The notes under the pieces were generated by a model, which made no database searches, was not told where the DNA came from, and saw only the letters and a program-made list of their open reading frames with translations. A program made the translations under genes and the position numbers. Shown here one piece after another: positions 1-64,000 of a stretch of DNA of 64,000 nt (position 1 is its first letter; every line of letters starts with the position of its first letter). Origin of the DNA: Acidobacteriota bacterium (GTDB taxonomy: Bacteria > Acidobacteriota > Blastocatellia > Pyrinomonadales > Pyrinomonadaceae); assembly GCA_025463135.1 (NCBI GenBank), contig JAOAPY010000038.1, positions 1 through 64,000 of the forward strand, read 5' to 3'.

Positions 1-2
1 CT

Positions 3-248
3 TTGAAGCGCGCAGTCCTCCACTATGAAGCGCACTTCATCAAACTGGCGCTGGATGCCGCCGGCGGCGTAGTGACGCGCGCCGCACGCCTGCTGGGATT
101 CAATCATCACCAGAGCCTGCTGGCCTTGCTAAACGCCCGCCACAAAAACCTGCGCGAGAGAGGCTCGCCGCTCATTCCGCGCCGGCGCAGTATTATTCAA
201 AATCGCGAACGTCCGCGTAAACAAAAAGGAAATTCAGATAGGCATTGA
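3..248 (+). CDS. C-terminal part of a Fis-type HTH transcriptional regulator (5' partial)
   Basis: The reading frame is open to the left edge, so the apparent TTG start at position 3 is probably internal. The visible 81 residues contain a Fis-like helix-turn-helix of the kind that closes sigma-54-type and related regulators: a helix ending in FIKLALDAAGG, then VTRAARLLGFNHHQSLLALL as the recognition unit, followed by a basic tail rich in Arg and Lys. Such a domain binds DNA as a dimer. The N-terminal sensing or ATPase domains lie outside the window, so the signal it responds to is unknown. The fold is fairly sure and the family is not. Confidence 0.6.
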   Translation: MKRAVLHYEAHFIKLALDAAGGVVTRAARLLGFNHHQSLLALLNARHKNLRERGSPLIPRRRSIIQNRERPRKQKGNSDRH

Positions 249-785
249 CGCAGAACAGGGTGGCGAGTGGGGGCTGTACAATCCGACAGGGCACGCCAAC
301 CCCAGATCGCTCGCCGGCTATTCCCGTTCCGACATTTCTTCGGCCCGCTTCCCACTGACACGTTGAGCACAACAAGCGCGCGCCGGCGCGACGTTGGTTT
401 TCACCAGAAGAGATCGGCTGTCCAATTATCGCATGGGCAACTTATGATTGAGATGTTTATTGCCTCAGCCAGTCACCTCTTCCCCGTTGCTCTCCTTCGC
501 CGCTGCATTTGCTCGCAGTGCGTGCAGAGCGACGCATCAGCAGGCACCACGGTCACAACAGGTAACCGCGCTGCCTGGTCTGGCGGGGGAACATCAAGTC
601 TTTGGGCCCTCATACCGCAAAGGGTGAAATTGCTCGACTCGAAGAGCAGATGGTAAATCTTACCGGGAATACTTAGTGCGTACACGAATCAAATTCCGCT
701 TGTCGTTTAGAAGGTGAGGAAAATCAGTCAGCGATGTCCCAATAGGGCACGCCACAGGGCACGCAACCCTCACGACCCAGCACCG
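249..785. other. Intergenic stretch without a convincing gene
   Basis: About 540 bases between the regulator tail and the convergent HD-GYP gene. The short open frames on both strands have no ribosome-binding site and no recognisable domain. The nonamer AGGGCACGC occurs three times (near 286, 744 and 756), the last two in close tandem. Nothing else stands out. Confidence 0.5.
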
Positions 786-2795
786 TTAGTTCACCGCGAT
801 GGATGTCAGCTCTTCTTCAGATCGTTCGTTTAGAAGCGGGGCCGCTAATGCACTCGGGTGAACAGGCGGAATCATTACCGCAGCGCTGCGGTTCTGCTTG
901 TGTTCCGACTTCACCCGGTACATCGCCTGGTCGGCGACTATCAACAACTGATCCAGCGTCTCTCCGTCGATGCCAAAGGTGGCTGTGCCCACGCTAATAC
1001 CCACGCGCGCATGCTTGTCGCCGCGCACGTGCATAGAAAATCCCGCCACCGCGTCGTCAATACGAAAGCGCAGATCGTCCACCTGCGAATCGGCTACCTC
1101 CTGCACAATCGCGACGAATTCATCACCGGCATAGCGGGCCAGGAAATCGTATTCGCGCAATTGCTCATGTATCAGGTGCGCCACTTCGCGCAGCATCTTG
1201 TCGCCGACCTTATGGCCATAGTTGTCGTTCACCGGCTTGAAGTCATCAAGATCCAGCATCACCACCTGGAAGGGGCGGCCGGTACGGCGCGCGCGCGCGG
1301 CTTCCTGCTCAAACCTGAGCGCCATGTAGCGCGGATTGGGCAAACCAGTCAGCGGATCCGTCAGCGCATTTGATTCAGCTTCGGCGTGATGCATCGCATT
1401 GGTCAAAGCGTCGGACGCCAGACGCGTAACCGTCTCGAGCATGCGCATGTGGTCGTCTGTGTACTGGTCCAACTCAACGGAATAAACGGACAGCGCGCCG
1501 ATCAGCACGTCATCCTTGAACAGAGGCAACGCAGCCATGGAACGAAAGACGCTGCCCGGTAGTGGAAAGTCGACAAAATCCAGATTCGGATTTAGCTGAT
1601 TAACGGGACTGCGATTCGCGAGCGCAAAGCCCGTCACTCCCTCGCCCGGAGATATGGTCCTGGTCTTAATCAGATCGGCGTATTGGCCCACGACGTGGGC
1701 CGCGGTCGCATAGCCCTTCGGCTCGTCGTACAAATAGACCGCGCAGGTATCCCAGGGAACCAGATGGCCCACCTTGTCCACCAGCACCGCCAGCGTTTCT
1801 TTCAGTTCCAGCGAAGAACCAAACGTGCGGGCAATCTCATAGAGTGCATAACCCTCGCGGTCAGCGTCCTTGATCTGGTTATAAGCCATGTAGCAACCAC
1901 GCTCGCGCGTCTGCGCAATGTCAACATTTGCCATCTTGAGTGGTTCACGCCAATCGTTGCCGCGGCTGTGCGACTGTAAATCCTGCGCAGTAATCTTGGC
2001 TTCAAAGCGCGGCAGGTGTTCGATAAAGCGCTCGACAACGTCCGGGTCAAAGTGCGTGCCTGAACCGCGGCGCAATAAGGCGATCGCTTCGTCCCTGGTC
2101 ATACCCGGGCGAAAGGGACGGTCTTCACGAACGGAGTCAAAACAATCGACCACGGAAAAGATGCGCGCGGAGATGGGGATTTGAACACCAGCCAGTCCGT
2201 CGGGGTACCCCAAGCCATCCCACTGCTCGTGATGGTGGCGGACAATCGGGACCACGGGATACGGAAAGTCGACGCGGCTAAGAATCTGTGCGCCCACTGT
2301 CGTATGGATCTTCATCTTTTCAAACTCGGCGGGAGTGAGCCGGCCGGGTTTGTTCAGTATGTGCGCGGGAACCGCCAGCTTGCCGATATCGTGCAGCAAG
2401 GCGCCACTTCTGAGCGCAGCGATTTCCGCGGCTGAGAGTTTAAAAGCTTCGCCCATTCCCTGGGCGTAGAGCTGCACTCGTCGCACATGACAATGGGTTG
2501 TTTGATCCTTCGCATCGATTGCGGTGGCCAGCGCCTCGGCAATAGATAGGTGCAGACGACTCATGGCCTCTGCTTCATTGGCATGGATGCTCAGCCGGTC
2601 AAGAAAAACTCTACGTGCCCCATAAGAGATACCAACCGCCAGCAACAGGGGGATCAAAGACCGAACCCACTGGGTGCCGGTTAAGCTCGGCGACTCGTAC
2701 GCGGTCCAGACACCAACGCCTATCAGGCTGGCAAGCAGAACAGCCCAGTAAAGCCGCAAAGCTCGGTGGTAACCAATGGCGTCGGGCGTATGCAT
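786..2795 (-). CDS. Membrane-anchored HD-GYP / GAF / GGDEF cyclic-di-GMP signalling protein
   Basis: 669 residues with two hydrophobic segments near residues 13-30 and 46-58, so membrane anchored with a cytoplasmic body. An HD-GYP phosphodiesterase domain follows, with H135-D136 in HDIGK and the GYP signature at about 196-198 inside HHHEQWDGLGYPDG. A GAF-like domain covers roughly 315-465. A C-terminal GGDEF domain carries the variant AGDEF at 556-560, a substitution tolerated in active diguanylate cyclases. An RxxD motif (R547-D550) lies five residues upstream and matches the inhibitory I-site. The protein could therefore both make and break c-di-GMP, with GAF as sensor; which activity dominates cannot be read from sequence. 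The upstream region is shared with the divergent MFS gene. Confidence 0.88.
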   Translation of the reverse strand: MHTPDAIGYHRALRLYWAVLLASLIGVGVWTAYESPSLTGTQWVRSLIPLLLAVGISYGARRVFLDRLSIHANEAEAMSRLHLSIAEALATAIDAKDQTTHCHVRRVQLYAQGMGEAFKLSAAEIAALRSGALLHDIGKLAVPAHILNKPGRLTPAEFEKMKIHTTVGAQILSRVDFPYPVVPIVRHHHEQWDGLGYPDGLAGVQIPISARIFSVVDCFDSVREDRPFRPGMTRDEAIALLRRGSGTHFDPDVVERFIEHLPRFEAKITAQDLQSHSRGNDWREPLKMANVDIAQTRERGCYMAYNQIKDADREGYALYEIARTFGSSLELKETLAVLVDKVGHLVPWDTCAVYLYDEPKGYATAAHVVGQYADLIKTRTISPGEGVTGFALANRSPVNQLNPNLDFVDFPLPGSVFRSMAALPLFKDDVLIGALSVYSVELDQYTDDHMRMLETVTRLASDALTNAMHHAEAESNALTDPLTGLPNPRYMALRFEQEAARARRTGRPFQVVMLDLDDFKPVNDNYGHKVGDKMLREVAHLIHEQLREYDFLARYAGDEFVAIVQEVADSQVDDLRFRIDDAVAGFSMHVRGDKHARVGISVGTATFGIDGETLDQLLIVADQAMYRVKSEHKQNRSAAVMIPPVHPSALAAPLLNERSEEELTSIAVN

Positions 2796-3337
2796 GTATG
2801 CTCCTTCGTCGATCCTGCGATATCGAAACTGGCTGCGCTCTCTTCTTTGTCGGCTTTACGCCCTCGTTTCGATCGCCAATGTCCCGGGCAAAAGCGACTG
2901 CTGGGAGCTAATTCAGCAATCGCTTCTGCCAGGAAGCGGGCAAGAGCGACCGGTTCAATCTGCGTTACTGCCTCACGACAGAAACATTGTTGACGACCTG
3001 ACACTTTCATAACTTTGCGGCTGCGGGCTTCGTGCGGAGAACCCGTTGAAGCCCAAAAGCTTCCCAGCCGCGCTATCTCTTTCTCAATTGATGTGCCGCA
3101 GCCTCGAGAGCCGCAAGGTGACGAAAAGTGCTGACTTTGCTATCGATTTCGTTACTTTCACGAAGTGCTTAGAGCTGGGGGTCATGCAGTGCGCGCAAAT
3201 TGAATGGTCAGATTGAACCTTCGGTCAGGTTGGTGACCTCCAGTTTGACAACCCTGACCGAAGGAAGGCACCCTTCACTTCGAAGATCACACAGGACCGG
3301 CAAGGCATGGTCCGCCGTGGTTAGTTAAGGACGTCTA
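2796..3337. other. Divergent intergenic region with a long perfect-arm palindrome
   Basis: 540 bases between the c-di-GMP protein (minus) and the MFS exporter (plus). No supported gene. Overlapping short frames on both strands near 2720-3010 lack domains. The region should hold the promoters of both flanking genes. The one clear structure is the inverted repeat at 3218-3264, listed separately. Confidence 0.5.
3218..3264. repeat. Inverted repeat upstream of the MFS gene (operator or hairpin)
   Basis: The left arm CCTTCGGTCAGGTTG and right arm CAACCCTGACCGAAGG match except for a one-base bulge, around a 16-base spacer. It lies 74 bases upstream of the MFS start. It may be a regulator-binding palindrome or the hairpin of an untranslated leader. 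It has no T-tract, so it is unlikely to be a terminator. Confidence 0.6.
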
Positions 3338-4672
3338 TTGGCTAAATCGATCAATAATCCAGGAGGGCACGCCCCGGTTGGCTATCTCGAATTGCTGCGG
3401 CGCAACCGCGGGTTTAGAAATCTCTGGTTGGGCCAGGTCGTCAGCCAGATGGGCGACTGGTTTGACACGATCGCCCTGTACACCATCATTTTGAATCTCA
3501 CGGGCTCAGGCCGAAATGTCGGTCTGCTGATGGTCGCGCGATTTGTGCCCAGCTTTATTTTTGGACCAATCTCGGGCGTGCTGGCGGATCGCTTCAGCCG
3601 GCGCACGATCATGATCCTTTCGGACTTGCTGCGCGCTGTCGTCGTACTTGGTTTTTTGTTTGTGCGGCGCGCCGATCAGTTATGGATGGTCTACGTGCTC
3701 ACCGTCCTGCAACTGATATTCTCGACCTTCTTTGAGCCGGCCCGCACTGCCGCACTGCCTTCAATTGTTTCTGATCGCGAGCTATTGCCGGCCAATGCGA
3801 TTTCCTCTGTGACGTGGTCGGCGATGTTGACGATCGGGGCCGCGATTGGCGGGGTGGTCGCCGGGGTCTTTGGGACGAACGCCGCGTTCGTGCTCGATTC
3901 GCTGTCTTACGTTCTATCCGCCGTCTTCATCGCCAGTATTCGTTTTCCCAAACGCCCGGCGCGCGAGAAATCAAAACTCTCAGTCGGCAAGGCCCTGGGA
4001 ATCACACAGACGGTTGAAGGCATGCGGTACGTGAAGCGCAGGCCGCGCGTGCTGGCGTTGCTCCTGGTCAAACCTGCCTGGGGTTTGGGCGGCGGCATAC
4101 TCACCCTGCTGGCAGTCTTTGGAGAAAAAATCTTTCCCGTGGGCCGCAGTACTGCCACCGGGATCGGCGTTTTGTTTGCGGCGCGCGGTATCGGCACGGC
4201 GGTGGGACCGATTGTCGCGCGACGGATCGCCGGCGAAAGCCGCATCCGCATGCAGGTGTCCATCGGCATCTCGTTCCTAATCGGCGGTGTGTTCTACATA
4301 GCTTTTGGCAGCTCCGGCAATTTCCTATTCGCGCTGTTGGTCCTGGGATTGGCCCATACCGGTGGCAGCATTCTCTGGGTTTTTTCCACCGTGCTGCTAC
4401 AACGCGGGGTCGAAGACAATTTCCGTGGCCGGGTATTCGCGGCTGAACTCGCACTGCTGACGCTGACGATGGCCGCATCCAACTATCTCACCGGCGAGAT
4501 GTTGGATCGCTTTGGCTGGTCGCCTCGGCTGGTGACGATTGGTATCGGAATTTTCTTCCTCGTTCCGGGAATTCTGTGGTTCGTCACCAGGCGTATGTGG
4601 GACCAGGGTAAGGAGGAACATCTCGAACGAGTGATGCCGGCAGAGCCAAAGCTGGAGACTGAAAGCGCGTGA
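3338..4672 (+). CDS. MFS transporter, EntS/MFS_3-type exporter
   Basis: 444 residues with about 12 hydrophobic segments and the features of the MFS_3 (enterobactin exporter-like) family: an N-terminal FRNLWLGQVVSQMGDWFDTIAL segment, and the loop motif GVLADRFSRR between TM2 and TM3, which is the MFS signature A. It acts in the cytoplasmic membrane as a proton-coupled exporter of a small molecule; the substrate is not evident. The TTG start at 3338 is preceded by AAGGA six bases upstream and no better ATG is available. It appears monocistronic, followed by a palindromic spacer. Confidence 0.82.
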   Translation: MAKSINNPGGHAPVGYLELLRRNRGFRNLWLGQVVSQMGDWFDTIALYTIILNLTGSGRNVGLLMVARFVPSFIFGPISGVLADRFSRRTIMILSDLLRAVVVLGFLFVRRADQLWMVYVLTVLQLIFSTFFEPARTAALPSIVSDRELLPANAISSVTWSAMLTIGAAIGGVVAGVFGTNAAFVLDSLSYVLSAVFIASIRFPKRPAREKSKLSVGKALGITQTVEGMRYVKRRPRVLALLLVKPAWGLGGGILTLLAVFGEKIFPVGRSTATGIGVLFAARGIGTAVGPIVARRIAGESRIRMQVSIGISFLIGGVFYIAFGSSGNFLFALLVLGLAHTGGSILWVFSTVLLQRGVEDNFRGRVFAAELALLTLTMAASNYLTGEMLDRFGWSPRLVTIGIGIFFLVPGILWFVTRRMWDQGKEEHLERVMPAEPKLETESA

Positions 4673-4674
4673 AC

Positions 4675-4798
4675 TTTGGTCTTTGGTCTTTGGACTTTGG
4701 TCTTTGGGCCTTTATCATGAGACAGCTTAGAATGACCGCCGCCGCGCGCACTATCAGGGGTCAAAGCCCAAAGACCGAAGGCCAAAGACCAAAGACCT
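4675..4798. repeat. Inverted repeat built of CTTTGG/CCAAAG units
   Basis: Directly after the MFS stop codon, a run of TTTGGTC and TTTGGAC units is answered about 60 bases later by CCCAAAGACC and CCAAAGACCAAAGACC on the same strand, forming an imperfect long hairpin. Similar CTTTG-rich hairpins lie at 20859-20954 and 31526-31650. It ends just before the next gene's start, so it may act as a transcription stop or RNA-stability element. Confidence 0.65.
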
Positions 4799-4807
4799 AA
4801 TTTTACA

Positions 4808-5350
4808 ATGAAGATTAAAGTCGGAGTCATGGGTTCATCGAGTGAAGCGGAGGGCGACGCAGGAGAGTTCCTGCGCGACAAAGCTGAATCGTTGGCGCGA
4901 GCAATTGCCGCCCGGGATGTTATTCTGCTTAGCGGCGCCACTACCGGCGTAGTCTACGCAGTGGGCCAGAAGGCGCAGGCAGGCGGGGCGTTTCATGTCG
5001 GCATTTCACCCGCGGGCAATGAAAAGGAGCATGTCGAAAACTATAAATTGCCGACGGACGCCTGCGACGCTTTGATCTATACAGGATTTGGTCTAAAGGG
5101 ACGCAACGTGGTCCTGGTACGCTCGTGCGACATCGTGCTCTTTATCGCCGGGGCGATGGGATCTCTGAACGAGTTCACGATCGCTCACGACGAAGGCAAG
5201 GTAATCGGTTGCTTGACCAATACCGGCGGAGTCGCTGATGAAGTCGAATACCTGCTCGAGAAGTTTTCCAAACCAACCGGCGCCCAGGTGTTTCTTAATA
5301 GCGAGCCGGACCAGTTGCTGGCCGCGTGTCTTGACTCACTTCATCAGTGA
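4808..5350 (+). CDS. SLOG/LOG-like Rossmann protein (TIGR00725 family)
   Basis: 180 residues matching the TIGR00725-type SLOG proteins, related to LOG/lysine-decarboxylase-like and molybdenum-cofactor-carrier proteins. It begins with a beta strand and glycine-rich loop (KVGVMGSSS), has LLSGATTGVVYAVGQKA where the family carries its nucleotide-binding loop, and ends with the conserved GAMGSLNEF segment. Such proteins are cytoplasmic and bind nucleotide-like ligands; the substrate is unknown. The ATG at 4808 is the natural start. It is not clearly in an operon with its neighbours. Confidence 0.7.
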   Translation: MKIKVGVMGSSSEAEGDAGEFLRDKAESLARAIAARDVILLSGATTGVVYAVGQKAQAGGAFHVGISPAGNEKEHVENYKLPTDACDALIYTGFGLKGRNVVLVRSCDIVLFIAGAMGSLNEFTIAHDEGKVIGCLTNTGGVADEVEYLLEKFSKPTGAQVFLNSEPDQLLAACLDSLHQ

Positions 5351-5514
5351 CAGAAAGGTGAACGACGAAACGATTTCTTGTTTGCTGCTTCCTTCGCGGG
5401 TTTGCGGGAAAATGGTCTGTACGCTTACTCTAAACACAGCTCCCGCAGAGGCGCAAAGCGCGCAACAAAAGCGGGAACGAGTCCAACCAGTAGATTCCTG
5501 ATTGCATTTGAGCA

Positions 5515-6156
5515 ATGAACTCAAACGACACCATCGACGCACACTACAGCTCGCACGATTTGTCCGCTAATCAGTTCGACAGCGCGGAGTGGGCCAAGGC
5601 ACATCCGGTTAAGATCGATCACTACTGGTCGGGCAAAGCTGCCACGCCCGAGCGCAGTGCCGAGGCAAGAATACTGTGGTCCAATGACGCCATCTACGTC
5701 CGCTATGTGTGCCACCAGGCTGAACCCCTGGTAGTCAATCCCAAACCGCAAACAGAAAAGAAAACGCTCGGATTGTGGGACCGCGACGTTTGCGAGATCT
5801 TTCTCGCGCCTGACCTACAGGTGCCGGAACGATATTTCGAGTTTGAGGCGGCGCCGACCGGAGAATGGATTGACCTGGCGATTCATACCATGCCTGACAA
5901 GCGTGATACGGACTGGGAATTTCACTCGGGGATGACGGCGGCAGCACGCGTAGAGAAAGAGCGCGTGACAATAGCGATGCGCATTCCCTGGGACCATTGG
6001 ATCCACAAGCCTCAGCAGGGCGAACGCTGGCGCGCGAACCTTTTTCGGTGCGTCGGGAGCGGACCAACGCGCGGCTATCTTGCCTGGAGACCGACGCACG
6101 CCCCCGAACCTGCTTTTCATGTACCGGCCGCATTTGGCTGGCTACGGTTCGGGTGA
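5515..6156 (+). CDS. CBM9/DOMON-like carbohydrate-binding protein
   Basis: 213 residues resembling the carbohydrate-binding family 9-like proteins: an N-terminal strand with a Trp-rich YWSGKA segment, ARILWSNDAIYVRYVC, a WDRDVCEIFLAPD strand typical of CBM9, then a YFEFEAAPTGEWIDL strand and a C-terminal GYLAWRPTHAPEPAFHVPAAFGWLRF close. No signal peptide is visible, so it is probably cytoplasmic, as are many stand-alone members. It may bind sugars or sugar-like ligands; no catalytic motif is seen. The upstream spacer carries a CGCAGAGGCGCAAAG half-element (about 5443-5460) of the repeat family seen at 27458-27583. Confidence 0.72.
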   Translation: MNSNDTIDAHYSSHDLSANQFDSAEWAKAHPVKIDHYWSGKAATPERSAEARILWSNDAIYVRYVCHQAEPLVVNPKPQTEKKTLGLWDRDVCEIFLAPDLQVPERYFEFEAAPTGEWIDLAIHTMPDKRDTDWEFHSGMTAAARVEKERVTIAMRIPWDHWIHKPQQGERWRANLFRCVGSGPTRGYLAWRPTHAPEPAFHVPAAFGWLRFG

Positions 6157-6246
6157 AGAGTCGTACAACAGCCTGTCCGCCTGTTGATGGTGGTGGACAC
6201 TGTTTATCGAGGAACCCGCAGGCTGGCAGCCTGCATACAGTGCTCG

Positions 6247-6675
6247 TCACCTGCTCGGAAGACCGCTTAAATATTCATCGTAGCTCGCTCGATCAGGATC
6301 ACTCATCGCGGTGATATTTACGCCGATCAGATATCCCTTCTCTGACTCAACCTCATCCAAACGCTCGTACCGCACCGCAGTCGCCTGAATTACGATAGGG
6401 CCCAACGGCAATGCAAGCTCGATACGCAGGCCGCGCCCTTCGCCGGCCAGGTAGTGATCGCCAATGCGAATCGCCGGCACCAGCAAAGCCAATCCCGTGG
6501 CGCTGATATCCAGCGTGTGGCCGTCGAGTGCGTACCTTTGGCTCGCATTACCGTCAGGTCGCTTATCCCACAACGAAACGGCAAATGGCAGCTGCACGTT
6601 GAGCCGTTCTGCGCGGCGGCGGTCGCCGAAGTACTTGCGCAAACGAGCGGCGATACTGCGGGCCAACTCCGGCAT
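6247..6675 (-). CDS. PilZ-domain protein (putative c-di-GMP receptor)
   Basis: 142 residues. An RRAERLNVQLPF segment near residues 19-30 supplies the RxxxR-type c-di-GMP-binding loop, and DGHTLDISATGLALLV provides the D/NxSxxG motif of PilZ domains in the form DISATG. A C-terminal beta barrel follows. Such proteins bind c-di-GMP in the cytoplasm and change partner activity, so it may act downstream of the HD-GYP/GGDEF protein in the same window, although they are not in one operon. The start at 6675 (ATG) fits the domain boundary. Confidence 0.8.
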   Translation of the reverse strand: MPELARSIAARLRKYFGDRRRAERLNVQLPFAVSLWDKRPDGNASQRYALDGHTLDISATGLALLVPAIRIGDHYLAGEGRGLRIELALPLGPIVIQATAVRYERLDEVESEKGYLIGVNITAMSDPDRASYDEYLSGLPSR

Positions 6676-6983
6676 TCGATCTACACCTCACGGTCGAGAA
6701 CGATAGCGTTCACTATAGAATCAAATTGGAAGGGCAAGCATAGGGGATAATAATCGGGAACCCATTCTAGAGTTTGAGGAGTGGGCGTGCAATGATTAAG
6801 TTAGCGGTCGTGTCTTAATTTGGAGTGCGACGGCCGGTCACCGCTTTGGCCCAAGGCGGCTTGCGGCCGCGCTTTTGTGAATGAGGCCTCTGCGGAGGGG
6901 TGGCTGCGAGGTGGCACTTCAATTGGCCCTCGATCAGGCTTGTCGGGTGAGGAGTCGCGCGCAGGAGCGTGCGGTCCCAGGTT
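6676..6983. other. Intergenic region with a GC-rich palindromic element
   Basis: 308 bases with no supported gene. Between about 6822 and 6880 lies a palindromic element with the core CCGCTTTGGCCCAAGGCGG and partly matching GTGCGACGGCC / GGCCGCGC arms. It looks like a slightly decayed copy of a short intergenic repeat. The remaining sequence shows nothing. Confidence 0.45.
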
Positions 6984-7868
6984 CTAATTGGGCTCGCCTT
7001 TGACATTCAGGGGTTTGCCACCGTTATCACCGCTGCGAACTCCGGTGTGGTCCATAAAGAATGACAGGCGGCCGGTACGACCGTATTGGGCCGGCTCAGC
7101 AGCGACTGTATATGTTTTCGCATCTTTGCCGACAGTGAGTCGAAAGTGATAACCAGTCGATTCGGTTCCTTCAACATCCTTCGGTATCAAACCCGCGGCG
7201 ATTAGCGCCGGTAGATCGCCGAACACGCCATTGTGCTGTTGAGAGTAGATAAGCTCGGCCACACTAAGCCGCGCCATCATCGAGGTAACCTCACCATGAT
7301 GGGTATCGATGCGCGCCTTAAAAAAGAAATTATTGCAGGCCTTCTTGACGACCTCCTGATCCTCCTTCGTGCCGATAATCCACACTCCATCAACCCGGAT
7401 TAGCGTCACCGGCTCAGGCTTGGCGGCGGGATCTTCCAGGCTGGCCACTTTGACAAAGACGGTTGCAATGTCGCCACTGATCTGTTCGCCATTGATTTCC
7501 ACCTTGTCAGGAATCACCGCGGCCATGTTGTCAAAGTCGGGGCGCAGATCTTCGAACTCCTGGGGTGAAAGTCCCCGATAGGTTGGGCGAAGAGCGTCGA
7601 ACTCTTTGTCTTTCAGATTCTTGAATTGAGGTCTTAAGGACTGAAACTCCTGATCCGACAATCCTTCGATCGCAGGTTTGTAGATCGACAAGGCGAACGC
7701 CTCGCGAAATCTTTTTTCGCGCATGGCTTTGTAGAACTCGCGCACCGTGTCGGAGGGCGAGAGTTGCGGCTTTTGCGCGAAGCCGGTCGATGAGAAACCG
7801 ATCAGAGCAAGCACCAAAACAGCCGCGATCAAACTAAGTGTCCGCGGGAAACTTCTGAAATAAGACAT
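6984..7868 (-). CDS. Secreted hypothetical protein with DUF4878-like N-terminus
   Basis: 294 residues. A typical signal peptide occupies about residues 1-31 (hydrophobic core LIAAVLVLALIGFSS, ending near GFAQ). Next comes a segment like the lumazine-synthase/NTF2-type DUF4878 domains (SPSDTVREFYKAMREKRFREAFALS) and three related short motifs of the form LSDQEFQSLRPQF, KDKEFDALRPTY and SPQEFEDLRPDF at about 72-117. The C-terminal part resembles pseudopilin-like proteins (GVFGDLPALIAAGLI ... GYHFRLTVGKDAKTYTVAAEP). It is probably exported to the periplasm or envelope. The function is unknown. It lies downstream of the OPT gene but is separated from it by a terminator. Confidence 0.72.
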   Translation of the reverse strand: MSYFRSFPRTLSLIAAVLVLALIGFSSTGFAQKPQLSPSDTVREFYKAMREKRFREAFALSIYKPAIEGLSDQEFQSLRPQFKNLKDKEFDALRPTYRGLSPQEFEDLRPDFDNMAAVIPDKVEINGEQISGDIATVFVKVASLEDPAAKPEPVTLIRVDGVWIIGTKEDQEVVKKACNNFFFKARIDTHHGEVTSMMARLSVAELIYSQQHNGVFGDLPALIAAGLIPKDVEGTESTGYHFRLTVGKDAKTYTVAAEPAQYGRTGRLSFFMDHTGVRSGDNGGKPLNVKGEPN

Positions 7869-7889
7869 CTATTTATTCTTCCTTCGTTT

Positions 7890-7954
7890 ACGAAAAATCC
7901 GAGGCGCGCTTGTGAATTATCGCAAACGCGCCTCGCCACTTCACGGATTTTTTT
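7890..7954 (-). terminator. Rho-independent terminator of the OPT gene
   Basis: On the minus strand, GAGGCGCG and CGCGCCTC form an 8-bp stem within a longer outer stem of AAAAATCCG/CGGATTTTT, and the 3' side ends in TTTTT. It lies just after the OPT stop codon at 7973, in the right place and orientation to end that transcript before the next minus-strand gene. Confidence 0.7.
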
Positions 7955-7972
7955 CAGTACCGCTTGCGATCG

Positions 7973-10522
7973 TCAGGAACTGTTGCCATGGCCGTTCGAT
8001 CTGAGAAGAACCTCACGTCCGACCAGATACAGCAAGAGCATCAGGATCAAAAACGGAATCATCGATAACAGATCGCCGTTCGCTCCTCCGAACAGTGGAT
8101 TATTCTTTGTCGCCCAGTCTTCGACGGACTTGTTAAAGTCTGCCAAGCCCTGTCGCGGTACTCCCTGCAAGATGGCGATCACAATGGCGGCCAGCGCGCC
8201 ACCCGCGATATATCCCGAAGCCATCAACACGCCGGGACTCTTATCAGTTTCAGCGACCAGTTGGTCCTCGGTGAGTTTCTTGTGCTTCAGTTTGCTGCGC
8301 AGGTAACGATCGACGCCCCAACGAATCAGGCCGCCAATGAAAATCGGACTGGAGGACGACAGCGGCAGATACACACCTACCGCAAACGCCAGCGAGGGTA
8401 TTCCGCTCATTTCCAGAACGATGGCTATCATCACGCCCAACAAGACCAGGCCCCAGGGCAATTGCCGGTTCAAGATGCCCTTGATGATGTACGACATCAA
8501 CGTGGCTTTGGGCGCATCGTATTTCGTTACCGCCGATCCATCCGGTCTCACTTTGTGGATACCGTTGATGCCGGGATCGGCGAGGTAAATCGGGACGCCC
8601 TGATCATTCAGCATGTAACGTCCGGCTGGACCACCAATGGTGTCAGTCTTGTGCCACGGCCGGTACATTCCACTGTCACTGTTAGCCTGTGGGCCTTTTA
8701 GTTTTTCAGGCGCGCCCGCGTTGCCGGGCTCGGTCTTCAAGGTGGCGGGAAAATTTTCCTCGACTTTATAAACGACTTTGCCGCCTCCATCGACCAGGTA
8801 CTGGCCCGGGTCTAAACCGGCAACCGCCGAGGCGCCTGCTTCATTCTTCAGGACGCGATAGTTGCCCGGTGTGGACGGCTTGATTTGATCCGCAAAAGCA
8901 GGCAGCGAACTCGCTTTGGCCGGATCCAACATCACGTTCCTGGTAGCCGCTTCAAAACTAAGACGCGGCACATAGACGGTCGCTGAATCGTTTAGGAGCA
9001 ATAAAATCGGCCCCAGGATCAACGCCGAAGCAAAGGCGCCGACCAGGATGGCAATCTGCTGTAGCCTTGGTGTTGAGCCAATCAGGAATCCCGTCTTTAG
9101 ATCCTGTGAGGTTGTGCCGCCATTTGATGAAGCGATGCAAACAATGCCGCCGATGGAAAGGGCCGTAATGTAATACGATGGTCCAGTCCAACCGATCAAC
9201 AAGAAAATCAAGCACGTTAACAGCAGCGTCGCTACTGTCATGCCGGAAATCGGATTTGAAGATGAACCGATCTCTCCAGTAAGGCGCGAGGAAACCGTGA
9301 CAAACAGAAAGCCAAAGGCAACGATCAGAATTGCGCCCAGGATGTTCCAGCGCAGATTCAACTGCGGAAAGATCATAATCAGGCCCAGCAGCGCGATGAT
9401 CCCGCCGATCACAAACTTCATGGAAAGATCCTGATCTGTTCGCGGCGCATTGTCCGTGGCCGCCTGGCCTCCCCGAAGATCGGCAAGACCACCCTTTAAT
9501 CCGCTCCAGATTGTCGGCAGCGAGCGAAACAGGCTGATGATGCCACCGGCTGCGACGGCGCCTGCTCCAATGTAAAGCACGTAAGCGCCGCGAATCTGAC
9601 CGGGACTCATTTCACTAATGGGAACAGTTCCCGGTGGCAGGATGGCGGTCGCTCCTTCGCCAAAGAATTTTATTGCAGGGATCAGGACCAGATAAGCCAG
9701 CACACCACCGGCACACATGATCGAGGCGATCCTAGGACCGATGATGTACCCGACCCCCAAAAGTGCTGGAGAGATTTCCGCCGAGATCGAGCCGGCTTTG
9801 AACGGCGCGCCAAAGACTTTCTCTGGCGTGTCTTTCCACCCCTTAAAGCCCGTCATCAGAACCTGGTAAAGAAAACCGACACCGAGTCCCGCAAAGATCG
9901 TCTTGGCTCCGGTTGATTCGCCTTCATCCACTATGCCTTCATGGCCCTCGGCGCCTTTGGCGGCCGCGGCTCGCGACTCGGCTGAGGCGCCGGCTTTCAA
10001 AACTTCCGCGCAAGCTGTGCCTTCGGGGTATTTCAAATAACCATGTTGGGCCACAATCAGCGCTCGCCGCAGTGGAATCATCATCAGGATCCCAAGCAGT
10101 CCACCCAGCATCGCCACCAACATCACGCGTGTGAATTCCAGATCCAGTCCCAGAATCATGATCGCGGGCATCGTCACACCTACGCCGAAGGCAATCGATT
10201 CACCTGCAGAGCCTGCCGTCTGCACGATGTTGTTCTCGAGAATGGTCGCGTCGCGCAAACCAAACTTCGAGAACAATCGAAAGATTGTGATCGAGATCAC
10301 GGCCACCGGTATTGAGGCACTGACAGTCAGACCCACCTTCAGTACTAAATAGAGCGAGGAGGCGCCGAACACCATGCCCAACAGGGTTCCAATAAGGAGC
10401 GGCAACGGAGTCAGTTCCGGCAGTGTCACGCCGGCGGGTATGTACGGCCTAAACGTTGCCAGGTATGGATTCGACGACTCCAGGTTCGAACGCTCGTTGG
10501 CGCCGATGCTTTCAGAAGACAT
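7973..10522 (-). CDS. OPT-family oligopeptide (or metal-chelate) transporter
   Basis: 849 residues with roughly 14-16 hydrophobic segments. The N-terminal region after SLYLVLKVGLTVSASIPVAVISI is typical of bacterial OPT proteins, as are KYPEGTACAEVLKAG and NGGTTSQDLKTGFLIGSTPRLQQ. An unusually long hydrophilic insertion of about 130 residues near 540-670 lies between membrane segments; it is rich in Gly, Pro and Ala and includes GQYLVDGGGKVVYKVE and GRYMLNDQGVPIYLADPG. The protein imports short peptides or metal complexes using the proton gradient. It is one gene in length, has its own terminator, and the divergent M14 peptidase next door suggests peptide use. Confidence 0.88.
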   Translation of the reverse strand: MSSESIGANERSNLESSNPYLATFRPYIPAGVTLPELTPLPLLIGTLLGMVFGASSLYLVLKVGLTVSASIPVAVISITIFRLFSKFGLRDATILENNIVQTAGSAGESIAFGVGVTMPAIMILGLDLEFTRVMLVAMLGGLLGILMMIPLRRALIVAQHGYLKYPEGTACAEVLKAGASAESRAAAAKGAEGHEGIVDEGESTGAKTIFAGLGVGFLYQVLMTGFKGWKDTPEKVFGAPFKAGSISAEISPALLGVGYIIGPRIASIMCAGGVLAYLVLIPAIKFFGEGATAILPPGTVPISEMSPGQIRGAYVLYIGAGAVAAGGIISLFRSLPTIWSGLKGGLADLRGGQAATDNAPRTDQDLSMKFVIGGIIALLGLIMIFPQLNLRWNILGAILIVAFGFLFVTVSSRLTGEIGSSSNPISGMTVATLLLTCLIFLLIGWTGPSYYITALSIGGIVCIASSNGGTTSQDLKTGFLIGSTPRLQQIAILVGAFASALILGPILLLLNDSATVYVPRLSFEAATRNVMLDPAKASSLPAFADQIKPSTPGNYRVLKNEAGASAVAGLDPGQYLVDGGGKVVYKVEENFPATLKTEPGNAGAPEKLKGPQANSDSGMYRPWHKTDTIGGPAGRYMLNDQGVPIYLADPGINGIHKVRPDGSAVTKYDAPKATLMSYIIKGILNRQLPWGLVLLGVMIAIVLEMSGIPSLAFAVGVYLPLSSSSPIFIGGLIRWGVDRYLRSKLKHKKLTEDQLVAETDKSPGVLMASGYIAGGALAAIVIAILQGVPRQGLADFNKSVEDWATKNNPLFGGANGDLLSMIPFLILMLLLYLVGREVLLRSNGHGNSS

Positions 10523-10778
10523 CTATTGACCTCCAACAAATTTGGTACAGGGAGAGCGCGGGGTTTGCTTAAGTCCTCGCTACTTTACACGCGCGAGCCG
10601 AAACAGGGCAAGCGGATTGTATGATGAGCATTGGTCCATAGTGGTTGGCAAGGGCCGCGGTGGCACAGACTTCAGTCTATGCGACTTACGTCGGCTCTCT
10701 AAGCACTTGTAATTATTGTTGATTGCTCATCGTCGCCGTGATATCAGTGGCTTCGTATAATTTGCCCGCGGAGATTGA

Positions 10779-13220
10779 ATGCAACCAAACAAAATACGAA
10801 CCTTGATCGCCGCCTTCTGCTCGGTCTTCATTGTTAGCATTGGTGCCGGCTTCGGCAGCGAAGTTCCGGCCACAGGAACCATCGCAACCGCGGCGTCTTC
10901 TCAAATTCCCGCGCCGGAAGATGTGCTGAGCTTTCACCCCGGTGACGACCGTAAGCTGGCGAGCTGGCAAAAAGTTCTCGAGTATTTTCAAAGACTCGAC
11001 GCCGCGAGTGATCGAGTTCAGTTTGCTGAGCTGGGCAAGACGACAATGGGAGCGCCCTTTGTAATGGCAACCATCAGCGCGCCTGAGAACCTGGCGCGAC
11101 TCGATGAGTGTCGAAGCATTCAGGAACAGCTCGCCGACCCGCGCAAGCTTGGTCGCAACCCTGATGCGAAAGCGGCGGAACTGATCAAAAGAGGCAAGAC
11201 GATCGTCTTGATCACTTGTGGCATACACTCCACCGAAGTCGGTTCATACCTCTCGAGCATGCTCATCGCGCATCGTCTGGCTTCGTCGAATGATCCGGAG
11301 ATAAAGGAGATCCTCGACAACACGATCATCCTGCTGGTGCCCTCGCTGAATCCGGACGGCGTGGACATCGTGAAAAAGTGGTACGACAAAACTCTCGGCA
11401 CGCCCTATGAAGGCACGGACCCGCCGGAGCTTTATCACAAGTACACGGGCCATGATGACAATCGCGACTGGTATGCGTTTACCCAGGTTGAGACTCAGAT
11501 TACGGTAGATAAAATTCACAACGTCTGGCATCCGCAGATCGTCCACGACATTCATCAACAGGGCGAGTTTGGTTCGCGTCTGTTTCTGCCGCCGTACATG
11601 AAACCTGTGGAGCCAAACGTCCCGAAACAAATTGTCGAGGGCTATACCGAACTCGGAAACTACATGGCGCGGGAAATGCGCGCCGCCGGATTCAAAGGGA
11701 TAACGACGGATTCGACCTATGACGCCTGGTCACCGTCACGCGCGTACTCGCATTATCACGGCGGCGTGCGCATCCTGTCGGAGACTGCGTCGTGCCGACT
11801 TGCTACGCCAATCAACGTCAAGTTCGATCAATTGCGTCCCGGCGAAGGTTACGATCCGCGCAAAGTGGCCGCGAATTTCGGTCCCGTGTGGCAAGGCGGC
11901 GAGTGGCACATTCGCGACATCACCAATCACATGACCTCGGCAGCTCTCTTTTTGCTAAAGCACGCCGCGCAGAACCGCGAGCAGTGGCTCCAGAGATTTT
12001 ATGAGATTGGAATAGAGGCAGTGCGTAATCGCAGGAGGGGTGAACTGACCGCTTTGCTTGTTCTGCCTTCAGCAAGCGAACAAAGATTTACTAATTTATT
12101 GGGAGCAAAAAGCTCGGACCATCTTCTGGGAATCCTGGAGACCGGCGCCGTGGAAACTGAGGCAACCCGTCGCTTCGTCCTGCAAGGAAGAGTCTACCCG
12201 GCCGGCACCGAAGTCATCTCCATGAATCAACCTTATTCGGCATTTGCCAGGGCCCTGCTCCAGGTGCAGCGCTATCCTGATTTACGAGACGCTTTGGGCA
12301 AACCGATCGCGCCTTACGATGTTACAGCGCATACGCTTTCGTTACTGATGGGGGTCGAAGTCAAGCCTGTGTTTGGGCCTATCCATTATGCGAAGTTGCA
12401 GACAGAACCGCAGGGCAGGAATGGCGGCTGTGGGGATGGAGCGCTGCGCGGAGTTTACCGATCGCATGTTCCGTCAATGGATGAAGGGTGGACCCGTTGG
12501 GTGCTTGATAAGCAGGGATGCACGAATTACGTTGCGCTGGAAGATCGCGAGGTACGAGCCGGGAATCTACGGCAGAAGTTCGAATCGATCGTAATTCCTG
12601 ATCAATTGCCGGCCTCGATTCTCACCGGATATAAATCCGGAACGATGCCATCGGAATATGTTGGAGGCCTCGGTGAAAAGGGGGTCAAGGCTTTGCGCGA
12701 GTTTGTGGAGCAAGGCGGCACGGTTGTTTGTTTGAATCGTGCTTCCGACTTTGCGATCGATCAATTCAAACTGCCGCTGCGTGATGTGGTGGCGGGTTTA
12801 CCGCACACAGAATTCTATGTTCCCGGATCAATCCTGCGCCTTGCGCTCGACACTTCAAATCCCATTGCCGCCGGCATGTCCAAAGAATCAGTTGCCTGGG
12901 CCGAAGATTCGCCCGTGTTCGAAGTGTTGAGTGTCACGCGAGCGTTAAGTGGCACCGGCGTCTCGCCCGTGGGCGTTCGCGACAAGCACGCCAACATCGG
13001 CGAGACGCCGATGCCACAAGTACACGTCATCGGCTGGTACCCGAAGGACAAAGATCCTTTGCTTTCCGGCTGGCTGTTAGGCGGTGAACGTATCAAGGGC
13101 AAAGCCGCGCTTGTCGAAGTCACTCTGGGCGAAGGCAGCATCATTCTCTTCGGCTTTCGGCCCCAATACCGTGGTCAATCCATCGCGACTTATCCGCTAT
13201 TCTTCAAAGCGATTCGTTAG
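10779..13220 (+). CDS. Secreted M14-family zinc carboxypeptidase-like protein
   Basis: 813 residues starting with a signal-like hydrophobic stretch (about 8-25). The M14 zinc site is visible as HSTE (H150-xx-E153) in ITCGIHSTEVGSYL. The later HDIHQQGEFGSRLFLPP segment probably supplies the third zinc ligand and substrate contacts, and LVPSLNPDGVD is the usual M14 strand. The C-terminal half (from about 560) has a glutamine-amidotransferase-like look (SILTGYKSGTMPSEYVGGLGEKG ... FVEQGGTVVCLNRASDF). An in-frame 69-bp palindromic element encodes about residues 724-746 (see findings). It is likely periplasmic or secreted and trims peptides. Divergent from the OPT transporter. Confidence 0.85.
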   Translation: MQPNKIRTLIAAFCSVFIVSIGAGFGSEVPATGTIATAASSQIPAPEDVLSFHPGDDRKLASWQKVLEYFQRLDAASDRVQFAELGKTTMGAPFVMATISAPENLARLDECRSIQEQLADPRKLGRNPDAKAAELIKRGKTIVLITCGIHSTEVGSYLSSMLIAHRLASSNDPEIKEILDNTIILLVPSLNPDGVDIVKKWYDKTLGTPYEGTDPPELYHKYTGHDDNRDWYAFTQVETQITVDKIHNVWHPQIVHDIHQQGEFGSRLFLPPYMKPVEPNVPKQIVEGYTELGNYMAREMRAAGFKGITTDSTYDAWSPSRAYSHYHGGVRILSETASCRLATPINVKFDQLRPGEGYDPRKVAANFGPVWQGGEWHIRDITNHMTSAALFLLKHAAQNREQWLQRFYEIGIEAVRNRRRGELTALLVLPSASEQRFTNLLGAKSSDHLLGILETGAVETEATRRFVLQGRVYPAGTEVISMNQPYSAFARALLQVQRYPDLRDALGKPIAPYDVTAHTLSLLMGVEVKPVFGPIHYAKLQTEPQGRNGGCGDGALRGVYRSHVPSMDEGWTRWVLDKQGCTNYVALEDREVRAGNLRQKFESIVIPDQLPASILTGYKSGTMPSEYVGGLGEKGVKALREFVEQGGTVVCLNRASDFAIDQFKLPLRDVVAGLPHTEFYVPGSILRLALDTSNPIAAGMSKESVAWAEDSPVFEVLSVTRALSGTGVSPVGVRDKHANIGETPMPQVHVIGWYPKDKDPLLSGWLLGGERIKGKAALVEVTLGEGSIILFGFRPQYRGQSIATYPLFFKAIR
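12949..13017. repeat. In-frame palindromic element inside the M14 peptidase gene
   Basis: The arm GTGGCACCGGCGTCTCGCC is answered by GGCGAGACGCCGATGCCAC 30 bases later. The whole element is 69 bp, exactly 23 codons, and adds the segment SGTGVSPVGVRDKHANIGET plus a few residues. The same family lies between genes at 22568-22646. Confidence 0.8.
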
Positions 13221-13221
13221 T

Positions 13222-13345
13222 ACAACGCGCTGCCAGCCTGTTGTATTCGTTTCGTCTAGAAAGCGCACTTGTGCGCCCGCGTGCGAAAGGTTCAAATGGA
13301 AGTGGAGGGTTACGCGCGTCGGGACCACCCGTGCGCTTTCTAAAC
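13222..13345. repeat. Two partial palindromic elements after the M14 gene
   Basis: TACAACGCGCTGCCAGCCTGTTGTA (written from about 13222) is a half-copy of the GGCTGGCAGCC family seen at 21641-21716. It is followed by AGAAAGCGCACTTGTGCG at about 13258, answered by GTGCGCTTTCT near 13331. A related, weaker copy of the second type (AGAAAGGCACTTGTGCCCG) is at about 36530. Confidence 0.55.
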
Positions 13346-13452
13346 TATCGGGACAATCGCCAATCGCGCAGGGGCAGAACCTTTCTGTTGACCCTAACGT
13401 ATGATAAATCGCCCGGCGCGGCAAAATTTTGAATAACAGCGCCCAGGCCTGA

Positions 13453-14145
13453 ATGGTCACTTTTCTTTTCACTTCCATCGTTCTGCTCGCTTTCCTGGTT
13501 GTCGCCTTGTATTTCTGGCAGAAACCTGCAACCAGGAAGATCGAAACCTTCGAGAATTCTCCCGCCTATCTTCCACCTCCAGCGGCCAGCCGCCTTTTTG
13601 GCGAGACCGTGAATTCAGATCCAGAGGGCAACACAGACGATTTGGCAACTCAACGCGAGCTGTTGCTTGCACGGGCTCTCGCCGGCGACAACACAGCCGC
13701 GGAAGAGGCGCACCGAACCTTTGACCCGCAGACTTATGGTGAGATACTGACAGCGCTGGTAAAGCAAGCCGATTCCGATGCCAAGCTGCTTTCAGTGCTT
13801 TCCTACATCATAGGCAACGAATTGCCGGTCAATAGCGAATTGGCGCAGGCAACGATCAAGTCATGGTCAAGCGCGCCCGACCGCTGCTCGACACCCAGGA
13901 CGCTGCACATTACGGCCCTCGCGGATGATGCCCGGCTTTATCAAGGCACCGTCGCCGCCGCTTTGAATTTCTGGAGACAGGGATTGTTGGCCGATGTTTC
14001 AGCCGCGGAGTTGCGCGCTCTCTTTGACGGAGAGTATTGGGTCCTTTCTACGCAAACGAGAAGTTCCGGCGCCGGCTTCGTTTTGAAGCGGGCCCTCGCA
14101 AAAGCACGTCGCGAACTGGAAAGCGCGATGCGCGTTACTAAATGA
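13453..14145 (+). CDS. Membrane-anchored hypothetical protein upstream of the SPFH gene
   Basis: 230 residues with an N-terminal transmembrane helix (about residues 4-21, FLFTSIVLLAFLVVALYF) and a soluble, alpha-helical C-terminal part. No domain is recognised. ATG start at 13453. The gene ends 43 bases before the SPFH-protein gene in the same direction, so the two are probably cotranscribed and may form a membrane complex; this is inference from position only. Confidence 0.65.
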   Translation: MVTFLFTSIVLLAFLVVALYFWQKPATRKIETFENSPAYLPPPAASRLFGETVNSDPEGNTDDLATQRELLLARALAGDNTAAEEAHRTFDPQTYGEILTALVKQADSDAKLLSVLSYIIGNELPVNSELAQATIKSWSSAPDRCSTPRTLHITALADDARLYQGTVAAALNFWRQGLLADVSAAELRALFDGEYWVLSTQTRSSGAGFVLKRALAKARRELESAMRVTK

Positions 14146-14188
14146 ACTCCATTTTCTCCCAACCTCTGAAGGGTGAGGTCTAAAAATT

Positions 14189-16366
14189 ATGAACTTCGAT
14201 ATCTTTACACTGCTCCCTGTCCTCGTGATCGGTTTTGTCCTTTTGATCGTGTTGCTGATCATTCTGAATCGCATCCTGGTAAATGTCGGGGCAAGAGAGA
14301 TCGCCATTAAAGAACGGCGCTATTTCGGTTCGAAGATGCCCCCGGGTCGGGTGGTCGCGACCGAAGGCGAAGTCGGCATTCAGGCAGACGTGCTCAAACC
14401 CGGCCTGCACCTGATCCGTTTTCCGTTTGAGAAGGTAGTCCGCAAAGTTCCTCTGATTGAAATTGGCGCCGACGAGTTGGGAATTGTCGAAGCGATCGAC
14501 GGCGAGCCGATGGCCCCTGGCCGCATCTTCGCACCCGATCGTGCTCAGAATGCGCACAATAATTTTCAGGATCCGATCGCGTTCATCAAGCAAGGCGGAG
14601 TGAAAGGCATTCAACTGCGGACACTCCCGCCGGGCTTGTGGCCCATCCATCCTTACCTGTTCAGAGTTTCAGTTGCCAAGACGACGGTTATTCCCCAGGG
14701 CAAAGTCGGAATCATCATGGCCGCCGACGGCGCGCCGCTCGACGCGGGCCGCTTGCTCGCGAAAGCCATCGCCGGGCACCTCAGCTTTCAGAATGCCGAA
14801 CTGTTCTCTTCGTCGGGCGGCCAACGCGGTCCGCAGGTCGACATCCTGACGCCGGGGACGTATCGCATCCTGACGCAGTCGGTGCCGTTGGAAGGCGGCA
14901 CGGACGTAAAGCCCGGACTGTTTACGATCAGGCTTTACGATGCCACCGTGATTAATGAGAACCAGATTGGTCTCGTTGAAGCGTTGGATGGTTCGCCTTT
15001 GAATCCCGGCGACTATGTTGCCGAATCGGTTGCAGGCCACGACAACTTCCAGGATGGACATGAATTCATCGACGGTAAGGGACAGCGCGGTCCGCAGAAG
15101 GACATCCTGCTGCCCGGCACCTATTACATCAACCCGTTGCTTTTCAAGGTCATTCTCGAATCGGCAAAAGAGGTGAAGCCGGGCGAGGTTGCCGTGATCG
15201 TCTCGAACACCGGCAAAGACCCATCCGACGATATTCGTCGCCAGATGGCCGCGAAAGTTCGCGAGCGCATGGAGCGCGAAGAAAAAGAACAGGCCGCGCA
15301 ATCCGCCGTCCATCTCGATAAGGCCGACGCGGAAGAAATAAAGAGCGAATTGCTGAACGGTGACCCGGCGGATCGGCGCCTTGATGAAGGCGCGCACGAA
15401 GCCTATGTCGTACCCGAGGGCTATCGCGGCATTCAGGAAACGGTAGTCGGTCCCGGCCGCTACTACGTCAACACACTGGCCATTACGCCCATCATCATTC
15501 CCACGACCAACCAGACGGTGGAGTGGACTTCGGGCGAAGTCGTTAACACCTTCAACCCGTTTGAAGTGATCTCGAAAGACGGCTTTACGATGCAGTTGGA
15601 AGTGCGCGTTGTGTTTCGCGTCAAGCCGGAAGATGCTCCCTTCATGGTCGCGAAGATCGGCGGCATCGAACGCTTGATTCAAAACGTGATGCATCCGCTG
15701 ATTGACTCGATCTTCCGCAACCAGGCTTCGGAATCATCGGCGATGGCTTACCTGCAAAACCGACATGAAGAACAGGAACGCGCCGAAGCCCGCGTGCGCG
15801 CGCACCTGTTGAAGTATCACGTCGATGTCGTCAACGTCCTCATCTGCCACATTCACCTGCCCGAAGAGCTGATGAAAACACAGACCGAAAAAATTCTCGC
15901 GGAACAGCGCCAGAGCATGTACAACGCGCAACGCGAGGCTGAGGACAAGCGCATCCAACTGGAACGCACGAAGTCGCAAGCCGATAACCAGAAAGACCTG
16001 ATGCAGGCCACGGTGGGTGTCGAAATATCCGGCAAGCGCGCCGAACAGCGCCGGGCCGAGGGCGAAGGCGAAGCTCACTACATTCTGCAAACCGGCAAAG
16101 CCGAAGCCGAGAAGGTGCGGCTGATGGGTGAAGCACAGGGCGTTGCCTATCGCGAGCAAGTCAACGCGCTCGGCGCCCAGGGAGTGGCTTTGGTCGAAGT
16201 GCTGAAAGTGATTGGCGAGAAAGGTGTGCGTATCACTCCGGACATCATGGCTTCCGGTGGAGGAAACGAAGGCAGCGGCGGCGGCATTGGCACGCTGTTG
16301 CTGTTGAATCTCTTCCGCAACCAGATGAATCTGCCGGCCACCAACGGCGAGAAGGCCGAGCGGTAA
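14189..16366 (+). CDS. Flotillin-like SPFH/band-7 protein with N-terminal tandem repeats
   Basis: 725 residues. An N-terminal transmembrane helix (about 8-30) is followed by three tandem repeats of about 58 residues (roughly 96-153, 173-227, 260-314) sharing a GIVEAIDGEP..PG start, a NFQD/SFQN middle and a GQRGPQ-DIL-PGTYYI end. The SPFH core runs from about 415 to 560, with TMQLEVRVVFRV and FRNQASESSAMAYLQNR. A long charged coiled coil of flotillin type (EKILAEQRQSMYNAQREAEDKRIQLERTK) covers about 565-660, and a Gly-rich segment (ASGGGNEGSGGGIGT) precedes the C-terminus. Such proteins assemble as membrane microdomain scaffolds. An operon with the preceding membrane protein is likely. Confidence 0.85.
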   Translation: MNFDIFTLLPVLVIGFVLLIVLLIILNRILVNVGAREIAIKERRYFGSKMPPGRVVATEGEVGIQADVLKPGLHLIRFPFEKVVRKVPLIEIGADELGIVEAIDGEPMAPGRIFAPDRAQNAHNNFQDPIAFIKQGGVKGIQLRTLPPGLWPIHPYLFRVSVAKTTVIPQGKVGIIMAADGAPLDAGRLLAKAIAGHLSFQNAELFSSSGGQRGPQVDILTPGTYRILTQSVPLEGGTDVKPGLFTIRLYDATVINENQIGLVEALDGSPLNPGDYVAESVAGHDNFQDGHEFIDGKGQRGPQKDILLPGTYYINPLLFKVILESAKEVKPGEVAVIVSNTGKDPSDDIRRQMAAKVRERMEREEKEQAAQSAVHLDKADAEEIKSELLNGDPADRRLDEGAHEAYVVPEGYRGIQETVVGPGRYYVNTLAITPIIIPTTNQTVEWTSGEVVNTFNPFEVISKDGFTMQLEVRVVFRVKPEDAPFMVAKIGGIERLIQNVMHPLIDSIFRNQASESSAMAYLQNRHEEQERAEARVRAHLLKYHVDVVNVLICHIHLPEELMKTQTEKILAEQRQSMYNAQREAEDKRIQLERTKSQADNQKDLMQATVGVEISGKRAEQRRAEGEGEAHYILQTGKAEAEKVRLMGEAQGVAYREQVNALGAQGVALVEVLKVIGEKGVRITPDIMASGGGNEGSGGGIGTLLLLNLFRNQMNLPATNGEKAER

Positions 16367-16390
16367 GGTTAGTTCCTCACATTTGTCTTC

Positions 16391-16439
16391 AGCCTGCGAA
16401 GCAGGCGACAGCATAAAGCCTGGGGCGCAAGCCCCAGGC
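16391..16439. repeat. Two short hairpins after the SPFH gene
   Basis: AGCCTGCGAAGCAGGCGAC (16391-16409) and GCCTGGGGCGCAAGCCCCAGGC (16418-16439, written as two 8-base arms around GCGCAA) each fold on themselves. The second is a near-perfect hairpin without a T-tract. They sit between the SPFH stop and a small gene and are of the short intergenic-repeat type rather than canonical terminators. Confidence 0.6.
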
Positions 16440-16491
16440 GATCAATCAAACAAACGGCAGCGAAAACAATTCTTAGACAGGAGAAAGAGTC

Positions 16492-16656
16492 ATGGCCAGA
16501 GAGAAACTAGCGAGTGAAGCCTTTGATGCCATTCATGATGAAGCTCTCAAACTTCTTCAAATTGAGGATTTGCCGCATAACGCTAAAGAGGGCTTAAGGC
16601 GAATAGTCGCCCTCGCTCGTTATCAATTTGACATAAGAAGTGAAAGAGAGAAGTAG
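16492..16656 (+). CDS. Small hypothetical protein, 54 residues
   Basis: A short frame starts with ATG at 16492, with AGGAG nine bases upstream, and ends with TAG at 16654-16656. The product is charged and helical (starts MAREKLASEAFDAIHDEALK, ends RYQFDIRSEREK) and has no signal peptide. It matches no family I can name. Its clear ribosome-binding site and balanced codon use favour a real gene. It may be a small regulator or the antitoxin-like partner of the DUF2283 pair converging from the right, but nothing in the sequence proves that. Confidence 0.55.
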   Translation: MAREKLASEAFDAIHDEALKLLQIEDLPHNAKEGLRRIVALARYQFDIRSEREK

Positions 16657-16715
16657 GAGGTCGCGGGAGGGCTCTTCTAACCGACAGAAACAAGGGCGTT
16701 CCCCCGGCAGCTTGT

Positions 16716-16931
16716 TCAGGCCCCAATTGTTTCTACGTCAACTCGCAACTCCTTTGGAACAGTTGCAACCGAAAAATTCAGCTTTTCAAATCCGATAACG
16801 TGTCCCTGCCGATCCTTCATTAGGATTACCTCGTCGCCGGTTTCTTCGCAGACATATTCATCTTCAGGTGCACCAAACCAGACTGTAAGAGTGTTCCCTG
16901 TGCGATCGTAAAATACTTTCAGTTGCTCCAT
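16716..16931 (-). CDS. DUF2283 domain protein
   Basis: 71 residues covering a whole DUF2283 domain: YDRTGNTLTVWF at the start, EYVCEETGDEVILMKDRQGHVIGFEKLNFS in the middle. These small cytoplasmic proteins usually lie beside a DUF4258-like or toxin-like partner, as here: the partner gene overlaps by 13 bases upstream (16919-17236). This arrangement suggests an antitoxin-like role, but no function has been shown in the sequence. Confidence 0.75.
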   Translation of the reverse strand: MEQLKVFYDRTGNTLTVWFGAPEDEYVCEETGDEVILMKDRQGHVIGFEKLNFSVATVPKELRVDVETIGA

Positions 16932-17236
16932 ATGAGTTTACCTTCCTTTATCGCATCGGTCGGAAACATCGTAATCAGGAAACCGTCGCCATTCAACCTC
17001 TTAACAACAGCGCAAATCCAGCGTTTTGGACGTTCGAGCTTATAGAACAAATAAACGGTCGGATCATTACGACTTTGCCGAATTTCGTCTGGCTGTTTCA
17101 GTGTGTTCTGAACGTCAGTTTCGCGTCCGAGCATCACAGGATGCTTGATCGTGACGATCAAAGTCCAGTAGTTACCTGAGACTCGCACCATGAAACCGAG
17201 GGGCGTTGGTACTTCAAAAAGTATCTCGTCTGCCAC
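16919..17236 (-). CDS. DUF4258-like small protein, partner of DUF2283 (putative toxin-like)
   Basis: 105 residues with the conserved string IKHPVMLGRETDVQNTLKQP followed by RQSRNDPTVYLFYK, ICAVVKRLNGDGFLITMF and a C-terminal Trp. This pattern belongs to the small proteins that accompany DUF2283 genes and resembles RelE-fold proteins. It overlaps the DUF2283 gene by 13 bases, so translation is probably coupled. A toxin-antitoxin role is inferred from gene order and fold resemblance only. Confidence 0.65.
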   Translation of the reverse strand: MADEILFEVPTPLGFMVRVSGNYWTLIVTIKHPVMLGRETDVQNTLKQPDEIRQSRNDPTVYLFYKLERPKRWICAVVKRLNGDGFLITMFPTDAIKEGKLIWSN

Positions 17237-17266
17237 TCAGCCTCCAGCCTCAAATCCACTTGACAC

Positions 17267-19000
17267 TTACCTTTCCAAATACATCCTGGCGGCCATCTTG
17301 GTGAGCTTCCAGACCTTGGCCCATTCGATCTTGCCGTTATTGTTCTCGCGTCCGGTCAGCTTGTTGAAAATAAGTTCGCGGAAAACTTTTCCTTCCCTGC
17401 GCAGCATGAACTCTTTCGCGAATGGTTTCGCCGTCTCAAAGAAGCTAAACCCCGGATCGGTCACAATCCCAATGCCTTCCAGCGTCATCAGCGCGCGCAT
17501 CACGTAAGTAAAGTTGGCCGGCAAGCGGAAGGGATATTCATAAACCACTTCCGCCAAGTCGTAGGTCAGTTCCTTGAAATTCACCTCGCCCAGTTTCAGA
17601 TTCAGATAGTGCTGAAACAGTCCTTCGACGACCGGCCGCACCATCTCGGCATCGACGCCCGGTTTTAGGAAGTTCAAATTGATTATGTCCTGGCCCAGGC
17701 CGTGAACGTCTTTCCCGACCACGTGAAAGAAGGCATCGATCATCTGCGACTGCAGCTTCGGCGTGATGCGTCCCACCATGCCGAAATCAAAGAACGCCAG
17801 ATGTCCGCTGTCCATCACCAGCAAATTCCCCGGATGCGGATCGGCGTGGAAGAACCCATCCTCCAACAACTGTTTCAAGTAGGCCTTGACCAGCAGGCGA
17901 TTGACTTTGACTGGCGAGATGCGGCGCGCGCGCAACGCTTCGATATCGACCACCTTCGTGCCGCGAATGAATTCCAGCGTCAGCACACGCGAACTGGTAT
18001 GCGTCCAGTAGATCGTGGGTACGCGAATGACTTTCCAGTCGCGAAAATTCCGGCGAAAGCGATCGGCGTTGCGTCCTTCTTTTACATAGTCGATCTCTTC
18101 GAAGATCGTCACATAGAACTCGCGCAGCATTCCTTCCCAGTCGGCGTTCTCATTTGCTTTGGGAAAGAATCGATTGGCAGCCTGCACCATTCGTGAGAGG
18201 ACCGCGATATCGAAACTCAGAATTGCTTCCAGATTGGGTCGCTGCACCTTGACCGCCACTTCTTTACCGGAATGAAGGCGGGCGCGATAGACCTGGCCCA
18301 GGGAAGCAGCGGCAATTGGTTCGGCGTCGATTTCGGCGTAAGCCTGCTGCAGCGTCTGTCCCAGCTCCGACTCGATGCGCGCGTATGCTTCAGTCGTGGG
18401 AAATGCCGGCACCTGATCCTGAAGGCGAGCTAATTCTTTGACGTAGGCTAACGGCAAAAGATCGGCGCGGGTGCCAAGTGCTTGTCCGATCTTGATGAAG
18501 GTTGGTCCCAGGTCAATCAGGCTTTCGCGCAGCCACGCGGCCTGCTTCGCCAAACGTCCTTCTTTTTTGGACGAGCCGTCGGCGCCGCGGAAAACAAGAA
18601 AACGCAGAGCGCGGATCGAGCCGTCAACGAACCGGCGATCCAGCTCGCGGGTCCATTCCTGAAACTGGGCCCGCTGTCCGCGCACCTTCGCTTCTTCGCG
18701 TTTGCGATCGGCGGAGCGCCGCGTAAAGTTGGCGCGCACGTCATAGGTGTCGAGAAAAAGATAAAGTGAGAGGAGTCCCAGGACCCGGCCGATATTCGCA
18801 GCGCGCAGCCAGCCGCGCAGGCCGCGGCCCTTCAGGATTGCATTCACAAGTTCGTCGCTCAGGGGTGCTACAGGTTTGGCTTCCGTCTGTACCCTGGCAT
18901 CCTTTATCGCCGGCGTGAGCGCCATCCGCTGCCCGTGTGTTCCAGCGGGCCTCGTTGGTTGGGGTGTTGTCGGCACAAGTGCCTGTTCAGTGCTGATCAT
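17267..19000 (-). CDS. ABC1/UbiB-family atypical kinase
   Basis: 577 residues of the ABC1/AarF/UbiB family. Visible landmarks are the KxGQ motif region ([20 protein letters not shown]), the Ala-rich nucleotide loop [11 protein letters not shown], the catalytic Lys in VAVKVQRP, the ED-type [10 protein letters not shown] loop, and the DFG motif in [10 protein letters not shown]. Many members assist quinone or isoprenoid-lipid metabolism through an ATPase activity, and this one likely does so at the membrane. The N-terminal 60-90 residues are Pro/Thr-rich and variable. It lies upstream of no quinone genes here, so the exact role is open. Confidence 0.88.
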
Positions 19001-19045
19001 CGCTACTTAGCACCACCTCCGTGGGCGCGTGGTGCTCCTGATTCT

Positions 19046-19999
19046 TTAAACGATTTCCAATGTGTTCCGTGCTCCCGACCGTTCGAAATAGTTATTCGCG
19101 CAACCAATATCGTTTTCAATCTGGGCGCTCAATTCCGAGATCGAGCTGAATTTCTTTTCGTCTCTCAAGCGGTGCAAAAACCGTACGCGCACCACATCCC
19201 CGTACAGATCACCGTCCCAATCCATTACGAACGTCTCGACCGAAGGTTCCGCATCGCTGGTAAATGTCGGCCGCAGGCCCACGTTTGTTACGCTCCGACG
19301 CCATTGTCCTTCAATTAGCGTTCCGGTGACGTAAACGCCGTTCCGGGGTATGACGCGGTTGCGTGGATGCAGGTTGGCTGTAGGAAAACCGAGGGTGCGA
19401 CCCCGCTCTGCGCCATGCTCCACGCGAGCCTCAACACCGTAAGGCCGGCCCAGCATGCGCCGCGCCAGATTTACCTTACCCTCGGCCAGAAGTCCGCGAA
19501 TCCGGCTCGAACTAACCCGCTGATTGCGCAGTTGCACTTCGGGAACTTCGTCGGCAAAGAAACCAAGTTCCTTGCTCGTCTTACGCAACAAGTCGATGTG
19601 ACCTTCACGATCATGTCCGAAGGCAAAGCCGCTGCCCAGATAAACTTCCCTGGCCTGCAACCGTTCCTTGACGACGTCTCGCAAAAAATCCTCAGCGCGA
19701 ATCAGCGAGAATTCTTTCGTGAAGTTAATGACGATCGCCTGCTCGATTCCCAGCACACCAAAGCCTTCCACTTTTTGATCGAGCGTTTGTAGCAAGGGTG
19801 GCGCTGATTCGGGATGCAGGACTGCCCGCGGATGTGGATCGAAGGTAATGACTGTGGGGACCGCACCGGTCACCCGGGCACGTTCACTGACAGTGCGCAT
19901 GACTAATTGATGGCCCAGGTGCAAGCCATCAAACACGCCCAGGGTCAGCACCGTGGGGCGCTGGATTTCTGCGTTGTCAGTGCCGTGAAAAAGACGCAT
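19046..19999 (-). CDS. ribF: Bifunctional riboflavin kinase / FAD synthetase RibF
   Basis: 317 residues, the usual length. The N-terminal FAD-synthetase (nucleotidyltransferase) domain shows LGVFDGLHLGHQLVM with the GxxDGxHxGH nucleotide-binding motif, TFDPHPRAVLHP, and the SSSRIRGLL motif. The C-terminal riboflavin kinase domain (from about 185) has GRTLGFPTANL and the VYVTGTLIEGQWRRSVTNVGLRPTF strand. It converts riboflavin to FMN and then FAD in the cytoplasm using ATP. No FMN riboswitch is visible upstream. The start is ATG at 19999. Confidence 0.95.
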   Translation of the reverse strand: MRLFHGTDNAEIQRPTVLTLGVFDGLHLGHQLVMRTVSERARVTGAVPTVITFDPHPRAVLHPESAPPLLQTLDQKVEGFGVLGIEQAIVINFTKEFSLIRAEDFLRDVVKERLQAREVYLGSGFAFGHDREGHIDLLRKTSKELGFFADEVPEVQLRNQRVSSSRIRGLLAEGKVNLARRMLGRPYGVEARVEHGAERGRTLGFPTANLHPRNRVIPRNGVYVTGTLIEGQWRRSVTNVGLRPTFTSDAEPSVETFVMDWDGDLYGDVVRVRFLHRLRDEKKFSSISELSAQIENDIGCANNYFERSGARNTLEIV

Positions 20000-20001
20000 G
20001 A

Positions 20002-20085
20002 AGTAGGGGGCAGACCTGCGTGTCCGCCCTGCGGGTCGAGGTCCCTTTTGCCATCAACGGGCGGACACATGGGTCCGCCCCTACG
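20002..20085. repeat. Palindromic repeat overlapping the end of the PhnP-like gene
   Basis: The left arm begins GTAGGGGGCAGACC and contains GTGTCCGCCC; the right arm reads GGGCGGACAC and GGTCCGCCCCTAC. The right arm provides the stop codon of the neighbouring minus-strand hydrolase gene (20081-20083), so the repeat has landed at the exact gene end. Confidence 0.65.
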
Positions 20086-20845
20086 CTTCTACTACCAGGC
20101 CATCGTAGGCCCATTCAACGCCCGCCGGCAGTTTAGCTGAATCGCGTTCATGCATGACGTCGTGGGCCATGTGCGTGAAGAACGCCCGGCGGGGTTTCAA
20201 TTCGGCAATGTACGCCAGCGCCTTATCAAGCCACAGGTGGGTCGGGTGCTCGTTGAAACGCAAACAGTCGAGTACGAAAACATCAAGCCCTCGCAGCGCC
20301 TCCATTGTGGCCGGAGGAATTTCGCTCAAGTCGGTGGCATAGGCAAAGTCATTGAAGCGATACGACATGACCGGCAACCGTCCGTGAATAACTTCGAGCG
20401 GTGTAACCTCCAGATCTTTCCCCAGGCAAAACGGCGCGCCGGCCACGACCGTGTGAGGAATTACCTGCGGTAAACCCCCGCCGAAATATGTGGGTTGGAA
20501 AATGTATTTGAAGATGCGCCGGATATCAGGCCAGGCGCGCTCGTTAGCGTACACACCGAGCGCGCCATAACGGAAATTCAGCGGGCGTATGTCATCCAAA
20601 CCAAAAATGTGATCGGCATGACAATGCGTAATAAGCACAGCATCCACTCGCTTCAATCCAAAACGCAGTGCTTGTTGACGAAAGTCCGAAGAGGTGTCGA
20701 CGAGAATGGTTTGACCGTTGTGCTCGATGATGATCGAAACCCGCAGCCGCTTGTCACGCGGATCATCGGAAAGGCACGTTTCGCACTCGCAGCCAATCGA
20801 GGGAACTCCTGTTGAAGTGCCGGTACCAAGGAAGGTGAGCTTCAT
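20081..20845 (-). CDS. PhnP-like MBL-fold metal-dependent hydrolase
   Basis: 254 residues from the ATG at 20845 (MKLTFLGTGTSTGVPSIGC), chosen over a longer frame whose first 58 codons run through repeat DNA and resemble nothing. The GTGTSxGVP start is typical of PhnP/Lpl-type cyclic phosphodiesterases. THCHADHIFGLDD gives the HxHxDH metal site, and the DFAYATDLSEIP and THMAHD segments give further metal ligands. It likely cleaves a cyclic or phosphodiester substrate in the cytoplasm. The stop codon lies in a repeat arm. Confidence 0.85.
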   Translation of the reverse strand: MKLTFLGTGTSTGVPSIGCECETCLSDDPRDKRLRVSIIIEHNGQTILVDTSSDFRQQALRFGLKRVDAVLITHCHADHIFGLDDIRPLNFRYGALGVYANERAWPDIRRIFKYIFQPTYFGGGLPQVIPHTVVAGAPFCLGKDLEVTPLEVIHGRLPVMSYRFNDFAYATDLSEIPPATMEALRGLDVFVLDCLRFNEHPTHLWLDKALAYIAELKPRRAFFTHMAHDVMHERDSAKLPAGVEWAYDGLVVEA

Positions 20846-20858
20846 AAGATCGGAGGAG

Positions 20859-20954
20859 CTTTGTACCTGGTTCTTTGTACTTTGTTCTCGCGTTGTCTTT
20901 GAAACGGACCCGCCTGCAGCGAAGCACAAAGGACTAAGATCAAGGAACAAAGTT
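20859..20954. repeat. CTTTG-type inverted repeat between the PhnP-like and DUF1844 genes
   Basis: TTTGTACCTGGTTCTTTGTA followed by CTTTGTTCTCG is answered by AGCACAAAGG and CAAGGAACAAAG near 20924-20952. It is the same style of hairpin as at 4675-4798 and 31526-31650. Confidence 0.55.
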
Positions 20955-20960
20955 CCGGTT

Positions 20961-21527
20961 CTATTTCCCGCCGATGATGTCGCGGCCGGTATAGGCGGTC
21001 TTCGCGGCCCCGGGACCACTCAGGGAAACATATTGCATACGCAGATCAGCCAGCCAGCTTTCGAGAATCTGAGCTTCGGGAGGTGAAAGATTTCCCGCGG
21101 TCTTTTTTTGCAACATCCCCAGCACATCGATCCAGTGCTTGCCCAGTTCGAGGTCGACCTCTCGCTTGTGCGTTACCGGATGTTCCATCATGCCGAGGGC
21201 CGAGGCCGCATTTGAAGCAATCGACATCGCAAAGTTCACAAAGCCCGCCGGATCGTGAGCGTCAGGAATATCGGCTTCGGTAAACTCTTCTTCGCCTGCG
21301 ATTACGCCCTCATCAGTGACGGCTCGAGGAATGGGGGCAGGTTCCGCGGCAACCGGCTGCGAAGGGGGTTCGGTCGCCGGCTCAGCTTGCGTATTGCCCG
21401 GAGGGTCAATGGGCTCCGGCCTGGCGGCCGTTTCGGTCTTCTCTTCGGGGCTCAGATCCCGCGGTGATCCATCGGCGTTAAATAGCCGGCGATCGGTTAC
21501 CTTAAATGTTGCTTGCTCTTCGTCCAT
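20961..21527 (-). CDS. DUF1844 domain protein
   Basis: 188 residues from the ATG at 21527 (MDEEQATFKVTDRRLFN), which matches the conserved N-terminus of the family better than the longer frame. A low-complexity Pro/Glu/Ala linker (about 25-75) separates it from the C-terminal DUF1844 part: FVNFAMSIASNAASALGMM, then DLELGKHWIDVLGMLQKKTAGNLSP and a final helix. The family is widespread in Acidobacteriota and Planctomycetota and has no assigned function; it is probably cytoplasmic. Confidence 0.82.
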   Translation of the reverse strand: MDEEQATFKVTDRRLFNADGSPRDLSPEEKTETAARPEPIDPPGNTQAEPATEPPSQPVAAEPAPIPRAVTDEGVIAGEEEFTEADIPDAHDPAGFVNFAMSIASNAASALGMMEHPVTHKREVDLELGKHWIDVLGMLQKKTAGNLSPPEAQILESWLADLRMQYVSLSGPGAAKTAYTGRDIIGGK

Positions 21528-21640
21528 TTTCTTAAACGCCCTGCCCAATAAGGCAACGCGTAAACCATCCTTTTTGTGGGCTCGTTGATTTGCGTGAGAT
21601 CCTAACATTCTAACTTCAACGCCCGCAACACAGGCGGATT

Positions 21641-21716
21641 TGTACTGCAGGCTGCCAGCCTGCAGATGTTGGTCAATCGTTCCCCGGCCAGCAACAGGCT
21701 GGCAGCCTGTTGTACA
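21641..21716. repeat. GGCTGGCAGCC palindromic repeat upstream of mazG
   Basis: TGTACTGCAGGCTGCCAGCC and its inverse arm ACAGGCTGGCAGCCTGTTGT enclose about 25 bases. Half copies occur at about 6217-6238 and 13222-13246. It ends 13 bases before the mazG ATG and explains why the longer frame upstream of mazG is open. Confidence 0.7.
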
Positions 21717-21728
21717 CTGGCGAGCCTT

Positions 21729-22550
21729 ATGACGAAAACCTTCGCGGATCTTGTCGCCTTGATGGACCGCTTGCGCTCGCCCGAGGGCTGCCCCTGGGAC
21801 CGGGAACAGACCTACGCGACTCTTGCCCCAATGTTATTGGAAGAAGCTTACGAAACCTTCGAAGCCGTTGAAGAAGCAACTGAGGGGCGCGCCGGCAACC
21901 TGCGAGACGAGCTCGGGGATCTTTTATTTCAGATCGTGTTTTATGCGCAGGTCGCCAAAGAGCGCGGGGACTTTTCGATCGACGATGTTATCGCGACCGT
22001 TCATGCAAAGATGGTGCGGCGACATCCTCACGTTTTTGGCGACGCCAGGGCAGATACAACCACCGAGGTGTTGCGCTCGTGGGAAGCCATCAAGGCTGAA
22101 GAGAAACGCCAGGCGGGTAAAGACGATGCGAAAGTGGCGTCGTTGCTTGACGGCATATCCAGCAAGGCTCCCGCATTAATGGAAGCGCACCAACTCTCAA
22201 CCAAAGCCGCGCGCGTGGGATTTGATTGGCAGCATATTGAAGACATCTTTGCCAAGATTCAGGAAGAGGTGGAGGAACTGCGGGCGGCGGTCGTTGCGCA
22301 TGAGGAATCGCACACTGAAGGCGATCATGCTCACGTGCGGGAAGAAGTGGGTGACTTGTTGTTTGCCGTGACGAACATCGCGCGGCGTTTAAAGGTTGAA
22401 CCTGAAGCCGCGATGAAGCTTACTAATCGCAAGTTTCGTCGCCGCTTCAATCATATCGAAGAAACACTGCGCGCGCGCGGACAGGAATTCGCAGCCACCA
22501 CGCTCGATGAACTGGAAGCACTCTGGCAGAAAGCAAAGCTGAAGACTTAA
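21729..22550 (+). CDS. mazG: Nucleoside triphosphate pyrophosphohydrolase MazG
   Basis: 273 residues from the ATG at 21729 ([24 protein letters not shown]), the standard MazG beginning; the upstream in-frame ATG lies in a repeat. Two MazG domains are present. The first has [24 protein letters not shown] and [18 protein letters not shown], which carry the EExxE and ExxD metal ligands. The second has [10 protein letters not shown] and [17 protein letters not shown]. It hydrolyses NTPs and dNTPs to monophosphates, cleaning the nucleotide pool. Single plus-strand gene among minus-strand neighbours. Confidence 0.93.
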
Positions 22551-22567
22551 CTTGGCGCCGGCGTCAC

Positions 22568-22646
22568 GTGGCGCGGGCGTCCCGCCCGTGAATCTTCCCA
22601 AGAGGCTTGACGCCACGGAATCACTGGCGGAGACGCCCGTGCCACA
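22568..22646. repeat. GTGGCGCGGGCGTC palindromic repeat after mazG
   Basis: GTGGCGCGGGCGTCCCGCCC and GGCGGAGACGCCCGTGCCAC face each other across about 40 bases. This is the same family as the in-frame element at 12949-13017; a half copy (CGGCACGGGCGTCCCACCCG) follows the M2 peptidase gene at about 58470. Confidence 0.7.
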
Positions 22647-22664
22647 TTGACGCCGCACATTTCC

Positions 22665-24125
22665 TTAATCGTTAATCTGCACGGAATTCATGATGCGATC
22701 AAACGTCGCTTGAAAATCAGCCGCGTCAGTCTGCGGCACCACCGTAGAAATGAAAAGCGTGTTGCCATTGCTTAACTGCGTGGCGAACAGTGCAACTGTT
22801 TCGTTCTGTCCGGTGGCTTCATTCCTGTTTCGGAAACGAGTCGACAGCCAGTAACGTCTACCAGAGTTGCTCCCCTGCGCCCTGCCGATTTGGCGCATAT
22901 TGGAATTGCCCTGCAACCAATTATTGATCATCTGATTCATCGTCGCCTGCAAACCTCCCTGCGACGGAACGACGGTGAAGTTAATACCATGAGTGAACAC
23001 AGCCTGGCCCCGCACCTGTCCATAGCCGCCTTCAGGTACGAACCACACCGAGTTATTGCCGTCATTGAGTTCGCGCCAATTGTCAGGCACGCTCACCCGC
23101 AGCACACCAAGCGGCGCGTAATTCCGCGAGCGTGACGACGGGACTGAGACGCGTCCTACCGGCTGATTAGTCGGATAACGACTATCGTTGTTGCGTGGAT
23201 CACCATTCTCCGGATAGCGGTCATCATTCTCAACCGGATACTGTTGTCCGCCGCGCGCGACCTGTTCGGTTGTCAAAGCTTTGGGCATGCCGCGCAGCCG
23301 CGCCTGAATACGTTCAAAATCTCTCGAGGTCTTGATCGGGTTCGACACCCGCAGATACTGCGCTTCCTGATTGATGCGCGCGTAGCGATTCTGTGGACTC
23401 GGGTGATCGCTTGAGAAGCCGCCTCCACCGCCGCCGCTTACTCGTTCAATGGTCCGAAACATGTTGGCCAAATCCTGTGGATCATAGTTAGCTCGCGCCA
23501 TGATCTGGGCGCCGAGGACGTCAGCTTCGGTTTCATATTCGCGACTGAACTTAAGAAAATAAACACCCACACCCTGAGCGCCCAGTTGAGCCGCTGCTCC
23601 CAGCGGTCCCCCCAGGACTTGTCCGCCGATTCCCAGGATCCCAGCCAGCAAGCCGTACTTCTGTCCCTTCGTTGCCTGCGCGGTTCCGTGACGCAGGGCC
23701 ACATGGCTCAGCTCGTGCGCCATTACACCCGCCATCTCACCTTCGTTGCGCGCGGCTTCAATCATGCCGCGGTTCAAGTACATTGGCCCACCGGGAAGCG
23801 CAAAGGCATTGATATCGCTGATGTTGAGAATCTTGAAATAGTATTGGAATTCCGGATGCTGAAACTCCGGCGGAATCGCCGCCACTAGTCGCTGACCCAC
23901 GGTCGACACATAATCAGTTGCTTCACGGTCCCGCAAAACCGGCATCTGTTTTTCAGCTTCCTGCGCCGCTTGCCGCCCCAGCTTGAAATCGTCCTCCGGT
24001 TTGAACTTATTGCTGTGATAACTGATTTTTGTCTGAGAAAAAACCGAAAGCGGCAGGAGAAAAATCGCTGCCAGAGCGAGACCGGCCATGAATCGTTGAG
24101 TTCCCAAATACTTCGTCCTAAACAT
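22665..24125 (-). CDS. Secreted M48-family zinc metalloprotease (BepA/LoiP-like)
   Basis: 486 residues from the ATG at 24125, chosen because GGAGG lies six bases upstream; a TTG four codons earlier overlaps that site. A signal peptide covers about 1-30 (FMAGLALAAIFLLPLSVFSQ). The M48 catalytic site is HELSH at 137-141 in MAGVMAHELSHVALRHG, with the third zinc ligand in SREYETEADVLGAQIMARA. The linker after about 280 is rich in Asn, Asp and Arg (YPENGDPRNNDSRYP). The C-terminal domain of about 170 residues has a PsbP/DUF-like look (RVSVPDNWRELNDG). It probably acts in the periplasm in envelope protein quality control. Confidence 0.88.
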   Translation of the reverse strand: MFRTKYLGTQRFMAGLALAAIFLLPLSVFSQTKISYHSNKFKPEDDFKLGRQAAQEAEKQMPVLRDREATDYVSTVGQRLVAAIPPEFQHPEFQYYFKILNISDINAFALPGGPMYLNRGMIEAARNEGEMAGVMAHELSHVALRHGTAQATKGQKYGLLAGILGIGGQVLGGPLGAAAQLGAQGVGVYFLKFSREYETEADVLGAQIMARANYDPQDLANMFRTIERVSGGGGGGFSSDHPSPQNRYARINQEAQYLRVSNPIKTSRDFERIQARLRGMPKALTTEQVARGGQQYPVENDDRYPENGDPRNNDSRYPTNQPVGRVSVPSSRSRNYAPLGVLRVSVPDNWRELNDGNNSVWFVPEGGYGQVRGQAVFTHGINFTVVPSQGGLQATMNQMINNWLQGNSNMRQIGRAQGSNSGRRYWLSTRFRNRNEATGQNETVALFATQLSNGNTLFISTVVPQTDAADFQATFDRIMNSVQIND

Positions 24126-24287
24126 GCTGACCTCCAAAGGGCGCTGTCTCTATTAATTTGCACCAAATCGCAACGTCGATGCACGGTACGAGGACTGTTC
24201 CTGAGCGACAACCCTGTAAGTGGCTGACTTTTCGAGCCAGCCCAATCAGCGAGGCAATGGGGGTGCCAGAGAAGTTGGCGTCGCCGT

Positions 24288-25013
24288 CTACTTGCGAGGC
24301 TCGATGTGCTTGTTCAGCCAGTCTGCCGGGTCAGTTAAGGGTGCAATGCGGTGGGTGGCGCCTTGGCCGACGCGAATCAACGAGATGATTAGAAAGACAA
24401 ACGCGGCAAACCTGAAGATCGATCCCCCCGCGGAACTGCCGGTTATCGCCCCGAGAACGCCAAACATCATCCCAATTGCCACAATGGCAATGTGCAATGC
24501 CAGCGCCTGTGAGGCGTGACCGCGCACTCTAACTTCGTTGCGCGGCACCAAAATCAATTCCAGGATCGAGGCCACGACACCGATGTACGGCGCGTACGGC
24601 AGCATCACTGCCCATTTTTCCGGAAGGCCCAAGCCGGTGACGTTACGTGATGCCGGCGATTGAACGATCGGCTGGGGATAGGGACTTTGCGGCGGCTTAT
24701 AGACCTCAGCCGGCGGGGCATACGTAGGCGGCACAAACACCGAAGGGTAAGAAGAATCACTCGCAGGCGGAGCATCAAACGTGCGCGTGGGAGCTTCCGA
24801 ATAAACATCACCGCGCCCGTTCTGGTTCGCGCGTGGACCAACCGGCGTGGTAGCGCCTTTGACCGCACCGGTCGTGGGGACATCCTCGCCTTCGCCCCAG
24901 ACCTGTTCAGTCTTTCTCGCCACGTCCGGATCGAGTGGATTGGTATCGTATTTGGTCCGCTTTGGTTCCATCATGCCATGGGGATTACGCTCGCTAAAGA
25001 CCCGTAGTTTCAC
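24288..25013 (-). CDS. DUF4870-type membrane protein with Pro-rich N-terminus
   Basis: 241 residues as a GTG-started frame; an ATG pair 13 codons in (24974) is an alternative start and the choice is not settled. The first 130 residues are hydrophilic and Pro/Tyr/Ser-rich (PPTYAPPAEVYKPPQSPYPQP). The rest has three or four membrane segments typical of DUF4870/Tic20-like proteins: VMLPYAPYIGVVASILELIL, RVRGHASQALALHIAIVAIG and FAAFVFLIISLIRVG. The function is unknown. It starts four bases after the JAMM gene ends, so the two are cotranscribed. Confidence 0.75.
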   Translation of the reverse strand: MKLRVFSERNPHGMMEPKRTKYDTNPLDPDVARKTEQVWGEGEDVPTTGAVKGATTPVGPRANQNGRGDVYSEAPTRTFDAPPASDSSYPSVFVPPTYAPPAEVYKPPQSPYPQPIVQSPASRNVTGLGLPEKWAVMLPYAPYIGVVASILELILVPRNEVRVRGHASQALALHIAIVAIGMMFGVLGAITGSSAGGSIFRFAAFVFLIISLIRVGQGATHRIAPLTDPADWLNKHIEPRK

Positions 25014-25016
25014 ATC

Positions 25017-25433
25017 TTACTCGTCCCTAATCTCATACTCAACCTCGTCCCAGCGCTGTTCTTTTTCCGAAATACGAAAGGCCCGCAAGACCGGTTCGTG
25101 ACCTGCCAGCCCCACGATCAAATAAAACGTATCGGGATAATAAGCGAGTCGCACATCGGTGTCTGAAGGTAAGGGCTCAACCGACCGCGGATGAGAGTGA
25201 TAAATCGCCACCAACTGCTCGCCTCGCTCGCGCATTAGCTTTTGAGCGGAGAAGAGCTCTTCGGGGGCTGCTTCGTAGGTAATGAGCGGAGTGGCAGCGA
25301 CGTTTTGTAGAGGATAAATATTTATTGCTCGGCCGTCGCTCGAGCCACCGACCAACCCACAGCATTCAGCGGGATCGCTCTCGCATGCATGCGAAATGAT
25401 TTGCCTGGACTGGCCGATAGTCAGGATCAGCAT
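25017..25433 (-). CDS. M67-family JAMM/MPN+ metallopeptidase
   Basis: 138 residues, the size of stand-alone bacterial JAB proteins. The JAMM zinc site is complete: E24 in PAECCGLVGG, H79 and H81 in IYHSHP, and S90/D93 in LPSDTD. Relatives remove C-terminal extensions from ubiquitin-like sulfur carrier proteins (for example in thiamine or cysteine synthesis), but no such carrier gene is next to it. It is cytoplasmic and forms a tight pair with the DUF4870 gene (3-base gap). Confidence 0.85.
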   Translation of the reverse strand: MLILTIGQSRQIISHACESDPAECCGLVGGSSDGRAINIYPLQNVAATPLITYEAAPEELFSAQKLMRERGEQLVAIYHSHPRSVEPLPSDTDVRLAYYPDTFYLIVGLAGHEPVLRAFRISEKEQRWDEVEYEIRDE

Positions 25434-25606
25434 TCAGTTAGAATTTTGCGCGGCCCTGCCGCCGCACAGCGCGTTAAGGCTCCGCCTTGCCGATGGACGA
25501 TCATTGAACTGAGGCTGCTCAATTGATCGCCCCCGCAGGCGCAGCCTCCATGAAAAATCAAAGCCGCTTTCGCTTAGTGAATTTTCAACGACTTCGGAAA
25601 GGGACC

Positions 25607-27412
25607 CTAAACCACTCTCAAATGAAGTTCCCCTAATTGCCTTTGATCAACTTCACCCGGCGCGTCGATCATCAGATCAGCAGCCGAAGCAGTTTTCGGG
25701 AAGGCCATGACGTCGCGAATGTTGTCCGTGGGAACCAGGACCATCATCAGCCGTTCAATGCCTGACGCTATGCCGCCATGCGGTGGAGTGCCAAAAGCCA
25801 ACGCATCGAGAAAGAAACCAAAGCGTTCGCGCGCATTCTCTTCGCTCATGCCAAGAGCTTTGAAAACGACGTTCTGAATATCACGTCGATGAATACGGAT
25901 CGATCCGCCGGCGACTTCCACTCCATTGATTACGGCGTCGTACGCCCGCGCCCGAATTCGTCCAAACAAATGCTCCTGCCCCTCTTCCACCGCCTGGACC
26001 AGCAAAGGCAAGTCCTCGTCAATGGGCGAGGTAAAGGGATGGTGCATCGAGTAATAGCGTCCGTCTTCTTCATGATGTTCAAACATCGGGAATTCAGTCA
26101 CCCACAACGGCGCAAAAGCTCCCTCAGGAACCAGGTTTTCTCTGCGCGCGATCTCGTTGCGCAAAGCACCGAGACTGGCCGTCACCACTTTTGCCTTCCC
26201 GGCCACAATCAAAATCGCGTCACCTTTTTGCGCTTTCGCCGTGGTCGCCAACTGTTTCACTGTGTCCTCGCCCAGCGCTTTCAGCAGGGATGAACTGAGT
26301 TCATCGCCGAGCTTGATCCAGGCCAGCGCGCCGGCTCCATAGCGCTTGGCGAACTCCTGCAGATCGTCGAGCACTTTTCGCGACGTGCCTGCGCCACCGC
26401 TGACGACGACGCCCCTGATATCACCACCTGCTGACAGCACTGCTTCGTAAGGTGCAAAACCGGTTCCTTGAAGTGGCCCCGAAAGATCCTGCAGCTCCAT
26501 GCCCTCGATACGCAGATCCGGTTTGTCCGAACCCCAGCGCTGCATCACTTCGGCATAGCTATGCCGCGGGAAGGGCGTTTTTATTTCCACGCCAATCAGA
26601 CGAAACACGTTTACAAATAGTTCTTCAATCAGGCGATAGATTTGTTCGGTGTTGGCAAAACTCAACTCCACGTCGAGTTGTGAAAACTCCGGCTGCCTGT
26701 CCGCACGCAAATCTTCATCACGAAAACAGCGCGCGATTTGAAAGTACTTATCCAGGCCCGCGATCATGCAGATCTGTTTGAACAGCTGCGGGGATTGCGG
26801 CAGCGCGAAGAATTTTCCGGGTTGAATGCGCGAAGGAACGATGTAGTCGCGAGCGCCTTCGGGAGTCGACTTGATCAGAATCGGCGTTTCGATTTCGGTG
26901 AACCCCTTCGCATCCATAAACCGCCGAATCTCGGTGACAACGCGATGACGCAACCGGAGGTTCGCCTGCAACTGCGGCCGGCGCAAATCGAGATAGCGAT
27001 ATTTCAAGCGCAGGTCTTCGCTGGCGAGGCCCTCAGAGCCCGCGGTCTCAAGTTGAAAAGGCAGCGTACGCGCGTCGTTCAAAATGTAAAGCTCACTCGC
27101 GCGTACTTCGACATCGCCCGTTGAGAGCTTTGGGTTGCGCGAACTATCATCGCGCAGCACCACCCTGCCGGTAACGGCGATGACGAATTCGCCGCGCACA
27201 TCTTTGGCTTTGGCGTGGGCTTCGCCGGTATCTTCGCCATTAAAGACGACCTGGGTTATGCCTTCGCGGTCGCGCAAATCAAAAAAGGTAAGCACACCAA
27301 AATCGCGACGCCGCGCGACCCAGCCCATCAAAGTCACGGACTTGCCGACGTCTTCTTTTCGCAGAGCGCCACACGAATGTGTGCGCTCGAGGTTTCCGAG
27401 GTTATCAAGCAT
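25607..27412 (-). CDS. aspS: Aspartyl-tRNA synthetase
   Basis: 601 residues, the normal bacterial length. The N-terminal OB fold binds the anticodon (VTLMGWVARRRDFGVLTFFDLRDR). The class II core has motif 2 in CFRDEDLRADRQPEFSQLD and motif 3 in FGTPPHGGIASGIERLMM. The bacterial-type GAD insertion domain lies between about 290 and 430. It charges tRNA-Asp with aspartate; because gatC and gatA are in the window, the enzyme may be non-discriminating and also charge tRNA-Asn. The start is ATG at 27412. Confidence 0.97.
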   Translation of the reverse strand: MLDNLGNLERTHSCGALRKEDVGKSVTLMGWVARRRDFGVLTFFDLRDREGITQVVFNGEDTGEAHAKAKDVRGEFVIAVTGRVVLRDDSSRNPKLSTGDVEVRASELYILNDARTLPFQLETAGSEGLASEDLRLKYRYLDLRRPQLQANLRLRHRVVTEIRRFMDAKGFTEIETPILIKSTPEGARDYIVPSRIQPGKFFALPQSPQLFKQICMIAGLDKYFQIARCFRDEDLRADRQPEFSQLDVELSFANTEQIYRLIEELFVNVFRLIGVEIKTPFPRHSYAEVMQRWGSDKPDLRIEGMELQDLSGPLQGTGFAPYEAVLSAGGDIRGVVVSGGAGTSRKVLDDLQEFAKRYGAGALAWIKLGDELSSSLLKALGEDTVKQLATTAKAQKGDAILIVAGKAKVVTASLGALRNEIARRENLVPEGAFAPLWVTEFPMFEHHEEDGRYYSMHHPFTSPIDEDLPLLVQAVEEGQEHLFGRIRARAYDAVINGVEVAGGSIRIHRRDIQNVVFKALGMSEENARERFGFFLDALAFGTPPHGGIASGIERLMMVLVPTDNIRDVMAFPKTASAADLMIDAPGEVDQRQLGELHLRVV

Positions 27413-27457
27413 AGATTTGATTCTACCGAATGTTACTGGAAAAGCTCAAAAATACGA

Positions 27458-27583
27458 TTTCCCGCAAAGGCGCAAAGTCGCCAGGAAAAGTGCAGAACAA
27501 TCGATGACCGTGCGTGAGTGGATGCCTTCACGGTCCGTTGACTCCTGGTCCTTTTCTTGGCGACTTTGCGCCTCTGCGGGAAA
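27458..27583. repeat. Large hairpin between hisS and aspS (CGCAAAG family)
   Basis: The left arm (27458-27490) reads TTCCCGCAAAGGCGCAAAG then TCGCCAGGAAAAG. The right arm (27551-27583) reads CTTTTCTTGGCGACTTTGCG then CCTCTGCGGGAAA, matching it with few mismatches. A second inverted pair GACCGTG/CACGGTC lies within the loop. A related shorter element is at 45598-45674. Confidence 0.75.
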
Positions 27584-27675
27584 CTCTCTGCGGATCTCAA
27601 TCCATCTACCCTGAGATCCTGCGTTTTTAAGAGTCGCGAACTAACCTGCGAAGCACTGCTCCGCAGTCGGTTGAT

Positions 27676-29094
27676 TCAGCCCTCCCAATTTCGAAGGACA
27701 GAGGCGACATCTTCGCGCTTCACACTGCGTTGTTTGCCGGACTTCATGTCCTTAATAGAAACTTCGCCTCGCTCGCGCTCGTCATCGCCAAGCACTGCGA
27801 CAAAAGGAATTCCGCGCGCCGATGCATATTTGAACTGCTTGCCGACCTTGTCTGCTTCCGGATAAAGATCTACTCGCAGACCTGCGGCGCGCAATTCGCT
27901 CGCCAGCGCGATCGAATTCAAAACAGATTCTTCGTTCCAAACGGTCACCATCACCTCGGCAGGCGATGTTACCAGGCCCGCCGGAAACATCTCTCGCTCA
28001 GTCATCACCACGATGATTCGTTCCAGCCCGAGTGAGAATCCGCACGCCGGAACGTCCTGGCCCAGAAACATGCCGACGAGATTGTCATACCGACCACCCC
28101 CACCAATGCTTCCTCGAAAGTCTCCAATATTCAAGCCAACTTCGAGAATCGCTCCCGTGTAATACGACAATCCCCGAGCAAGGCTGGGATGAAAACGGAT
28201 TCGACCGCGTGCGGGTGAGTTTTGAGATAGATCTAAGATCTGCCTCACGGCTTTGATACCCAACTTGCCCCCTTCATGCTGGTCGAGTGAACTGCTCAAT
28301 TTGTCGAGCCATGAGGAATTCATTTCTTCTTGCTGTTGTTTCTCGAACTCCCTCGTTCGACTCTCCGGTATGTCAAAAGCAGGGCCGACATGAGTCTCGG
28401 CTAGGCGACCAAAGCGCTCAAAGAAGTCATCCACTGACTCTTCGGAAAAGACACCCCTCTCAACCAGTTCACGACGCAGACCGTCTTTGCCGATCTTCTC
28501 AGACTTGTCGATTACGATTAGGGCGTCCGCCTGTTTTTCTTCCGTAACACCAGAGACCTCCAATATTCCTCGCAGTATTTCTCGGTGATTTAGAACAATC
28601 ACAAAATCATCGAAACCCAAGCGCTCTAGAACGTCACTTACCGCAGCGCAAATCTCTGCCTCCACAACCATCGACTTCGATCCCAGCACGTCCACATCGC
28701 ACTGATAGAACTCGCGGAACCTTCCGCGCGCGGGACGATCGGCGCGCCACACAGGCTGAATTTGATAGCGCTTGAAAAACTTTGGCAGCTTGTCTCTGTA
28801 TTCAGCGACGACCCGGGCGAGCGGCACAGTCAGGTCATAGCGCAGTGCGAGGTCGGCTTCACCGGTGCTTTCATGCACGCCGCGCTTCAGGATTTTGAAG
28901 ATGAGTTGGTTCCCTTCCTCGCCGTACTTGCCCATCAATGTTTCGATGTTCTCGACCGCCGGCGTTTCCAAAGGTTCAAAGCCGTAGCGTTCGTAGACTT
29001 CCCTGATGACGCCGATGACGTATTCGCGCCGCCGCACGTCTGCCGGCAGAAAATCGCGCATGCCGCGCGCTGGTTGTGTTTTGTTTGAAGGCAT
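27676..29094 (-). CDS. hisS: Histidyl-tRNA synthetase
   Basis: 472 residues, somewhat longer than the usual 420-430 because of an insertion near 215-275 (EERGVFSEESVDDFFERFGR ... EFEKQQQEEMNSSWLDKL). Class II signatures are present: motif 1 near PARGMRDFLP, motif 2 in RYQIQPVWRADRPARGRFRE, and the histidine-specific GRYDNLVGMF and CGFSLGLERI. The C-terminal anticodon domain starts near 375. It charges tRNA-His. A paralogous HisZ role is unlikely because motif 2 and the His-binding motif are intact. The upstream region holds a nested palindrome cluster at 29176-29297. Confidence 0.95.
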   Translation of the reverse strand: MPSNKTQPARGMRDFLPADVRRREYVIGVIREVYERYGFEPLETPAVENIETLMGKYGEEGNQLIFKILKRGVHESTGEADLALRYDLTVPLARVVAEYRDKLPKFFKRYQIQPVWRADRPARGRFREFYQCDVDVLGSKSMVVEAEICAAVSDVLERLGFDDFVIVLNHREILRGILEVSGVTEEKQADALIVIDKSEKIGKDGLRRELVERGVFSEESVDDFFERFGRLAETHVGPAFDIPESRTREFEKQQQEEMNSSWLDKLSSSLDQHEGGKLGIKAVRQILDLSQNSPARGRIRFHPSLARGLSYYTGAILEVGLNIGDFRGSIGGGGRYDNLVGMFLGQDVPACGFSLGLERIIVVMTEREMFPAGLVTSPAEVMVTVWNEESVLNSIALASELRAAGLRVDLYPEADKVGKQFKYASARGIPFVAVLGDDERERGEVSIKDMKSGKQRSVKREDVASVLRNWEG

Positions 29095-29510
29095 CGAGTG
29101 CGTACTTACTTTATTCTTACCTGAATTTGGGACTTGTCATCATAACCTGAAATTCTCGTCCCCTGGAAAGATGGCCGCGCGAGGGTAGTGGGTCAGTCTC
29201 GCGGCAAATGTTCGACAAACTTTATTAGTTTGTCGCGGCGTTACGACAAGCTTTTTAGAGCTTATCGGAGATCAAACTGACCCACTACCCGCGCGAGGTG
29301 TTAGAGGTCCCGGAGGAACCAAGTGTTTACAGAAGAAACGTTCGCAAGAGCAAATTAAGGCCACGGTTGCCTATGAACATTTGGTCCCTCTGGACCTTTC
29401 TCGCACCGTAGCTTGCTTGCTCAAACCGTAACTTGAAATTGAAGATTGAGAACTCAATATTACATAGAACGGACTTACGAGCCTCATGTTATTTCGTGAG
29501 TGCCTCGCTG
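29095..29510. other. Intergenic region between hisS and the carbonic anhydrase gene
   Basis: About 415 bases. The first half holds the nested palindrome cluster at 29176-29297. The rest has lower GC than its surroundings and contains no gene I can support; promoter elements for hisS are expected here. Confidence 0.5.
29176..29297. repeat. Nested palindromic element (outer GGGTAGTGGGTCAGT arms)
   Basis: The outer arms CGCGAGGGTAGTGGGTCAGT and ACTGACCCACTACCCGCGCG are inverted copies. Between them lie two more hairpins: ACAAACTTTATTAGTTTGT and ACAAGCTTTTTAGAGCTTAT. The total is about 122 bp. It resembles a miniature mobile element with terminal inverted repeats, though no target-site duplication is obvious. 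Confidence 0.75.
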
Positions 29511-30026
29511 CTACCAGGGTTCCCGCTGGTAGACCTTCAACAGTTCGACGTAATTCTTCCAAAACACATCGAGGCCCGCGACTTCTTCATCGGATAAGGT
29601 TCGCTTGATGCGGGCAGGCATGCCCATCACCAGCGAACGAGGCGGAATAATTGTGCCCGGTGAGACGAGCGCTCCGGCGGCGACGATCGAATGCTCACCA
29701 ATATGCACGTCGTCGAGCAGGATCGAGCCGATACCGATCAGAGAACCGCGTTCGACGTGGCAACCGTGTAAGGTGACACTATGTCCGACGGTGACTTCGT
29801 CTTCCAGAATCGTCGGACACTCACCATTGCGTACGTGAATGACTGAATTGTCCTGCACGTTGGTGCGACTGCCGATGCGTATGAAGTGTACGTCGCCGCG
29901 CACGACGGTGTTGAACCACACCGACGACTGTTCGCCGATGTGCACGTCACCTATCACCTGGGCGCTGTCTTCAACAAACGCGGTCGAGTGGATCTGAGGC
30001 GCGATGCCTTGAAATGGTCTGATCAT
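29511..30026 (-). CDS. Gamma-class carbonic anhydrase family protein
   Basis: 171 residues forming a left-handed beta helix with many hexapeptide-like turns (ihstAFVEDSAQVIGDVHIGEQSSVW). Zinc ligands typical of the gamma class are visible in NSVIHV and TVGHSVTLHGC. The family reversibly hydrates CO2, although many bacterial members have other or no measured activity. Cytoplasmic trimer expected. It has its own ATG start at 30026 and is separated by 59 bases from the upstream minus-strand AlbA_2 gene, so cotranscription is possible. Confidence 0.9.
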   Translation of the reverse strand: MIRPFQGIAPQIHSTAFVEDSAQVIGDVHIGEQSSVWFNTVVRGDVHFIRIGSRTNVQDNSVIHVRNGECPTILEDEVTVGHSVTLHGCHVERGSLIGIGSILLDDVHIGEHSIVAAGALVSPGTIIPPRSLVMGMPARIKRTLSDEEVAGLDVFWKNYVELLKVYQREPW

Positions 30027-30085
30027 TTTAGAAAGTTAGCCCAGATTCACAGCGGCCCGTGCTCTTCGCACTTTGCTCTTCGCTC

Positions 30086-31393
30086 TTACACACCGAACAT
30101 GCGCAGGCGGAACTCGTCATTGAACGCGACGACCTCAGCTTTCCTTCCGGAAAACTGGCGCGCATTGCGCAGCAACACGGGCAAGCCACCGTTGCCGAGC
30201 TGCAACCCATAGGCTGCATTCTTGAAGATGGCATGCAACTGCGGATTCAATTGCTGGGGCACGCCGTAACGAATCGCCTTTTGCGCCACGGGAGAAAAGC
30301 CCAGCGAGCGACGCGGATTTATCAGCTCCAGCGTCCGGTCAAATATCTGCAGGCGCGTTGCTTGATCTCGCAGCGCCAGATCACGATGGACCAGCATGTT
30401 CGCCACCGCTTCGACGAGCGCCCCGCGTTGATAGTTTGCCCGCGCCGCCACCGGACTGTCAGCAGATTCGGTTCCAGCGAAGCTGCGCGGTCGCGCGTCC
30501 CACAGATCGCAATAGCGAGCAATGAAGCGCTGCGTGGATTCAAAAAGCGTGAACAGGTTGCCCGTCAGTTGTACTCGCTCAATCACCGGAGCCTGGATCG
30601 AGTCCCCGGCGAACCTCGTCGCCACCACATTGGCTCGCGGCAGAAGTTCTGCTACTCGCTCGTCACGACCAAACAACAGCAATCCCGCTACGGTCGGCAC
30701 CGGCTCGCCGGCAACACCGGCGGTCAGCAACAGGTCCCGTTCCAGCACCAGTTTTGTGGGATAGCCATTGGTGCTCGCTTCGTCAAAGGCGTCGCCCTCG
30801 AATTCGCGCACGAAGCTCCACAGCAAAGCCTCGTCAATGTCCTCCATGGTTGCACCCAACGCCGACACATTCTCGTAGCGAAGGGGACGCGACTCGTCGA
30901 GTAAGGCAGACAACTCTTCCCTGGTAGCTTCGCGTTTTTCAGATCCGATGCGCACATAGAAGCGTCCCTCGCGCGTGCGATACGGTCGTCGCTTGCCGTC
31001 AATATCAAGTGCTACGACTCGGCGCCCACTATCAAAAGCGATGCGATCGATGAAGGGAATAAGGCTCGGTTGAATATCATCGCGGCAGATACGGACCAGT
31101 TCGTCCTGAACACTTTCAGGGTCGTCAACACCCTCAATGCGCAGCTGGTCGCTAACGCCGAAAACGATGACGCCGCCGCCGGTATTAGCCAAGGCAACTA
31201 TTTCCTGAGCGATCTTTTCTGAATTCGAAAGTTTTACCTTGAGTTCGAGAAAGGTGTCCTCACCGCCGCGCACAAGCCGCAGGAGTTCAGTTCTCGATGT
31301 CTGTGGGGCCGGCGTTGAAAGGACGTATTCCTGGAAGGAACGTTCGGTGTTGGGTTCGTGCCGCTGGTTGCTGCGAAATCTTCTGCGAGCCAT
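30086..31393 (-). CDS. AlbA_2 (Schlafen-like) domain protein with ATPase-like C-terminus
   Basis: 435 residues. The first 45 are basic and variable. The AlbA_2 domain spans about 45-165, with EDTFLELKVKLSNSEKIAQE, ALANTGGGVIVFGVSD and YVRIGSEKREATREEL, all conserved in the family. The C-terminal HATPase_c_4-like region includes RGALVEAVANMLVHRDL and TLELINPRRS. Such proteins are putative transcriptional regulators or nucleic-acid-binding defence-related factors; the role here is unknown. The first ATG at 31393 has no strong ribosome-binding site. Confidence 0.8.
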   Translation of the reverse strand: MARRRFRSNQRHEPNTERSFQEYVLSTPAPQTSRTELLRLVRGGEDTFLELKVKLSNSEKIAQEIVALANTGGGVIVFGVSDQLRIEGVDDPESVQDELVRICRDDIQPSLIPFIDRIAFDSGRRVVALDIDGKRRPYRTREGRFYVRIGSEKREATREELSALLDESRPLRYENVSALGATMEDIDEALLWSFVREFEGDAFDEASTNGYPTKLVLERDLLLTAGVAGEPVPTVAGLLLFGRDERVAELLPRANVVATRFAGDSIQAPVIERVQLTGNLFTLFESTQRFIARYCDLWDARPRSFAGTESADSPVAARANYQRGALVEAVANMLVHRDLALRDQATRLQIFDRTLELINPRRSLGFSPVAQKAIRYGVPQQLNPQLHAIFKNAAYGLQLGNGGLPVLLRNARQFSGRKAEVVAFNDEFRLRMFGV

Positions 31394-31525
31394 TTTTGTA
31401 TTGACGGGGCTCTCTTACCCGCCCGGATGCCGCGGAATAATTAACGCCGGCCTCACTGGAATAATGTCAAAATCCACATTCGCTTCCTGGCTGCGAACAC
31501 CGTGAGTGTAACATAGACTGGAAAT

Positions 31526-31650
31526 CTGTTCTTTGTACTTTGTACTTGGTTCTTTGTTCGTTGTTCTTCTTAGTTTCCGTTGAATGGCTCAACTATGATA
31601 ACTAATGCAAAGATCAAAAGAACCAGGTACAAAGATCCAAATACAACGAT
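31526..31650. repeat. CTTTG-type inverted repeat upstream of folK
   Basis: TTCTTTGTACTTTGTACTTG then GTTCTTTGTTCG is answered by GCAAAGATC, AAAAGAACCAGG and TACAAAGATCC. It is the third copy of the hairpin style found at 4675-4798 and 20859-20954. It explains the spurious open frame running into folK from upstream. Confidence 0.6.
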
Positions 31651-31654
31651 CAGA

Positions 31655-32197
31655 ATGTCAGCATCCCCTTTACCAAGTGATTATGTCTACGTCGGTCTCG
31701 GCTCAAACCTTGGCGACCGCGCCGGCAATCTGTTGCTGGCTATTCGCAGTCTGTTGGCGGCTGGTCTGGACATCGCGCGTTTGTCGTCCATTTATGAAAC
31801 AGAGCCGGTCGAGACCTTCGCGCAACCTGCTTTTCTTAACATGGTGGCCGAGCTGCGCGGCGACAGATTGCCATCGCCAGATCACTTGATGGAAACTCTG
31901 TTGGCAATTGAGCGGCAGCTGGGGCGCATTCGGGAAGTGCCACTTGGACCACGCCTGATCGATCTGGATTTCCTGCTCTACGGAGAGAGGTTGCAGGCAA
32001 CGCCCATTTTGTCTCTGCCACATCCACGAATGCATCAGCGTCGTTTCGTGCTTGAACCACTCGCTGAACTTTGTCCCCACCTGGTCCATCCCGCTCTGAA
32101 ACAAACGATTGCACAGTTGCTCGCCACAACAAAGGATAATTCTGAGGTGCGACTCTGGCAGCCGCAGCAAAGTTCAAATCTTGCCGAGGAGCCTTGA
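31655..32197 (+). CDS. folK: 2-amino-4-hydroxy-6-hydroxymethyldihydropteridine pyrophosphokinase
   Basis: 180 residues from the ATG at 31655, chosen because the family starts close to YVYVGLGSNLGDR and the upstream codons run through a repeat. HPPK landmarks are GSNLGDRAGNL, SSIYETEPV, LLAIERQLGRIREVPLGPRLIDLDFLLYG (with the conserved DxDxLxYG) and LPHPRMHQRRFVLEPLAEL. It transfers pyrophosphate from ATP to the pterin in folate synthesis. It is followed by a small membrane-protein gene whose first possible start overlaps its stop. Confidence 0.93.
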   Translation: MSASPLPSDYVYVGLGSNLGDRAGNLLLAIRSLLAAGLDIARLSSIYETEPVETFAQPAFLNMVAELRGDRLPSPDHLMETLLAIERQLGRIREVPLGPRLIDLDFLLYGERLQATPILSLPHPRMHQRRFVLEPLAELCPHLVHPALKQTIAQLLATTKDNSEVRLWQPQQSSNLAEEP

Positions 32198-32202
32198 ATC
32201 CC

Positions 32203-32460
32203 ATGAAACGGTTAACCGCAACGACGGTTTTGCTGGGTCTGATGGTGCTGGCATTTGCGATTCCGGTAGCCCTCTTATTCATGGGCGCCGTGGTCTTCAT
32301 TCTTACTCGCCACACAAATGGAATTACAGCTCGAGCGGGTGGCTTTAATTTCAGCCTCAGGCCAGGTTCAGCAGGCTCTGTGATAATCATCCTGATGCTG
32401 GCGGCTTTTATTTCCTGGCTCACCCAAAAAATATTGAAGCGGCGGAACTCGCGTCGGTAA
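32203..32460 (+). CDS. Small membrane protein, unknown function
   Basis: 85 residues from the ATG at 32203; a TTG three codons earlier overlaps the folK stop, but GAGGAG is better placed for the ATG. There are two hydrophobic segments (about 7-34, VLLGLMVLAFAIPVALLFMG; and about 58-75, SVIIILMLAAFISWLT), and the C-terminus is basic (KILKRRNSRR). No family is recognised. It is likely cotranscribed with folK. Confidence 0.5.
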   Translation: MKRLTATTVLLGLMVLAFAIPVALLFMGAVVFILTRHTNGITARAGGFNFSLRPGSAGSVIIILMLAAFISWLTQKILKRRNSRR

Positions 32461-32514
32461 CCATTTGTTTATCTGCGCGTCTTAAATAGGGTCGCTTCCA
32501 AGGCTGTGCAACCC

Positions 32515-32669
32515 TCTCATTCTCACCCGGCTTAACCGGGTGATATACGAGGCCTTTGGACAGGAACCGTTTCGACGGTTTCTGATGTGCCCGGCTGAAG
32601 GTAAACCGTTGAAACGGTTGCGCAAACAGAAAGCCGCCGAGCACCCGGTGGAAAACGGGTGAGAATGAA
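32515..32669. repeat. Triple-hairpin repeat, copy 1 (ACCCGG/CCGGGT family)
   Basis: Outer ends TCTCATTCTCACCCGG and CGGGTGAGAATGAAAT are inverted copies. Each end also folds locally (ACCCGGCTTAACCGGGT; ACCCGGTGGAAAACGGGT). Inside are two more short hairpins, AACCGTTTCGACGGTT and AACCGTTGAAACGGTT. The same layout recurs at 47408-47590 and 55675-55836. Confidence 0.85.
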
Positions 32670-32864
32670 ATGAAGAGAGCCCGGCGGACGTTCCGGAGTT
32701 TTGACTCACCTCTTCGCAATGGACTCTTCGCTGCTCTGTTACTTTCCCCTTTTCCGAACTTTCCCGTTATAATAGTCGCCCTTGTTAAGCCAGGCCTTGT
32801 ACATCACCATGCTTTCCAGTTCGGCGGCATCTCCGCCCAAGCCCTACGACCAGGGAGCAAAGCC

Positions 32865-33755
32865 ATGCCATATCTGAAACCTGAACGCCCCGAAAAAGTG
32901 TCCGCCCCGTCTTTGCGCGCCAGCAAGGAACGCGGCGAGCGGCTCGTCTGTCTTACGGCTTACGATTACCCGACCGCGCGCCTCGTGGATGAGGCGGGCA
33001 TCGATATAATTCTGGTCGGCGATAGTTTGGGTAACGTAGTTTTGGGCTATGGCAATACGGTTCCAGTCACGCTCGAGGAAATGCTCACGCATGTGAAGGC
33101 GGTGCGTCGCGCTGTGCAACGCGCCTTGTTGGTTGCCGACATGCCTTACGGTTCATTTCATACAGGCGCTGATGAAGCAGTTAAGAACGCCTTGCGGCTG
33201 GTCAAGGAAGGCGGCGCCGAAGCAGTGAAATTGGAAGGCGGCCATAAACGAGTGCACCTGGTAAAAAGGCTGGTGGACGAAGAGATCGCGGTCATGGGCC
33301 ATATCGGATTGACGCCCCAATCAATTAATAAACTGGGTGCTTATCGGGTGCAGGGCAAGACGGCCGCGGCCGCGCGCCAGTTGCTCGACGATGCGCGTGC
33401 AATGGAAGACGCCGGCGCCTTCGCCCTCGTGCTGGAAGTGGTGCCCCGCGAGATCGCGCAACTGATTACAGAGAGCATTAGTATTCCCACAATCGGCATC
33501 GGCGCCGGCGTACATTGTGATATCCAGGTCCTGGTGTTACACGACATGCTCGGACTTTCTTTCGGCAAGCAGGCTCGCTTTGTGCGTCCTTATGCGAACC
33601 TGCACGATACGATTACGGATGCCGTCAGCCGCTTTGCCGATGACGTTCGCAATGGAACCTATCCTTCGGAGGAAGAGTCGTACGGACTGCCTGCCGAAGC
33701 TGCGGATGAGCTGCACATCACCGCTACCCAGAAATCCAAATCCGAAAAATCCTGA
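32865..33755 (+). CDS. panB: 3-methyl-2-oxobutanoate hydroxymethyltransferase
   Basis: 296 residues from the ATG at 32865 (MPYLKPERPEKVSAPSLRAS), with GGGAG upstream; a longer frame begins within the repeat and has no family match. PanB motifs are TAYDYPTARLVDEAGIDIILVGDSLG, ADMPYGSF, AEAVKLEGG, VMGHIGLTPQS and TIGIGAGVHCDIQVLVLHDMLG. The enzyme adds a hydroxymethyl group from methylene-THF to alpha-ketoisovalerate to make ketopantoate. panC follows 18 bases downstream in the same operon. Confidence 0.96.
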   Translation: MPYLKPERPEKVSAPSLRASKERGERLVCLTAYDYPTARLVDEAGIDIILVGDSLGNVVLGYGNTVPVTLEEMLTHVKAVRRAVQRALLVADMPYGSFHTGADEAVKNALRLVKEGGAEAVKLEGGHKRVHLVKRLVDEEIAVMGHIGLTPQSINKLGAYRVQGKTAAAARQLLDDARAMEDAGAFALVLEVVPREIAQLITESISIPTIGIGAGVHCDIQVLVLHDMLGLSFGKQARFVRPYANLHDTITDAVSRFADDVRNGTYPSEEESYGLPAEAADELHITATQKSKSEKS

Positions 33756-33773
33756 GTCTTCCCCCAAGAACCT

Positions 33774-34661
33774 ATGGAGATTATTAATCGCCGCCAGCGC
33801 ATGAGCTCCGTCGCGCGCAAAATTCGCCGCGAACAGGACAAGAGCATTGGGTTAGTGCCAACCATGGGTGCGCTGCACGACGGTCATCTAAGCCTCGTCA
33901 AAGAAGCGCGCCAGATGTGCGACATCGTCGTGGTTTCAGTCTTTGTGAACCCGGCACAATTCGGACCCAAAGAAGACTACGAACATTACCCACGCGATCT
34001 GACCAGAGACACTGCGCTTTTGACCGACTACAACGTCGACTACATTTTTGCACCGCCTTCTGAAGAGATGTATCCCAGGGGATATGCAACCTATGTGAAC
34101 GTCGAAGGCCTGTCGGACCAGCTCGAGGGCATCTCGCGTCCCGGACACTTTCGCGGTGTAGCGACGGTCGTGACGGTGCTGCTCAATACCATCCGCCCGG
34201 ATTTTGCTTTCTTTGGCCAGAAGGACTTCCAACAGGCGCTGGTCATTAAACGCCTGGTTCGCGATCTGGCCCTCGATACTGAGATAGTGGTGCTGCCGAC
34301 GATACGTGAAGATTCAGGACTGGCGATGTCTTCGCGAAACACGTACCTCAGCAGCGAGGAGCGCGAGGCGGCAACGGTGATACACCGCGCGTTGCTGAAG
34401 GCACGTGAAGCCTACAAGGCGGGCGAGCGCAGTGCGGGCAAACTGGTTGAGGCAGCGCGCAAGACGGTCGAGTCGGAACCGCGCGCGCGTCTGGAATATG
34501 TCAACGTATCCAACAGCGAAAATCTCGAGAAGCTGGACAAGCTCGATGACTTACCCATCCTGATCACCATCGCCGTTTTCATCGGCAAGACGCGACTGAT
34601 TGATAACATCGTGCTGAACAGCAGCGGGAAAAAGAAGGACAGTGCGAAGGCCGGCAGTTAA
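33774..34661 (+). CDS. panC: Pantothenate synthetase
   Basis: 295 residues. The ATP-binding HIGH-type motif appears as VPTMGALHDGHLSLV. Later motifs are FVNPAQFGPKEDYEHYPR, HFRGVATVVTVLLNTIRPD, FFGQKDFQQALVIKRLVRDL, and the KMSKS-equivalent region ending SGLAMSSRN. It joins pantoate and beta-alanine with ATP. Directly behind panB, so cotranscribed. panD is not in the window. Confidence 0.96.
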   Translation: MEIINRRQRMSSVARKIRREQDKSIGLVPTMGALHDGHLSLVKEARQMCDIVVVSVFVNPAQFGPKEDYEHYPRDLTRDTALLTDYNVDYIFAPPSEEMYPRGYATYVNVEGLSDQLEGISRPGHFRGVATVVTVLLNTIRPDFAFFGQKDFQQALVIKRLVRDLALDTEIVVLPTIREDSGLAMSSRNTYLSSEEREAATVIHRALLKAREAYKAGERSAGKLVEAARKTVESEPRARLEYVNVSNSENLEKLDKLDDLPILITIAVFIGKTRLIDNIVLNSSGKKKDSAKAGS

Positions 34662-34712
34662 CTGCAAGCAGCCCATGTGGTATTCTGCCCTTCAATTATT
34701 CAGGGGAATGAG

Positions 34713-34892
34713 ATGAGTACGAATAAAGAAGAGGCCTTGCAGTTGATTTCGCTCCTGCCCGATGAGGCGACGTGGGAAGATATCATGTATCGCCTCTACG
34801 TAAAGCGGAAAATTGAGACCGGCCTCAAGGCTGCGGACGAGGACCGTGTTATTGCCCATGCTGAAGTGAAAGAGCAATTCGCACGCGAATGA
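34713..34892 (+). CDS. Antitoxin of a ParD/RelB-type pair
   Basis: 59 residues from the ATG at 34713, with AGGGG ten bases upstream. The sequence (SLLPDEATWEDIMYRLYVKR then KIETGLKAADEDRVIAHAEV) matches the short antitoxins that precede ParE/RelE toxins. Its stop overlaps the toxin start as ATGA, a hallmark of coupled toxin-antitoxin genes. The antitoxin is intact although the toxin gene behind it is interrupted. Confidence 0.8.
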   Translation: MSTNKEEALQLISLLPDEATWEDIMYRLYVKRKIETGLKAADEDRVIAHAEVKEQFARE

Positions 34893-35197
34893 AGATAGTT
34901 TGGACCGAACCTGCCATCGATGACCTCCACGAATTGCATCACTAGATAGCCAGGGACTCCGAGCTTTACGCAAGCCGGTTCGTGGAGAGAATCATTGCGG
35001 CTGCCGAGAGTCTTGTAGATCATCCAAGACTTGGGCGCGTTGTGCCCGAAGCCAATGAAGAGAACATTCGTGAGCTTCTTTATTACAACTACCGCATCAT
35101 CTACCGCGTGGCCAGTGATCGGATCGAACTGCTATCGGTAGTCCATGGCGCCAGGAATCTCCTTGCAGGTGGGCCAGCGCCGTGGGAGGTCCTTTGA
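34889..35197 (+). pseudogene. ParE/RelE-type toxin gene with in-frame TAG at codon 19
   Basis: Reading from the ATG at 34889, the frame gives MKIVWTEPAIDDLHELHH, then TAG (34943-34945), then IARDSELYASRFVERIIAAA and on to NYRIIYRVASDRIELLSVVH and a TGA at 35195-35197. Across the stop it aligns as a complete ParE/RelE-like toxin, in which the stop replaces the Tyr expected in a (D/H)YIAR segment. One base change (TAT or TAC to TAG) explains it. A GTG at 34982 could start only a truncated protein. The toxin is presumably dead unless the codon is read through or is a sequence error. Confidence 0.8.
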
Positions 35198-35215
35198 CAG
35201 CTTTGAGGTGGTGAA

Positions 35216-35737
35216 ATAACCAAACAGAAAACGCACATCAAGTTCACGCTCAATGGCGAGGAGACCGAAGTCGCTTTCGCGCCGCATAAAACCCTGCTCG
35301 AAGTCCTGCGCGAAGATCTCAATCTCACGGGCACTAAACACGGTTGCGAACTTGGCGAATGCGGAACCTGCACAGTGCTGGTCGACGGACGTTCGATACT
35401 CTCATGTTTGATGCTTGGCCTCGATGCCGAAGATCGCGACGTTACGAGTATCGAGGGCATGGCCGACGGAGCAAGGCTTCATCCGCTGCAGGATACTTTT
35501 GCGGACTTGGGAGCGGCACAGTGCGGGTACTGCTCACCCGGCTTTCTGCTCACCGCCAAAGAGTTATTGGACAAGAAACCCGATCCCTCGCGTGAAGAGA
35601 TCAAGGAAGCATTGTCCGGCAATCTCTGTCGCTGCACCGGCTACATCAAAATCTATGAGGCAGTAGAGCTGGCGGCTGCCCGTATGCGCGGTGAAGCTTT
35701 CGAACTCCCACGGGAAAGCTTGTATGGCTTGGAGTAG
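35216..35737 (+). CDS. [2Fe-2S] subunit of a xanthine-dehydrogenase-family molybdenum hydroxylase; AUA start
   Basis: 173 residues if begun at ATA (35216). The first cluster site is C44, C49, C52 and C64 (KHGCELGECGTCTV ... LSCL). The second is C103, C106, C138 and C140 (AQCGYCSPGF; NLCRCTGY). All eight cysteines and the full 165-175-residue length are therefore present, but only if translation starts upstream of the first ATG/GTG/TTG. GAGGTGGTGAA lies just before the ATA. The first standard start (GTG 35375) would lose three of four ligands of cluster I. An in-frame TGA is seven codons upstream. It passes electrons between the Mo and FAD subunits. Related genes lie at 36597 and 40069. Confidence 0.85.
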   Translation: MTKQKTHIKFTLNGEETEVAFAPHKTLLEVLREDLNLTGTKHGCELGECGTCTVLVDGRSILSCLMLGLDAEDRDVTSIEGMADGARLHPLQDTFADLGAAQCGYCSPGFLLTAKELLDKKPDPSREEIKEALSGNLCRCTGYIKIYEAVELAAARMRGEAFELPRESLYGLE

Positions 35738-35837
35738 TGTGATTATTAATTAGCTCTACGGCTAAGAGATTACTTGATAAATAGTTTGCAAACATGCTAA
35801 GTTACATTCCTCGGATTTCAATCTCTGGAGGAACACC

Positions 35838-36164
35838 ATGGCAGACGCAGGCAATCCCGTCTTGACGCACGTGACCTATCGCCCAAAGAAGGGCAAAGAA
35901 GAAGAACTTTTCGCGCTGGTGAAAAAGCATTGGCCGATCCTTAAGCAGATCGGTCTTTCCACTAATGAACCGGCCCAGGTTTATCGGGCCACGGACAAGC
36001 GTTCCGGCGCGGTCTATTTCATTGAGATTTTTTCCTGGCGAGACGGGAAAGCCTCGGACCTCGCCCACCAGACACCCGAAGTGATGGCCGTCTGGGAAAC
36101 CATGGGGCCGGTCCTGGAAGGGTTGGAGCTCGCCGCGCTCGAGCCGTTTAGTGCCGAAGCTTAA
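35838..36164 (+). CDS. Antibiotic-biosynthesis-monooxygenase (ABM) fold protein
   Basis: 108 residues from the ATG at 35838, with GGAGGA well placed upstream. The ABM-type ferredoxin-like fold shows VLTHVTYRPKKGKEEELFALV, FIEIFSWRDGKASDLAHQ and PEVMAVWETMGPVLEGLE. Such small dimeric enzymes act as quinol monooxygenases or heme-degrading proteins; the substrate is not predictable. The stop overlaps the next gene by 14 bases, so it is cotranscribed with the ArsR regulator. Confidence 0.75.
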   Translation: MADAGNPVLTHVTYRPKKGKEEELFALVKKHWPILKQIGLSTNEPAQVYRATDKRSGAVYFIEIFSWRDGKASDLAHQTPEVMAVWETMGPVLEGLELAALEPFSAEA

Positions 36165-36456
36165 CGCAGAAGAACGTCTGGCCGCCCTTGACGCGGTCTG
36201 CAACGCGCTGGCGCATCCGGCGCGGCGTCAGATACTGTTAACCATGAAATTTCGCGGTGGCAGTATGACTGCGGGAGAAATCACCGGCCGCTTTGGCCAC
36301 GCCTGGCCAACTACTACTCGGCATCTGCGCGTGTTGGAAGCTGCCGGTTTGGTTTCCTTTAAGAAACGAGGCCGTACGCGCATGTACCGGCTCGAGCGTA
36401 AGCGGCTCGAAGTGATCAACGAATGGCTGCGTTGGTTCGAGCATGTGAGTTCCTGA
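36151..36456 (+). CDS. ArsR-family winged-helix transcriptional regulator
   Basis: 101 residues from a GTG at 36151 that overlaps the ABM gene. The winged-helix shows ALDAVCNALAHPARRQILLT, the recognition helix TAGEITGRFGHAWPTTTRHL and the wing AAGLVSFKKRGRTRMYRL. No metal-binding CxC motif is present, so it is not a typical arsenic sensor; it belongs to the ArsR-type group often linked with ABM or SRPBCC proteins. It may control its own operon. Confidence 0.85.
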   Translation: MPKLNAEERLAALDAVCNALAHPARRQILLTMKFRGGSMTAGEITGRFGHAWPTTTRHLRVLEAAGLVSFKKRGRTRMYRLERKRLEVINEWLRWFEHVSS

Positions 36457-36596
36457 ATAAGAACCGAGGGAACTTGCTGAACACGTTTTTCCTCCTTATC
36501 TTTTTATCGTATAGACTTTTTGCCGTTCAGAAAGGCACTTGTGCCCGACCGCGGCAGGCGGACAAGTCAACTTCCTAAACGTATGGCTGAAAAAGC

Positions 36597-39047
36597 GTGA
36601 GCAACGAGCAGAATTCCAAGCATCTAAATGTAGTTGGCAAGCCTTTTCGTAAGGTCGATGCGCGCGCGAAGTGCACCGGGCAAACGAAATTCGCCGACGA
36701 CATAGTTCTGCCGCGCATGCTTTTCTGCAAAATCCTGCGCAGCCATTTGCCCCATGCGCTCATCAAGAGCATCGACACTTCCAAAGCCGCAGCCCTGCCT
36801 GGAGTTGTGGCGATCATTACCGGACAAGATTTGCCCATCTCGTACGGCATTCTTCCCGTCAGTCAGGATGAACACGCGCTGTGTATCGACAAGGTCCGCT
36901 TTATCGGTGATCCGGTCGCCGCCGTGGCCGCGATTGATGAAGACGTCGCCTTTGATGCGATGAACCTGATCGAAGTCGAATACGAATCGTTGCCCACTAT
37001 CGCTTCAATTGACGAAGCCATACTGATCGATGAGCCGCGCATTCACGAATACGGCGAGGGCGGCAACATTCACAAGAAAGTCTCGCTGGAGTTCGGCGAC
37101 GTGGACGAAGGCTTTGCGGAAGCCGATCTGGTTCGCGAAGACACGTTCTTCTACGAAGGCAATACGCACCTGCCGCTGGAGCAGCACGCTGCGCTCGCGC
37201 ACTTTGATACGGACGAAAAGCTCACGCTTTGGAGTTCGACCCAAACTCCGCACTACGTGCATCGCGCCTTAACCAAGGTACTGGGAATCGCGGCCAGTCA
37301 CATTCGCGTGATTGCGACGCCCAATGGCGGCGGGTTTGGCGGCAAGAGCGATCCTTTCAATCATGAAGTGGTCGTTTGTAAGCTGGCGATGATCACGGGC
37401 CGGCCGGTGAAGAACACTTTGACGCGCGAAGAAGTTTTTTACTGCCATCGCGGTCGCCATCCCGTGCTGATGCATGTGAAGACGGGCGTAAAGAAAGACG
37501 GCGCCATCACGGCCATGCACTTTCAGTCGCTGCTTGATGGCGGCGCTTATGGCAGTTATGGCGTGGCAAGTACGTTCTATACCGGAGCTCTGCAAACCGT
37601 GACGTATGACGTGCCGCGCTACAAGTTCCAGGGGCTGCGCGCCTTTACAAACAAACCGCCCTGTGGACCAAAGCGCGGCCACGGGACCCCGCAGCCACGC
37701 TATGCCCTCGAAGTGCAGCTCGATAAGATCGCTGAAGAGTTGAAGCTCGATCCCGCCGCGATGCGCCGGCAACATCTGGTCAAACCTTATTCAGTGACGG
37801 CGAACTATTTACGGGTCGGCAGCATGGGTTTGGGAAAGTGCATCGATAAGGTTGTTAAGGGTTCGGATTGGCAGAACAAATTTTCCGGCTGGGACCGAGG
37901 CAATCGGAAACTTCCTTTCGGCAAAGGAATCGGCATCGCGTGTAGCTCGTATATCTGCGGGGCGGGTCTGCCGATCTATTGGAATAATATGCCGCAGTCG
38001 GGCGTGCAACTGCGGCTGGATCGGCAGGGCGGTGTCTGTGTGATGTGTGGCTCGACCGACATCGGCCAGGGCTCGGATTCGATTCTGGCTTATATCGTCG
38101 CTGAAATTTTAGGAATCGATCCTTTTGATATTCGCGTGGTTACCGCCGACACGGATCTGACGCCGGTGGATCTTGGGAGTTATTCCAGTCGCGTGACATT
38201 GATGACCGGTAACGCTGCCGTGCAAGCCGCGGAGCGGGCGCGCGAATTACTGGTGCTCGCGGTAGCGGAAAAACTCGGTGTGCCGGTTGAAAATGTCTCG
38301 CTGGCTGAGCGCCGCGTTTTCGATGTTGAGAATCCCGACGTAGGCGTCTCTTTTGCCGAGGCAGTCGTGCTGGCGGAATCGAAGTTCGGCACGATTGGCA
38401 CCGTGGGGTCGTACTCACCACCGAGCTCGCCGGGTAAGTACAAAGGCGCGGGCGTTGGACCATCTCCCGCTTACAGCTATTCCGCCGCGATTGCCGAAGT
38501 GGATGTGGACCCCGCAACCGGTATCATCACTGTCGAACGGATCTGGATCGGGCATGACATCGGCCAATCGATTAATCCGGTGCTCGTCATGGGCCAGGTC
38601 GAAGGCGGCGTCTACATGGGGCTGGGCGAGATTTTGATGGAAGAGATGGTTTATCGCGCGAATCGCAACGTGGTGCACAAGTTTCCGTCGATGCTCGAAT
38701 ACAAGAGCCCAACGACGATGGAAATGTGCGACGTCAAGACTTACCTGATCGAAGATCCCGATCCCAATGGCCCATTCGGCGCCAAGGAAGTTGGCCAGGG
38801 ACCGCTGCTGCCCGTTCCACCCGCAGTCGCCAATGCAGTCTATGACGCCGTCGGCGTGCGCATCGACGAAGTGCCGATCACTCCGGAAAAAGTGTTGAAA
38901 GCCCTGCGCGAAAAAAACAATGGCCGCGAAGGACGCTTTGGTCCAACCTCAGTTCCTGCTGTCGATTGGCCCGAGCCGCAGCGCATCCTGACTCCCGCCG
39001 AAGGCGGCGATGGCCGCGAGATGCCGCGCGTCGCAGTGCATTCGTGA
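36597..39047 (+). CDS. Molybdenum-binding large subunit, hydroxybenzoyl-CoA-reductase/xanthine-dehydrogenase type
   Basis: 816 residues from a GTG at 36597. The N-terminal a/b-hammerhead starts VGKPFRKVDARAKCTGQTKF. Moco-binding motifs are GGGFGGKSDPFNHEVVV, the phenylalanine-rich region TKFPSMLEYKS-like (HKFPSMLEYKSPTTMEMCDV), GQGSDSILAYIVAEIL, and the C-terminal PFGAKEVGQGPLLPVPPAVA, where most relatives have GxGE (Gln here instead of the catalytic Glu). It carries the Mo-pterin active site. Together with the FeS and FAD subunits it hydroxylates, or in HbCR reduces, an aromatic or N-heterocyclic substrate. Which substrate is open. BrnT/BrnA and two small genes separate it from the FAD subunit. 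Confidence 0.88.
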   Translation: MSNEQNSKHLNVVGKPFRKVDARAKCTGQTKFADDIVLPRMLFCKILRSHLPHALIKSIDTSKAAALPGVVAIITGQDLPISYGILPVSQDEHALCIDKVRFIGDPVAAVAAIDEDVAFDAMNLIEVEYESLPTIASIDEAILIDEPRIHEYGEGGNIHKKVSLEFGDVDEGFAEADLVREDTFFYEGNTHLPLEQHAALAHFDTDEKLTLWSSTQTPHYVHRALTKVLGIAASHIRVIATPNGGGFGGKSDPFNHEVVVCKLAMITGRPVKNTLTREEVFYCHRGRHPVLMHVKTGVKKDGAITAMHFQSLLDGGAYGSYGVASTFYTGALQTVTYDVPRYKFQGLRAFTNKPPCGPKRGHGTPQPRYALEVQLDKIAEELKLDPAAMRRQHLVKPYSVTANYLRVGSMGLGKCIDKVVKGSDWQNKFSGWDRGNRKLPFGKGIGIACSSYICGAGLPIYWNNMPQSGVQLRLDRQGGVCVMCGSTDIGQGSDSILAYIVAEILGIDPFDIRVVTADTDLTPVDLGSYSSRVTLMTGNAAVQAAERARELLVLAVAEKLGVPVENVSLAERRVFDVENPDVGVSFAEAVVLAESKFGTIGTVGSYSPPSSPGKYKGAGVGPSPAYSYSAAIAEVDVDPATGIITVERIWIGHDIGQSINPVLVMGQVEGGVYMGLGEILMEEMVYRANRNVVHKFPSMLEYKSPTTMEMCDVKTYLIEDPDPNGPFGAKEVGQGPLLPVPPAVANAVYDAVGVRIDEVPITPEKVLKALREKNNGREGRFGPTSVPAVDWPEPQRILTPAEGGDGREMPRVAVHS

Positions 39048-39068
39048 CCTGTGATTTAGAGTGAGCGA

Positions 39069-39347
39069 ATGGAATTCGAATGGGATCCAAAAAAAGCAAG
39101 GACGAACCTTCGCAAGCACGGTGTCTCGTTCGAAGAAGCCTCCACGGTTTTCAAGGATGTGCTTGCGGTGATCTACGAAGATCCCGATCATTCGGTAAGG
39201 GAAAGACACTACCTGACGATTGGCACTTCGACCAAGGGACGCTTGCTACATATCGCCTTCGCAGATCGAGGCGGGCGAATTAGAATAATCAACGCACGAA
39301 AAGTGACGACGAAGGAAAAACAGCTCTATGAAAAAGAAGAGAGATGA
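39069..39347 (+). CDS. brnT: BrnT-family type II toxin
   Basis: 92 residues with the BrnT pattern: FEWDPKKARTNLRKHGVSFEEA at the start, VFKDVLAVIYEDPDHS in the middle, and RHYLTIGTSTKGRLLHIAFADRGGRIRIINARKVTTKEKQLYE towards the end. BrnT is a ribonuclease toxin of RelE-like fold neutralised by BrnA, which overlaps it by 20 bases downstream. Intact. It starts 22 bases after the molybdenum subunit gene. Confidence 0.88.
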   Translation: MEFEWDPKKARTNLRKHGVSFEEASTVFKDVLAVIYEDPDHSVRERHYLTIGTSTKGRLLHIAFADRGGRIRIINARKVTTKEKQLYEKEER

Positions 39348-39600
39348 AGATTTGGATGAGATGAGACCTGAATACGATCTCAGCAAACTCAAGTTTGTCG
39401 GTCGCGGAGTCTATTCCGAGCGCTATCGCTCCGGGACGAACCTCGTGCTTTTGGATCGTGACGTAAGGGAAGCTTTTCCTGACGATGAGTCCGTGAACGA
39501 GGCCTTGCGGGTCATCGCGAAGGCGGCGAAACGGCAAGCAGCCCAGGCTCGAAAGCCTCAGGCGCGAAAACAAACGTCCCGGTCGCGACGGGTAGCCTAG
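39328..39600 (+). CDS. brnA: BrnA-like antitoxin
   Basis: 90 residues. The N-terminus (DEMRPEYDLSKLKFVGRG then VYSERYRSGTNLVLLDRDV) and the ribbon-helix-helix-like DESVNEALRVIAKAAKRQA match antitoxins encoded behind BrnT. The C-terminal tail is basic (ARKPQARKQTSRSRRVA), as expected for operator binding. It probably represses the pair's own promoter. It overlaps brnT by 20 bases. Confidence 0.8.
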   Translation: MKKKRDEDLDEMRPEYDLSKLKFVGRGVYSERYRSGTNLVLLDRDVREAFPDDESVNEALRVIAKAAKRQAAQARKPQARKQTSRSRRVA

Positions 39601-39605
39601 AATCC

Positions 39606-39824
39606 GTGAGCGAACCATCAACCCATAGACCGTTTGTCTTCACTGTGATGGAAGACGATGGCGTCAACGTAGCTATCGAAGTTTCGGAAAAGGACTACCA
39701 ATCCGATCTGGCAGCCTGAATCGCTGAAGAGGACACGATGAAACCCGGGCGATATAAGATGAAGCGCGGCGGCTTCCTCGCATGCCATCCCGAGTTGAAG
39801 CTCAACGAGAAGAAAAGAGCCTGA
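39606..39824 (+). pseudogene. Small hypothetical gene interrupted by an in-frame TGA
   Basis: From the GTG at 39606 the frame reads MSEPSTHRPFVFTVMEDDGV and on to SEKDYQSDLAA, then TGA (39717-39719), then in the same frame IAEEDTMKPGRYKMKRGGFL and on to a TGA at 39822-39824. The two halves read as one acidic-to-basic small protein of about 72 residues, in which CGA (Arg) may have become TGA. Two separate tiny genes would be the alternative. No known family is named. Confidence 0.5.
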
Positions 39825-39831
39825 CAGCGCC

Positions 39832-40047
39832 ATGGATCAAATCAAAGTGCTGGATGTAGTAGCCTTAATGGAAGAGGTGCCGGACCATGGGCTTCGTCGC
39901 GGCGAAGTTGGAACAGTGGTTGATCAGTGGAAGGACGGAGCATACGAAGTAGAGTTCAGCGACGACTCCGGCGAAGCTTATGCGTTTGCGGCGCTGCGCG
40001 CAGATCAATTGATGAAGCTGCACTTTCGAAAAGATGAAGCGGCATAG
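39832..40047 (+). CDS. DUF4926 domain protein
   Basis: 71 residues covering a DUF4926 domain: VVALMEEVPDHGLRRGEVGT, GAYEVEFSDDSGEAYAFAAL and a final ADQLMKLHF. Such small SH3-like proteins often lie in toxin-antitoxin or host-defence clusters and have no defined function. It follows the interrupted gene by seven bases and precedes the FAD subunit. Confidence 0.75.
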   Translation: MDQIKVLDVVALMEEVPDHGLRRGEVGTVVDQWKDGAYEVEFSDDSGEAYAFAALRADQLMKLHFRKDEAA

Positions 40048-40068
40048 TGATTTCTAGAACCAACGCCT

Positions 40069-41067
40069 ATGATGCGTCTTCCCAAATTTGATTACCGCGT
40101 GCCGCGTACGATCGCGGAGGCGGTGAAGATTGTCGGCGACGTGGGGCCGACTGCGCAGTTTGTCGCGGGCGGGACGGATCTGTATCCGAACATGAAGCGC
40201 AGGCAGCAGACGCCGCGGACTGTGATCTCGGTGATGCGGCTGGCGGAGCTTAACCAGATTACGGGCGAGGGAAAGACGGGAGTGAGAATTGGCGCGTCGG
40301 TGACGCTCACCGACATCATCGAGCACCCAATCATCAATCGCGACTACCCTGTTCTTGCGCGAGCAGCGCGTACGATCTCGACGCCGATACTGCGCAACAT
40401 GGGGACCATCGGCGGCAATCTGTTACTGGACACCCGCTGCAACTACTACGATCAGAACTACGAATGGCGCAAAGGCATTAACTTCTGTTTGAAGAAAGAC
40501 GGCGATGTTTGCTGGGTCGCGCCGGGAAGCTCAAAGTGCTGGGCGGTGCAATCATCGGATTTGGTGCCGGTGATGGTCGCCATTGGCGCGAAGTTTCGGT
40601 TGGCTTCGACGCTTGGCGAGCGAGTCATTGATGCCGCCGGTTTCTACAACGACGACGGCATTGATTATTTGCAGAAGCGGCCGGATGAACTGCTGGTGGA
40701 CATCGAACTGCCGCCCACCAACGGCTGGCGCGCGTCTTATCAGAAGTTGCGCCGTCGAGGCGCGTTCGACTTTCCCGTGCTCGGCGTTGCCGCCTGGGTC
40801 CGATACGGAACCGGGAGCGGTACCGACCGGTCGACCGTTGAAGAAGCTCGAATCGTCCTCGGCGGTATTGCTCCCGCGCCCATCGACGTCACCGAGGCCG
40901 CAACGGCCTTGATAGGAAAGCCATTCGATGACGAACACATCCAGGCCGCTGCTGAAGCTTGTTACGTTAAAGCCCGCCCACTCGACAACACTGATTTTGT
41001 TATGAACTGGCGCAAGCAGATGGCGCGGCAGTACACGATTCGCGCCCTTCAACAACTGCGTGGCTGA
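40069..41067 (+). CDS. FAD subunit with extra [4Fe-4S] loop (HcrB-like)
   Basis: 332 residues. FAD-binding motifs are FVAGGTDLYP near 32-40 and TIGGNLLLDTR near 113-123. A loop then carries C124, C140, C148 and C157 (spacings of 16, 8 and 9). This is the pattern I recall for the additional [4Fe-4S] cluster of 4-hydroxybenzoyl-CoA reductase beta subunit (C122, C138, C146, C155 in Thauera), and is absent from normal xanthine-dehydrogenase and CO-dehydrogenase FAD subunits. The cluster would bridge electrons from a low-potential ferredoxin. It belongs with the genes at 35216 and 36597. Confidence 0.88.
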   Translation: MMRLPKFDYRVPRTIAEAVKIVGDVGPTAQFVAGGTDLYPNMKRRQQTPRTVISVMRLAELNQITGEGKTGVRIGASVTLTDIIEHPIINRDYPVLARAARTISTPILRNMGTIGGNLLLDTRCNYYDQNYEWRKGINFCLKKDGDVCWVAPGSSKCWAVQSSDLVPVMVAIGAKFRLASTLGERVIDAAGFYNDDGIDYLQKRPDELLVDIELPPTNGWRASYQKLRRRGAFDFPVLGVAAWVRYGTGSGTDRSTVEEARIVLGGIAPAPIDVTEAATALIGKPFDDEHIQAAAEACYVKARPLDNTDFVMNWRKQMARQYTIRALQQLRG

Positions 41068-41074
41068 GCGCACA

Positions 41075-41156
41075 TGTCCGACAAACTTCAGTTTGTCGCC
41101 AACCCTCCTAACAGGCTTGCTGGGCAGCCAAACGACAAACTGAAGTTGGTCGGACA
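41075..41156. repeat. GTCCGACAAACT palindromic repeat
   Basis: TGTCCGACAAACTTCAGTTT is answered by AAACTGAAGTTGGTCGGACA around a 33-base loop. The arms also hold a local ACAAACTTCAGTTTGT palindrome. It lies between the FAD-subunit gene and the MocA-like gene. A related element lies inside the PIG-L gene at 50558-50632. Confidence 0.75.
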
Positions 41157-41162
41157 CCAGAG

Positions 41163-41789
41163 ATGAACAATGCTGTTGCCGCCATAGTCCTCGCCGCCGG
41201 GCAATCCAAACGCATGGGTGCGTTCAAGCCGCTGCTTCCATTTGGCAACCACACGGTTATCGAAAGCTGTATTAACTATCTAGTTGGCGGCGGCGTGCAA
41301 ACCATTGTCGTCGTGCTCGGGCACCAAGCTGAAGAAATAAAGGCGCGACTAAGAGATCTTCCTATTCTGTTCGCGCTCAACTCGAATCCTGATAGCGAAA
41401 TGAGCGAATCAATAGCTTGCGGCGTGCATGCACTTCCACTCGACACCCCGGCCACGTTCATCGCGCCGGTGGACTACCCGGCAATTCCGCCCGATGTCGT
41501 GGTAGATCTGATCGGTCAATACCAGGCGGGACCGGCAAAACTGCTCCTGCCTGAGTACCTGGGTCGCGGGGGCCATCCGGTTCTGATCGATCTGTGCTTC
41601 CGCGCTCAACTCCTGACTTTGGATTCGCGCCGCGGTCTGCGCGCTCTGTTTGACAGCCACCGCGAACAGGTTGGCCGGATCCCGGTCAACTCGCCTTTTG
41701 TTGCGCGCGACATCGACACGTGGGATGATTACCGCGCATTGTACCGAGAGGTTATTGGCGGCGAACCTCCCGACCTTTTGACAACTTAG
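41163..41789 (+). CDS. MocA/MobA-like nucleotidyltransferase
   Basis: 208 residues. The nucleotide-binding signature is AAIVLAAGQSKRMGAFKPLLPFG with the LAAGxSxRMG form. A second motif is FIAPVDYPAIPPDVV, with the Asp for Mg2+. The family adds CMP or GMP to molybdopterin, and similar enzymes act in other nucleotide-sugar steps. Its position behind the molybdenum hydroxylase genes fits a MocA (cytidylyl) role in preparing the cofactor for that enzyme. ATG start at 41163. Confidence 0.82.
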   Translation: MNNAVAAIVLAAGQSKRMGAFKPLLPFGNHTVIESCINYLVGGGVQTIVVVLGHQAEEIKARLRDLPILFALNSNPDSEMSESIACGVHALPLDTPATFIAPVDYPAIPPDVVVDLIGQYQAGPAKLLLPEYLGRGGHPVLIDLCFRAQLLTLDSRRGLRALFDSHREQVGRIPVNSPFVARDIDTWDDYRALYREVIGGEPPDLLTT

Positions 41790-41933
41790 GCAACAAAAGC
41801 TCCAGGGCAAAAAAAGCCGGAACGCAAAGGCCCCGAGCATCATCTAATGTGGCGCGGTCGTTCTTTGACGACGCCGGAATGGGCCCTGCGGGGGCCAAAG
41901 GGCGGAACGGTCAGGGATGACAAAGGAGCTCAA

Positions 41934-42470
41934 ATGTTAAGACTCAAACGAAAGATAAGAGCGGGTCTGGCGCTGACGTTATTGCTCGGCCTTACTGCCA
42001 GCGGGCTGGCCCAGAAAGGGGCGTCCGGACCGGCAGAATTTTCGCTGCGCTCGATCGACGGTCAAACGATCTCTTCCGACAGTCTTCGTGGCGAGGTAGT
42101 GGTGTTAGCGTTTGGCGCTTCATGGCTGCCTTTGTCTCGCACTCAGTTACAGGGCGTCAAAAAACTCGCTGACGAATACAGCAACCGGGGCGTGGTCGTT
42201 TACTGGGTGAGCACTGAATCCGAAAACCCCAAGTCAAAGAATTACGCGTCTGATGATCAACTGCGCGGGTTCGTAAAAAAGTTCGGCCTGGCCGTAACCG
42301 TCTTGCGCGATCCGGATGGCGCTGTTTCGAAGAAACTGGGAGCCGACGAACTCCCTTCAGTTGTAATTTTAGACAAGCAGGGAAATCTCGTCGGCGAGCC
42401 AGTCAAAGGCATCGATCCCGACGGCAATCTGGCCGGACAACTGGCCAAGCAGCTGGATAAGATTCTCTGA
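41934..42470 (+). CDS. Secreted redoxin-fold protein without cysteines
   Basis: 178 residues from the ATG at 41934 (MLRLKRKIRAGLALTLLLGL), chosen because GGAG lies just upstream and a signal peptide follows. The thioredoxin/AhpC-like fold is clear (AEFSLRSIDGQTISSDSLRG; VVVLAFGASW; LPSVVILDKQGNLVGEPVKG), but the position of the WCxxC active site reads WLPLS and no Cys occurs anywhere in the protein. It cannot do dithiol chemistry; it could be a chaperone-like or binding partner. Probably periplasmic. Confidence 0.8.
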   Translation: MLRLKRKIRAGLALTLLLGLTASGLAQKGASGPAEFSLRSIDGQTISSDSLRGEVVVLAFGASWLPLSRTQLQGVKKLADEYSNRGVVVYWVSTESENPKSKNYASDDQLRGFVKKFGLAVTVLRDPDGAVSKKLGADELPSVVILDKQGNLVGEPVKGIDPDGNLAGQLAKQLDKIL

Positions 42471-42492
42471 CACGCGAATCGCATTGCGAATG

Positions 42493-42524
42493 AAAAGGCC
42501 GCCTCTTTCACAAGGCGGCCTTTT
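42493..42524. terminator. Bidirectional rho-independent terminator between redoxin and maf
   Basis: AAAAGGCCGCCT and AGGCGGCCTTTT form a 12-bp perfect stem around a short loop, with A-tract on one side and T-tract on the other. The flanking genes converge here, so it can end transcription from both strands. Confidence 0.92.
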
Positions 42525-42530
42525 CTGCAT

Positions 42531-43124
42531 TCACACCTTCAACGCGAGCTCATACGCAAGTCTGACAGGCAGGCCCACGATATTAAAATAGTCGCCCTGA
42601 ATCTCTTTGATGAAGAGCGCCGCGCCTCCCTGCACTGCATAGGCGCCGGCCTTGCCGGTTGGTTCTCCGGTACCTACGTACCATTCAATCTCTTCTGCGG
42701 ACAGAGCGCCGAACCGCACACGCGAGGTTTCGTGGTCCACGATGGAACAGCCGCTCAGCCCAGCTCGCACCAGGGCGACTCCGGTCAGTACCTCATGCCA
42801 CTTACCGCTCAATAGACCCAACATACGCCTGGCATCATCGCTGTCACGGGGTTGGCCGAGAATCTCTCCTTCAATTACGACTACCGTATCGGCGCCCAAC
42901 ACCAATGCTTCCGTTTTTTGGGCCGCAACCGCCGCGGCTTTCATGCGCGCGAGGCGTTTAACATAAGGTATCGGCTCCTCGTCCGCGCCGCGGGTTTCGT
43001 CGACGTTGGGCGCGCACATCTCAAAGGGCCAGCCCACGGCGCGCAGTATCTCTGCCCGGCGTGGACTGGTCGACGCCAAAATCAACGGCTCTCTGAAAAC
43101 GTTACGCATTTCAATCTTAATCAC
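42531..43124 (-). CDS. maf: Maf-family nucleotide pyrophosphatase
   Basis: 197 residues with the Maf signatures LILASTSPRRAEILR at the start, VDETRGADEEP, YVKRLARMKAAAV, ALVLGADTVVVI, LGQPRDSDDARRMLGLLSGKWHEVLTGVAL and GKAGAYAVQGGAALFIKEIQGDYFNIVGLP. It hydrolyses non-canonical nucleotides such as dTTP/UTP or m7GTP. The start may be GTG at 43124 or ATG at 43109; the site is not decided. Terminator shared with the converging redoxin gene. Confidence 0.92.
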   Translation of the reverse strand: MIKIEMRNVFREPLILASTSPRRAEILRAVGWPFEMCAPNVDETRGADEEPIPYVKRLARMKAAAVAAQKTEALVLGADTVVVIEGEILGQPRDSDDARRMLGLLSGKWHEVLTGVALVRAGLSGCSIVDHETSRVRFGALSAEEIEWYVGTGEPTGKAGAYAVQGGAALFIKEIQGDYFNIVGLPVRLAYELALKV

Positions 43125-43248
43125 TCTGCTTGTCGCTCCTCTCGCTTGTCCGCTAGACTGACAGACATTCTATTTGCGGTTTTACGATTTCGCGATTGTA
43201 GATTGAAGACTGCGGATCACAAATTGGAAAGTCGGTGAGAAGGACCGA

Positions 43249-43761
43249 ATGGATCAATTCATTAACGCACTGCCTGCCCTGTTGGGCGCCGCCGGGGGCG
43301 CACAAGAAGTTATCGAGGCCGCTGCTCTCGCCGTTTGGAATCACGTCGCGGGTGAGGGACTGCGACAACAGACCAGGGCCACCTGTCTTGATAAGCAAAG
43401 GCTGATAGTGGCGGTTTCCGATTCGGTGTGGCAACACCAGCTCGAACTGATGAGTTCTCAATTCCTGTTTCGCTTGAATGCGCTGCTTGGTCAGGGCACC
43501 GTCAGGTTCATCGAATTTCGTGTCGATCCTAAAACGGTTGAGATTGGTCGGGAGCGAAATCCGCAACAGCAAAAGATTGCGCGAAACAAGCAAGCGCTTC
43601 CGCAGCCGATATCTCTGGAATTGGTTTCCGCGGCTGCTTTAATTCATGATCCGGATCTGCGCCGTTCTTTTCTTGGCGCAGCCCACAGCTGCGTCCGTCG
43701 CCGCGAATCAAATCATGACGATCGGGTGCGGCCACGCGATAACGGGTCAGGGAACGGATAA
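43249..43761 (+). CDS. DUF721/DciA-like protein
   Basis: 170 residues. The N-terminal DciA-type domain (DUF721) is visible as VIEAAALAVWNHVAGEGLRQQTRATCLDKQRLIVAVSDSVWQHQLELM then RLNALLGQGTVRFIEFRVDP. DciA family proteins load the replicative helicase in bacteria without DnaC. The C-terminal tail is basic and variable (HSCVRRRESNHDDRVRPRD). Six bases before gatC, so they are likely cotranscribed. A helicase-loading function is inferred from the family only. Confidence 0.72.
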   Translation: MDQFINALPALLGAAGGAQEVIEAAALAVWNHVAGEGLRQQTRATCLDKQRLIVAVSDSVWQHQLELMSSQFLFRLNALLGQGTVRFIEFRVDPKTVEIGRERNPQQQKIARNKQALPQPISLELVSAAALIHDPDLRRSFLGAAHSCVRRRESNHDDRVRPRDNGSGNG

Positions 43762-43767
43762 TAACTA

Positions 43768-44064
43768 ATGCCAATCAACGAGTCCGATATTGAAAAAATC
43801 GCGCAGCTTGCGCATCTCGAGATTAGCCGCGAAGAAGTAAAAGTCTTCGCGCCGCAGATTGCCGAAATCGTGACCTATGTTGAGCAGCTCAATGAAGTTG
43901 ACACGCGTAGCATCGAGCCTGCACTAGGCGGTCTGACACCGGAGGGTGAACTCACCGCATCGACCCGCGACGATGTAGTTGCACCTTCGCTCGGGCAAAG
44001 GCTCGCACTTGAAGAGGCCCCGGACGCGGCAGCGGGCCATTTTCGCGTACCAAAGATTCTGTAG
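43768..44064 (+). CDS. gatC: Glutamyl-tRNA(Gln)/aspartyl-tRNA(Asn) amidotransferase subunit C
   Basis: 98 residues with the GatC pattern: IEKIAQLAHLEISREEVKVFAPQIAEIVTYVEQLNEVDT then LGGLTPEGEL... and a closing GHFRVPKIL. GatC stabilises the GatA-GatB complex, which converts misacylated Glu-tRNA-Gln and Asp-tRNA-Asn. Followed after 35 bases by gatA; gatB is not in the window. Confidence 0.95.
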   Translation: MPINESDIEKIAQLAHLEISREEVKVFAPQIAEIVTYVEQLNEVDTRSIEPALGGLTPEGELTASTRDDVVAPSLGQRLALEEAPDAAAGHFRVPKIL

Positions 44065-44099
44065 GTTGTTAATTCAATTCCTGCCCCAGGCCGTCAATA

Positions 44100-45560
44100 A
44101 TGATTACATCCGAGACCATCACACAAACGCGAGACCGCATCGTCACCGGTGAAACAAACGCGCGCTCGGTCGCAGAGTCGGCCGTAGGCGCTGCCGAAAA
44201 GCTTAACGGATCGTTAAATGCGTTTCTCGAAATTGATCGGCAGGGTGCAGTGACACGCGCCTCTGAAGTTGATGCACAATTGAAGAACGATGCGGCCCCG
44301 GTGTTGGCAGGGGTTCCCATAGCTATTAAAGACAACATCTGCGTTCGCGGTTTGCAGACCTCGTGCGGCTCAAAGATTCTCGGCGACTATCATCCACCCT
44401 ACAACGCCACCGTCATTGATCGATTGCTGGCGGCCGGCGCGGTTATCATCGGCAAAACGAACTGCGACGAATTCGCGATGGGTTCCTCCAATGAAAACTC
44501 CGCTTTCGGAACGGTGAAAAATCCCTGGGACACGGCGCGAGTGCCGGGAGGTTCATCCGGCGGTTCGGCAGCAGCGGTGGCAGCGGGAATTGTTCCGGTG
44601 GCGCTGGGATCTGATACGGGCGGTTCGGTGCGCCAGCCGGCCTCTTTATGCGGCGTCGTTGGATTGAAGCCGACTTATGGACGCAATTCTCGCTACGGCC
44701 TCGTCGCCTTCGCCTCTTCACTGGATCAAATAGGAATATTCGCGCGCAACGTAAGCGATGTGGCGACAGTCCTGGGCGTGATCGCCGGGCGTGACCCACA
44801 TGACGCGACCACTGCCGATGTACCGGTCCCTGACTACGTCGCAGCTTTGAACGGAGAGATCAAAGGTTCAAGGATCGGATTTCCACGCGCCTTATTCGGC
44901 CGGGGATTGGACGCCGACGTCCGCGCCTCGGTGGAAGGAGCGGTGCAAACTTACCGCGACCTGGGCGCTGAGATTGTCGAAGTCGATCTGCCACACGCCA
45001 AATACGCTATCGCGGTTTACTATATCATCGCCACCGCTGAGGCTTCGTCTAACCTCGCTCGTTTCGACGGGGTACGCTATGGCTTTCGCGCCGAAGAAGC
45101 GCCCGAACTGCGCTCAATGTACCGGCGCACTCGGGAAGAAGGATTTGGGCCCGAAGTAAAGCGACGAATCATGCTTGGCACTTATGTCCTGTCGGCAGGC
45201 TATTACGAAGCGTACTATCACAAGGCCCAGCAGGTACGCACGCTGTTGAAAGATGATTTTCGCCGCGCCTTCGCAGTTTGTGATGCCATCATCACTCCGA
45301 CCTCGCCGACAACCGCTTTCATGATAGGGGAAAAAGTTAACGACCCGCTGGCGATGTACTTGAACGACATCTACACGGTGACCGCCAATCTCGCCGGCAT
45401 ACCGGGGCTGAGTGTCCCGTGCGGCTTGTCATCAGCGGGGTTGCCGGTGGGGTTTCAATTGCTTGGACCATACTGGTCGGAACCTGCCTTGCTGCGGCTG
45501 GGAGATGTGTACCAGCAGGCGCGGCCCTCGTCCCTGGCACGTCCGCCAGTCTACGCTTGA
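44100..45560 (+). CDS. gatA: Glutamyl-tRNA(Gln)/aspartyl-tRNA(Asn) amidotransferase subunit A
   Basis: 486 residues of the amidase-signature family. The Ser-cisSer-Lys triad is visible as K in [12 protein letters not shown] and the two serines in the Gly/Ser-rich [35 protein letters not shown]. It releases ammonia from glutamine or asparagine and channels it to GatB. C-terminal segments [13 protein letters not shown] and [11 protein letters not shown] are typical. Overlaps nothing; directly downstream of gatC. Confidence 0.97.
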
Positions 45561-45597
45561 AAAAGCCATTGATCTTTCGTAGACCGTTCGGACAAGA

Positions 45598-45674
45598 TTC
45601 CTTTGCGTCTTTGCGGGAGTCTCTTCACGGGCCACAAAGAATTTCGCGCAAAGACGCAAAGACGCAAAAGGCGC
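45598..45674. repeat. CGCAAAG hairpin within the broken I42-inhibitor gene
   Basis: Left arm TTCCTTTGCGTCTTTGCGGG, right arm GCGCAAAGACGCAAAGACGC then AAAAGG. It is the same family as 27458-27583. It lies where the inhibitor-like frame loses family similarity (see next entry). Confidence 0.65.
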
Positions 45675-45689
45675 CAATGATGCACGCCA

Positions 45690-45871
45690 CCGCTTCCTAT
45701 TCCTGTTGATGTATTCTCGAAATGGTCAGTAAGCAATTCGCAAATGGGCTGGCCGTCGTGTTCGACTACCCAGACAAAACCTGTCGTCGCGTTTTCCCGC
45801 AGGGAAATCTGGAGCTCGCCGCCCTTTGGGCAAGTCCAATTCGCTACCATCGGCACTCTCGTCGACTTCAA
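45690..45871 (-). pseudogene. Truncated I42/chagasin-type protease-inhibitor gene
   Basis: On the minus strand, a TTG-started frame (45871) reads MVANWTCPKGGELQISLREN, then ATTGFVWVVEHDG, then a Gly/His-rich GIGSGGVHHW. This matches the first half of chagasin-like cysteine-protease inhibitors (I42 family): the (P/A)TTG(F/Y) loop is one of the binding loops, and GxxH(x)W resembles the second. After that Trp the frame runs into the CGCAAAG hairpin and family similarity stops, so the C-terminal half and its last binding loop are missing. No signal peptide is seen. It is probably a decayed gene. Confidence 0.5.
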
Positions 45872-45875
45872 TCAA

Positions 45876-46202
45876 TTATCCGTCCTCATTACTGTTCGTT
45901 AATCTTCGCGCGGGTTCAGGAGTTACTTTCGGTAACGTCTTCTTATCGGGAATAAGATCACCCGTAAAGATCTCGACGACATTCTTGGTGGCGCCCACTA
46001 TGGGGATCACGTCCAGTCCCACATGGACCATGCCGGGTATCAGTCCCTTCTTTTTTATTTCATAACCCGCCAGGCCGACGGCGAAAACTGAACCGGCGAT
46101 GGGAACCAGTTTCATCGCACGCTTTACCACCTGCCAACTGCCGGCTCGTAGCATTCTTCGTTTCAAAGTAGTGGGCATGCCATCATTGTACGCTCCAAAC
46201 AT
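45876..46202 (-). CDS. Small hydrophobic hypothetical protein
   Basis: 108 residues from the ATG at 46202; an ATG at 46178 (MPTTLKRRMLRAGSW) is an alternative start. Two hydrophobic segments are visible (KLVPIAGSVFAVGLAGYEI at about 31-49 and LIPGMVHVGLDVIPIVGAT at about 54-72), with a basic N-terminus. No domain is recognised. It ends five bases before the truncated inhibitor frame on the same strand, so the two may once have been cotranscribed. Confidence 0.5.
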   Translation of the reverse strand: MFGAYNDGMPTTLKRRMLRAGSWQVVKRAMKLVPIAGSVFAVGLAGYEIKKKGLIPGMVHVGLDVIPIVGATKNVVEIFTGDLIPDKKTLPKVTPEPARRLTNSNEDG

Positions 46203-46296
46203 CGGCGCGCAAATTCGCCTGGGCGCTGAGGTGCGATTCGAGATGTGCTAGCATTAAGACGCTCTACAATACTGCTGAGTTCTTCAATTGACCTGA

Positions 46297-47385
46297 ATGC
46301 ATTTACCAAGGAAAGAACGGCACGCCGGAGACTCGCGGTCCCAGGCCGGCGCGGGCACGCTCCTGCTGGCCACACTGCTCATAACGCTGTTGCTGGTTGC
46401 TTGTAGTTCCGGAAAGCAGTCTGCCACTCACCACCTGTTGATCTACACGCCGCACGGGCCGGACTTGTTGGTCCACTTCGTTGCCCGTTACAAAGCGGCA
46501 CATCCGGAAACCGAGGTGCAGGTTTTGGATATTGGCTCGCGCCAAATCCTCGAGCGCATCCGGGCCGAACGCAATCGCCCACAGGGTGATCTTTGGTGGG
46601 GCGCGGCGCACACCACCTTTCAAACCGCTGCTGATGATAATCTCCTGGCTACCTATCGCCCGACCTGGGCAGACAAGGTACCCGCCTCCGCCCGCGATTC
46701 ACAGGATCGCTGGTACGGCACCTATGAAACGCCCGAAGTGATTGTCTATAACAGCGATGGAGTCACGGCCGCCGAAGCGCCACGCGATTGGGATGACGTG
46801 CTCGATCCCAAATGGCGCGATAAGATTTTGATTCGCAATCCGATTCCCTCCGATACGATGCGCGTCATCTTTGGCGCGATTATCTGGCGTTCTATTAAGG
46901 ATACTGGTTCACCAGAGAAGGGTTATGACTGGCTCCGTCGACTGGATACTAACGTGCATGAATACACCGCCGACGGCACCTTCATGATGCAAAAACTCGC
47001 CCGTCGCGAAGGACTGATCAGTCTGTGGGACATGCCGGACGCGCGTCTGTTCAAAGAGCAGAAGGGCCTGCCGGTCGCCTACAATATTCCCACCAGCGGC
47101 ACGCCGGTGGTTACGGAGGGCATCGCAATTGTTCGTGGCGCTCCGCATGAAGATGAGGCGCGGCGCTTTTATGAGTTCGTCACCACGACGGAGAGCCTGG
47201 TCCAGGCGGCCCAAAAGTTTTATCGCATGCCGGTACGCACGGATATTGATCGAAAGCAGTTGCCGCCCTGGATGAATGAACCGTTCACACGGCTGCCGCT
47301 GGATTGGGACGTGCTCCGCCAACAAGGCGATGACTGGCTGCGTTACTGGGACACGGAAATTCGCGGACGCGGCAGCAGGCACTGA
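46297..47385 (+). CDS. ABC transporter solute-binding lipoprotein (iron type)
   Basis: 362 residues. A lipoprotein signal sequence ends in the lipobox LLVAC (Cys at about 33), so the protein is anchored to the membrane. The mature part resembles type I/II periplasmic binding proteins of the Fe3+/putrescine-like class: HLLIYTPHGPDLLVHFVARY, GDLWWGAAHTTFQTA, WYGTYETPEVIVYNSDG, DWDDVLDPKWRDKILIRNPI and GTPVVTEGIAIV. It delivers its ligand to the ATPase/permease pair encoded downstream. The ligand (ferric iron, thiamine or phosphonate) is not settled. Confidence 0.8.
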   Translation: MHLPRKERHAGDSRSQAGAGTLLLATLLITLLLVACSSGKQSATHHLLIYTPHGPDLLVHFVARYKAAHPETEVQVLDIGSRQILERIRAERNRPQGDLWWGAAHTTFQTAADDNLLATYRPTWADKVPASARDSQDRWYGTYETPEVIVYNSDGVTAAEAPRDWDDVLDPKWRDKILIRNPIPSDTMRVIFGAIIWRSIKDTGSPEKGYDWLRRLDTNVHEYTADGTFMMQKLARREGLISLWDMPDARLFKEQKGLPVAYNIPTSGTPVVTEGIAIVRGAPHEDEARRFYEFVTTTESLVQAAQKFYRMPVRTDIDRKQLPPWMNEPFTRLPLDWDVLRQQGDDWLRYWDTEIRGRGSRH

Positions 47386-47407
47386 AGGCTGTGGATCTCA
47401 TGAGCCA

Positions 47408-47590
47408 AGGGCCTTTATCTCATTCACACCCGGTTTCAACCGGGTCACTGGGGAGCATCTTCTGATTTTCCAACCGTTTCAAGGGTTCCTGATTTTCTAA
47501 GGAGTGAGTAAACCGTTGAAACGGTTAAGCGGGATTTCCGTTCCGCTGATCACCCGGTTGAAACCGGGTGAGAATGAGAGAGAGGCCCTT
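47408..47590. repeat. Triple-hairpin repeat, copy 2 (ACCCGG/CCGGGT family)
   Basis: Outer arms AAGGGCC and GGCCCTT surround TCTCATTCACACCCGG and CCGGGTGAGAATGAGA. ACCCGGTTTCAACCGGGT and ACCCGGTTGAAACCGGGT fold at the two ends, with AACCGTTTCAAGGGTT and AACCGTTGAAACGGTT in between. It sits between the binding-protein gene and the ATPase gene of one ABC transporter. Confidence 0.88.
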
Positions 47591-47632
47591 ATTTCGATGA
47601 TCGAGTTGCCACCTGGTACTTCGTGAACACCG

Positions 47633-48706
47633 ATGCCCCTACTAGTTCTGCATAACCTCTCGAAGCGCTACGATCTGACGCCGGCCGTCAAAGATGTCTC
47701 AGTTGAAGTCGAGCGCGGCGAATTCTTTGGCTTGCTTGGACCATCGGGCTGCGGCAAGACAACGACGCTGCGGATGATTGCGGGACTAGAAAAACCAGAC
47801 TCGGGCTTAATCAACTTCGAAGGTCGCGACATCACCTCGTTGGTACCCGAGGCGCGCGGCTTTGGCATGGTCTTTCAAAACTACGCGCTGTTTCCCCACC
47901 TGAATGTCTTTGAAAATGTAGCCTTTGGTCTGCGGGCCCGCCACAAACCGAAATCTGAAATTGCTGAACGTGTGGCGCTGGCGCTCGATCTGGTGCAACT
48001 GCCTGGGTATGAAAAACGGAATGTCGGGGAGTTGTCAGGCGGGCAACAACAACGCATCGCCATCGCCCGCGCTATCGCAATCGAGCCCGCTCTGTTGTTG
48101 TTTGATGAGCCCCTTTCAAACCTTGACGTTACTCTCCGCGAAGAGACACGTGGCGAATTGCGTGAGCTGGTGGGCCGGCTGGGGCTGACGGCCGTTTACG
48201 TTACACACGATCAGGAAGAGGCGTTTGCACTTTGCGATCGCATCAGTGTCATGTCCACGGGAAGTATCCTGCAGACCGGCAGCCCGCGGGAGTTGTACGT
48301 GCATCCGGCGCAGGTTTCAGTGGCGCGCTTTCTGGGTCGAAATAATCTGATTCGAGCAATGCGTCTTAGCGCTATGAAGTCCGAGCTTGGCGAATTCAAA
48401 ACGCTTGCCGGGGGACACATTCTGCGACTGCCGGTGCGGACCGCGGAGTTGCCGCCGCTGAATCAGCCTTGTGTACTGGCGATCAGGCCCGAACAAGTTT
48501 TGATCTCGAAAGAAAAGGTCGAAGGCGAAAACGCTTTTGCCGCTACGGTGCAGGAGATTCAATTTGCGGGGGCGACATCAAGACTGAGGCTCGATGCCAA
48601 TGGTTTGATAATTGAAGCGTTTGTGATTGGTCTGGCTCCTGGGGTCGTTGGTGATTCTTGTACCGTCACATTGCCGCCGGAGCGAATCGTCCTGTTGAAA
48701 GAGTGA
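47633..48706 (+). CDS. ABC transporter ATP-binding protein (FbpC-like)
   Basis: 357 residues. Walker A is GPSGCGKTT, the Q-loop VFQNYALFPH, signature LSGGQQQRIAIARAIAIEPA, Walker B LLLFDEPLSNLD and H-loop YVTHDQEEA. A C-terminal TOBE-like regulatory domain follows, with RFLGRNNLIRA and LAIRPEQVLISKEK. It drives import through the permease encoded downstream. It belongs to the CUT/iron-type group of importers. Confidence 0.9.
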   Translation: MPLLVLHNLSKRYDLTPAVKDVSVEVERGEFFGLLGPSGCGKTTTLRMIAGLEKPDSGLINFEGRDITSLVPEARGFGMVFQNYALFPHLNVFENVAFGLRARHKPKSEIAERVALALDLVQLPGYEKRNVGELSGGQQQRIAIARAIAIEPALLLFDEPLSNLDVTLREETRGELRELVGRLGLTAVYVTHDQEEAFALCDRISVMSTGSILQTGSPRELYVHPAQVSVARFLGRNNLIRAMRLSAMKSELGEFKTLAGGHILRLPVRTAELPPLNQPCVLAIRPEQVLISKEKVEGENAFAATVQEIQFAGATSRLRLDANGLIIEAFVIGLAPGVVGDSCTVTLPPERIVLLKE

Positions 48707-48803
48707 GTGGCCCTGTGCACTTGCTATCGACCTTATCGGGTCCGCTCGCGGCTTTGCCGCATGAAGTAATTCAGAGGAGCACGCGTTTCAACCCAGGCTA
48801 TTC

Positions 48804-50480
48804 ATGCCATCTCTTCGGCCATCGCCGCGCTGGATTCTTCTGCTGATCACACTAGTGGTCCTGCTCTACGGTGTCGTCTATCCAAACGTCGACACGATAG
48901 CCACGTCACTGCATCACGACGGTCACTGGTCGCCGGCGAATTATCTCGCGCTGCTCTCCCAGAGACTTGCACTTGAAGCGGTCTTTACCAGCATTGGCGT
49001 GTCGGTGGCCACGGTGATCTTATGCGCGCTGGTGGGCATTCCACTCGCATTTCTTTTTGAGCGTTATTCGTTTCCCGGGCGCAATGTGTTTGCCACACTT
49101 GCGGCGCTGCCGTTGGTTTTGCCACCGCTGGTAGGAACAGTAGCTTTCATCTTCCTGTGCGGAGAATCGGGTATCCTGGCGCGCGTGGTCCAACGCGCTT
49201 TGCACCTGCAAGAGCCACCGTGGTCGTTGCGAGGCTGGGGCGCGCTGCTGCTCTTTCATACCTACACGATGTATCCGTTCTTTTACGTGCTCGCCGGCGC
49301 CGGACTGCGCCGCATCGATGCCGGTCTTGCCGAAGCGGGACGCAGCCTGGGCGCCAGGCCGCTGCGTCTGCTGTTTAAGATTGTGTTGCCTCAGCTTACT
49401 CCCTCATTGATCGCCGCCGGCTTGTTGACATTCATGACTTCGATGGCGAGTTTCAGCGCGCCACTGCTGTTCGGAGGTAACGTGCGGGTGCTGACGCTGG
49501 AAATCTTTACCGCGCGTCAGCGCGGCGATCAACCAATGGCGCTGACGGAAACCGTCATACTGGCCGCGATATCCCTGGTAGCACTCCTACTGTTTCAGCG
49601 TTACGAAGGGACCAGGAAATTTGCCGCCGCCGCGATGAAGGGTGCAGCGCGGAGGTACCGGCCACTGGGAACAGGCAGCACACGACTGCTGGCTTTCATC
49701 GTTGGTGTCATCTGCTCGGTCGGGCTCGCATTGCCGGTAGCGACTCTGCTGCTGGTTAGTTTCGCTCGCGATGGACAATGGACCACGCAAACACTTCCGC
49801 CTGCCTACACGCTCGCGAACTATAGCCGCATACTCACGCAAAGAAGTGCCGGTGAGGTCTTTCTCAACAGCCTTTCCATGTCGGCGATCGCCGCGCTGGC
49901 AGCGTTGCTCTGGAGCTTCTGCGTGGTAACACTTTCGATGACGATGAAACGTCGGGTTTCGCGTCGTTTGCTTTCGCTGCTGGTGCTGGTTCCCTGGGCT
50001 TTGCCCGGCACAGTAGTGGCGGTTTCCATTGCCGAGGCGTATGGCGAACCCAGTCTATTGCTGGGCTCGTTTATCCTGGTAGGAACGTTTTGGATCCTGC
50101 CGGTGATTTACTTTTTGCGCTTCATGCCGCTGGTCGTGCGCGCCCTGCAAGCCAGTATGGAACAGATCGATCCCTCCTTACCTGAAGCTGCCGGTAGTTT
50201 GGGCGCCACCTGGTGGCAGCGATTTTGGCGCGTGACCCTGCCACTGGCCGGACCGGGAGCGATAGCCGGCACCCTTTTGGCTTTTGTGATTGCTTTGGGT
50301 GAATATGTGGCATCAGTTCTGGTGTTCGTGCCGACAAACAGACCTGTTTCGATCGCTATCGCGTCAGAGCTGCGCGATTTTAATCTCGGCTCAGCGGCGG
50401 CGTATGGCGTGATTCTTATGGCGATGATCGCGTTGAGTATGATCGTGGCGGCGCGGCTGGAAAGATCGGCGAGTGTTTGA
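48804..50480 (+). CDS. ABC transporter permease, fused double domain (FbpB-like)
   Basis: 558 residues with about 12 membrane segments. There are two BPD_transp_1 domains, each with an EAA-type loop: EAGRSLGARPLRLLFKIVLPQLTPSL at about 173-198 and EAAGSLGATWWQRFWRVTLPLAGPGA at about 458-483. This double arrangement is typical of iron (FbpB) and some thiamine permeases. It forms the membrane channel of the transporter with the ATPase gene upstream. The start is ATG at 48804. Confidence 0.88.
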   Translation: MPSLRPSPRWILLLITLVVLLYGVVYPNVDTIATSLHHDGHWSPANYLALLSQRLALEAVFTSIGVSVATVILCALVGIPLAFLFERYSFPGRNVFATLAALPLVLPPLVGTVAFIFLCGESGILARVVQRALHLQEPPWSLRGWGALLLFHTYTMYPFFYVLAGAGLRRIDAGLAEAGRSLGARPLRLLFKIVLPQLTPSLIAAGLLTFMTSMASFSAPLLFGGNVRVLTLEIFTARQRGDQPMALTETVILAAISLVALLLFQRYEGTRKFAAAAMKGAARRYRPLGTGSTRLLAFIVGVICSVGLALPVATLLLVSFARDGQWTTQTLPPAYTLANYSRILTQRSAGEVFLNSLSMSAIAALAALLWSFCVVTLSMTMKRRVSRRLLSLLVLVPWALPGTVVAVSIAEAYGEPSLLLGSFILVGTFWILPVIYFLRFMPLVVRALQASMEQIDPSLPEAAGSLGATWWQRFWRVTLPLAGPGAIAGTLLAFVIALGEYVASVLVFVPTNRPVSIAIASELRDFNLGSAAAYGVILMAMIALSMIVAARLERSASV

Positions 50481-50507
50481 AGGGACAGATCCTGGTTTTT
50501 TTAACTA

Positions 50508-53120
50508 ATGAAAATGAAACACTATCAATCGTTCATGGCGGCGGTGCCGCTGACCCTTGTAACGCAAACCGTTAGTTTCCTTCGCGCGTTGACTCTCACG
50601 TCACGTCGCAAACTAACAGTTTGCGTTACAACGCTTTTGGTGGTTCTGCTTGCCGTCACAAGCCCATCTCCATTTCGTGCAACACACGCGCAGGAAGCGA
50701 GCCCGCCTCCCGCGACTGTTACTCCCGTCGATCGTGTCGCGCTGCATCAGGCGCTGCTCGATCTCACCAATCCCTGGACGGTGATGTGCATTGCCGCGCA
50801 TCCGGATGATGAAGATGGCACCAGCCTGACGTTGCTCAGACACAAGTACGGCGTGCATACAGTTAGCGTCTTTTCCACTTTCGGCGAAGGTGGACAGAAC
50901 GCGGTGGGCCCGCAGCTCTACGAGGAGTTGGGTGTGATCCGCGCGCGCGAAACAATGGCAGCCGCCCAGATTCAGGGATCAGAGCCGTACTTTCTGGGGC
51001 TAAAAGACTTTGGCTTTTCGAAGTCCGCGGACGAAGCTTTTAAAGTCTGGGGTCACGATGAAGCTCTGCGACGAATGGTCCTCAAGATTCGCGAGTTGCG
51101 ACCCGATGTAATCATCACCAATCACGACACAACGAGTGGGCACGGCCATCACCAGGCGACTGGTCGGTTGCTGTTGGAAGCATTTGAGGCGTCGGCTGAT
51201 CCGCAGCGTTTCTCCGATCAATTGAAGGAAGGCGTTCAGCCGTGGCAGGTAAAGCGTATCTTCGTGCGCACCGGTTTTGGTAATAACTCTCCCACGCCAA
51301 AGGCCGACGAAGGCGGACTCATCTCTATCGATCCAAACGAAAAAGATCCTGTGCGAGGCACGACATACGCCGAGCAGGCCCTGCAAGCTTTGCAAAAACA
51401 TGAGACGCAAGGCCCCTGGCCCAAAACTGTGGCCGAGATGGCGCGCTTTAGAAACTCGCAGGATGGCCGGCTGCCGCTGACTCGCTATCGGCTTACCCGC
51501 GAGGCGAAGGAGAGCGCGCCCCTGCCGCAAAATGCCGCGACGTTTCTCGACGGTCTGCGCCTCACGGAAACCGAAACAGCGAAGCTTGCACCGGTCACGA
51601 TCGAGGGACACTCATTGACTGATCTTGAAAACCAACCTGATCGCGTACTCGCCGCGTTAATTGCGGCGCGAAAGTCCGGCGTCTTTAGTACGCCTGACGC
51701 CGGCGACGCCCCGCGTTTTGAATTGTTGACGAAAAGATTGGACCATGCGCTGGCGCAGGTGAGCGGGGTTAGCCTGACGTTTAGTGCAATAACTTCAGTT
51801 TTTGTGCCCGGCACTCCGACAGTCTTTTCAATCAATCTCAATAACGGCAGTCTGCCAATAACGGTAAGCAAGTTAAGTCTGCGCGCTTTTAAAAGCGAGC
51901 GCCCAGTGGAAATCGCGGACCAGCTACCCGCAGACACCGAAGCAGTCAGGACGATCGAAATCACAACTCCAAAGAACGAAAACATCTCTGTGCCTTCAGC
52001 CGATCATCTTTACGACGGTCATCTTTTCGGGGAAAGCATCAACGCAACAGCCATTATCGAGATGGACGGCGCCAAATTTTCCGTCAGCGCGGAAAGCAAA
52101 TTGGATGTCGCGCCGGCGGTAGAAATCAGAAGCATCACGCCTTCGCCCTATGTATTTGCTCCGCAAACAAATGGGCAGGACATATTGTTCACCGTCCAGG
52201 TCATCAATCATCTGGCCCAAACCTTTAATGGTTCGCTGGCCGCGACGGCACCGCACTTTTTCTTTTCGAGTGGGTGGGGTGTCTCCAACCTTGGACCTGG
52301 TGAGACGCGCGCTGTAAACGTCTCACTGCATGGTGAACCTGCGAACTACGCCCGCAAGGTTTTCACGTCGCGCACCCTTCCGCACTCGATCGACATAACG
52401 ATCCGCCGCGCCGATTCACAGGAGGAAGTAACGCGTAGAGCTGTGCCCGGCGAGTACGTCAACGCTCGGGTGGTGACAAACTTGCGCGTCGGATTCGTCC
52501 CAAGTTTTGACCAAACGCTTGAATGGTCATTGGCTGCGCTCGGTGTTGATGCGAAGAAATTATCCCCGAGTGAAATTCAAAGCACCGATCTCAAGAGTTA
52601 CAACACGATCATCATCGACAATCGCGGTTACGAAGCGCATCCGGAACTTGTGGCTGCCAACGAGCGGCTCTTGAGTTATGTTCACGATGGCGGCACGATC
52701 ATCGTTTTCTATCACAAGAACAACGAATGGAATCCTGACCCGGCCAGAAACCGGCCGCAACTGGCTCCCTATCCGATCACGCTCGGCGGCGAGCGGGTAA
52801 CGGACGAAAACGCGTTGGTTAAAGTTCTGCAACCAGCCCATCGACTGCTCAACTTTCCCAATAAGATAAATCGCTCTGATTTTCTCGGTTGGGTGCAGGA
52901 GCGTGGGCTTTATTATCCGAAGGAGTGGGACGCACATTACGCGGCGTTGCTGGCGATGAACGATCCGGGTGAAGCGAGTTTGCGCGGCGGCCTCTTGGTG
53001 GGACCCTACGGTCGTGGGCAATACATCTACACGAGTCTGGTGTGGTATCGCGAATTGCGCGCCGGCGTGCCGGGCGCGTACCGGATGCTGGCGAACATGG
53101 TCAGCTATGGCCGGCGGTAG
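50508..53120 (+). CDS. PIG-L/LmbE-type deacetylase with C-terminal domains, secreted
   Basis: 870 residues. The LmbE-like core has AAHPDDE (H98, D100, D101) in MCIAAHPDDEDG and a later GHGHHQAT, together forming the Zn site. The middle includes a NEW3-like beta domain (PYVFAPQTNGQDILFTVQVI and on). A C-terminal segment (from about 640) looks like a glutamine-amidotransferase fold: YNTIIIDNRGYEAHPELVA, YVHDGGTIIVFYHK. The signal peptide core (TTLLVVLLAVTSPS) is preceded by residues encoded by a palindromic repeat (about 17-42). It likely de-N-acetylates an envelope glycan or lipid. Family function is known; its target here is not. Confidence 0.82.
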   Translation: MKMKHYQSFMAAVPLTLVTQTVSFLRALTLTSRRKLTVCVTTLLVVLLAVTSPSPFRATHAQEASPPPATVTPVDRVALHQALLDLTNPWTVMCIAAHPDDEDGTSLTLLRHKYGVHTVSVFSTFGEGGQNAVGPQLYEELGVIRARETMAAAQIQGSEPYFLGLKDFGFSKSADEAFKVWGHDEALRRMVLKIRELRPDVIITNHDTTSGHGHHQATGRLLLEAFEASADPQRFSDQLKEGVQPWQVKRIFVRTGFGNNSPTPKADEGGLISIDPNEKDPVRGTTYAEQALQALQKHETQGPWPKTVAEMARFRNSQDGRLPLTRYRLTREAKESAPLPQNAATFLDGLRLTETETAKLAPVTIEGHSLTDLENQPDRVLAALIAARKSGVFSTPDAGDAPRFELLTKRLDHALAQVSGVSLTFSAITSVFVPGTPTVFSINLNNGSLPITVSKLSLRAFKSERPVEIADQLPADTEAVRTIEITTPKNENISVPSADHLYDGHLFGESINATAIIEMDGAKFSVSAESKLDVAPAVEIRSITPSPYVFAPQTNGQDILFTVQVINHLAQTFNGSLAATAPHFFFSSGWGVSNLGPGETRAVNVSLHGEPANYARKVFTSRTLPHSIDITIRRADSQEEVTRRAVPGEYVNARVVTNLRVGFVPSFDQTLEWSLAALGVDAKKLSPSEIQSTDLKSYNTIIIDNRGYEAHPELVAANERLLSYVHDGGTIIVFYHKNNEWNPDPARNRPQLAPYPITLGGERVTDENALVKVLQPAHRLLNFPNKINRSDFLGWVQERGLYYPKEWDAHYAALLAMNDPGEASLRGGLLVGPYGRGQYIYTSLVWYRELRAGVPGAYRMLANMVSYGRR
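50558..50632. repeat. In-frame palindromic element at the PIG-L signal region
   Basis: TTGTAACGCAAACCGTTAGT and AAACTAACAGTTTGCGTTAC are inverted arms about 30 bases apart. The element is read as residues about 17-42 of the protein. It is related in style to the GTCCGACAAACT element at 41075-41156. Confidence 0.75.
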
Positions 53121-53252
53121 GCAGCTTACTCCATTCCAAGAGTTCAGCTTCTAAGCTTTTAGCTTGTGCGTTGAGAGATCAACAACTTAGAGTTGAAGGC
53201 TGAAACCCTTGAAAAATAAGATACCGAAAAATAGAAGAGCTTCTGGGTTTTC

Positions 53253-54077
53253 TTAAGTCTTCTTGTGCAACTCAAAGAGTGAATATGAATCGAACGAAAA
53301 CGGAAAATTCTTTTCTTTCAACCTTCGCTTCAATCTTTCGCTGTTTCCCGTCGACAGAAGATCTTGAAGAGAGATATTTGGGTCAACCTTCTTCACGCTT
53401 ACGAGGAGGATCAATCTTTGGCTGGCTGTGTCCGGTTGTTCGCGGTAATGTCCTAAATTCAATTCATAAACGTCGAGGTTTTTCTGTGTGAGGCTTATCG
53501 CGGGGCCTAGCCATGTAGCAAGCTGTTGCGCTCGCAATAGTGCGCGACTCTCTTCTCCAGGTTCATCATCTTCTATGTCCTTCGATGCTGTTCCGACGCA
53601 AATTACGGCATCCGCGAGAGCCATGGTTCCATTTAACTGTTTAAGGTAAGAAATCATTCGATCTTCTGTAATAGCCTTCTGGTTGAACTGGGCCTCAACC
53701 TTTCCGTATCTCCAATGGTATTCCGGAGAGAACACATAAAGCGTAAACTCTCCGCCGTCAACTTCAACTGGCGAGCTCACTTTGATAGGACCAATGGGGG
53801 TCGGCGATGCCTGAGGAGTTAGTAAGGCTCCGGGCGCGATGGTTTCGCGAGGCCTTACAAGACAGAGCAAGAACCAGACTATGAACGCCACTGCCAAGCA
53901 GACCAGAAAAATCCAAATCGCCCAAACGACCTTTTCAGCGACTGGTGAGTATTCACTTGGCGGTTCAAGTCCAAGGCGCCTTCTAAACTCAGGCATGATG
54001 ATTGAACCCACATAGGCTATGAGCGGAACCATGATCGCTTCTAGGGTTAACAATTCACCGAGCGTGAGGCAGGGCAT
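53253..54077 (-). CDS. Membrane protein of unknown function with OmpA-like soluble region
   Basis: 274 residues. Two hydrophobic stretches appear at about 7-28 (GELLTLEAIMVPLIAYVGSI) and 49-73 (VVWAIWIFLVCLAVAFIVWF). The rest is soluble and resembles, weakly, OmpA-type domains: ADAVICVGTASKDIEDDEPG then ESRALLRAQQLATWLG and RLILLVSVKK. The local base composition is lower in GC than the surrounding genes. No family is named. A frame on the plus strand (53279-53491) is a shadow. Confidence 0.5.
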   Translation of the reverse strand: MPCLTLGELLTLEAIMVPLIAYVGSIIMPEFRRRLGLEPPSEYSPVAEKVVWAIWIFLVCLAVAFIVWFLLCLVRPRETIAPGALLTPQASPTPIGPIKVSSPVEVDGGEFTLYVFSPEYHWRYGKVEAQFNQKAITEDRMISYLKQLNGTMALADAVICVGTASKDIEDDEPGEESRALLRAQQLATWLGPAISLTQKNLDVYELNLGHYREQPDTASQRLILLVSVKKVDPNISLQDLLSTGNSERLKRRLKEKNFPFSFDSYSLFELHKKT

Positions 54078-54172
54078 AAGACCGCAAGGACCTCTCTGGA
54101 CATGTTGTTACTGCGTGAGGAATCTTAAGAATGTCTCAGACTTAAGTAAAGTCAAAAACAGGAGCCCGAAGA

Positions 54173-54365
54173 TTACTTCTGTGCAACCACATCGGAAATA
54201 GCACGGAGCAGGCGCTCGCGGTTCGCCGGGGAGCGCAGAAGAAAAGCGGTCTGATCGCGTTCATAGACTGTAATTTCTATTTCTTTATCCTTGAAAGCCC
54301 GCTTTTTCTGCTTCAAGGAAGTTCTGATCGAGTTCCTCGGCTGTTCCCTGGTAGATAGCAGTCAT
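54173..54365 (-). pseudogene. Frameshifted small antitoxin-like gene
   Basis: On the minus strand, GAGGAG precedes an ATG at 54365. The frame reads MTAIYQGTAEELDQNFLEAE, then KAGFQG and stop. One extra G in the GCGGGCTTT region would restore the expected AFKDKEIEITVYERDQTAFLLRSPANRERLLRAISDVVAQK (read in two parts here), ending at TAA 54173. The length of 193 bases is 64 codons plus one, as expected for a single-base insertion. Similar small proteins precede Txe/YoeB-like toxins, but no toxin gene follows. Confidence 0.65.
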
Positions 54366-54506
54366 GATTACTCCTCGGATTCGTATGCAGCTTAACCGCT
54401 TTGCTGGTTCCTCTACAATGTCCAATACTCAAAGAGCCCTCTTTTTTAGATCGAGCGTCACCCGATTCTGAATCCGGTTCGTCAACCCACTCGGCGTAAT
54501 TGCATC

Positions 54507-55544
54507 TCAATTCATCTGCTTGGTACCTTTCAGTTCCTTGTACATATCCTCGACATTCGGCTGGGCGAAATTCTGAAACGCAAAGCTCTTGTACTTTTCG
54601 GGAAGGATGAGTTGTTGTTTGGCTTGATCAATTGTTAGCCCGTCGGCGATTCCCTGCTTTACTCTAGCGCGCAAGTCAACCAGGTAATCGCGGAAATCCC
54701 GCATCTCGACGGCGGTCGCTACCTCGCCATGACCGGGAATGAACTTCGCAGTCGGATAATCAGCAAGAATCTTGTCGAGTGAAGTGATCCAATCATTGAC
54801 AGTAGCATCGACAAGATTCGGAAGAGTTTTGGACCAACCCATATCACCCATAAACACAACATTGGCGTCCGGGACATAGACCAGCACGTCGCCTCCAGTG
54901 TGTCCGGGCAAGGTAAACAAAATAAAGTCGCGCTTGCCCAAATACAAATGAACTGTACCCGAGCTGAAGGTCACATTTGGATTTGTTAGCTTGATAGTCA
55001 GCCGCGCATCAATGCTGCGCAACTGCCGCTCGAACTGGGCGCGCTTGTCCGGTTGATCTGCGGGCGTTTCAGCGAGTTGTCTGGCCACCTCCGCTCGTCG
55101 CTTTTGTAATTCTTCGGGCGCCGGCAGAAAGCGCCGGTTCTTTGTCGTCTGCCATTTGGCTACATTGTCGTGCGCGATGATCGGCACGCCACGCGCCGCC
55201 AGGACTTGGTTCCCACCGGTATGGTCGAGATGGTAATGCGTGTTAACTGCGTACCTGATCGGTTGGGGCGTCAGCTTCCCAATCTCGCTTATCAACTCTT
55301 CAACGGCAATCGGCGTAAAGAAGGTGTCAACAATCAACACGCCGTGATCGCCAGCCACGAAGCCGGCGTTGCCTGAAGCCAGACCACCGGGTTTGGCGAT
55401 GGCGGCATAGACGCCCTCTGCGACTTTGACGAGTTGAAAATCATCTTCGGCTTTAACCAGGGCGTGTGTTTTGCGCACCGTCTGAAAGGGAGCAAAAGAG
55501 ACCATTAGCGCCAGCGTGATGAGTGCAATCGATATTCTTCGCAT
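54507..55544 (-). CDS. Secreted MBL-fold metallo-hydrolase
   Basis: 345 residues. A signal peptide occupies about 1-22 (ALITLALMVSFAPFQTV). The metal site reads HYHLDHTGGN at about 107-116 (HxHxDH), with later ligands in LPGHTGGDVLVY and IPGHGEVA. The class B beta-lactamase-like fold includes HGVLIVDTFFTPIAVEELI. It probably acts in the periplasm on a small ester, lactam or thioester; the substrate is not known. The start is ATG at 55544. Confidence 0.85.
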   Translation of the reverse strand: MRRISIALITLALMVSFAPFQTVRKTHALVKAEDDFQLVKVAEGVYAAIAKPGGLASGNAGFVAGDHGVLIVDTFFTPIAVEELISEIGKLTPQPIRYAVNTHYHLDHTGGNQVLAARGVPIIAHDNVAKWQTTKNRRFLPAPEELQKRRAEVARQLAETPADQPDKRAQFERQLRSIDARLTIKLTNPNVTFSSGTVHLYLGKRDFILFTLPGHTGGDVLVYVPDANVVFMGDMGWSKTLPNLVDATVNDWITSLDKILADYPTAKFIPGHGEVATAVEMRDFRDYLVDLRARVKQGIADGLTIDQAKQQLILPEKYKSFAFQNFAQPNVEDMYKELKGTKQMN

Positions 55545-55907
55545 CTCTGTCCTCGACGATTGATGAATGCAAGCAGAGCTCAGTCATTCAACTCGATCCG
55601 TTGACTAATGTAAATATCGGGGGTGAAGACGGAGGCAAGAGAACCGAAGTGCGGTAAGCATGTTTGGAAAAACATCTCATTCTCACCCGTGGTGATACCG
55701 GCGCCTTGGCCATTTGATGTTCGAACCGTTGCAACCATTTTCGATTGAATGGGCGGGAGGGTAAACCGTTGAAAACGGTTTTTGGAAATAGGAAAGGCCG
55801 CTGATCACCCGGTTGAAACCGGGTGAGAATGAGAGGAGGAATTCTTCAGATGGCAATCTGTAGCTTTCACACGGAACCTCTGCTGCTCTCATTCCGAGTG
55901 TGCGGGG
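55545..55907. other. Intergenic region holding triple-hairpin repeat copy 3
   Basis: 363 bases between the MBL gene (minus) and the next minus-strand gene. It contains the repeat at 55675-55836 and nothing else recognisable. Confidence 0.6.
55675..55836. repeat. Triple-hairpin repeat, copy 3 (ACCCGG/CCGGGT family)
   Basis: TCTCATTCTCACCCG opens and CGGGTGAGAATGAGAG closes it; ACCCGGTTGAAACCGGGT folds at the right end and AACCGTTGAAAACGGTT near the middle. The left internal hairpin is degraded (ACCCGTGGTGATACC), so this copy is the most decayed of the three. Confidence 0.85.
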
Positions 55908-56324
55908 TTAGCGACGCTGATCCTTGCGGGTCACCACTTCCGCGGCCATGAATTTCAGGACTACCTCCGGAGGCCAGGTCCTGTGTTCCTGGCTCTCGCG
56001 CACCGTCGCGCGGGTTAAGCCAAGCAATTCGCGTATGGTGAGCACTCGCCACTTTTGCGTGGACTTGCTCACGGTGCTTGTTCCCTTTGAGATCTGGCGC
56101 ACACGTGCCGGCGATTGGGCTGCCGGCGAAATTCGCCGGATACCAGCGTCATGATCGATGTCAGTTCTTTGTCGTTCGTGTCGTGCAGGCACTTCACTCA
56201 GCCATCCATGGAACAGCCGCTTGAATGAGATGGAGTTTCCTTCCAACTGATCCACCGCTTCATCGTTATGAACGGCGGCAGCAAGTTGAGACTTCTTGAT
56301 AGCTGGATCTCTCATAATTTTCAC
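55908..56324 (-). CDS. Hypothetical protein, possible small regulator
   Basis: 138 residues from a GTG at 56324; an ATG three codons on (MRDPAIKK) is better spaced from AGGTG and may be the true start. No domain is recognised. The C-terminal part WRVLTIRELLGLTRATVRES then QEHRTWPPEVVLKFMAAEVV could be a short helix-turn-helix. The N-terminal part is basic and Ser/Gln-rich. Confidence that it is a real gene is moderate. Confidence 0.4.
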   Translation of the reverse strand: MKIMRDPAIKKSQLAAAVHNDEAVDQLEGNSISFKRLFHGWLSEVPARHERQRTDIDHDAGIRRISPAAQSPARVRQISKGTSTVSKSTQKWRVLTIRELLGLTRATVRESQEHRTWPPEVVLKFMAAEVVTRKDQRR

Positions 56325-56384
56325 ACCTGGATATATTCAAAGAACGACTAATGAAGCAGCTATTCCAGATTCCAGATAGGAGGC

Positions 56385-56530
56385 AGACGGCAGGAGCAGT
56401 CCAGATCAGGGGCAGACGGCAGGAGCAGTCGGCAGGTCGTCATTCCGCCGTCTGCCTCCCGCTCCTGCTCCTGCTCCTGCTCCTGCCTCCTGCTCCTGCC
56501 TCCTGCTCCTGCTCCTGCTCCTGCCCTCTG
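56385..56530. repeat. CTCCTG/CAGGAG microsatellite upstream of the M2 peptidase
   Basis: Two GGCAGACGGCAGGAGCAGTC copies lie at about 56391-56410 and 56411-56440, followed by a run of CTCCTG and CCTCCTG units to about 56526 and CCTCTGCCGTCTACAG. The first half is the rough inverse of the second, so the whole is a repetitive hairpin. It is read through by a spurious open frame that was excluded from the M2 gene. Confidence 0.7.
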
Positions 56531-56611
56531 CCGTCTACAGTTGGCCCTGACAAGGCCCGCGCGGTTACAATCGTCACATTCCCAAATATCCGTCGGTTGT
56601 GGAGGTCGAGG

Positions 56612-58468
56612 ATGAGATTCGCACGTGGAAACTCGCGTCTTTTGAGTCTGGCCGGATTGATGTTTATAGTCTTGAGCATGACCCTGGCTTCGTCTTGCAG
56701 CAACACCGGCAATCCCGGCTCCGGCTCGAATGCCAAGCCCTCTGCCGCCGAAGCAGAGAAGTTCATCAACGAGGCTGAAAAGAAACTTTTCGCGCTTAAC
56801 GTCAAATACAGTCGCGCTGATTGGGTCAAGAGCACCTACATCACGGAAGACACCGAAGCACTTTCGGCGGAGGCGAACAAGGATGTAATCGCCGCGACGA
56901 CGGAATACGCCGAACAGTCGCGCCGCTTTGAGGGGTTGGAACTCTCACCGGACGTTGCTCGCAAGATCAAACTCTTGAAGTTGTCACTGACCCTGCCCGC
57001 ACCGAAAGATCCCGGGGAACGTGACGAGCTAACCAAAATCGCCGCTTCCATGGAAGGTGATTACGGCAAAGGCAAGTATTGCCCGGATGCCGACCAAAGC
57101 AAATGTCTCAGTATTGGAGACATGGAAAAAATCCTGGCTGAGAGCCGCGATCCCGAAGAACTGAAACGCATCTGGGTAGGTTGGCATAAGATTTCGCCGC
57201 CGTTTCGCAAGGACTATCAGCGCTATATCGAACTGGCGAACAAAGGCGCGAAAGAAATGGGATTCAAAGACGTCGGCGCCATGTGGCGCGCGAAGTACGA
57301 TATGGAGCCTGACGCTTTTGCCGCTGAAATGGAGCGACTCTGGCAACAGGTCAAGCCGCTTTACGATTCGCTGTACACCTATACTCGCCGCAAGCTCTCG
57401 GACAAGTATGGCCAGCAAGTTGTGCCGCTGGATGGTCCCATACCCGCGCACCTGCTCGGCAACATGTGGGCGCAAACGTGGGGGAATGTCTATCCGCTGC
57501 TCAAACCGGAAACCGGCGATCGTGGCTACGACTTGACTGAGATTCTCAAAGCGCGCAAGACCGAACCCAAGCAGATGGTGCGCTATGGAGAATCATTCTT
57601 TACCTCACTTGGCTTTGAGCAGCTGCCGGGAACGTTTTGGGAACGCTCGATGTTCACCAAGCCTCTGGACCACGAAGCCGTCTGTCATGCCAGCGCCTGG
57701 GACCTTGATTTCGAGAAGGATGTCCGTCTGAAGATGTGCATCCAGATCAACGAAGAAGATTTCACCACGGTCCATCACGAGTTGGGTCACAACTATTATC
57801 AGATGGCCTATGCGGGTCAGCCTTTTCTTTATCGTGACAGCGCGAACGATGCCTTTCACGAAGCCATCGGCGATACGATTGCCCTGTCGGTTACGTCGCC
57901 CTATCTGAAACAGATCAAGTTAATCGAAAAGGTCCCCGAGGCGAGCGCGGACATCGGCTTTCTTTTGCAGCGAGCGCTCGACAAAGTCGCTTTTCTGCCC
58001 TTTGGTTATCTGGTGGATCAGTGGCGCTGGAAGGTTTTTTCCGGAGCAGTCGGGCCCAACGACTACAACAAAGCCTGGTGGGACTTGCGCCTCAAGTATC
58101 AGGGTGTGGCTCCGCCGGCGCCGCGTAGCGAGCAGGATTTTGACGCGGGCGCAAAATATCACGTCGCCGCGAACGTTCCCTACGCGAGATATTTTCTGGC
58201 AGCGATTCTGCAGTTTCAATTTCATCGCGCGCTGTGCCGGGAAGCGGGGTTCACTGGACCGCTTTATCAATGCTCGATTTATGACAACAAGAAAGCGGGC
58301 GAGAGATTGAAGCAAATGCTGGCCATGGGTCAGAGCAAGCCCTGGCCGGAAGCACTAAAGGCATTGACTGGTGAAGACAAGATGGATGCGACCGCGATCA
58401 TCGATTACTTCGCGCCGCTGAAACAGTGGCTGGATCAGGAAAATCAGAAGGCCGCGAACACAAAATAG
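56612..58468 (+). CDS. M2-family peptidyl-dipeptidase (ACE-like)
   Basis: 618 residues from the ATG at 56612, chosen because GGAGG lies a few bases upstream and the longer frame consists of repeat DNA. A lipoprotein-like signal peptide ends near Cys 28 (SMTLASSCSNTG). The M2 zinc site is HHELGH (H389-E390-L-G-H393) with the downstream glutamate in DAFHEAIGD. Angiotensin-converting-enzyme relatives remove C-terminal dipeptides. It is probably envelope-bound and works with the M14 and M48 peptidases and the OPT transporter of the window, though not in an operon. Confidence 0.9.
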   Translation: MRFARGNSRLLSLAGLMFIVLSMTLASSCSNTGNPGSGSNAKPSAAEAEKFINEAEKKLFALNVKYSRADWVKSTYITEDTEALSAEANKDVIAATTEYAEQSRRFEGLELSPDVARKIKLLKLSLTLPAPKDPGERDELTKIAASMEGDYGKGKYCPDADQSKCLSIGDMEKILAESRDPEELKRIWVGWHKISPPFRKDYQRYIELANKGAKEMGFKDVGAMWRAKYDMEPDAFAAEMERLWQQVKPLYDSLYTYTRRKLSDKYGQQVVPLDGPIPAHLLGNMWAQTWGNVYPLLKPETGDRGYDLTEILKARKTEPKQMVRYGESFFTSLGFEQLPGTFWERSMFTKPLDHEAVCHASAWDLDFEKDVRLKMCIQINEEDFTTVHHELGHNYYQMAYAGQPFLYRDSANDAFHEAIGDTIALSVTSPYLKQIKLIEKVPEASADIGFLLQRALDKVAFLPFGYLVDQWRWKVFSGAVGPNDYNKAWWDLRLKYQGVAPPAPRSEQDFDAGAKYHVAANVPYARYFLAAILQFQFHRALCREAGFTGPLYQCSIYDNKKAGERLKQMLAMGQSKPWPEALKALTGEDKMDATAIIDYFAPLKQWLDQENQKAANTK

Positions 58469-58671
58469 CGGCACGGGCGTCCCACCCGTAAGCGTTAGAG
58501 AACGCGAACCGAAGGGTCACGAACGAGCAGTCCCGATTGGTGTCCTGGATGCGACCGGATCCTTTAGTCAACTTGCGCTCAACGATTTCGCCGGCAGAAA
58601 ACTCGTAGGATGTCAGTTGACAGGTGGCTCCGGTCGCTACCGAGACTGTGTGGAAACTCCGAGTACCGTGT

Positions 58672-58806
58672 CATGAAGTCAGTACCACCTCGCGGTAGCG
58701 GGTGGGTAAGTGATGGAGCAGCTATTACGCCGAGAGGATCTAGTTGTGCCCAGCGATCTTGTTGGGAGCAGACCCACCCGCTACCGCGTGGTGGTACTGA
58801 CCTCAT
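58672..58806. repeat. Composite palindromic unit, copy A (GGTAGCGGGTGGGT family)
   Basis: ATGAAGTCAGTACCACCTCG then CGGTAGCGGGTGGGT is answered by ACCCACCCGCTACC then GCGTGGTGGTACTGACCTCAT. The 65-base interior (AAGTGATGGAGCAGCTATTA onward) recurs with few changes at 61558-61691, on the other side of the sigma-54 activator gene. Confidence 0.85.
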
Positions 58807-58855
58807 TGCGTTTGAGCGAGCTACGATTGGTAAATGAGATAAGTAGGGAGAGAAA

Positions 58856-60775
58856 TTATGAGGTCTTAAAACGGTGTCGGTTAATACCGAGTTTCCTGAT
58901 CTTTGATTCGAGCGTCTGCCGAGGGATGCCCAGCTTGGTGGCGGCGCCCGCCGGGCCGGAGACGAGTCCCTCCGCCTCGCGCAGTGCGGTCTCGATCATT
59001 TCTTTTTCGTGGTCTATAAGGTTCGCTACCAGGGGAACACTCGACGCGGCAGGCTTGGGAGTAACCGGCGTTAGCCAGGTCTGATCTACAGAAAAGGTGT
59101 CCCCATCGCTCAGTATCACGGCGCGTTCGATTACATTCTGCAACTCGCGAACGTTGCCCGGCCAGTCGTAAGTCTGGAACAGCTCCAGGGTCCCCTTATC
59201 TATGGTTCGAAACTTTTTCCCGGCTGCTTGGGCGTAACGATCGATCAGGTATTCGACCAACAACGAAATGTCGTCGACACGCTCACGCAGGGCCGGTATT
59301 CGAATCGGGAAGACATTGAGGCGGTAAAACAAATCCTGCCGGAAGGTGCCCTCAGCTACGGCTGCATTCAGGTCCTCATTTGTAGCCGCCAGCACTCGTA
59401 CGTCAACCTGGACTGTTTGACTTCCACCCACTCGTTCGAATTCCCGTTCCTGCAGAACTCGTAACAACGCAACCTGTGTCTCCGGTGGGAGTTCGCCAAC
59501 TTCGTCGAGGAAAATCGTTCCTCCATCAGCCGATTCAAAGCGTCCGAGACGCCGCTGAAATGCTCCTGTGAAGGAACCCTTTTCGTGGCCGAAAAGTTCG
59601 GAGGCAACCAGCGCCGGCGGAATAGCCGCGCAGTTCACTCGAATGAAGGCGCGGGTCGAGCGCTTGGACAGATTATGAATCGCGCGCGCAATCAATTCTT
59701 TTCCGGTCCCGGTCTCACCTAATATCAGGACTGTAGAATCAGTGGGCGCCACCTTTGACACTTGCGTCAGCACCTGGCGCAGTCCTTCGGACGAGCCAAC
59801 GATTTCTTCGAACATCGAAGAGCGTTCGATTTCTTCTCGTAACGCGACGTTTTCGTTTCGCGTCCGGTCTTCGGCCCGCTTTCGATCGTCGATGTCGGTT
59901 CCCGTGGCATACCAGCGGACGAGGTGTCCTTGTTCGTCATGGAACGGGTTGTAACGGATCAAGAACCAACGATACTGGCCATCCTTCCTCAGTGCGCGTT
60001 GTTCGATTTCGAAAGGCAGGCCGCGTGCAAGGGCCGCCTGGCGTTCCTCCCGCAACCTCGCGAGGTCTTCCGGATGAAAGATCTTTTCGCGAAAGTCTGA
60101 TGCAAACACATCTTCCATGGTGAGTCCGGCATAGTCGAGCACTGCCTGGTTCGCGTAAATCGGAGAGCCGTCCGGCCCCTGGACGATAATGGTCTGGGGT
60201 ATGGCGTCGGTTATTCGGCGAAGCTCCCGTTCGTCTTGGCGCAACTTCTCGTCTGCCCGCTTTCGGTCCTCGATGTCGGTATTGGTTCCATACCATCGGA
60301 GAATCTCGCCGGACTCTTCTTGCAAAGGTTCTACTCGGATGAGGAACCAGCGGTAGTCTCCATCGCGGCGACGAAGCCGCGCTTCGATCTCGCCTCCTGC
60401 TCCGGAAGCTAACAGCGACCGCCACTGGTCCAGCCACTTGGGCAGGTCTTCGGGGTGAATCGCGACTTTACACCCCACGCGCTTCACCTCTTCTTGAGAC
60501 AGACCCGTGTAGTCAGACCATCTCCGGTTAACAAAGTCGTTGGAGCCATCCGACAAGTTGCACCACGCCAGCGTTGGAATCGTGTCGATGATCTTTCGGA
60601 GCCGCGCCTCCGATTTCTTCGCCTCGTTGTACGCCTTCTCTAAGTCCTCTCGGCTTTGGTACTGCTTGGACACATCGCCATTCTGTTGCTCTGCGGACGA
60701 GAGCATTTCAGACTCATCCACCTTTTCCGCATGGGCCATGGCGGCTGTTTTGTGATGAGACTCCGGCGCGTTCAT
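58856..60775 (-). CDS. PAS-PAS sigma-54-dependent transcriptional activator (Fis family)
   Basis: 639 residues. Two PAS/PAC domains lie at about 40-170 and 175-295, each ending in a PAC-like segment (RWYGTNTDIEDRKRADEKL and RWYATGTDIDDRKRAEDR). The AAA+ core begins near 318, with Walker A GETGTGKE, the sigma-54-contact loop GSFTGA (Ser in place of the usual Ala), Walker B FLDEVGE and the R-finger region. A Fis-type HTH closes the protein. It senses a small signal through PAS and activates sigma-54 promoters; no target is obvious. Flanked on both sides by copies of the same composite repeat. Confidence 0.9.
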   Translation of the reverse strand: MNAPESHHKTAAMAHAEKVDESEMLSSAEQQNGDVSKQYQSREDLEKAYNEAKKSEARLRKIIDTIPTLAWCNLSDGSNDFVNRRWSDYTGLSQEEVKRVGCKVAIHPEDLPKWLDQWRSLLASGAGGEIEARLRRRDGDYRWFLIRVEPLQEESGEILRWYGTNTDIEDRKRADEKLRQDERELRRITDAIPQTIIVQGPDGSPIYANQAVLDYAGLTMEDVFASDFREKIFHPEDLARLREERQAALARGLPFEIEQRALRKDGQYRWFLIRYNPFHDEQGHLVRWYATGTDIDDRKRAEDRTRNENVALREEIERSSMFEEIVGSSEGLRQVLTQVSKVAPTDSTVLILGETGTGKELIARAIHNLSKRSTRAFIRVNCAAIPPALVASELFGHEKGSFTGAFQRRLGRFESADGGTIFLDEVGELPPETQVALLRVLQEREFERVGGSQTVQVDVRVLAATNEDLNAAVAEGTFRQDLFYRLNVFPIRIPALRERVDDISLLVEYLIDRYAQAAGKKFRTIDKGTLELFQTYDWPGNVRELQNVIERAVILSDGDTFSVDQTWLTPVTPKPAASSVPLVANLIDHEKEMIETALREAEGLVSGPAGAATKLGIPRQTLESKIRKLGINRHRFKTS

Positions 60776-61178
60776 AAGTTTCCCATCCTCAACTCTTGCT
60801 GCATAGATTCTGCGGCACTTCTATTGGAATTCTTCATGATTTGTGAACCGACATTAACAAATACCCACTCCTAAAAGCCGTTTGGTGACTCTACTTTCGC
60901 TTTACTAGAAGAAATCCAACATATTAAGTATCTATCAAGACTGCTCAATGATACCTCCAAACGCGGCATTGACCATCATCCGAGGGCCACCAAATCCGGA
61001 CCACATTTATCCCACTACCCGATTTTTCGGAATGAGTCAGGCCACAGAGACGGACGTTTTAGATTCAGCATAAGAATTGAAACGGACTTGGAAGTGAATC
61101 TCAAGTTGATCGAAGCCTGCCTTTCTAACTCTGAAGTGCGAAGCTGAATCTGACAGGAGACAGGCACGATGCGGTCCC

Positions 61179-61528
61179 ATGAGGTCAGTACCACCACGCG
61201 GTAGCGGGTGGGTTCTGGAATGGAATTGAGACCGATTGAGCATGAACGCAATGGACCCACCCGCTACCGCGTGGTGGTACTGACCTCATTGTCCGCCGCG
61301 TGAGTGTCTGCGATGGGGACCCACCCGCTACCGCATGGTGGTACTGACCTCATGGATCCGCCGCGTGAGTGTCTGCGATGGGGACCCACCCGCTACCGCG
61401 TGGTGGTACTGACCTCATACTGCCAATCCGACGGACCTCACGACCCGCGTGGTGGTCCTGACCTCATTGCCTTCGAAGAGGTGCGAGTGGGGTGATGAGG
61501 TCAGTACCGGGAGCGGTAGTGACCGGGT
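61179..61528. repeat. Array of GGTAGCGGGTGGGT-family units
   Basis: Forward copy at about 61179-61213; inverse copies at about 61254-61289, 61319-61353 and 61383-61418; a partial inverse copy at about 61442-61468; and a divergent forward copy at about 61495-61528. The units around 61290-61420 are spaced by near-identical GTCCGCCGCGTGAGTGTCTG-like sequence, so part of the array arose by tandem duplication. Confidence 0.8.
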
Positions 61529-61557
61529 CTCGTAAGCGATCTGTGACCGTCGGCATT

Positions 61558-61691
61558 ATGAAGTCAGTACCACCTCGCGGTAGCGGGTGGGTAAGTGACG
61601 GGGCAGCTATAACGCCGAGAGGATCTAGTTGTGCCCAGCGATCGTGTTGGGAGCAGACCCACCCGCTACCGCGTGGCGGTACTGACCTCAT
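61558..61691. repeat. Composite palindromic unit, copy B
   Basis: The same 134-bp composite as at 58672-58806. By eye it differs at about five positions (for example GATGGAGCAG versus GACGGGGCAG, CGATCTTG versus CGATCGTG and GTGGTGGTAC versus GTGGCGGTAC). Both copies point the same way and flank the sigma-54 activator gene. Confidence 0.85.
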
Positions 61692-61814
61692 GGGTCCGCT
61701 CGTTGTAGTAAGGGCCTGTGCTCAAACCGCATCACTATTGTTCTCGTTATATAAATAACTGGATCACAAAAGAGCGGTTCAGAGGTCAATAAAGTTTCTT
61801 CTGCCATGATCCCT

Positions 61815-63494
61815 CTATTCGCTCAGCACCCGGTGCACGAACGATACGACAATCGATCCTTCACCTACGGCTGACGCCACGCGTTTTACGTTGCCTCCCC
61901 GAACATCTCCGACTGCGAAGACTCCGGGCAAACTTGTTTCAAGCAAGTGAGGCTCTCTTTTAAGCGGCCAGTGTGCATGAGCCAAATCTTCCGGTGACAG
62001 ATCCGGTCCGGTCTTGATGAACCCTCGGGCGTCGCACGCGACACAGCCTTGCAGCCAACTCGAATTCGGCACTGCGCCTGTCATTGAAAAGAGGGCGCTG
62101 ACATTGTGCGTCTCGACCCTTCCGGTTTTGTTATCGCGCCACTGCACGCGCTCTAAGTAGTCGTTACCCTCAAGGGAAACGGCTTCGCTGTTCGTGCGCA
62201 AGTCGATTGTCGGACTCTCTTCAATGCGACGAATCAAATACCGCGACATTTTCTCGGCAAGTCCATTACCGCGGACGAGCATGTGTACGCGCCGGGCCGT
62301 TTGCGCGAGAAAGACTGCCGCCTGACCCGCGGAATTTCCGCCACCAACCACTATGACTTCTTCACCGCTACACAACTGTGCCTCAAGATGCGTAGCGCCA
62401 TAGTAAACACCTGCACCCTCGAAGTGCGACAAGTTCTCCAATCGCAGTTTTCGATATTGCGCGCCGCTAGCAATAATGACGGTGCGAGCCGCCACTCGTT
62501 CACCCTCATCAATCTGTACAACGTATGGCCGGCGATCACAGGCCAGGCCTTTAGCGTCTTTCGCGATCAGCACTTGCGCACCAAATTTCTGCGCCTGCGT
62601 GTAAGCCCGGCCCGCGAGTTCCTGCCCCGAGATGCCGGTCGGAAAACCAAGATAGTTTTCAATCTTGGAACTCGTGCCGGCCTGCCCACCCGGCGAGTCC
62701 GATTCCAATACCAGCACGTCGAGCCCCTCCGACGCTCCATATACTGCCGCCGCCAAACCAGCCGGCCCGGCGCCCACGACGATCATGTCGCGAACATGCG
62801 TTTGATCGATGCCTTCATTGAAACCGAGGCAAGCAGCGATTTCCTGATTGGTCGGGTTTCGCAGGACTTCTCTTCCCCGGCAAATCAACACCGGCAAGTC
62901 TGCAATCACAATCTTAAAACGATCCAGCAACTCCTGGACGTCGGCGTCTCGTTCCAGATCAATGTAAGAATATGGTTGGTAGTTACGAGTCAGGAACTCC
63001 TTAATGCGGAGGGTGTCGAGGGAATGACTGGAGCCAATCAAGACCAGATCGCTGACACCTCGCGCGATTAGCTCCAGCCTGCGCAGGATGAAAGCGCGAA
63101 GAAAAATGTCGCTGAGTTCGCTGTCGGTTTGGACCAGCGCCATCAGAGGTTCACGCTCGATCTCGATGAGTTCGCTGCTTTCGGCTGCCTGTATGCGCAC
63201 CAGTCCGCGCCGTCCGGAGAGCACGTTCAGCTCGCCGGTGAACATGCCGGGACGACAGACGGCTATGACTTCTTCCAGATCCTCAGACACTCTAAGCAGA
63301 TTCAGTTGACCGTTAACGACGACGAAGAACTTATTCGGTTCAGCGTTCGCTTCAACCACCGTTTGGTTCTTCTCAACCTGGCGCATTCGGCCATGTGCAG
63401 CAACTCGCGCCTGCTGCTCCGGCGTTAGTGCTGGAAACATGTCATCAGGCTTGGCGCCGGGTAGCGGTGGTGTGGACAGTTCGTTATCGCTCAT
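61815..63494 (-). CDS. cNMP-binding, thioredoxin-reductase-like flavoprotein
   Basis: 559 residues. An N-terminal cyclic-nucleotide-binding domain (about 18-135, VVVNGQLNLLRVSEDLEEVI and PGMFTGELNVLSGRRG) is followed by a glutaredoxin-like segment (about 150-230, VLIGSSHSLDTLRIKEFL) and a thioredoxin-reductase-like FAD/NAD domain: VVGAGPAGLAAAVYGAS, GGGNSAGQAAVFLA, and a closing GVFAVGDVRGG. The usual CATC active-site cysteines are replaced by GATH (in GVYYGATHLEAQL) and the glutaredoxin CxxC by SSHS. It should bind FAD and NAD(P)H but not do TrxR chemistry; it may act as a signal-sensing oxidoreductase. The start is ATG at 63494. Confidence 0.83.
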   Translation of the reverse strand: MSDNELSTPPLPGAKPDDMFPALTPEQQARVAAHGRMRQVEKNQTVVEANAEPNKFFVVVNGQLNLLRVSEDLEEVIAVCRPGMFTGELNVLSGRRGLVRIQAAESSELIEIEREPLMALVQTDSELSDIFLRAFILRRLELIARGVSDLVLIGSSHSLDTLRIKEFLTRNYQPYSYIDLERDADVQELLDRFKIVIADLPVLICRGREVLRNPTNQEIAACLGFNEGIDQTHVRDMIVVGAGPAGLAAAVYGASEGLDVLVLESDSPGGQAGTSSKIENYLGFPTGISGQELAGRAYTQAQKFGAQVLIAKDAKGLACDRRPYVVQIDEGERVAARTVIIASGAQYRKLRLENLSHFEGAGVYYGATHLEAQLCSGEEVIVVGGGNSAGQAAVFLAQTARRVHMLVRGNGLAEKMSRYLIRRIEESPTIDLRTNSEAVSLEGNDYLERVQWRDNKTGRVETHNVSALFSMTGAVPNSSWLQGCVACDARGFIKTGPDLSPEDLAHAHWPLKREPHLLETSLPGVFAVGDVRGGNVKRVASAVGEGSIVVSFVHRVLSE

Positions 63495-63680
63495 CGATTT
63501 TCGTTTGCCGATTCGAGGCGCCCCAGGGTTTATGGCGGCGCCTGCTCCCCAGACTAACCTACTAGTCGCGATTAATTCTAAAGGGCAATGTAATTATCGT
63601 CACAGGCGTGGCGAGCGGCAACTCTCTCGACGGTGAGTTTTTTATTTGAGATTTTCTGATATCTCTAAGCTGTCATCTTA

Positions 63681-63812
63681 TTGAGAAAGGGACTTCAAGA
63701 CTGGTTATGGACCGCCCGGGAACTATATGACGAAATGCTGAAGCTGTACCCTGACTGGATCAATCGAGGAGTCATTTCAGTTTTCCCCGGAGGTTCATGT
63801 GTCTCTGACTAA
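63681..63812 (+). pseudogene. Possible remnant of an MBL-fold hydrolase C-terminus
   Basis: From the TTG at 63681 the frame gives 43 residues: LRKGLQDWLWTARELYDEML, then KLYPDWINRGVI and a short tail. The TARELYDEMLKLYPD(R)xN pattern is similar to the end of some MBL-fold hydrolases, but no upstream catalytic part is present. Low confidence; it may also be chance. Confidence 0.3.
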
Positions 63813-63825
63813 CTCAACCTTCAAC

Positions 63826-64000
63826 TTAGTCAGCAGGCATGGCATCGGATATGAGCGCGAGGGCTGCTTTCGCACACTCTTCGTCGTTCTGCACCGTGAG
63901 CGCCCCGCTTAACCCGATCGCGCCGACAACTTCTCCGTTCACTTTGATGGGAAATCCTCCACCCCATGCTGCCACACGCGGAAGCGTGGGGATGCCGGCC
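63826..64000 (-). CDS. GlcG/HbpS-family protein, C-terminal part (partial)
   Basis: The minus-strand frame is open through the right edge. The visible 57 residues read AGIPTLPRVAAWGGGFPIKV, then NGEVVGAIGLSGALTVQN, and end DEECAKAALALISDAMPAD. The GGxPI and VGAIGxSG motifs are typical of GlcG/HbpS heme-binding or sensor-associated proteins. The N-terminus lies beyond the window. Confidence 0.8.
   Translation of the reverse strand, partial: AGIPTLPRVAAWGGGFPIKVNGEVVGAIGLSGALTVQNDEECAKAALALISDAMPAD

Follow-up and report, generated by a model that had tools for sequence, protein, structure and literature searches.

A GTGG-tagged palindromic repeat in frame in an M14 peptidase gene, at a loop shared with unrelated palindrome families in Blastocatellia

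The M14 gene and its palindromic element

The stretch of DNA analysed here (the window) is 64,000 nucleotides long and belongs to a genome of 6.48 Mb (G000), placed in the Pyrinomonadaceae, Acidobacteriota, by its named relatives. The forward strand carries, at 10779-13220, an open reading frame for an M14 zinc carboxypeptidase-like protein of 813 residues (PF00246, E 1e-18), whose best structure matches are carboxypeptidase folds. Near the 3′ end of this gene, at exactly 12949-13017, there is a near-perfect inverted repeat of 69 nt, with coding signal on either side of it and the reading frame open throughout. The repeat folds as RNA at -50.1 kcal/mol (z = -8.1), which was equalled by none of 200 shuffles, so that the palindrome reported here by a first-pass annotation is real. 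The stretch encoded here is SGTGVSPVGVRDKHANIGETPMP, and the element accounts for part of S724-Q747. The earlier description of it as exactly 23 codons is right for the length, but the phase is one base off: the element starts at the second base of codon 724 and ends with the first base of codon 747.

The element consists of two REP units in inverted orientation, both of which fit the degenerate family pattern with no mismatches. The left unit, GTGGCACCGGCGTCTCGCCCGTG, lies on the forward strand at 12949-12971, consists of a GTGG tag and a hairpin, and reads GTGVSPV. It is followed by a spacer of 23 nt (12972-12994), and then by the right unit, GTGGCATCGGCGTCTCGCCGATG, on the reverse strand at 12995-13017, which reads GETPMP on the gene strand. 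The in-frame GTGVSPV...GETPMP segment that had been proposed for the C-terminal part of the protein is thus present. The unit of the family, in the form GTGGCACGGGCGTCTCGCCCGTG or a close variant of it, has a GTGG tag with an 8-bp hairpin directly after it (CACGGGCG-TCT-CGCCCGTG, loop of 3 nt). The stem has one mismatch in the left unit of the M14 gene and none in the right. REPs are defined by a GTAG or GTGG tag that lies 0-2 nt from a hairpin with a stem of 7-20 bp and a loop of 2-5 nt (PMC6006769), and the M14 unit, with its tag 5′ of the hairpin, falls within the GT[AG]G superfamily of this definition. By its anatomy, the element is a GTGG-tagged REP doublet, or REPIN. A sibling of 79 nt lies between genes at 22568-22646, starting just past a stop codon; sequence, fold and a left unit that matches the pattern place it in the same family, as the first-pass annotation had stated.

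The predicted structure of the M14 protein has a pLDDT of 83 overall but of about 41 over residues 721-741, which are modelled between two strands near the C terminus of an otherwise well predicted protein. The model contains three internal segments with pLDDT below 50, of which the insert is the longest. The loop that bears the insert is therefore probably disordered, as far as the model can tell.

Copies of the element across the host genome

A search of the host genome with the 23-nt unit, allowing up to two mismatches, gave 116 forward and 109 reverse matches, 225 in all, spread over many contigs; the reversed control gave 0 and 0. The family is thus of high copy number and dispersed. Its units are characteristically paired: in a sample of 76 neighbouring pairs, 45 were head-to-head inverted (+-), with 15 in the order -+ and 16 on the same strand. 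The doublets usually measure 95-97 nt from end to end, and sometimes form tandem arrays. By length they fall about equally into the three phases (14, 17 and 14), which implies that the fit to the reading frame acts as a filter on which copies survive and is not inherent in the element.

It had been suggested that the genome be scanned for the element in other coding genes. In a sampled census of about 100 of the 225 units with their neighbours, making up roughly 60 clusters, about six clusters (some one in ten) lie inside reading frames with coding signal on both sides, so that the family is mostly extragenic. The genes concerned encode the M14 protein, EgtB (TIGR03440), a kinase-aminotransferase fusion, an NRPS, a VWA protein and a membrane protein, and hence at least five genes besides M14 hold the element within their reading frame. 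The copy in EgtB reads SGMGVPPM...HAQDAHAT. In four of the host's genes with a left unit in sense orientation, the phase used is the one that reads GTGVxPV and not the arginine-rich ones, which is suggestive, though the numbers are small. At a further locus (L208, G000:C37:72341) a REP unit provides the final codons and the stop of a sugar-nucleotide epimerase-like reading frame. It is worth adding that automatic annotation of many proteins will meet peptides such as GTGVSPV...HAQDAHAT, and that these are derived from the repeat and are not domains.

Unrelated palindromes in one loop

The 23 residues are absent from the distant homologues of the M14 protein, in Gemmatimonadota, Bryobacterales and Armatimonadota. 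In these phyla the loop is short and of nearly fixed length, with eight or more extra residues in 0 of 52 proteins, and in the closer homologues (52% identity or more, almost all from Blastocatellia, and largely from metagenome-derived assemblies) it carries eight or more in 20 of 57. Only one relative, G058, has the family of the window element at this position, as an insert of 18 residues. It shares with the window insert not only the family but also the right flank, CCACAAGTA, and from the sequences the two may descend from one insertion. The first-pass annotation had predicted that most relatives would lack the residues, and had named their presence in distant genera as the mark of ordinary protein sequence; such a presence was looked for, and the distant homologues are without them.

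It is striking that the same loop holds other palindromes. A strong DNA hairpin is found there in 15 homologues, and by sequence these hairpins fall into seven families, assigned partly by eye. The family of the window element is F1, GTGGCACGGGCG. The others are, like it, repeated in the genomes that carry them: F2, GGGAGCGCGGGCG, has 39-83 matches in its carriers' own genomes; F3, TGTCAGAACCRCC, has 65 in the genome of L077; F4, GGAACGCAGGCTGCC, has 58 and 32 in its carrier genomes; F5, GTTACGCCTTCAGGCGT, has 26 in the genome of L068 and one only in that of L070; and F6, AGACAAGAGACAGGAG, has 39. For F7, TTTGGAGTCCCGGC, there are only four. At least six further palindromic repeat families, unrelated in sequence, thus share the loop of the window element in other Blastocatellia.

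The loop stands out from the rest of the gene. Among 114 M14 genes, 15 inverted repeats lie at this loop and 28 at all other positions together; codon-shuffled versions of the genes contain 16-22 in total. The other length-variable loops of the protein were considered as repeat sites and rejected, since their inserts are ordinary, with 0 of 44 being palindromic or unusually folded (Fisher p 3e-10). On a quick tree of the homologues, the family labels require 14 changes, and presence or absence requires 10. In a single genus (g3), G058 has F1 in the loop and both G029 and G052 have F2, an alternation which implies that its content was replaced or gained more than once. We note also that at one locus of this genus (L066, G029:C8, about 191770) the F2 REPIN in the loop bears a second, nested palindrome, GGTCCCCAGCGGGGCAGCCCCGCTGGGG.

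The window itself contains further repeats of this general kind. About nine copies of a 35-nt palindrome-forming repeat, ATGAGGTCAGTACCACC..GCGGTAGCGGGTGGGT, lie on both strands at 58672-61700, and this repeat looks like F3, which other genera have in their M14 loop. There are more dispersed palindromes at 32565-32676, 47407-47590 and 55794-55840 (AACCGTTTCAACGGTT; ACCCGGTTGAAACCGGGTGAGAATGAGA). Arrays of the 7-mer CTTTGGTCTTTGGTC with inverted partners are found at 4669-4806, 20859-20888 and 31524-31581, in a style similar to that of the F6 repeat.

Routes into the loop and comparison with known systems

In G052 the gene directly downstream of M14 is a REP-associated tyrosine transposase (RAYT; NF047646) with F2 REPINs on both its sides, and the M14 loop of this genome holds an F2 REPIN as well. 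For F2 in G052 there is therefore a RAYT flanked by REPs of its own family. Homologous RAYTs adjoin the M14 gene in G009 and G033, where the loop contains decayed F2-like residues, and a RAYT remnant is found in G047. F2 is the only loop family with an adjacent RAYT, and together these observations make a strong circumstantial case for RAYT-driven copying as what fills the M14 loop in this sub-clade. It is worth adding that in G052 (L046, 1110-4351, G052:C345) the M14 reading frame is split near its 5′ part into two overlapping reading frames, ahead of the REPIN-flanked RAYT, and this split could reflect either a fault in the assembly or genuine decay.

Adjacency to a RAYT was rejected as a general cause of the inserts, being confined to the F2 sub-clade: with 35 Y1 queries, none was found beside the other genes with inserts. 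At one locus (L084) an IS200-like gene lies downstream of M14, yet the loop has no insert. The host genome of the window has six Y1_Tnp genes, two of which score above the RAYT cut-off, and none of the six is closely flanked by F1; a RAYT flanked by F1 GTGG REPs was likewise not found in three close relatives, G058, G052 and G029. One candidate in the host genome (L141/L176, G000:C29:82844) is an IS200-type TnpA gene bordered by CGTCGC hairpins of its own, and an array of GTGG REPINs lies 0.8 kb off. It was rejected as the cognate transposase of F1, given that it is of IS200 type and has different end hairpins, with the REP cluster 0.8 kb away.

We consider it likely that palindromes of the RAYT type repeatedly enter a permissive loop of the M14 protein, predicted to be disordered, and are retained only when they are in frame. 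The GTGG REPIN would belong to the non-autonomous mobile repeats that RAYTs (also called TnpA-REP) copy, and would have landed in a surface loop under little structural constraint, which from the model should be able to accept extra residues. The M14 gene would have stayed unbroken, and the insert been kept, because its length fits the frame and because the REP reads free of stops and rich in glycine, proline, serine and valine. Unrelated REPIN-like families would have entered the same loop again and again across Blastocatellia, probably aided in the F2 sub-clade by the RAYT and its REPINs directly downstream. This explanation draws directly on the REPIN anatomy, the copy number, the absence from distant homologues, the recurrence at one site, the RAYT adjacent in relatives and the predicted disorder of the loop; from these we infer transposition by a RAYT, the neutrality of the insert and the order of events.

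Tolerance by itself may be an incomplete account, because there are more palindromes at the loop than expected from their intergenic density. Across 31 related loci, the density of strong inverted repeats is 0.5 per 10 kb in the other long reading frames and 7.7 per 10 kb outside them, and the M14 genes of these loci contain 10, nearly all in this loop. As a rough figure, a site of 30-100 nt would be expected to contain 0.7-2.4 palindromes over the 31 loci at the intergenic density, and about 9-10 are seen; the size of the target is a judgement, and the gene was selected post hoc. This is a hint of targeting, or of one palindrome taking the place of another. A possible, though less likely, explanation is that insertion is directed to the loop, making it a genuine hot spot and a landing pad shared by unrelated mobile hairpins over the history of the class. 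Y1 transposases might be drawn to single-stranded DNA there, or a palindrome already in place might be the preferred target, to be replaced by the next family. The alternation of F1 and F2 within genus g3, the nested palindrome at L066 and the adjacent RAYT in one sub-clade would all be in keeping with this. However, the families at the loop share no sequence, so that one enzyme would not be expected to recognise them all; most of the relatives that lack an adjacent RAYT have inserts all the same, and the edges of the inserts differ by several codons.

If instead the hairpin were kept for a role in the mRNA, either slowing ribosomes before the last strands fold or protecting the 3′ part of the message, then any palindrome would serve. 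This agrees with a hairpin being the one thing that the unrelated sequences have in common (their folds range from -35 to -87 kcal/mol), and with its fixed position near the 3′ end of the gene. We regard such a role as improbable, given that the loop is short and free of hairpins in most homologues, including all of those from distant phyla and many close ones, and that in L034 and L038 the F2-like copies have kept their residues while their folds are no longer out of the ordinary. Recruitment of the added peptide for a function of the protein is more doubtful still. The GTGVxPV phase, used in four genes of the host genome and also in G058, might be read in its favour, but purifying selection alone predicts a stop-free and arginine-poor phase; moreover, the peptides of the different families have nothing in common, and the insert is predicted to be disordered (pLDDT about 41). 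Finally, an ordinary protein sequence that happens to be palindromic in its DNA would account for the intact, coding frame, and is ruled out for practical purposes by the 225 dispersed copies of the unit and the absence of the residues from distant homologues.

The window element is close to several known systems. The REPIN and REP sequences of Pseudomonas, E. coli and Stenotrophomonas, with their RAYT or TnpA-REP enzymes (PMC3116915, PMC6006769), have the same GT[AG]G tag beside a short hairpin, the same inverted doublets, hundreds of dispersed copies and tandem REPIN arrays. Unlike these systems, some copies of the window family lie within protein genes, and a matching transposase was not found in the host genome. 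REPs in frame are also described inside tnpA-REP genes themselves (subclass 2.4; PMC6006769); there too the host gene is unbroken, whereas here it is a metallopeptidase and not a transposase.

The first-pass annotation had likened the element to the Rickettsia palindromic elements, which are in-frame palindromic repeats in protein genes, kept as extra residues. The likeness holds for insertion in frame without breaking the gene. It does not extend to the anatomy, which is that of a GT[AG]G REPIN, whereas RPE-4 and RPE-6 are members of the superfamily with the CGTC tag (PMC3733652, PMC6006769). Membership in the Rickettsia elements is thus unsupported both by the tag, which is GTGG, and by the host, which is one of the Pyrinomonadaceae and not rickettsial.

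A close precedent comes from Di Nocera et al. in 2013, who reported intragenic, or 'decorating', REPs of the GTAG and CGTC types, RPE-4 and RPE-6 among them, for instance in uvrA of Opitutus terrae and recB of Xanthomonas (PMC3733652). Like the window family, these are monomers or dimers in frame in coding genes, adding 20-30 residues, and two Xanthomonas species have different REPs at about the same site in recB (PMC3733652). REPs inside genes were already known, from Opitutus, Thauera and Rickettsia, and the single M14 element is a further case of a known phenomenon. What is unusual is that, across a class, many families have come to occupy one and the same loop again and again. Compared with the REPs of Di Nocera et al., the present ones are in a new phylum, so that REP-in-gene insertion is extended to Acidobacteriota, and in new genes, with one loop used by seven or more unrelated families in many genera and, in one sub-clade, a RAYT beside the gene. 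The M14 loop also provides, at a single site, a naturally occurring set of successive insertions, together with unoccupied loops, copies in decay and a transposase next door, in which the target choice of REPINs and the way that such repeats turn into protein sequence become testable.
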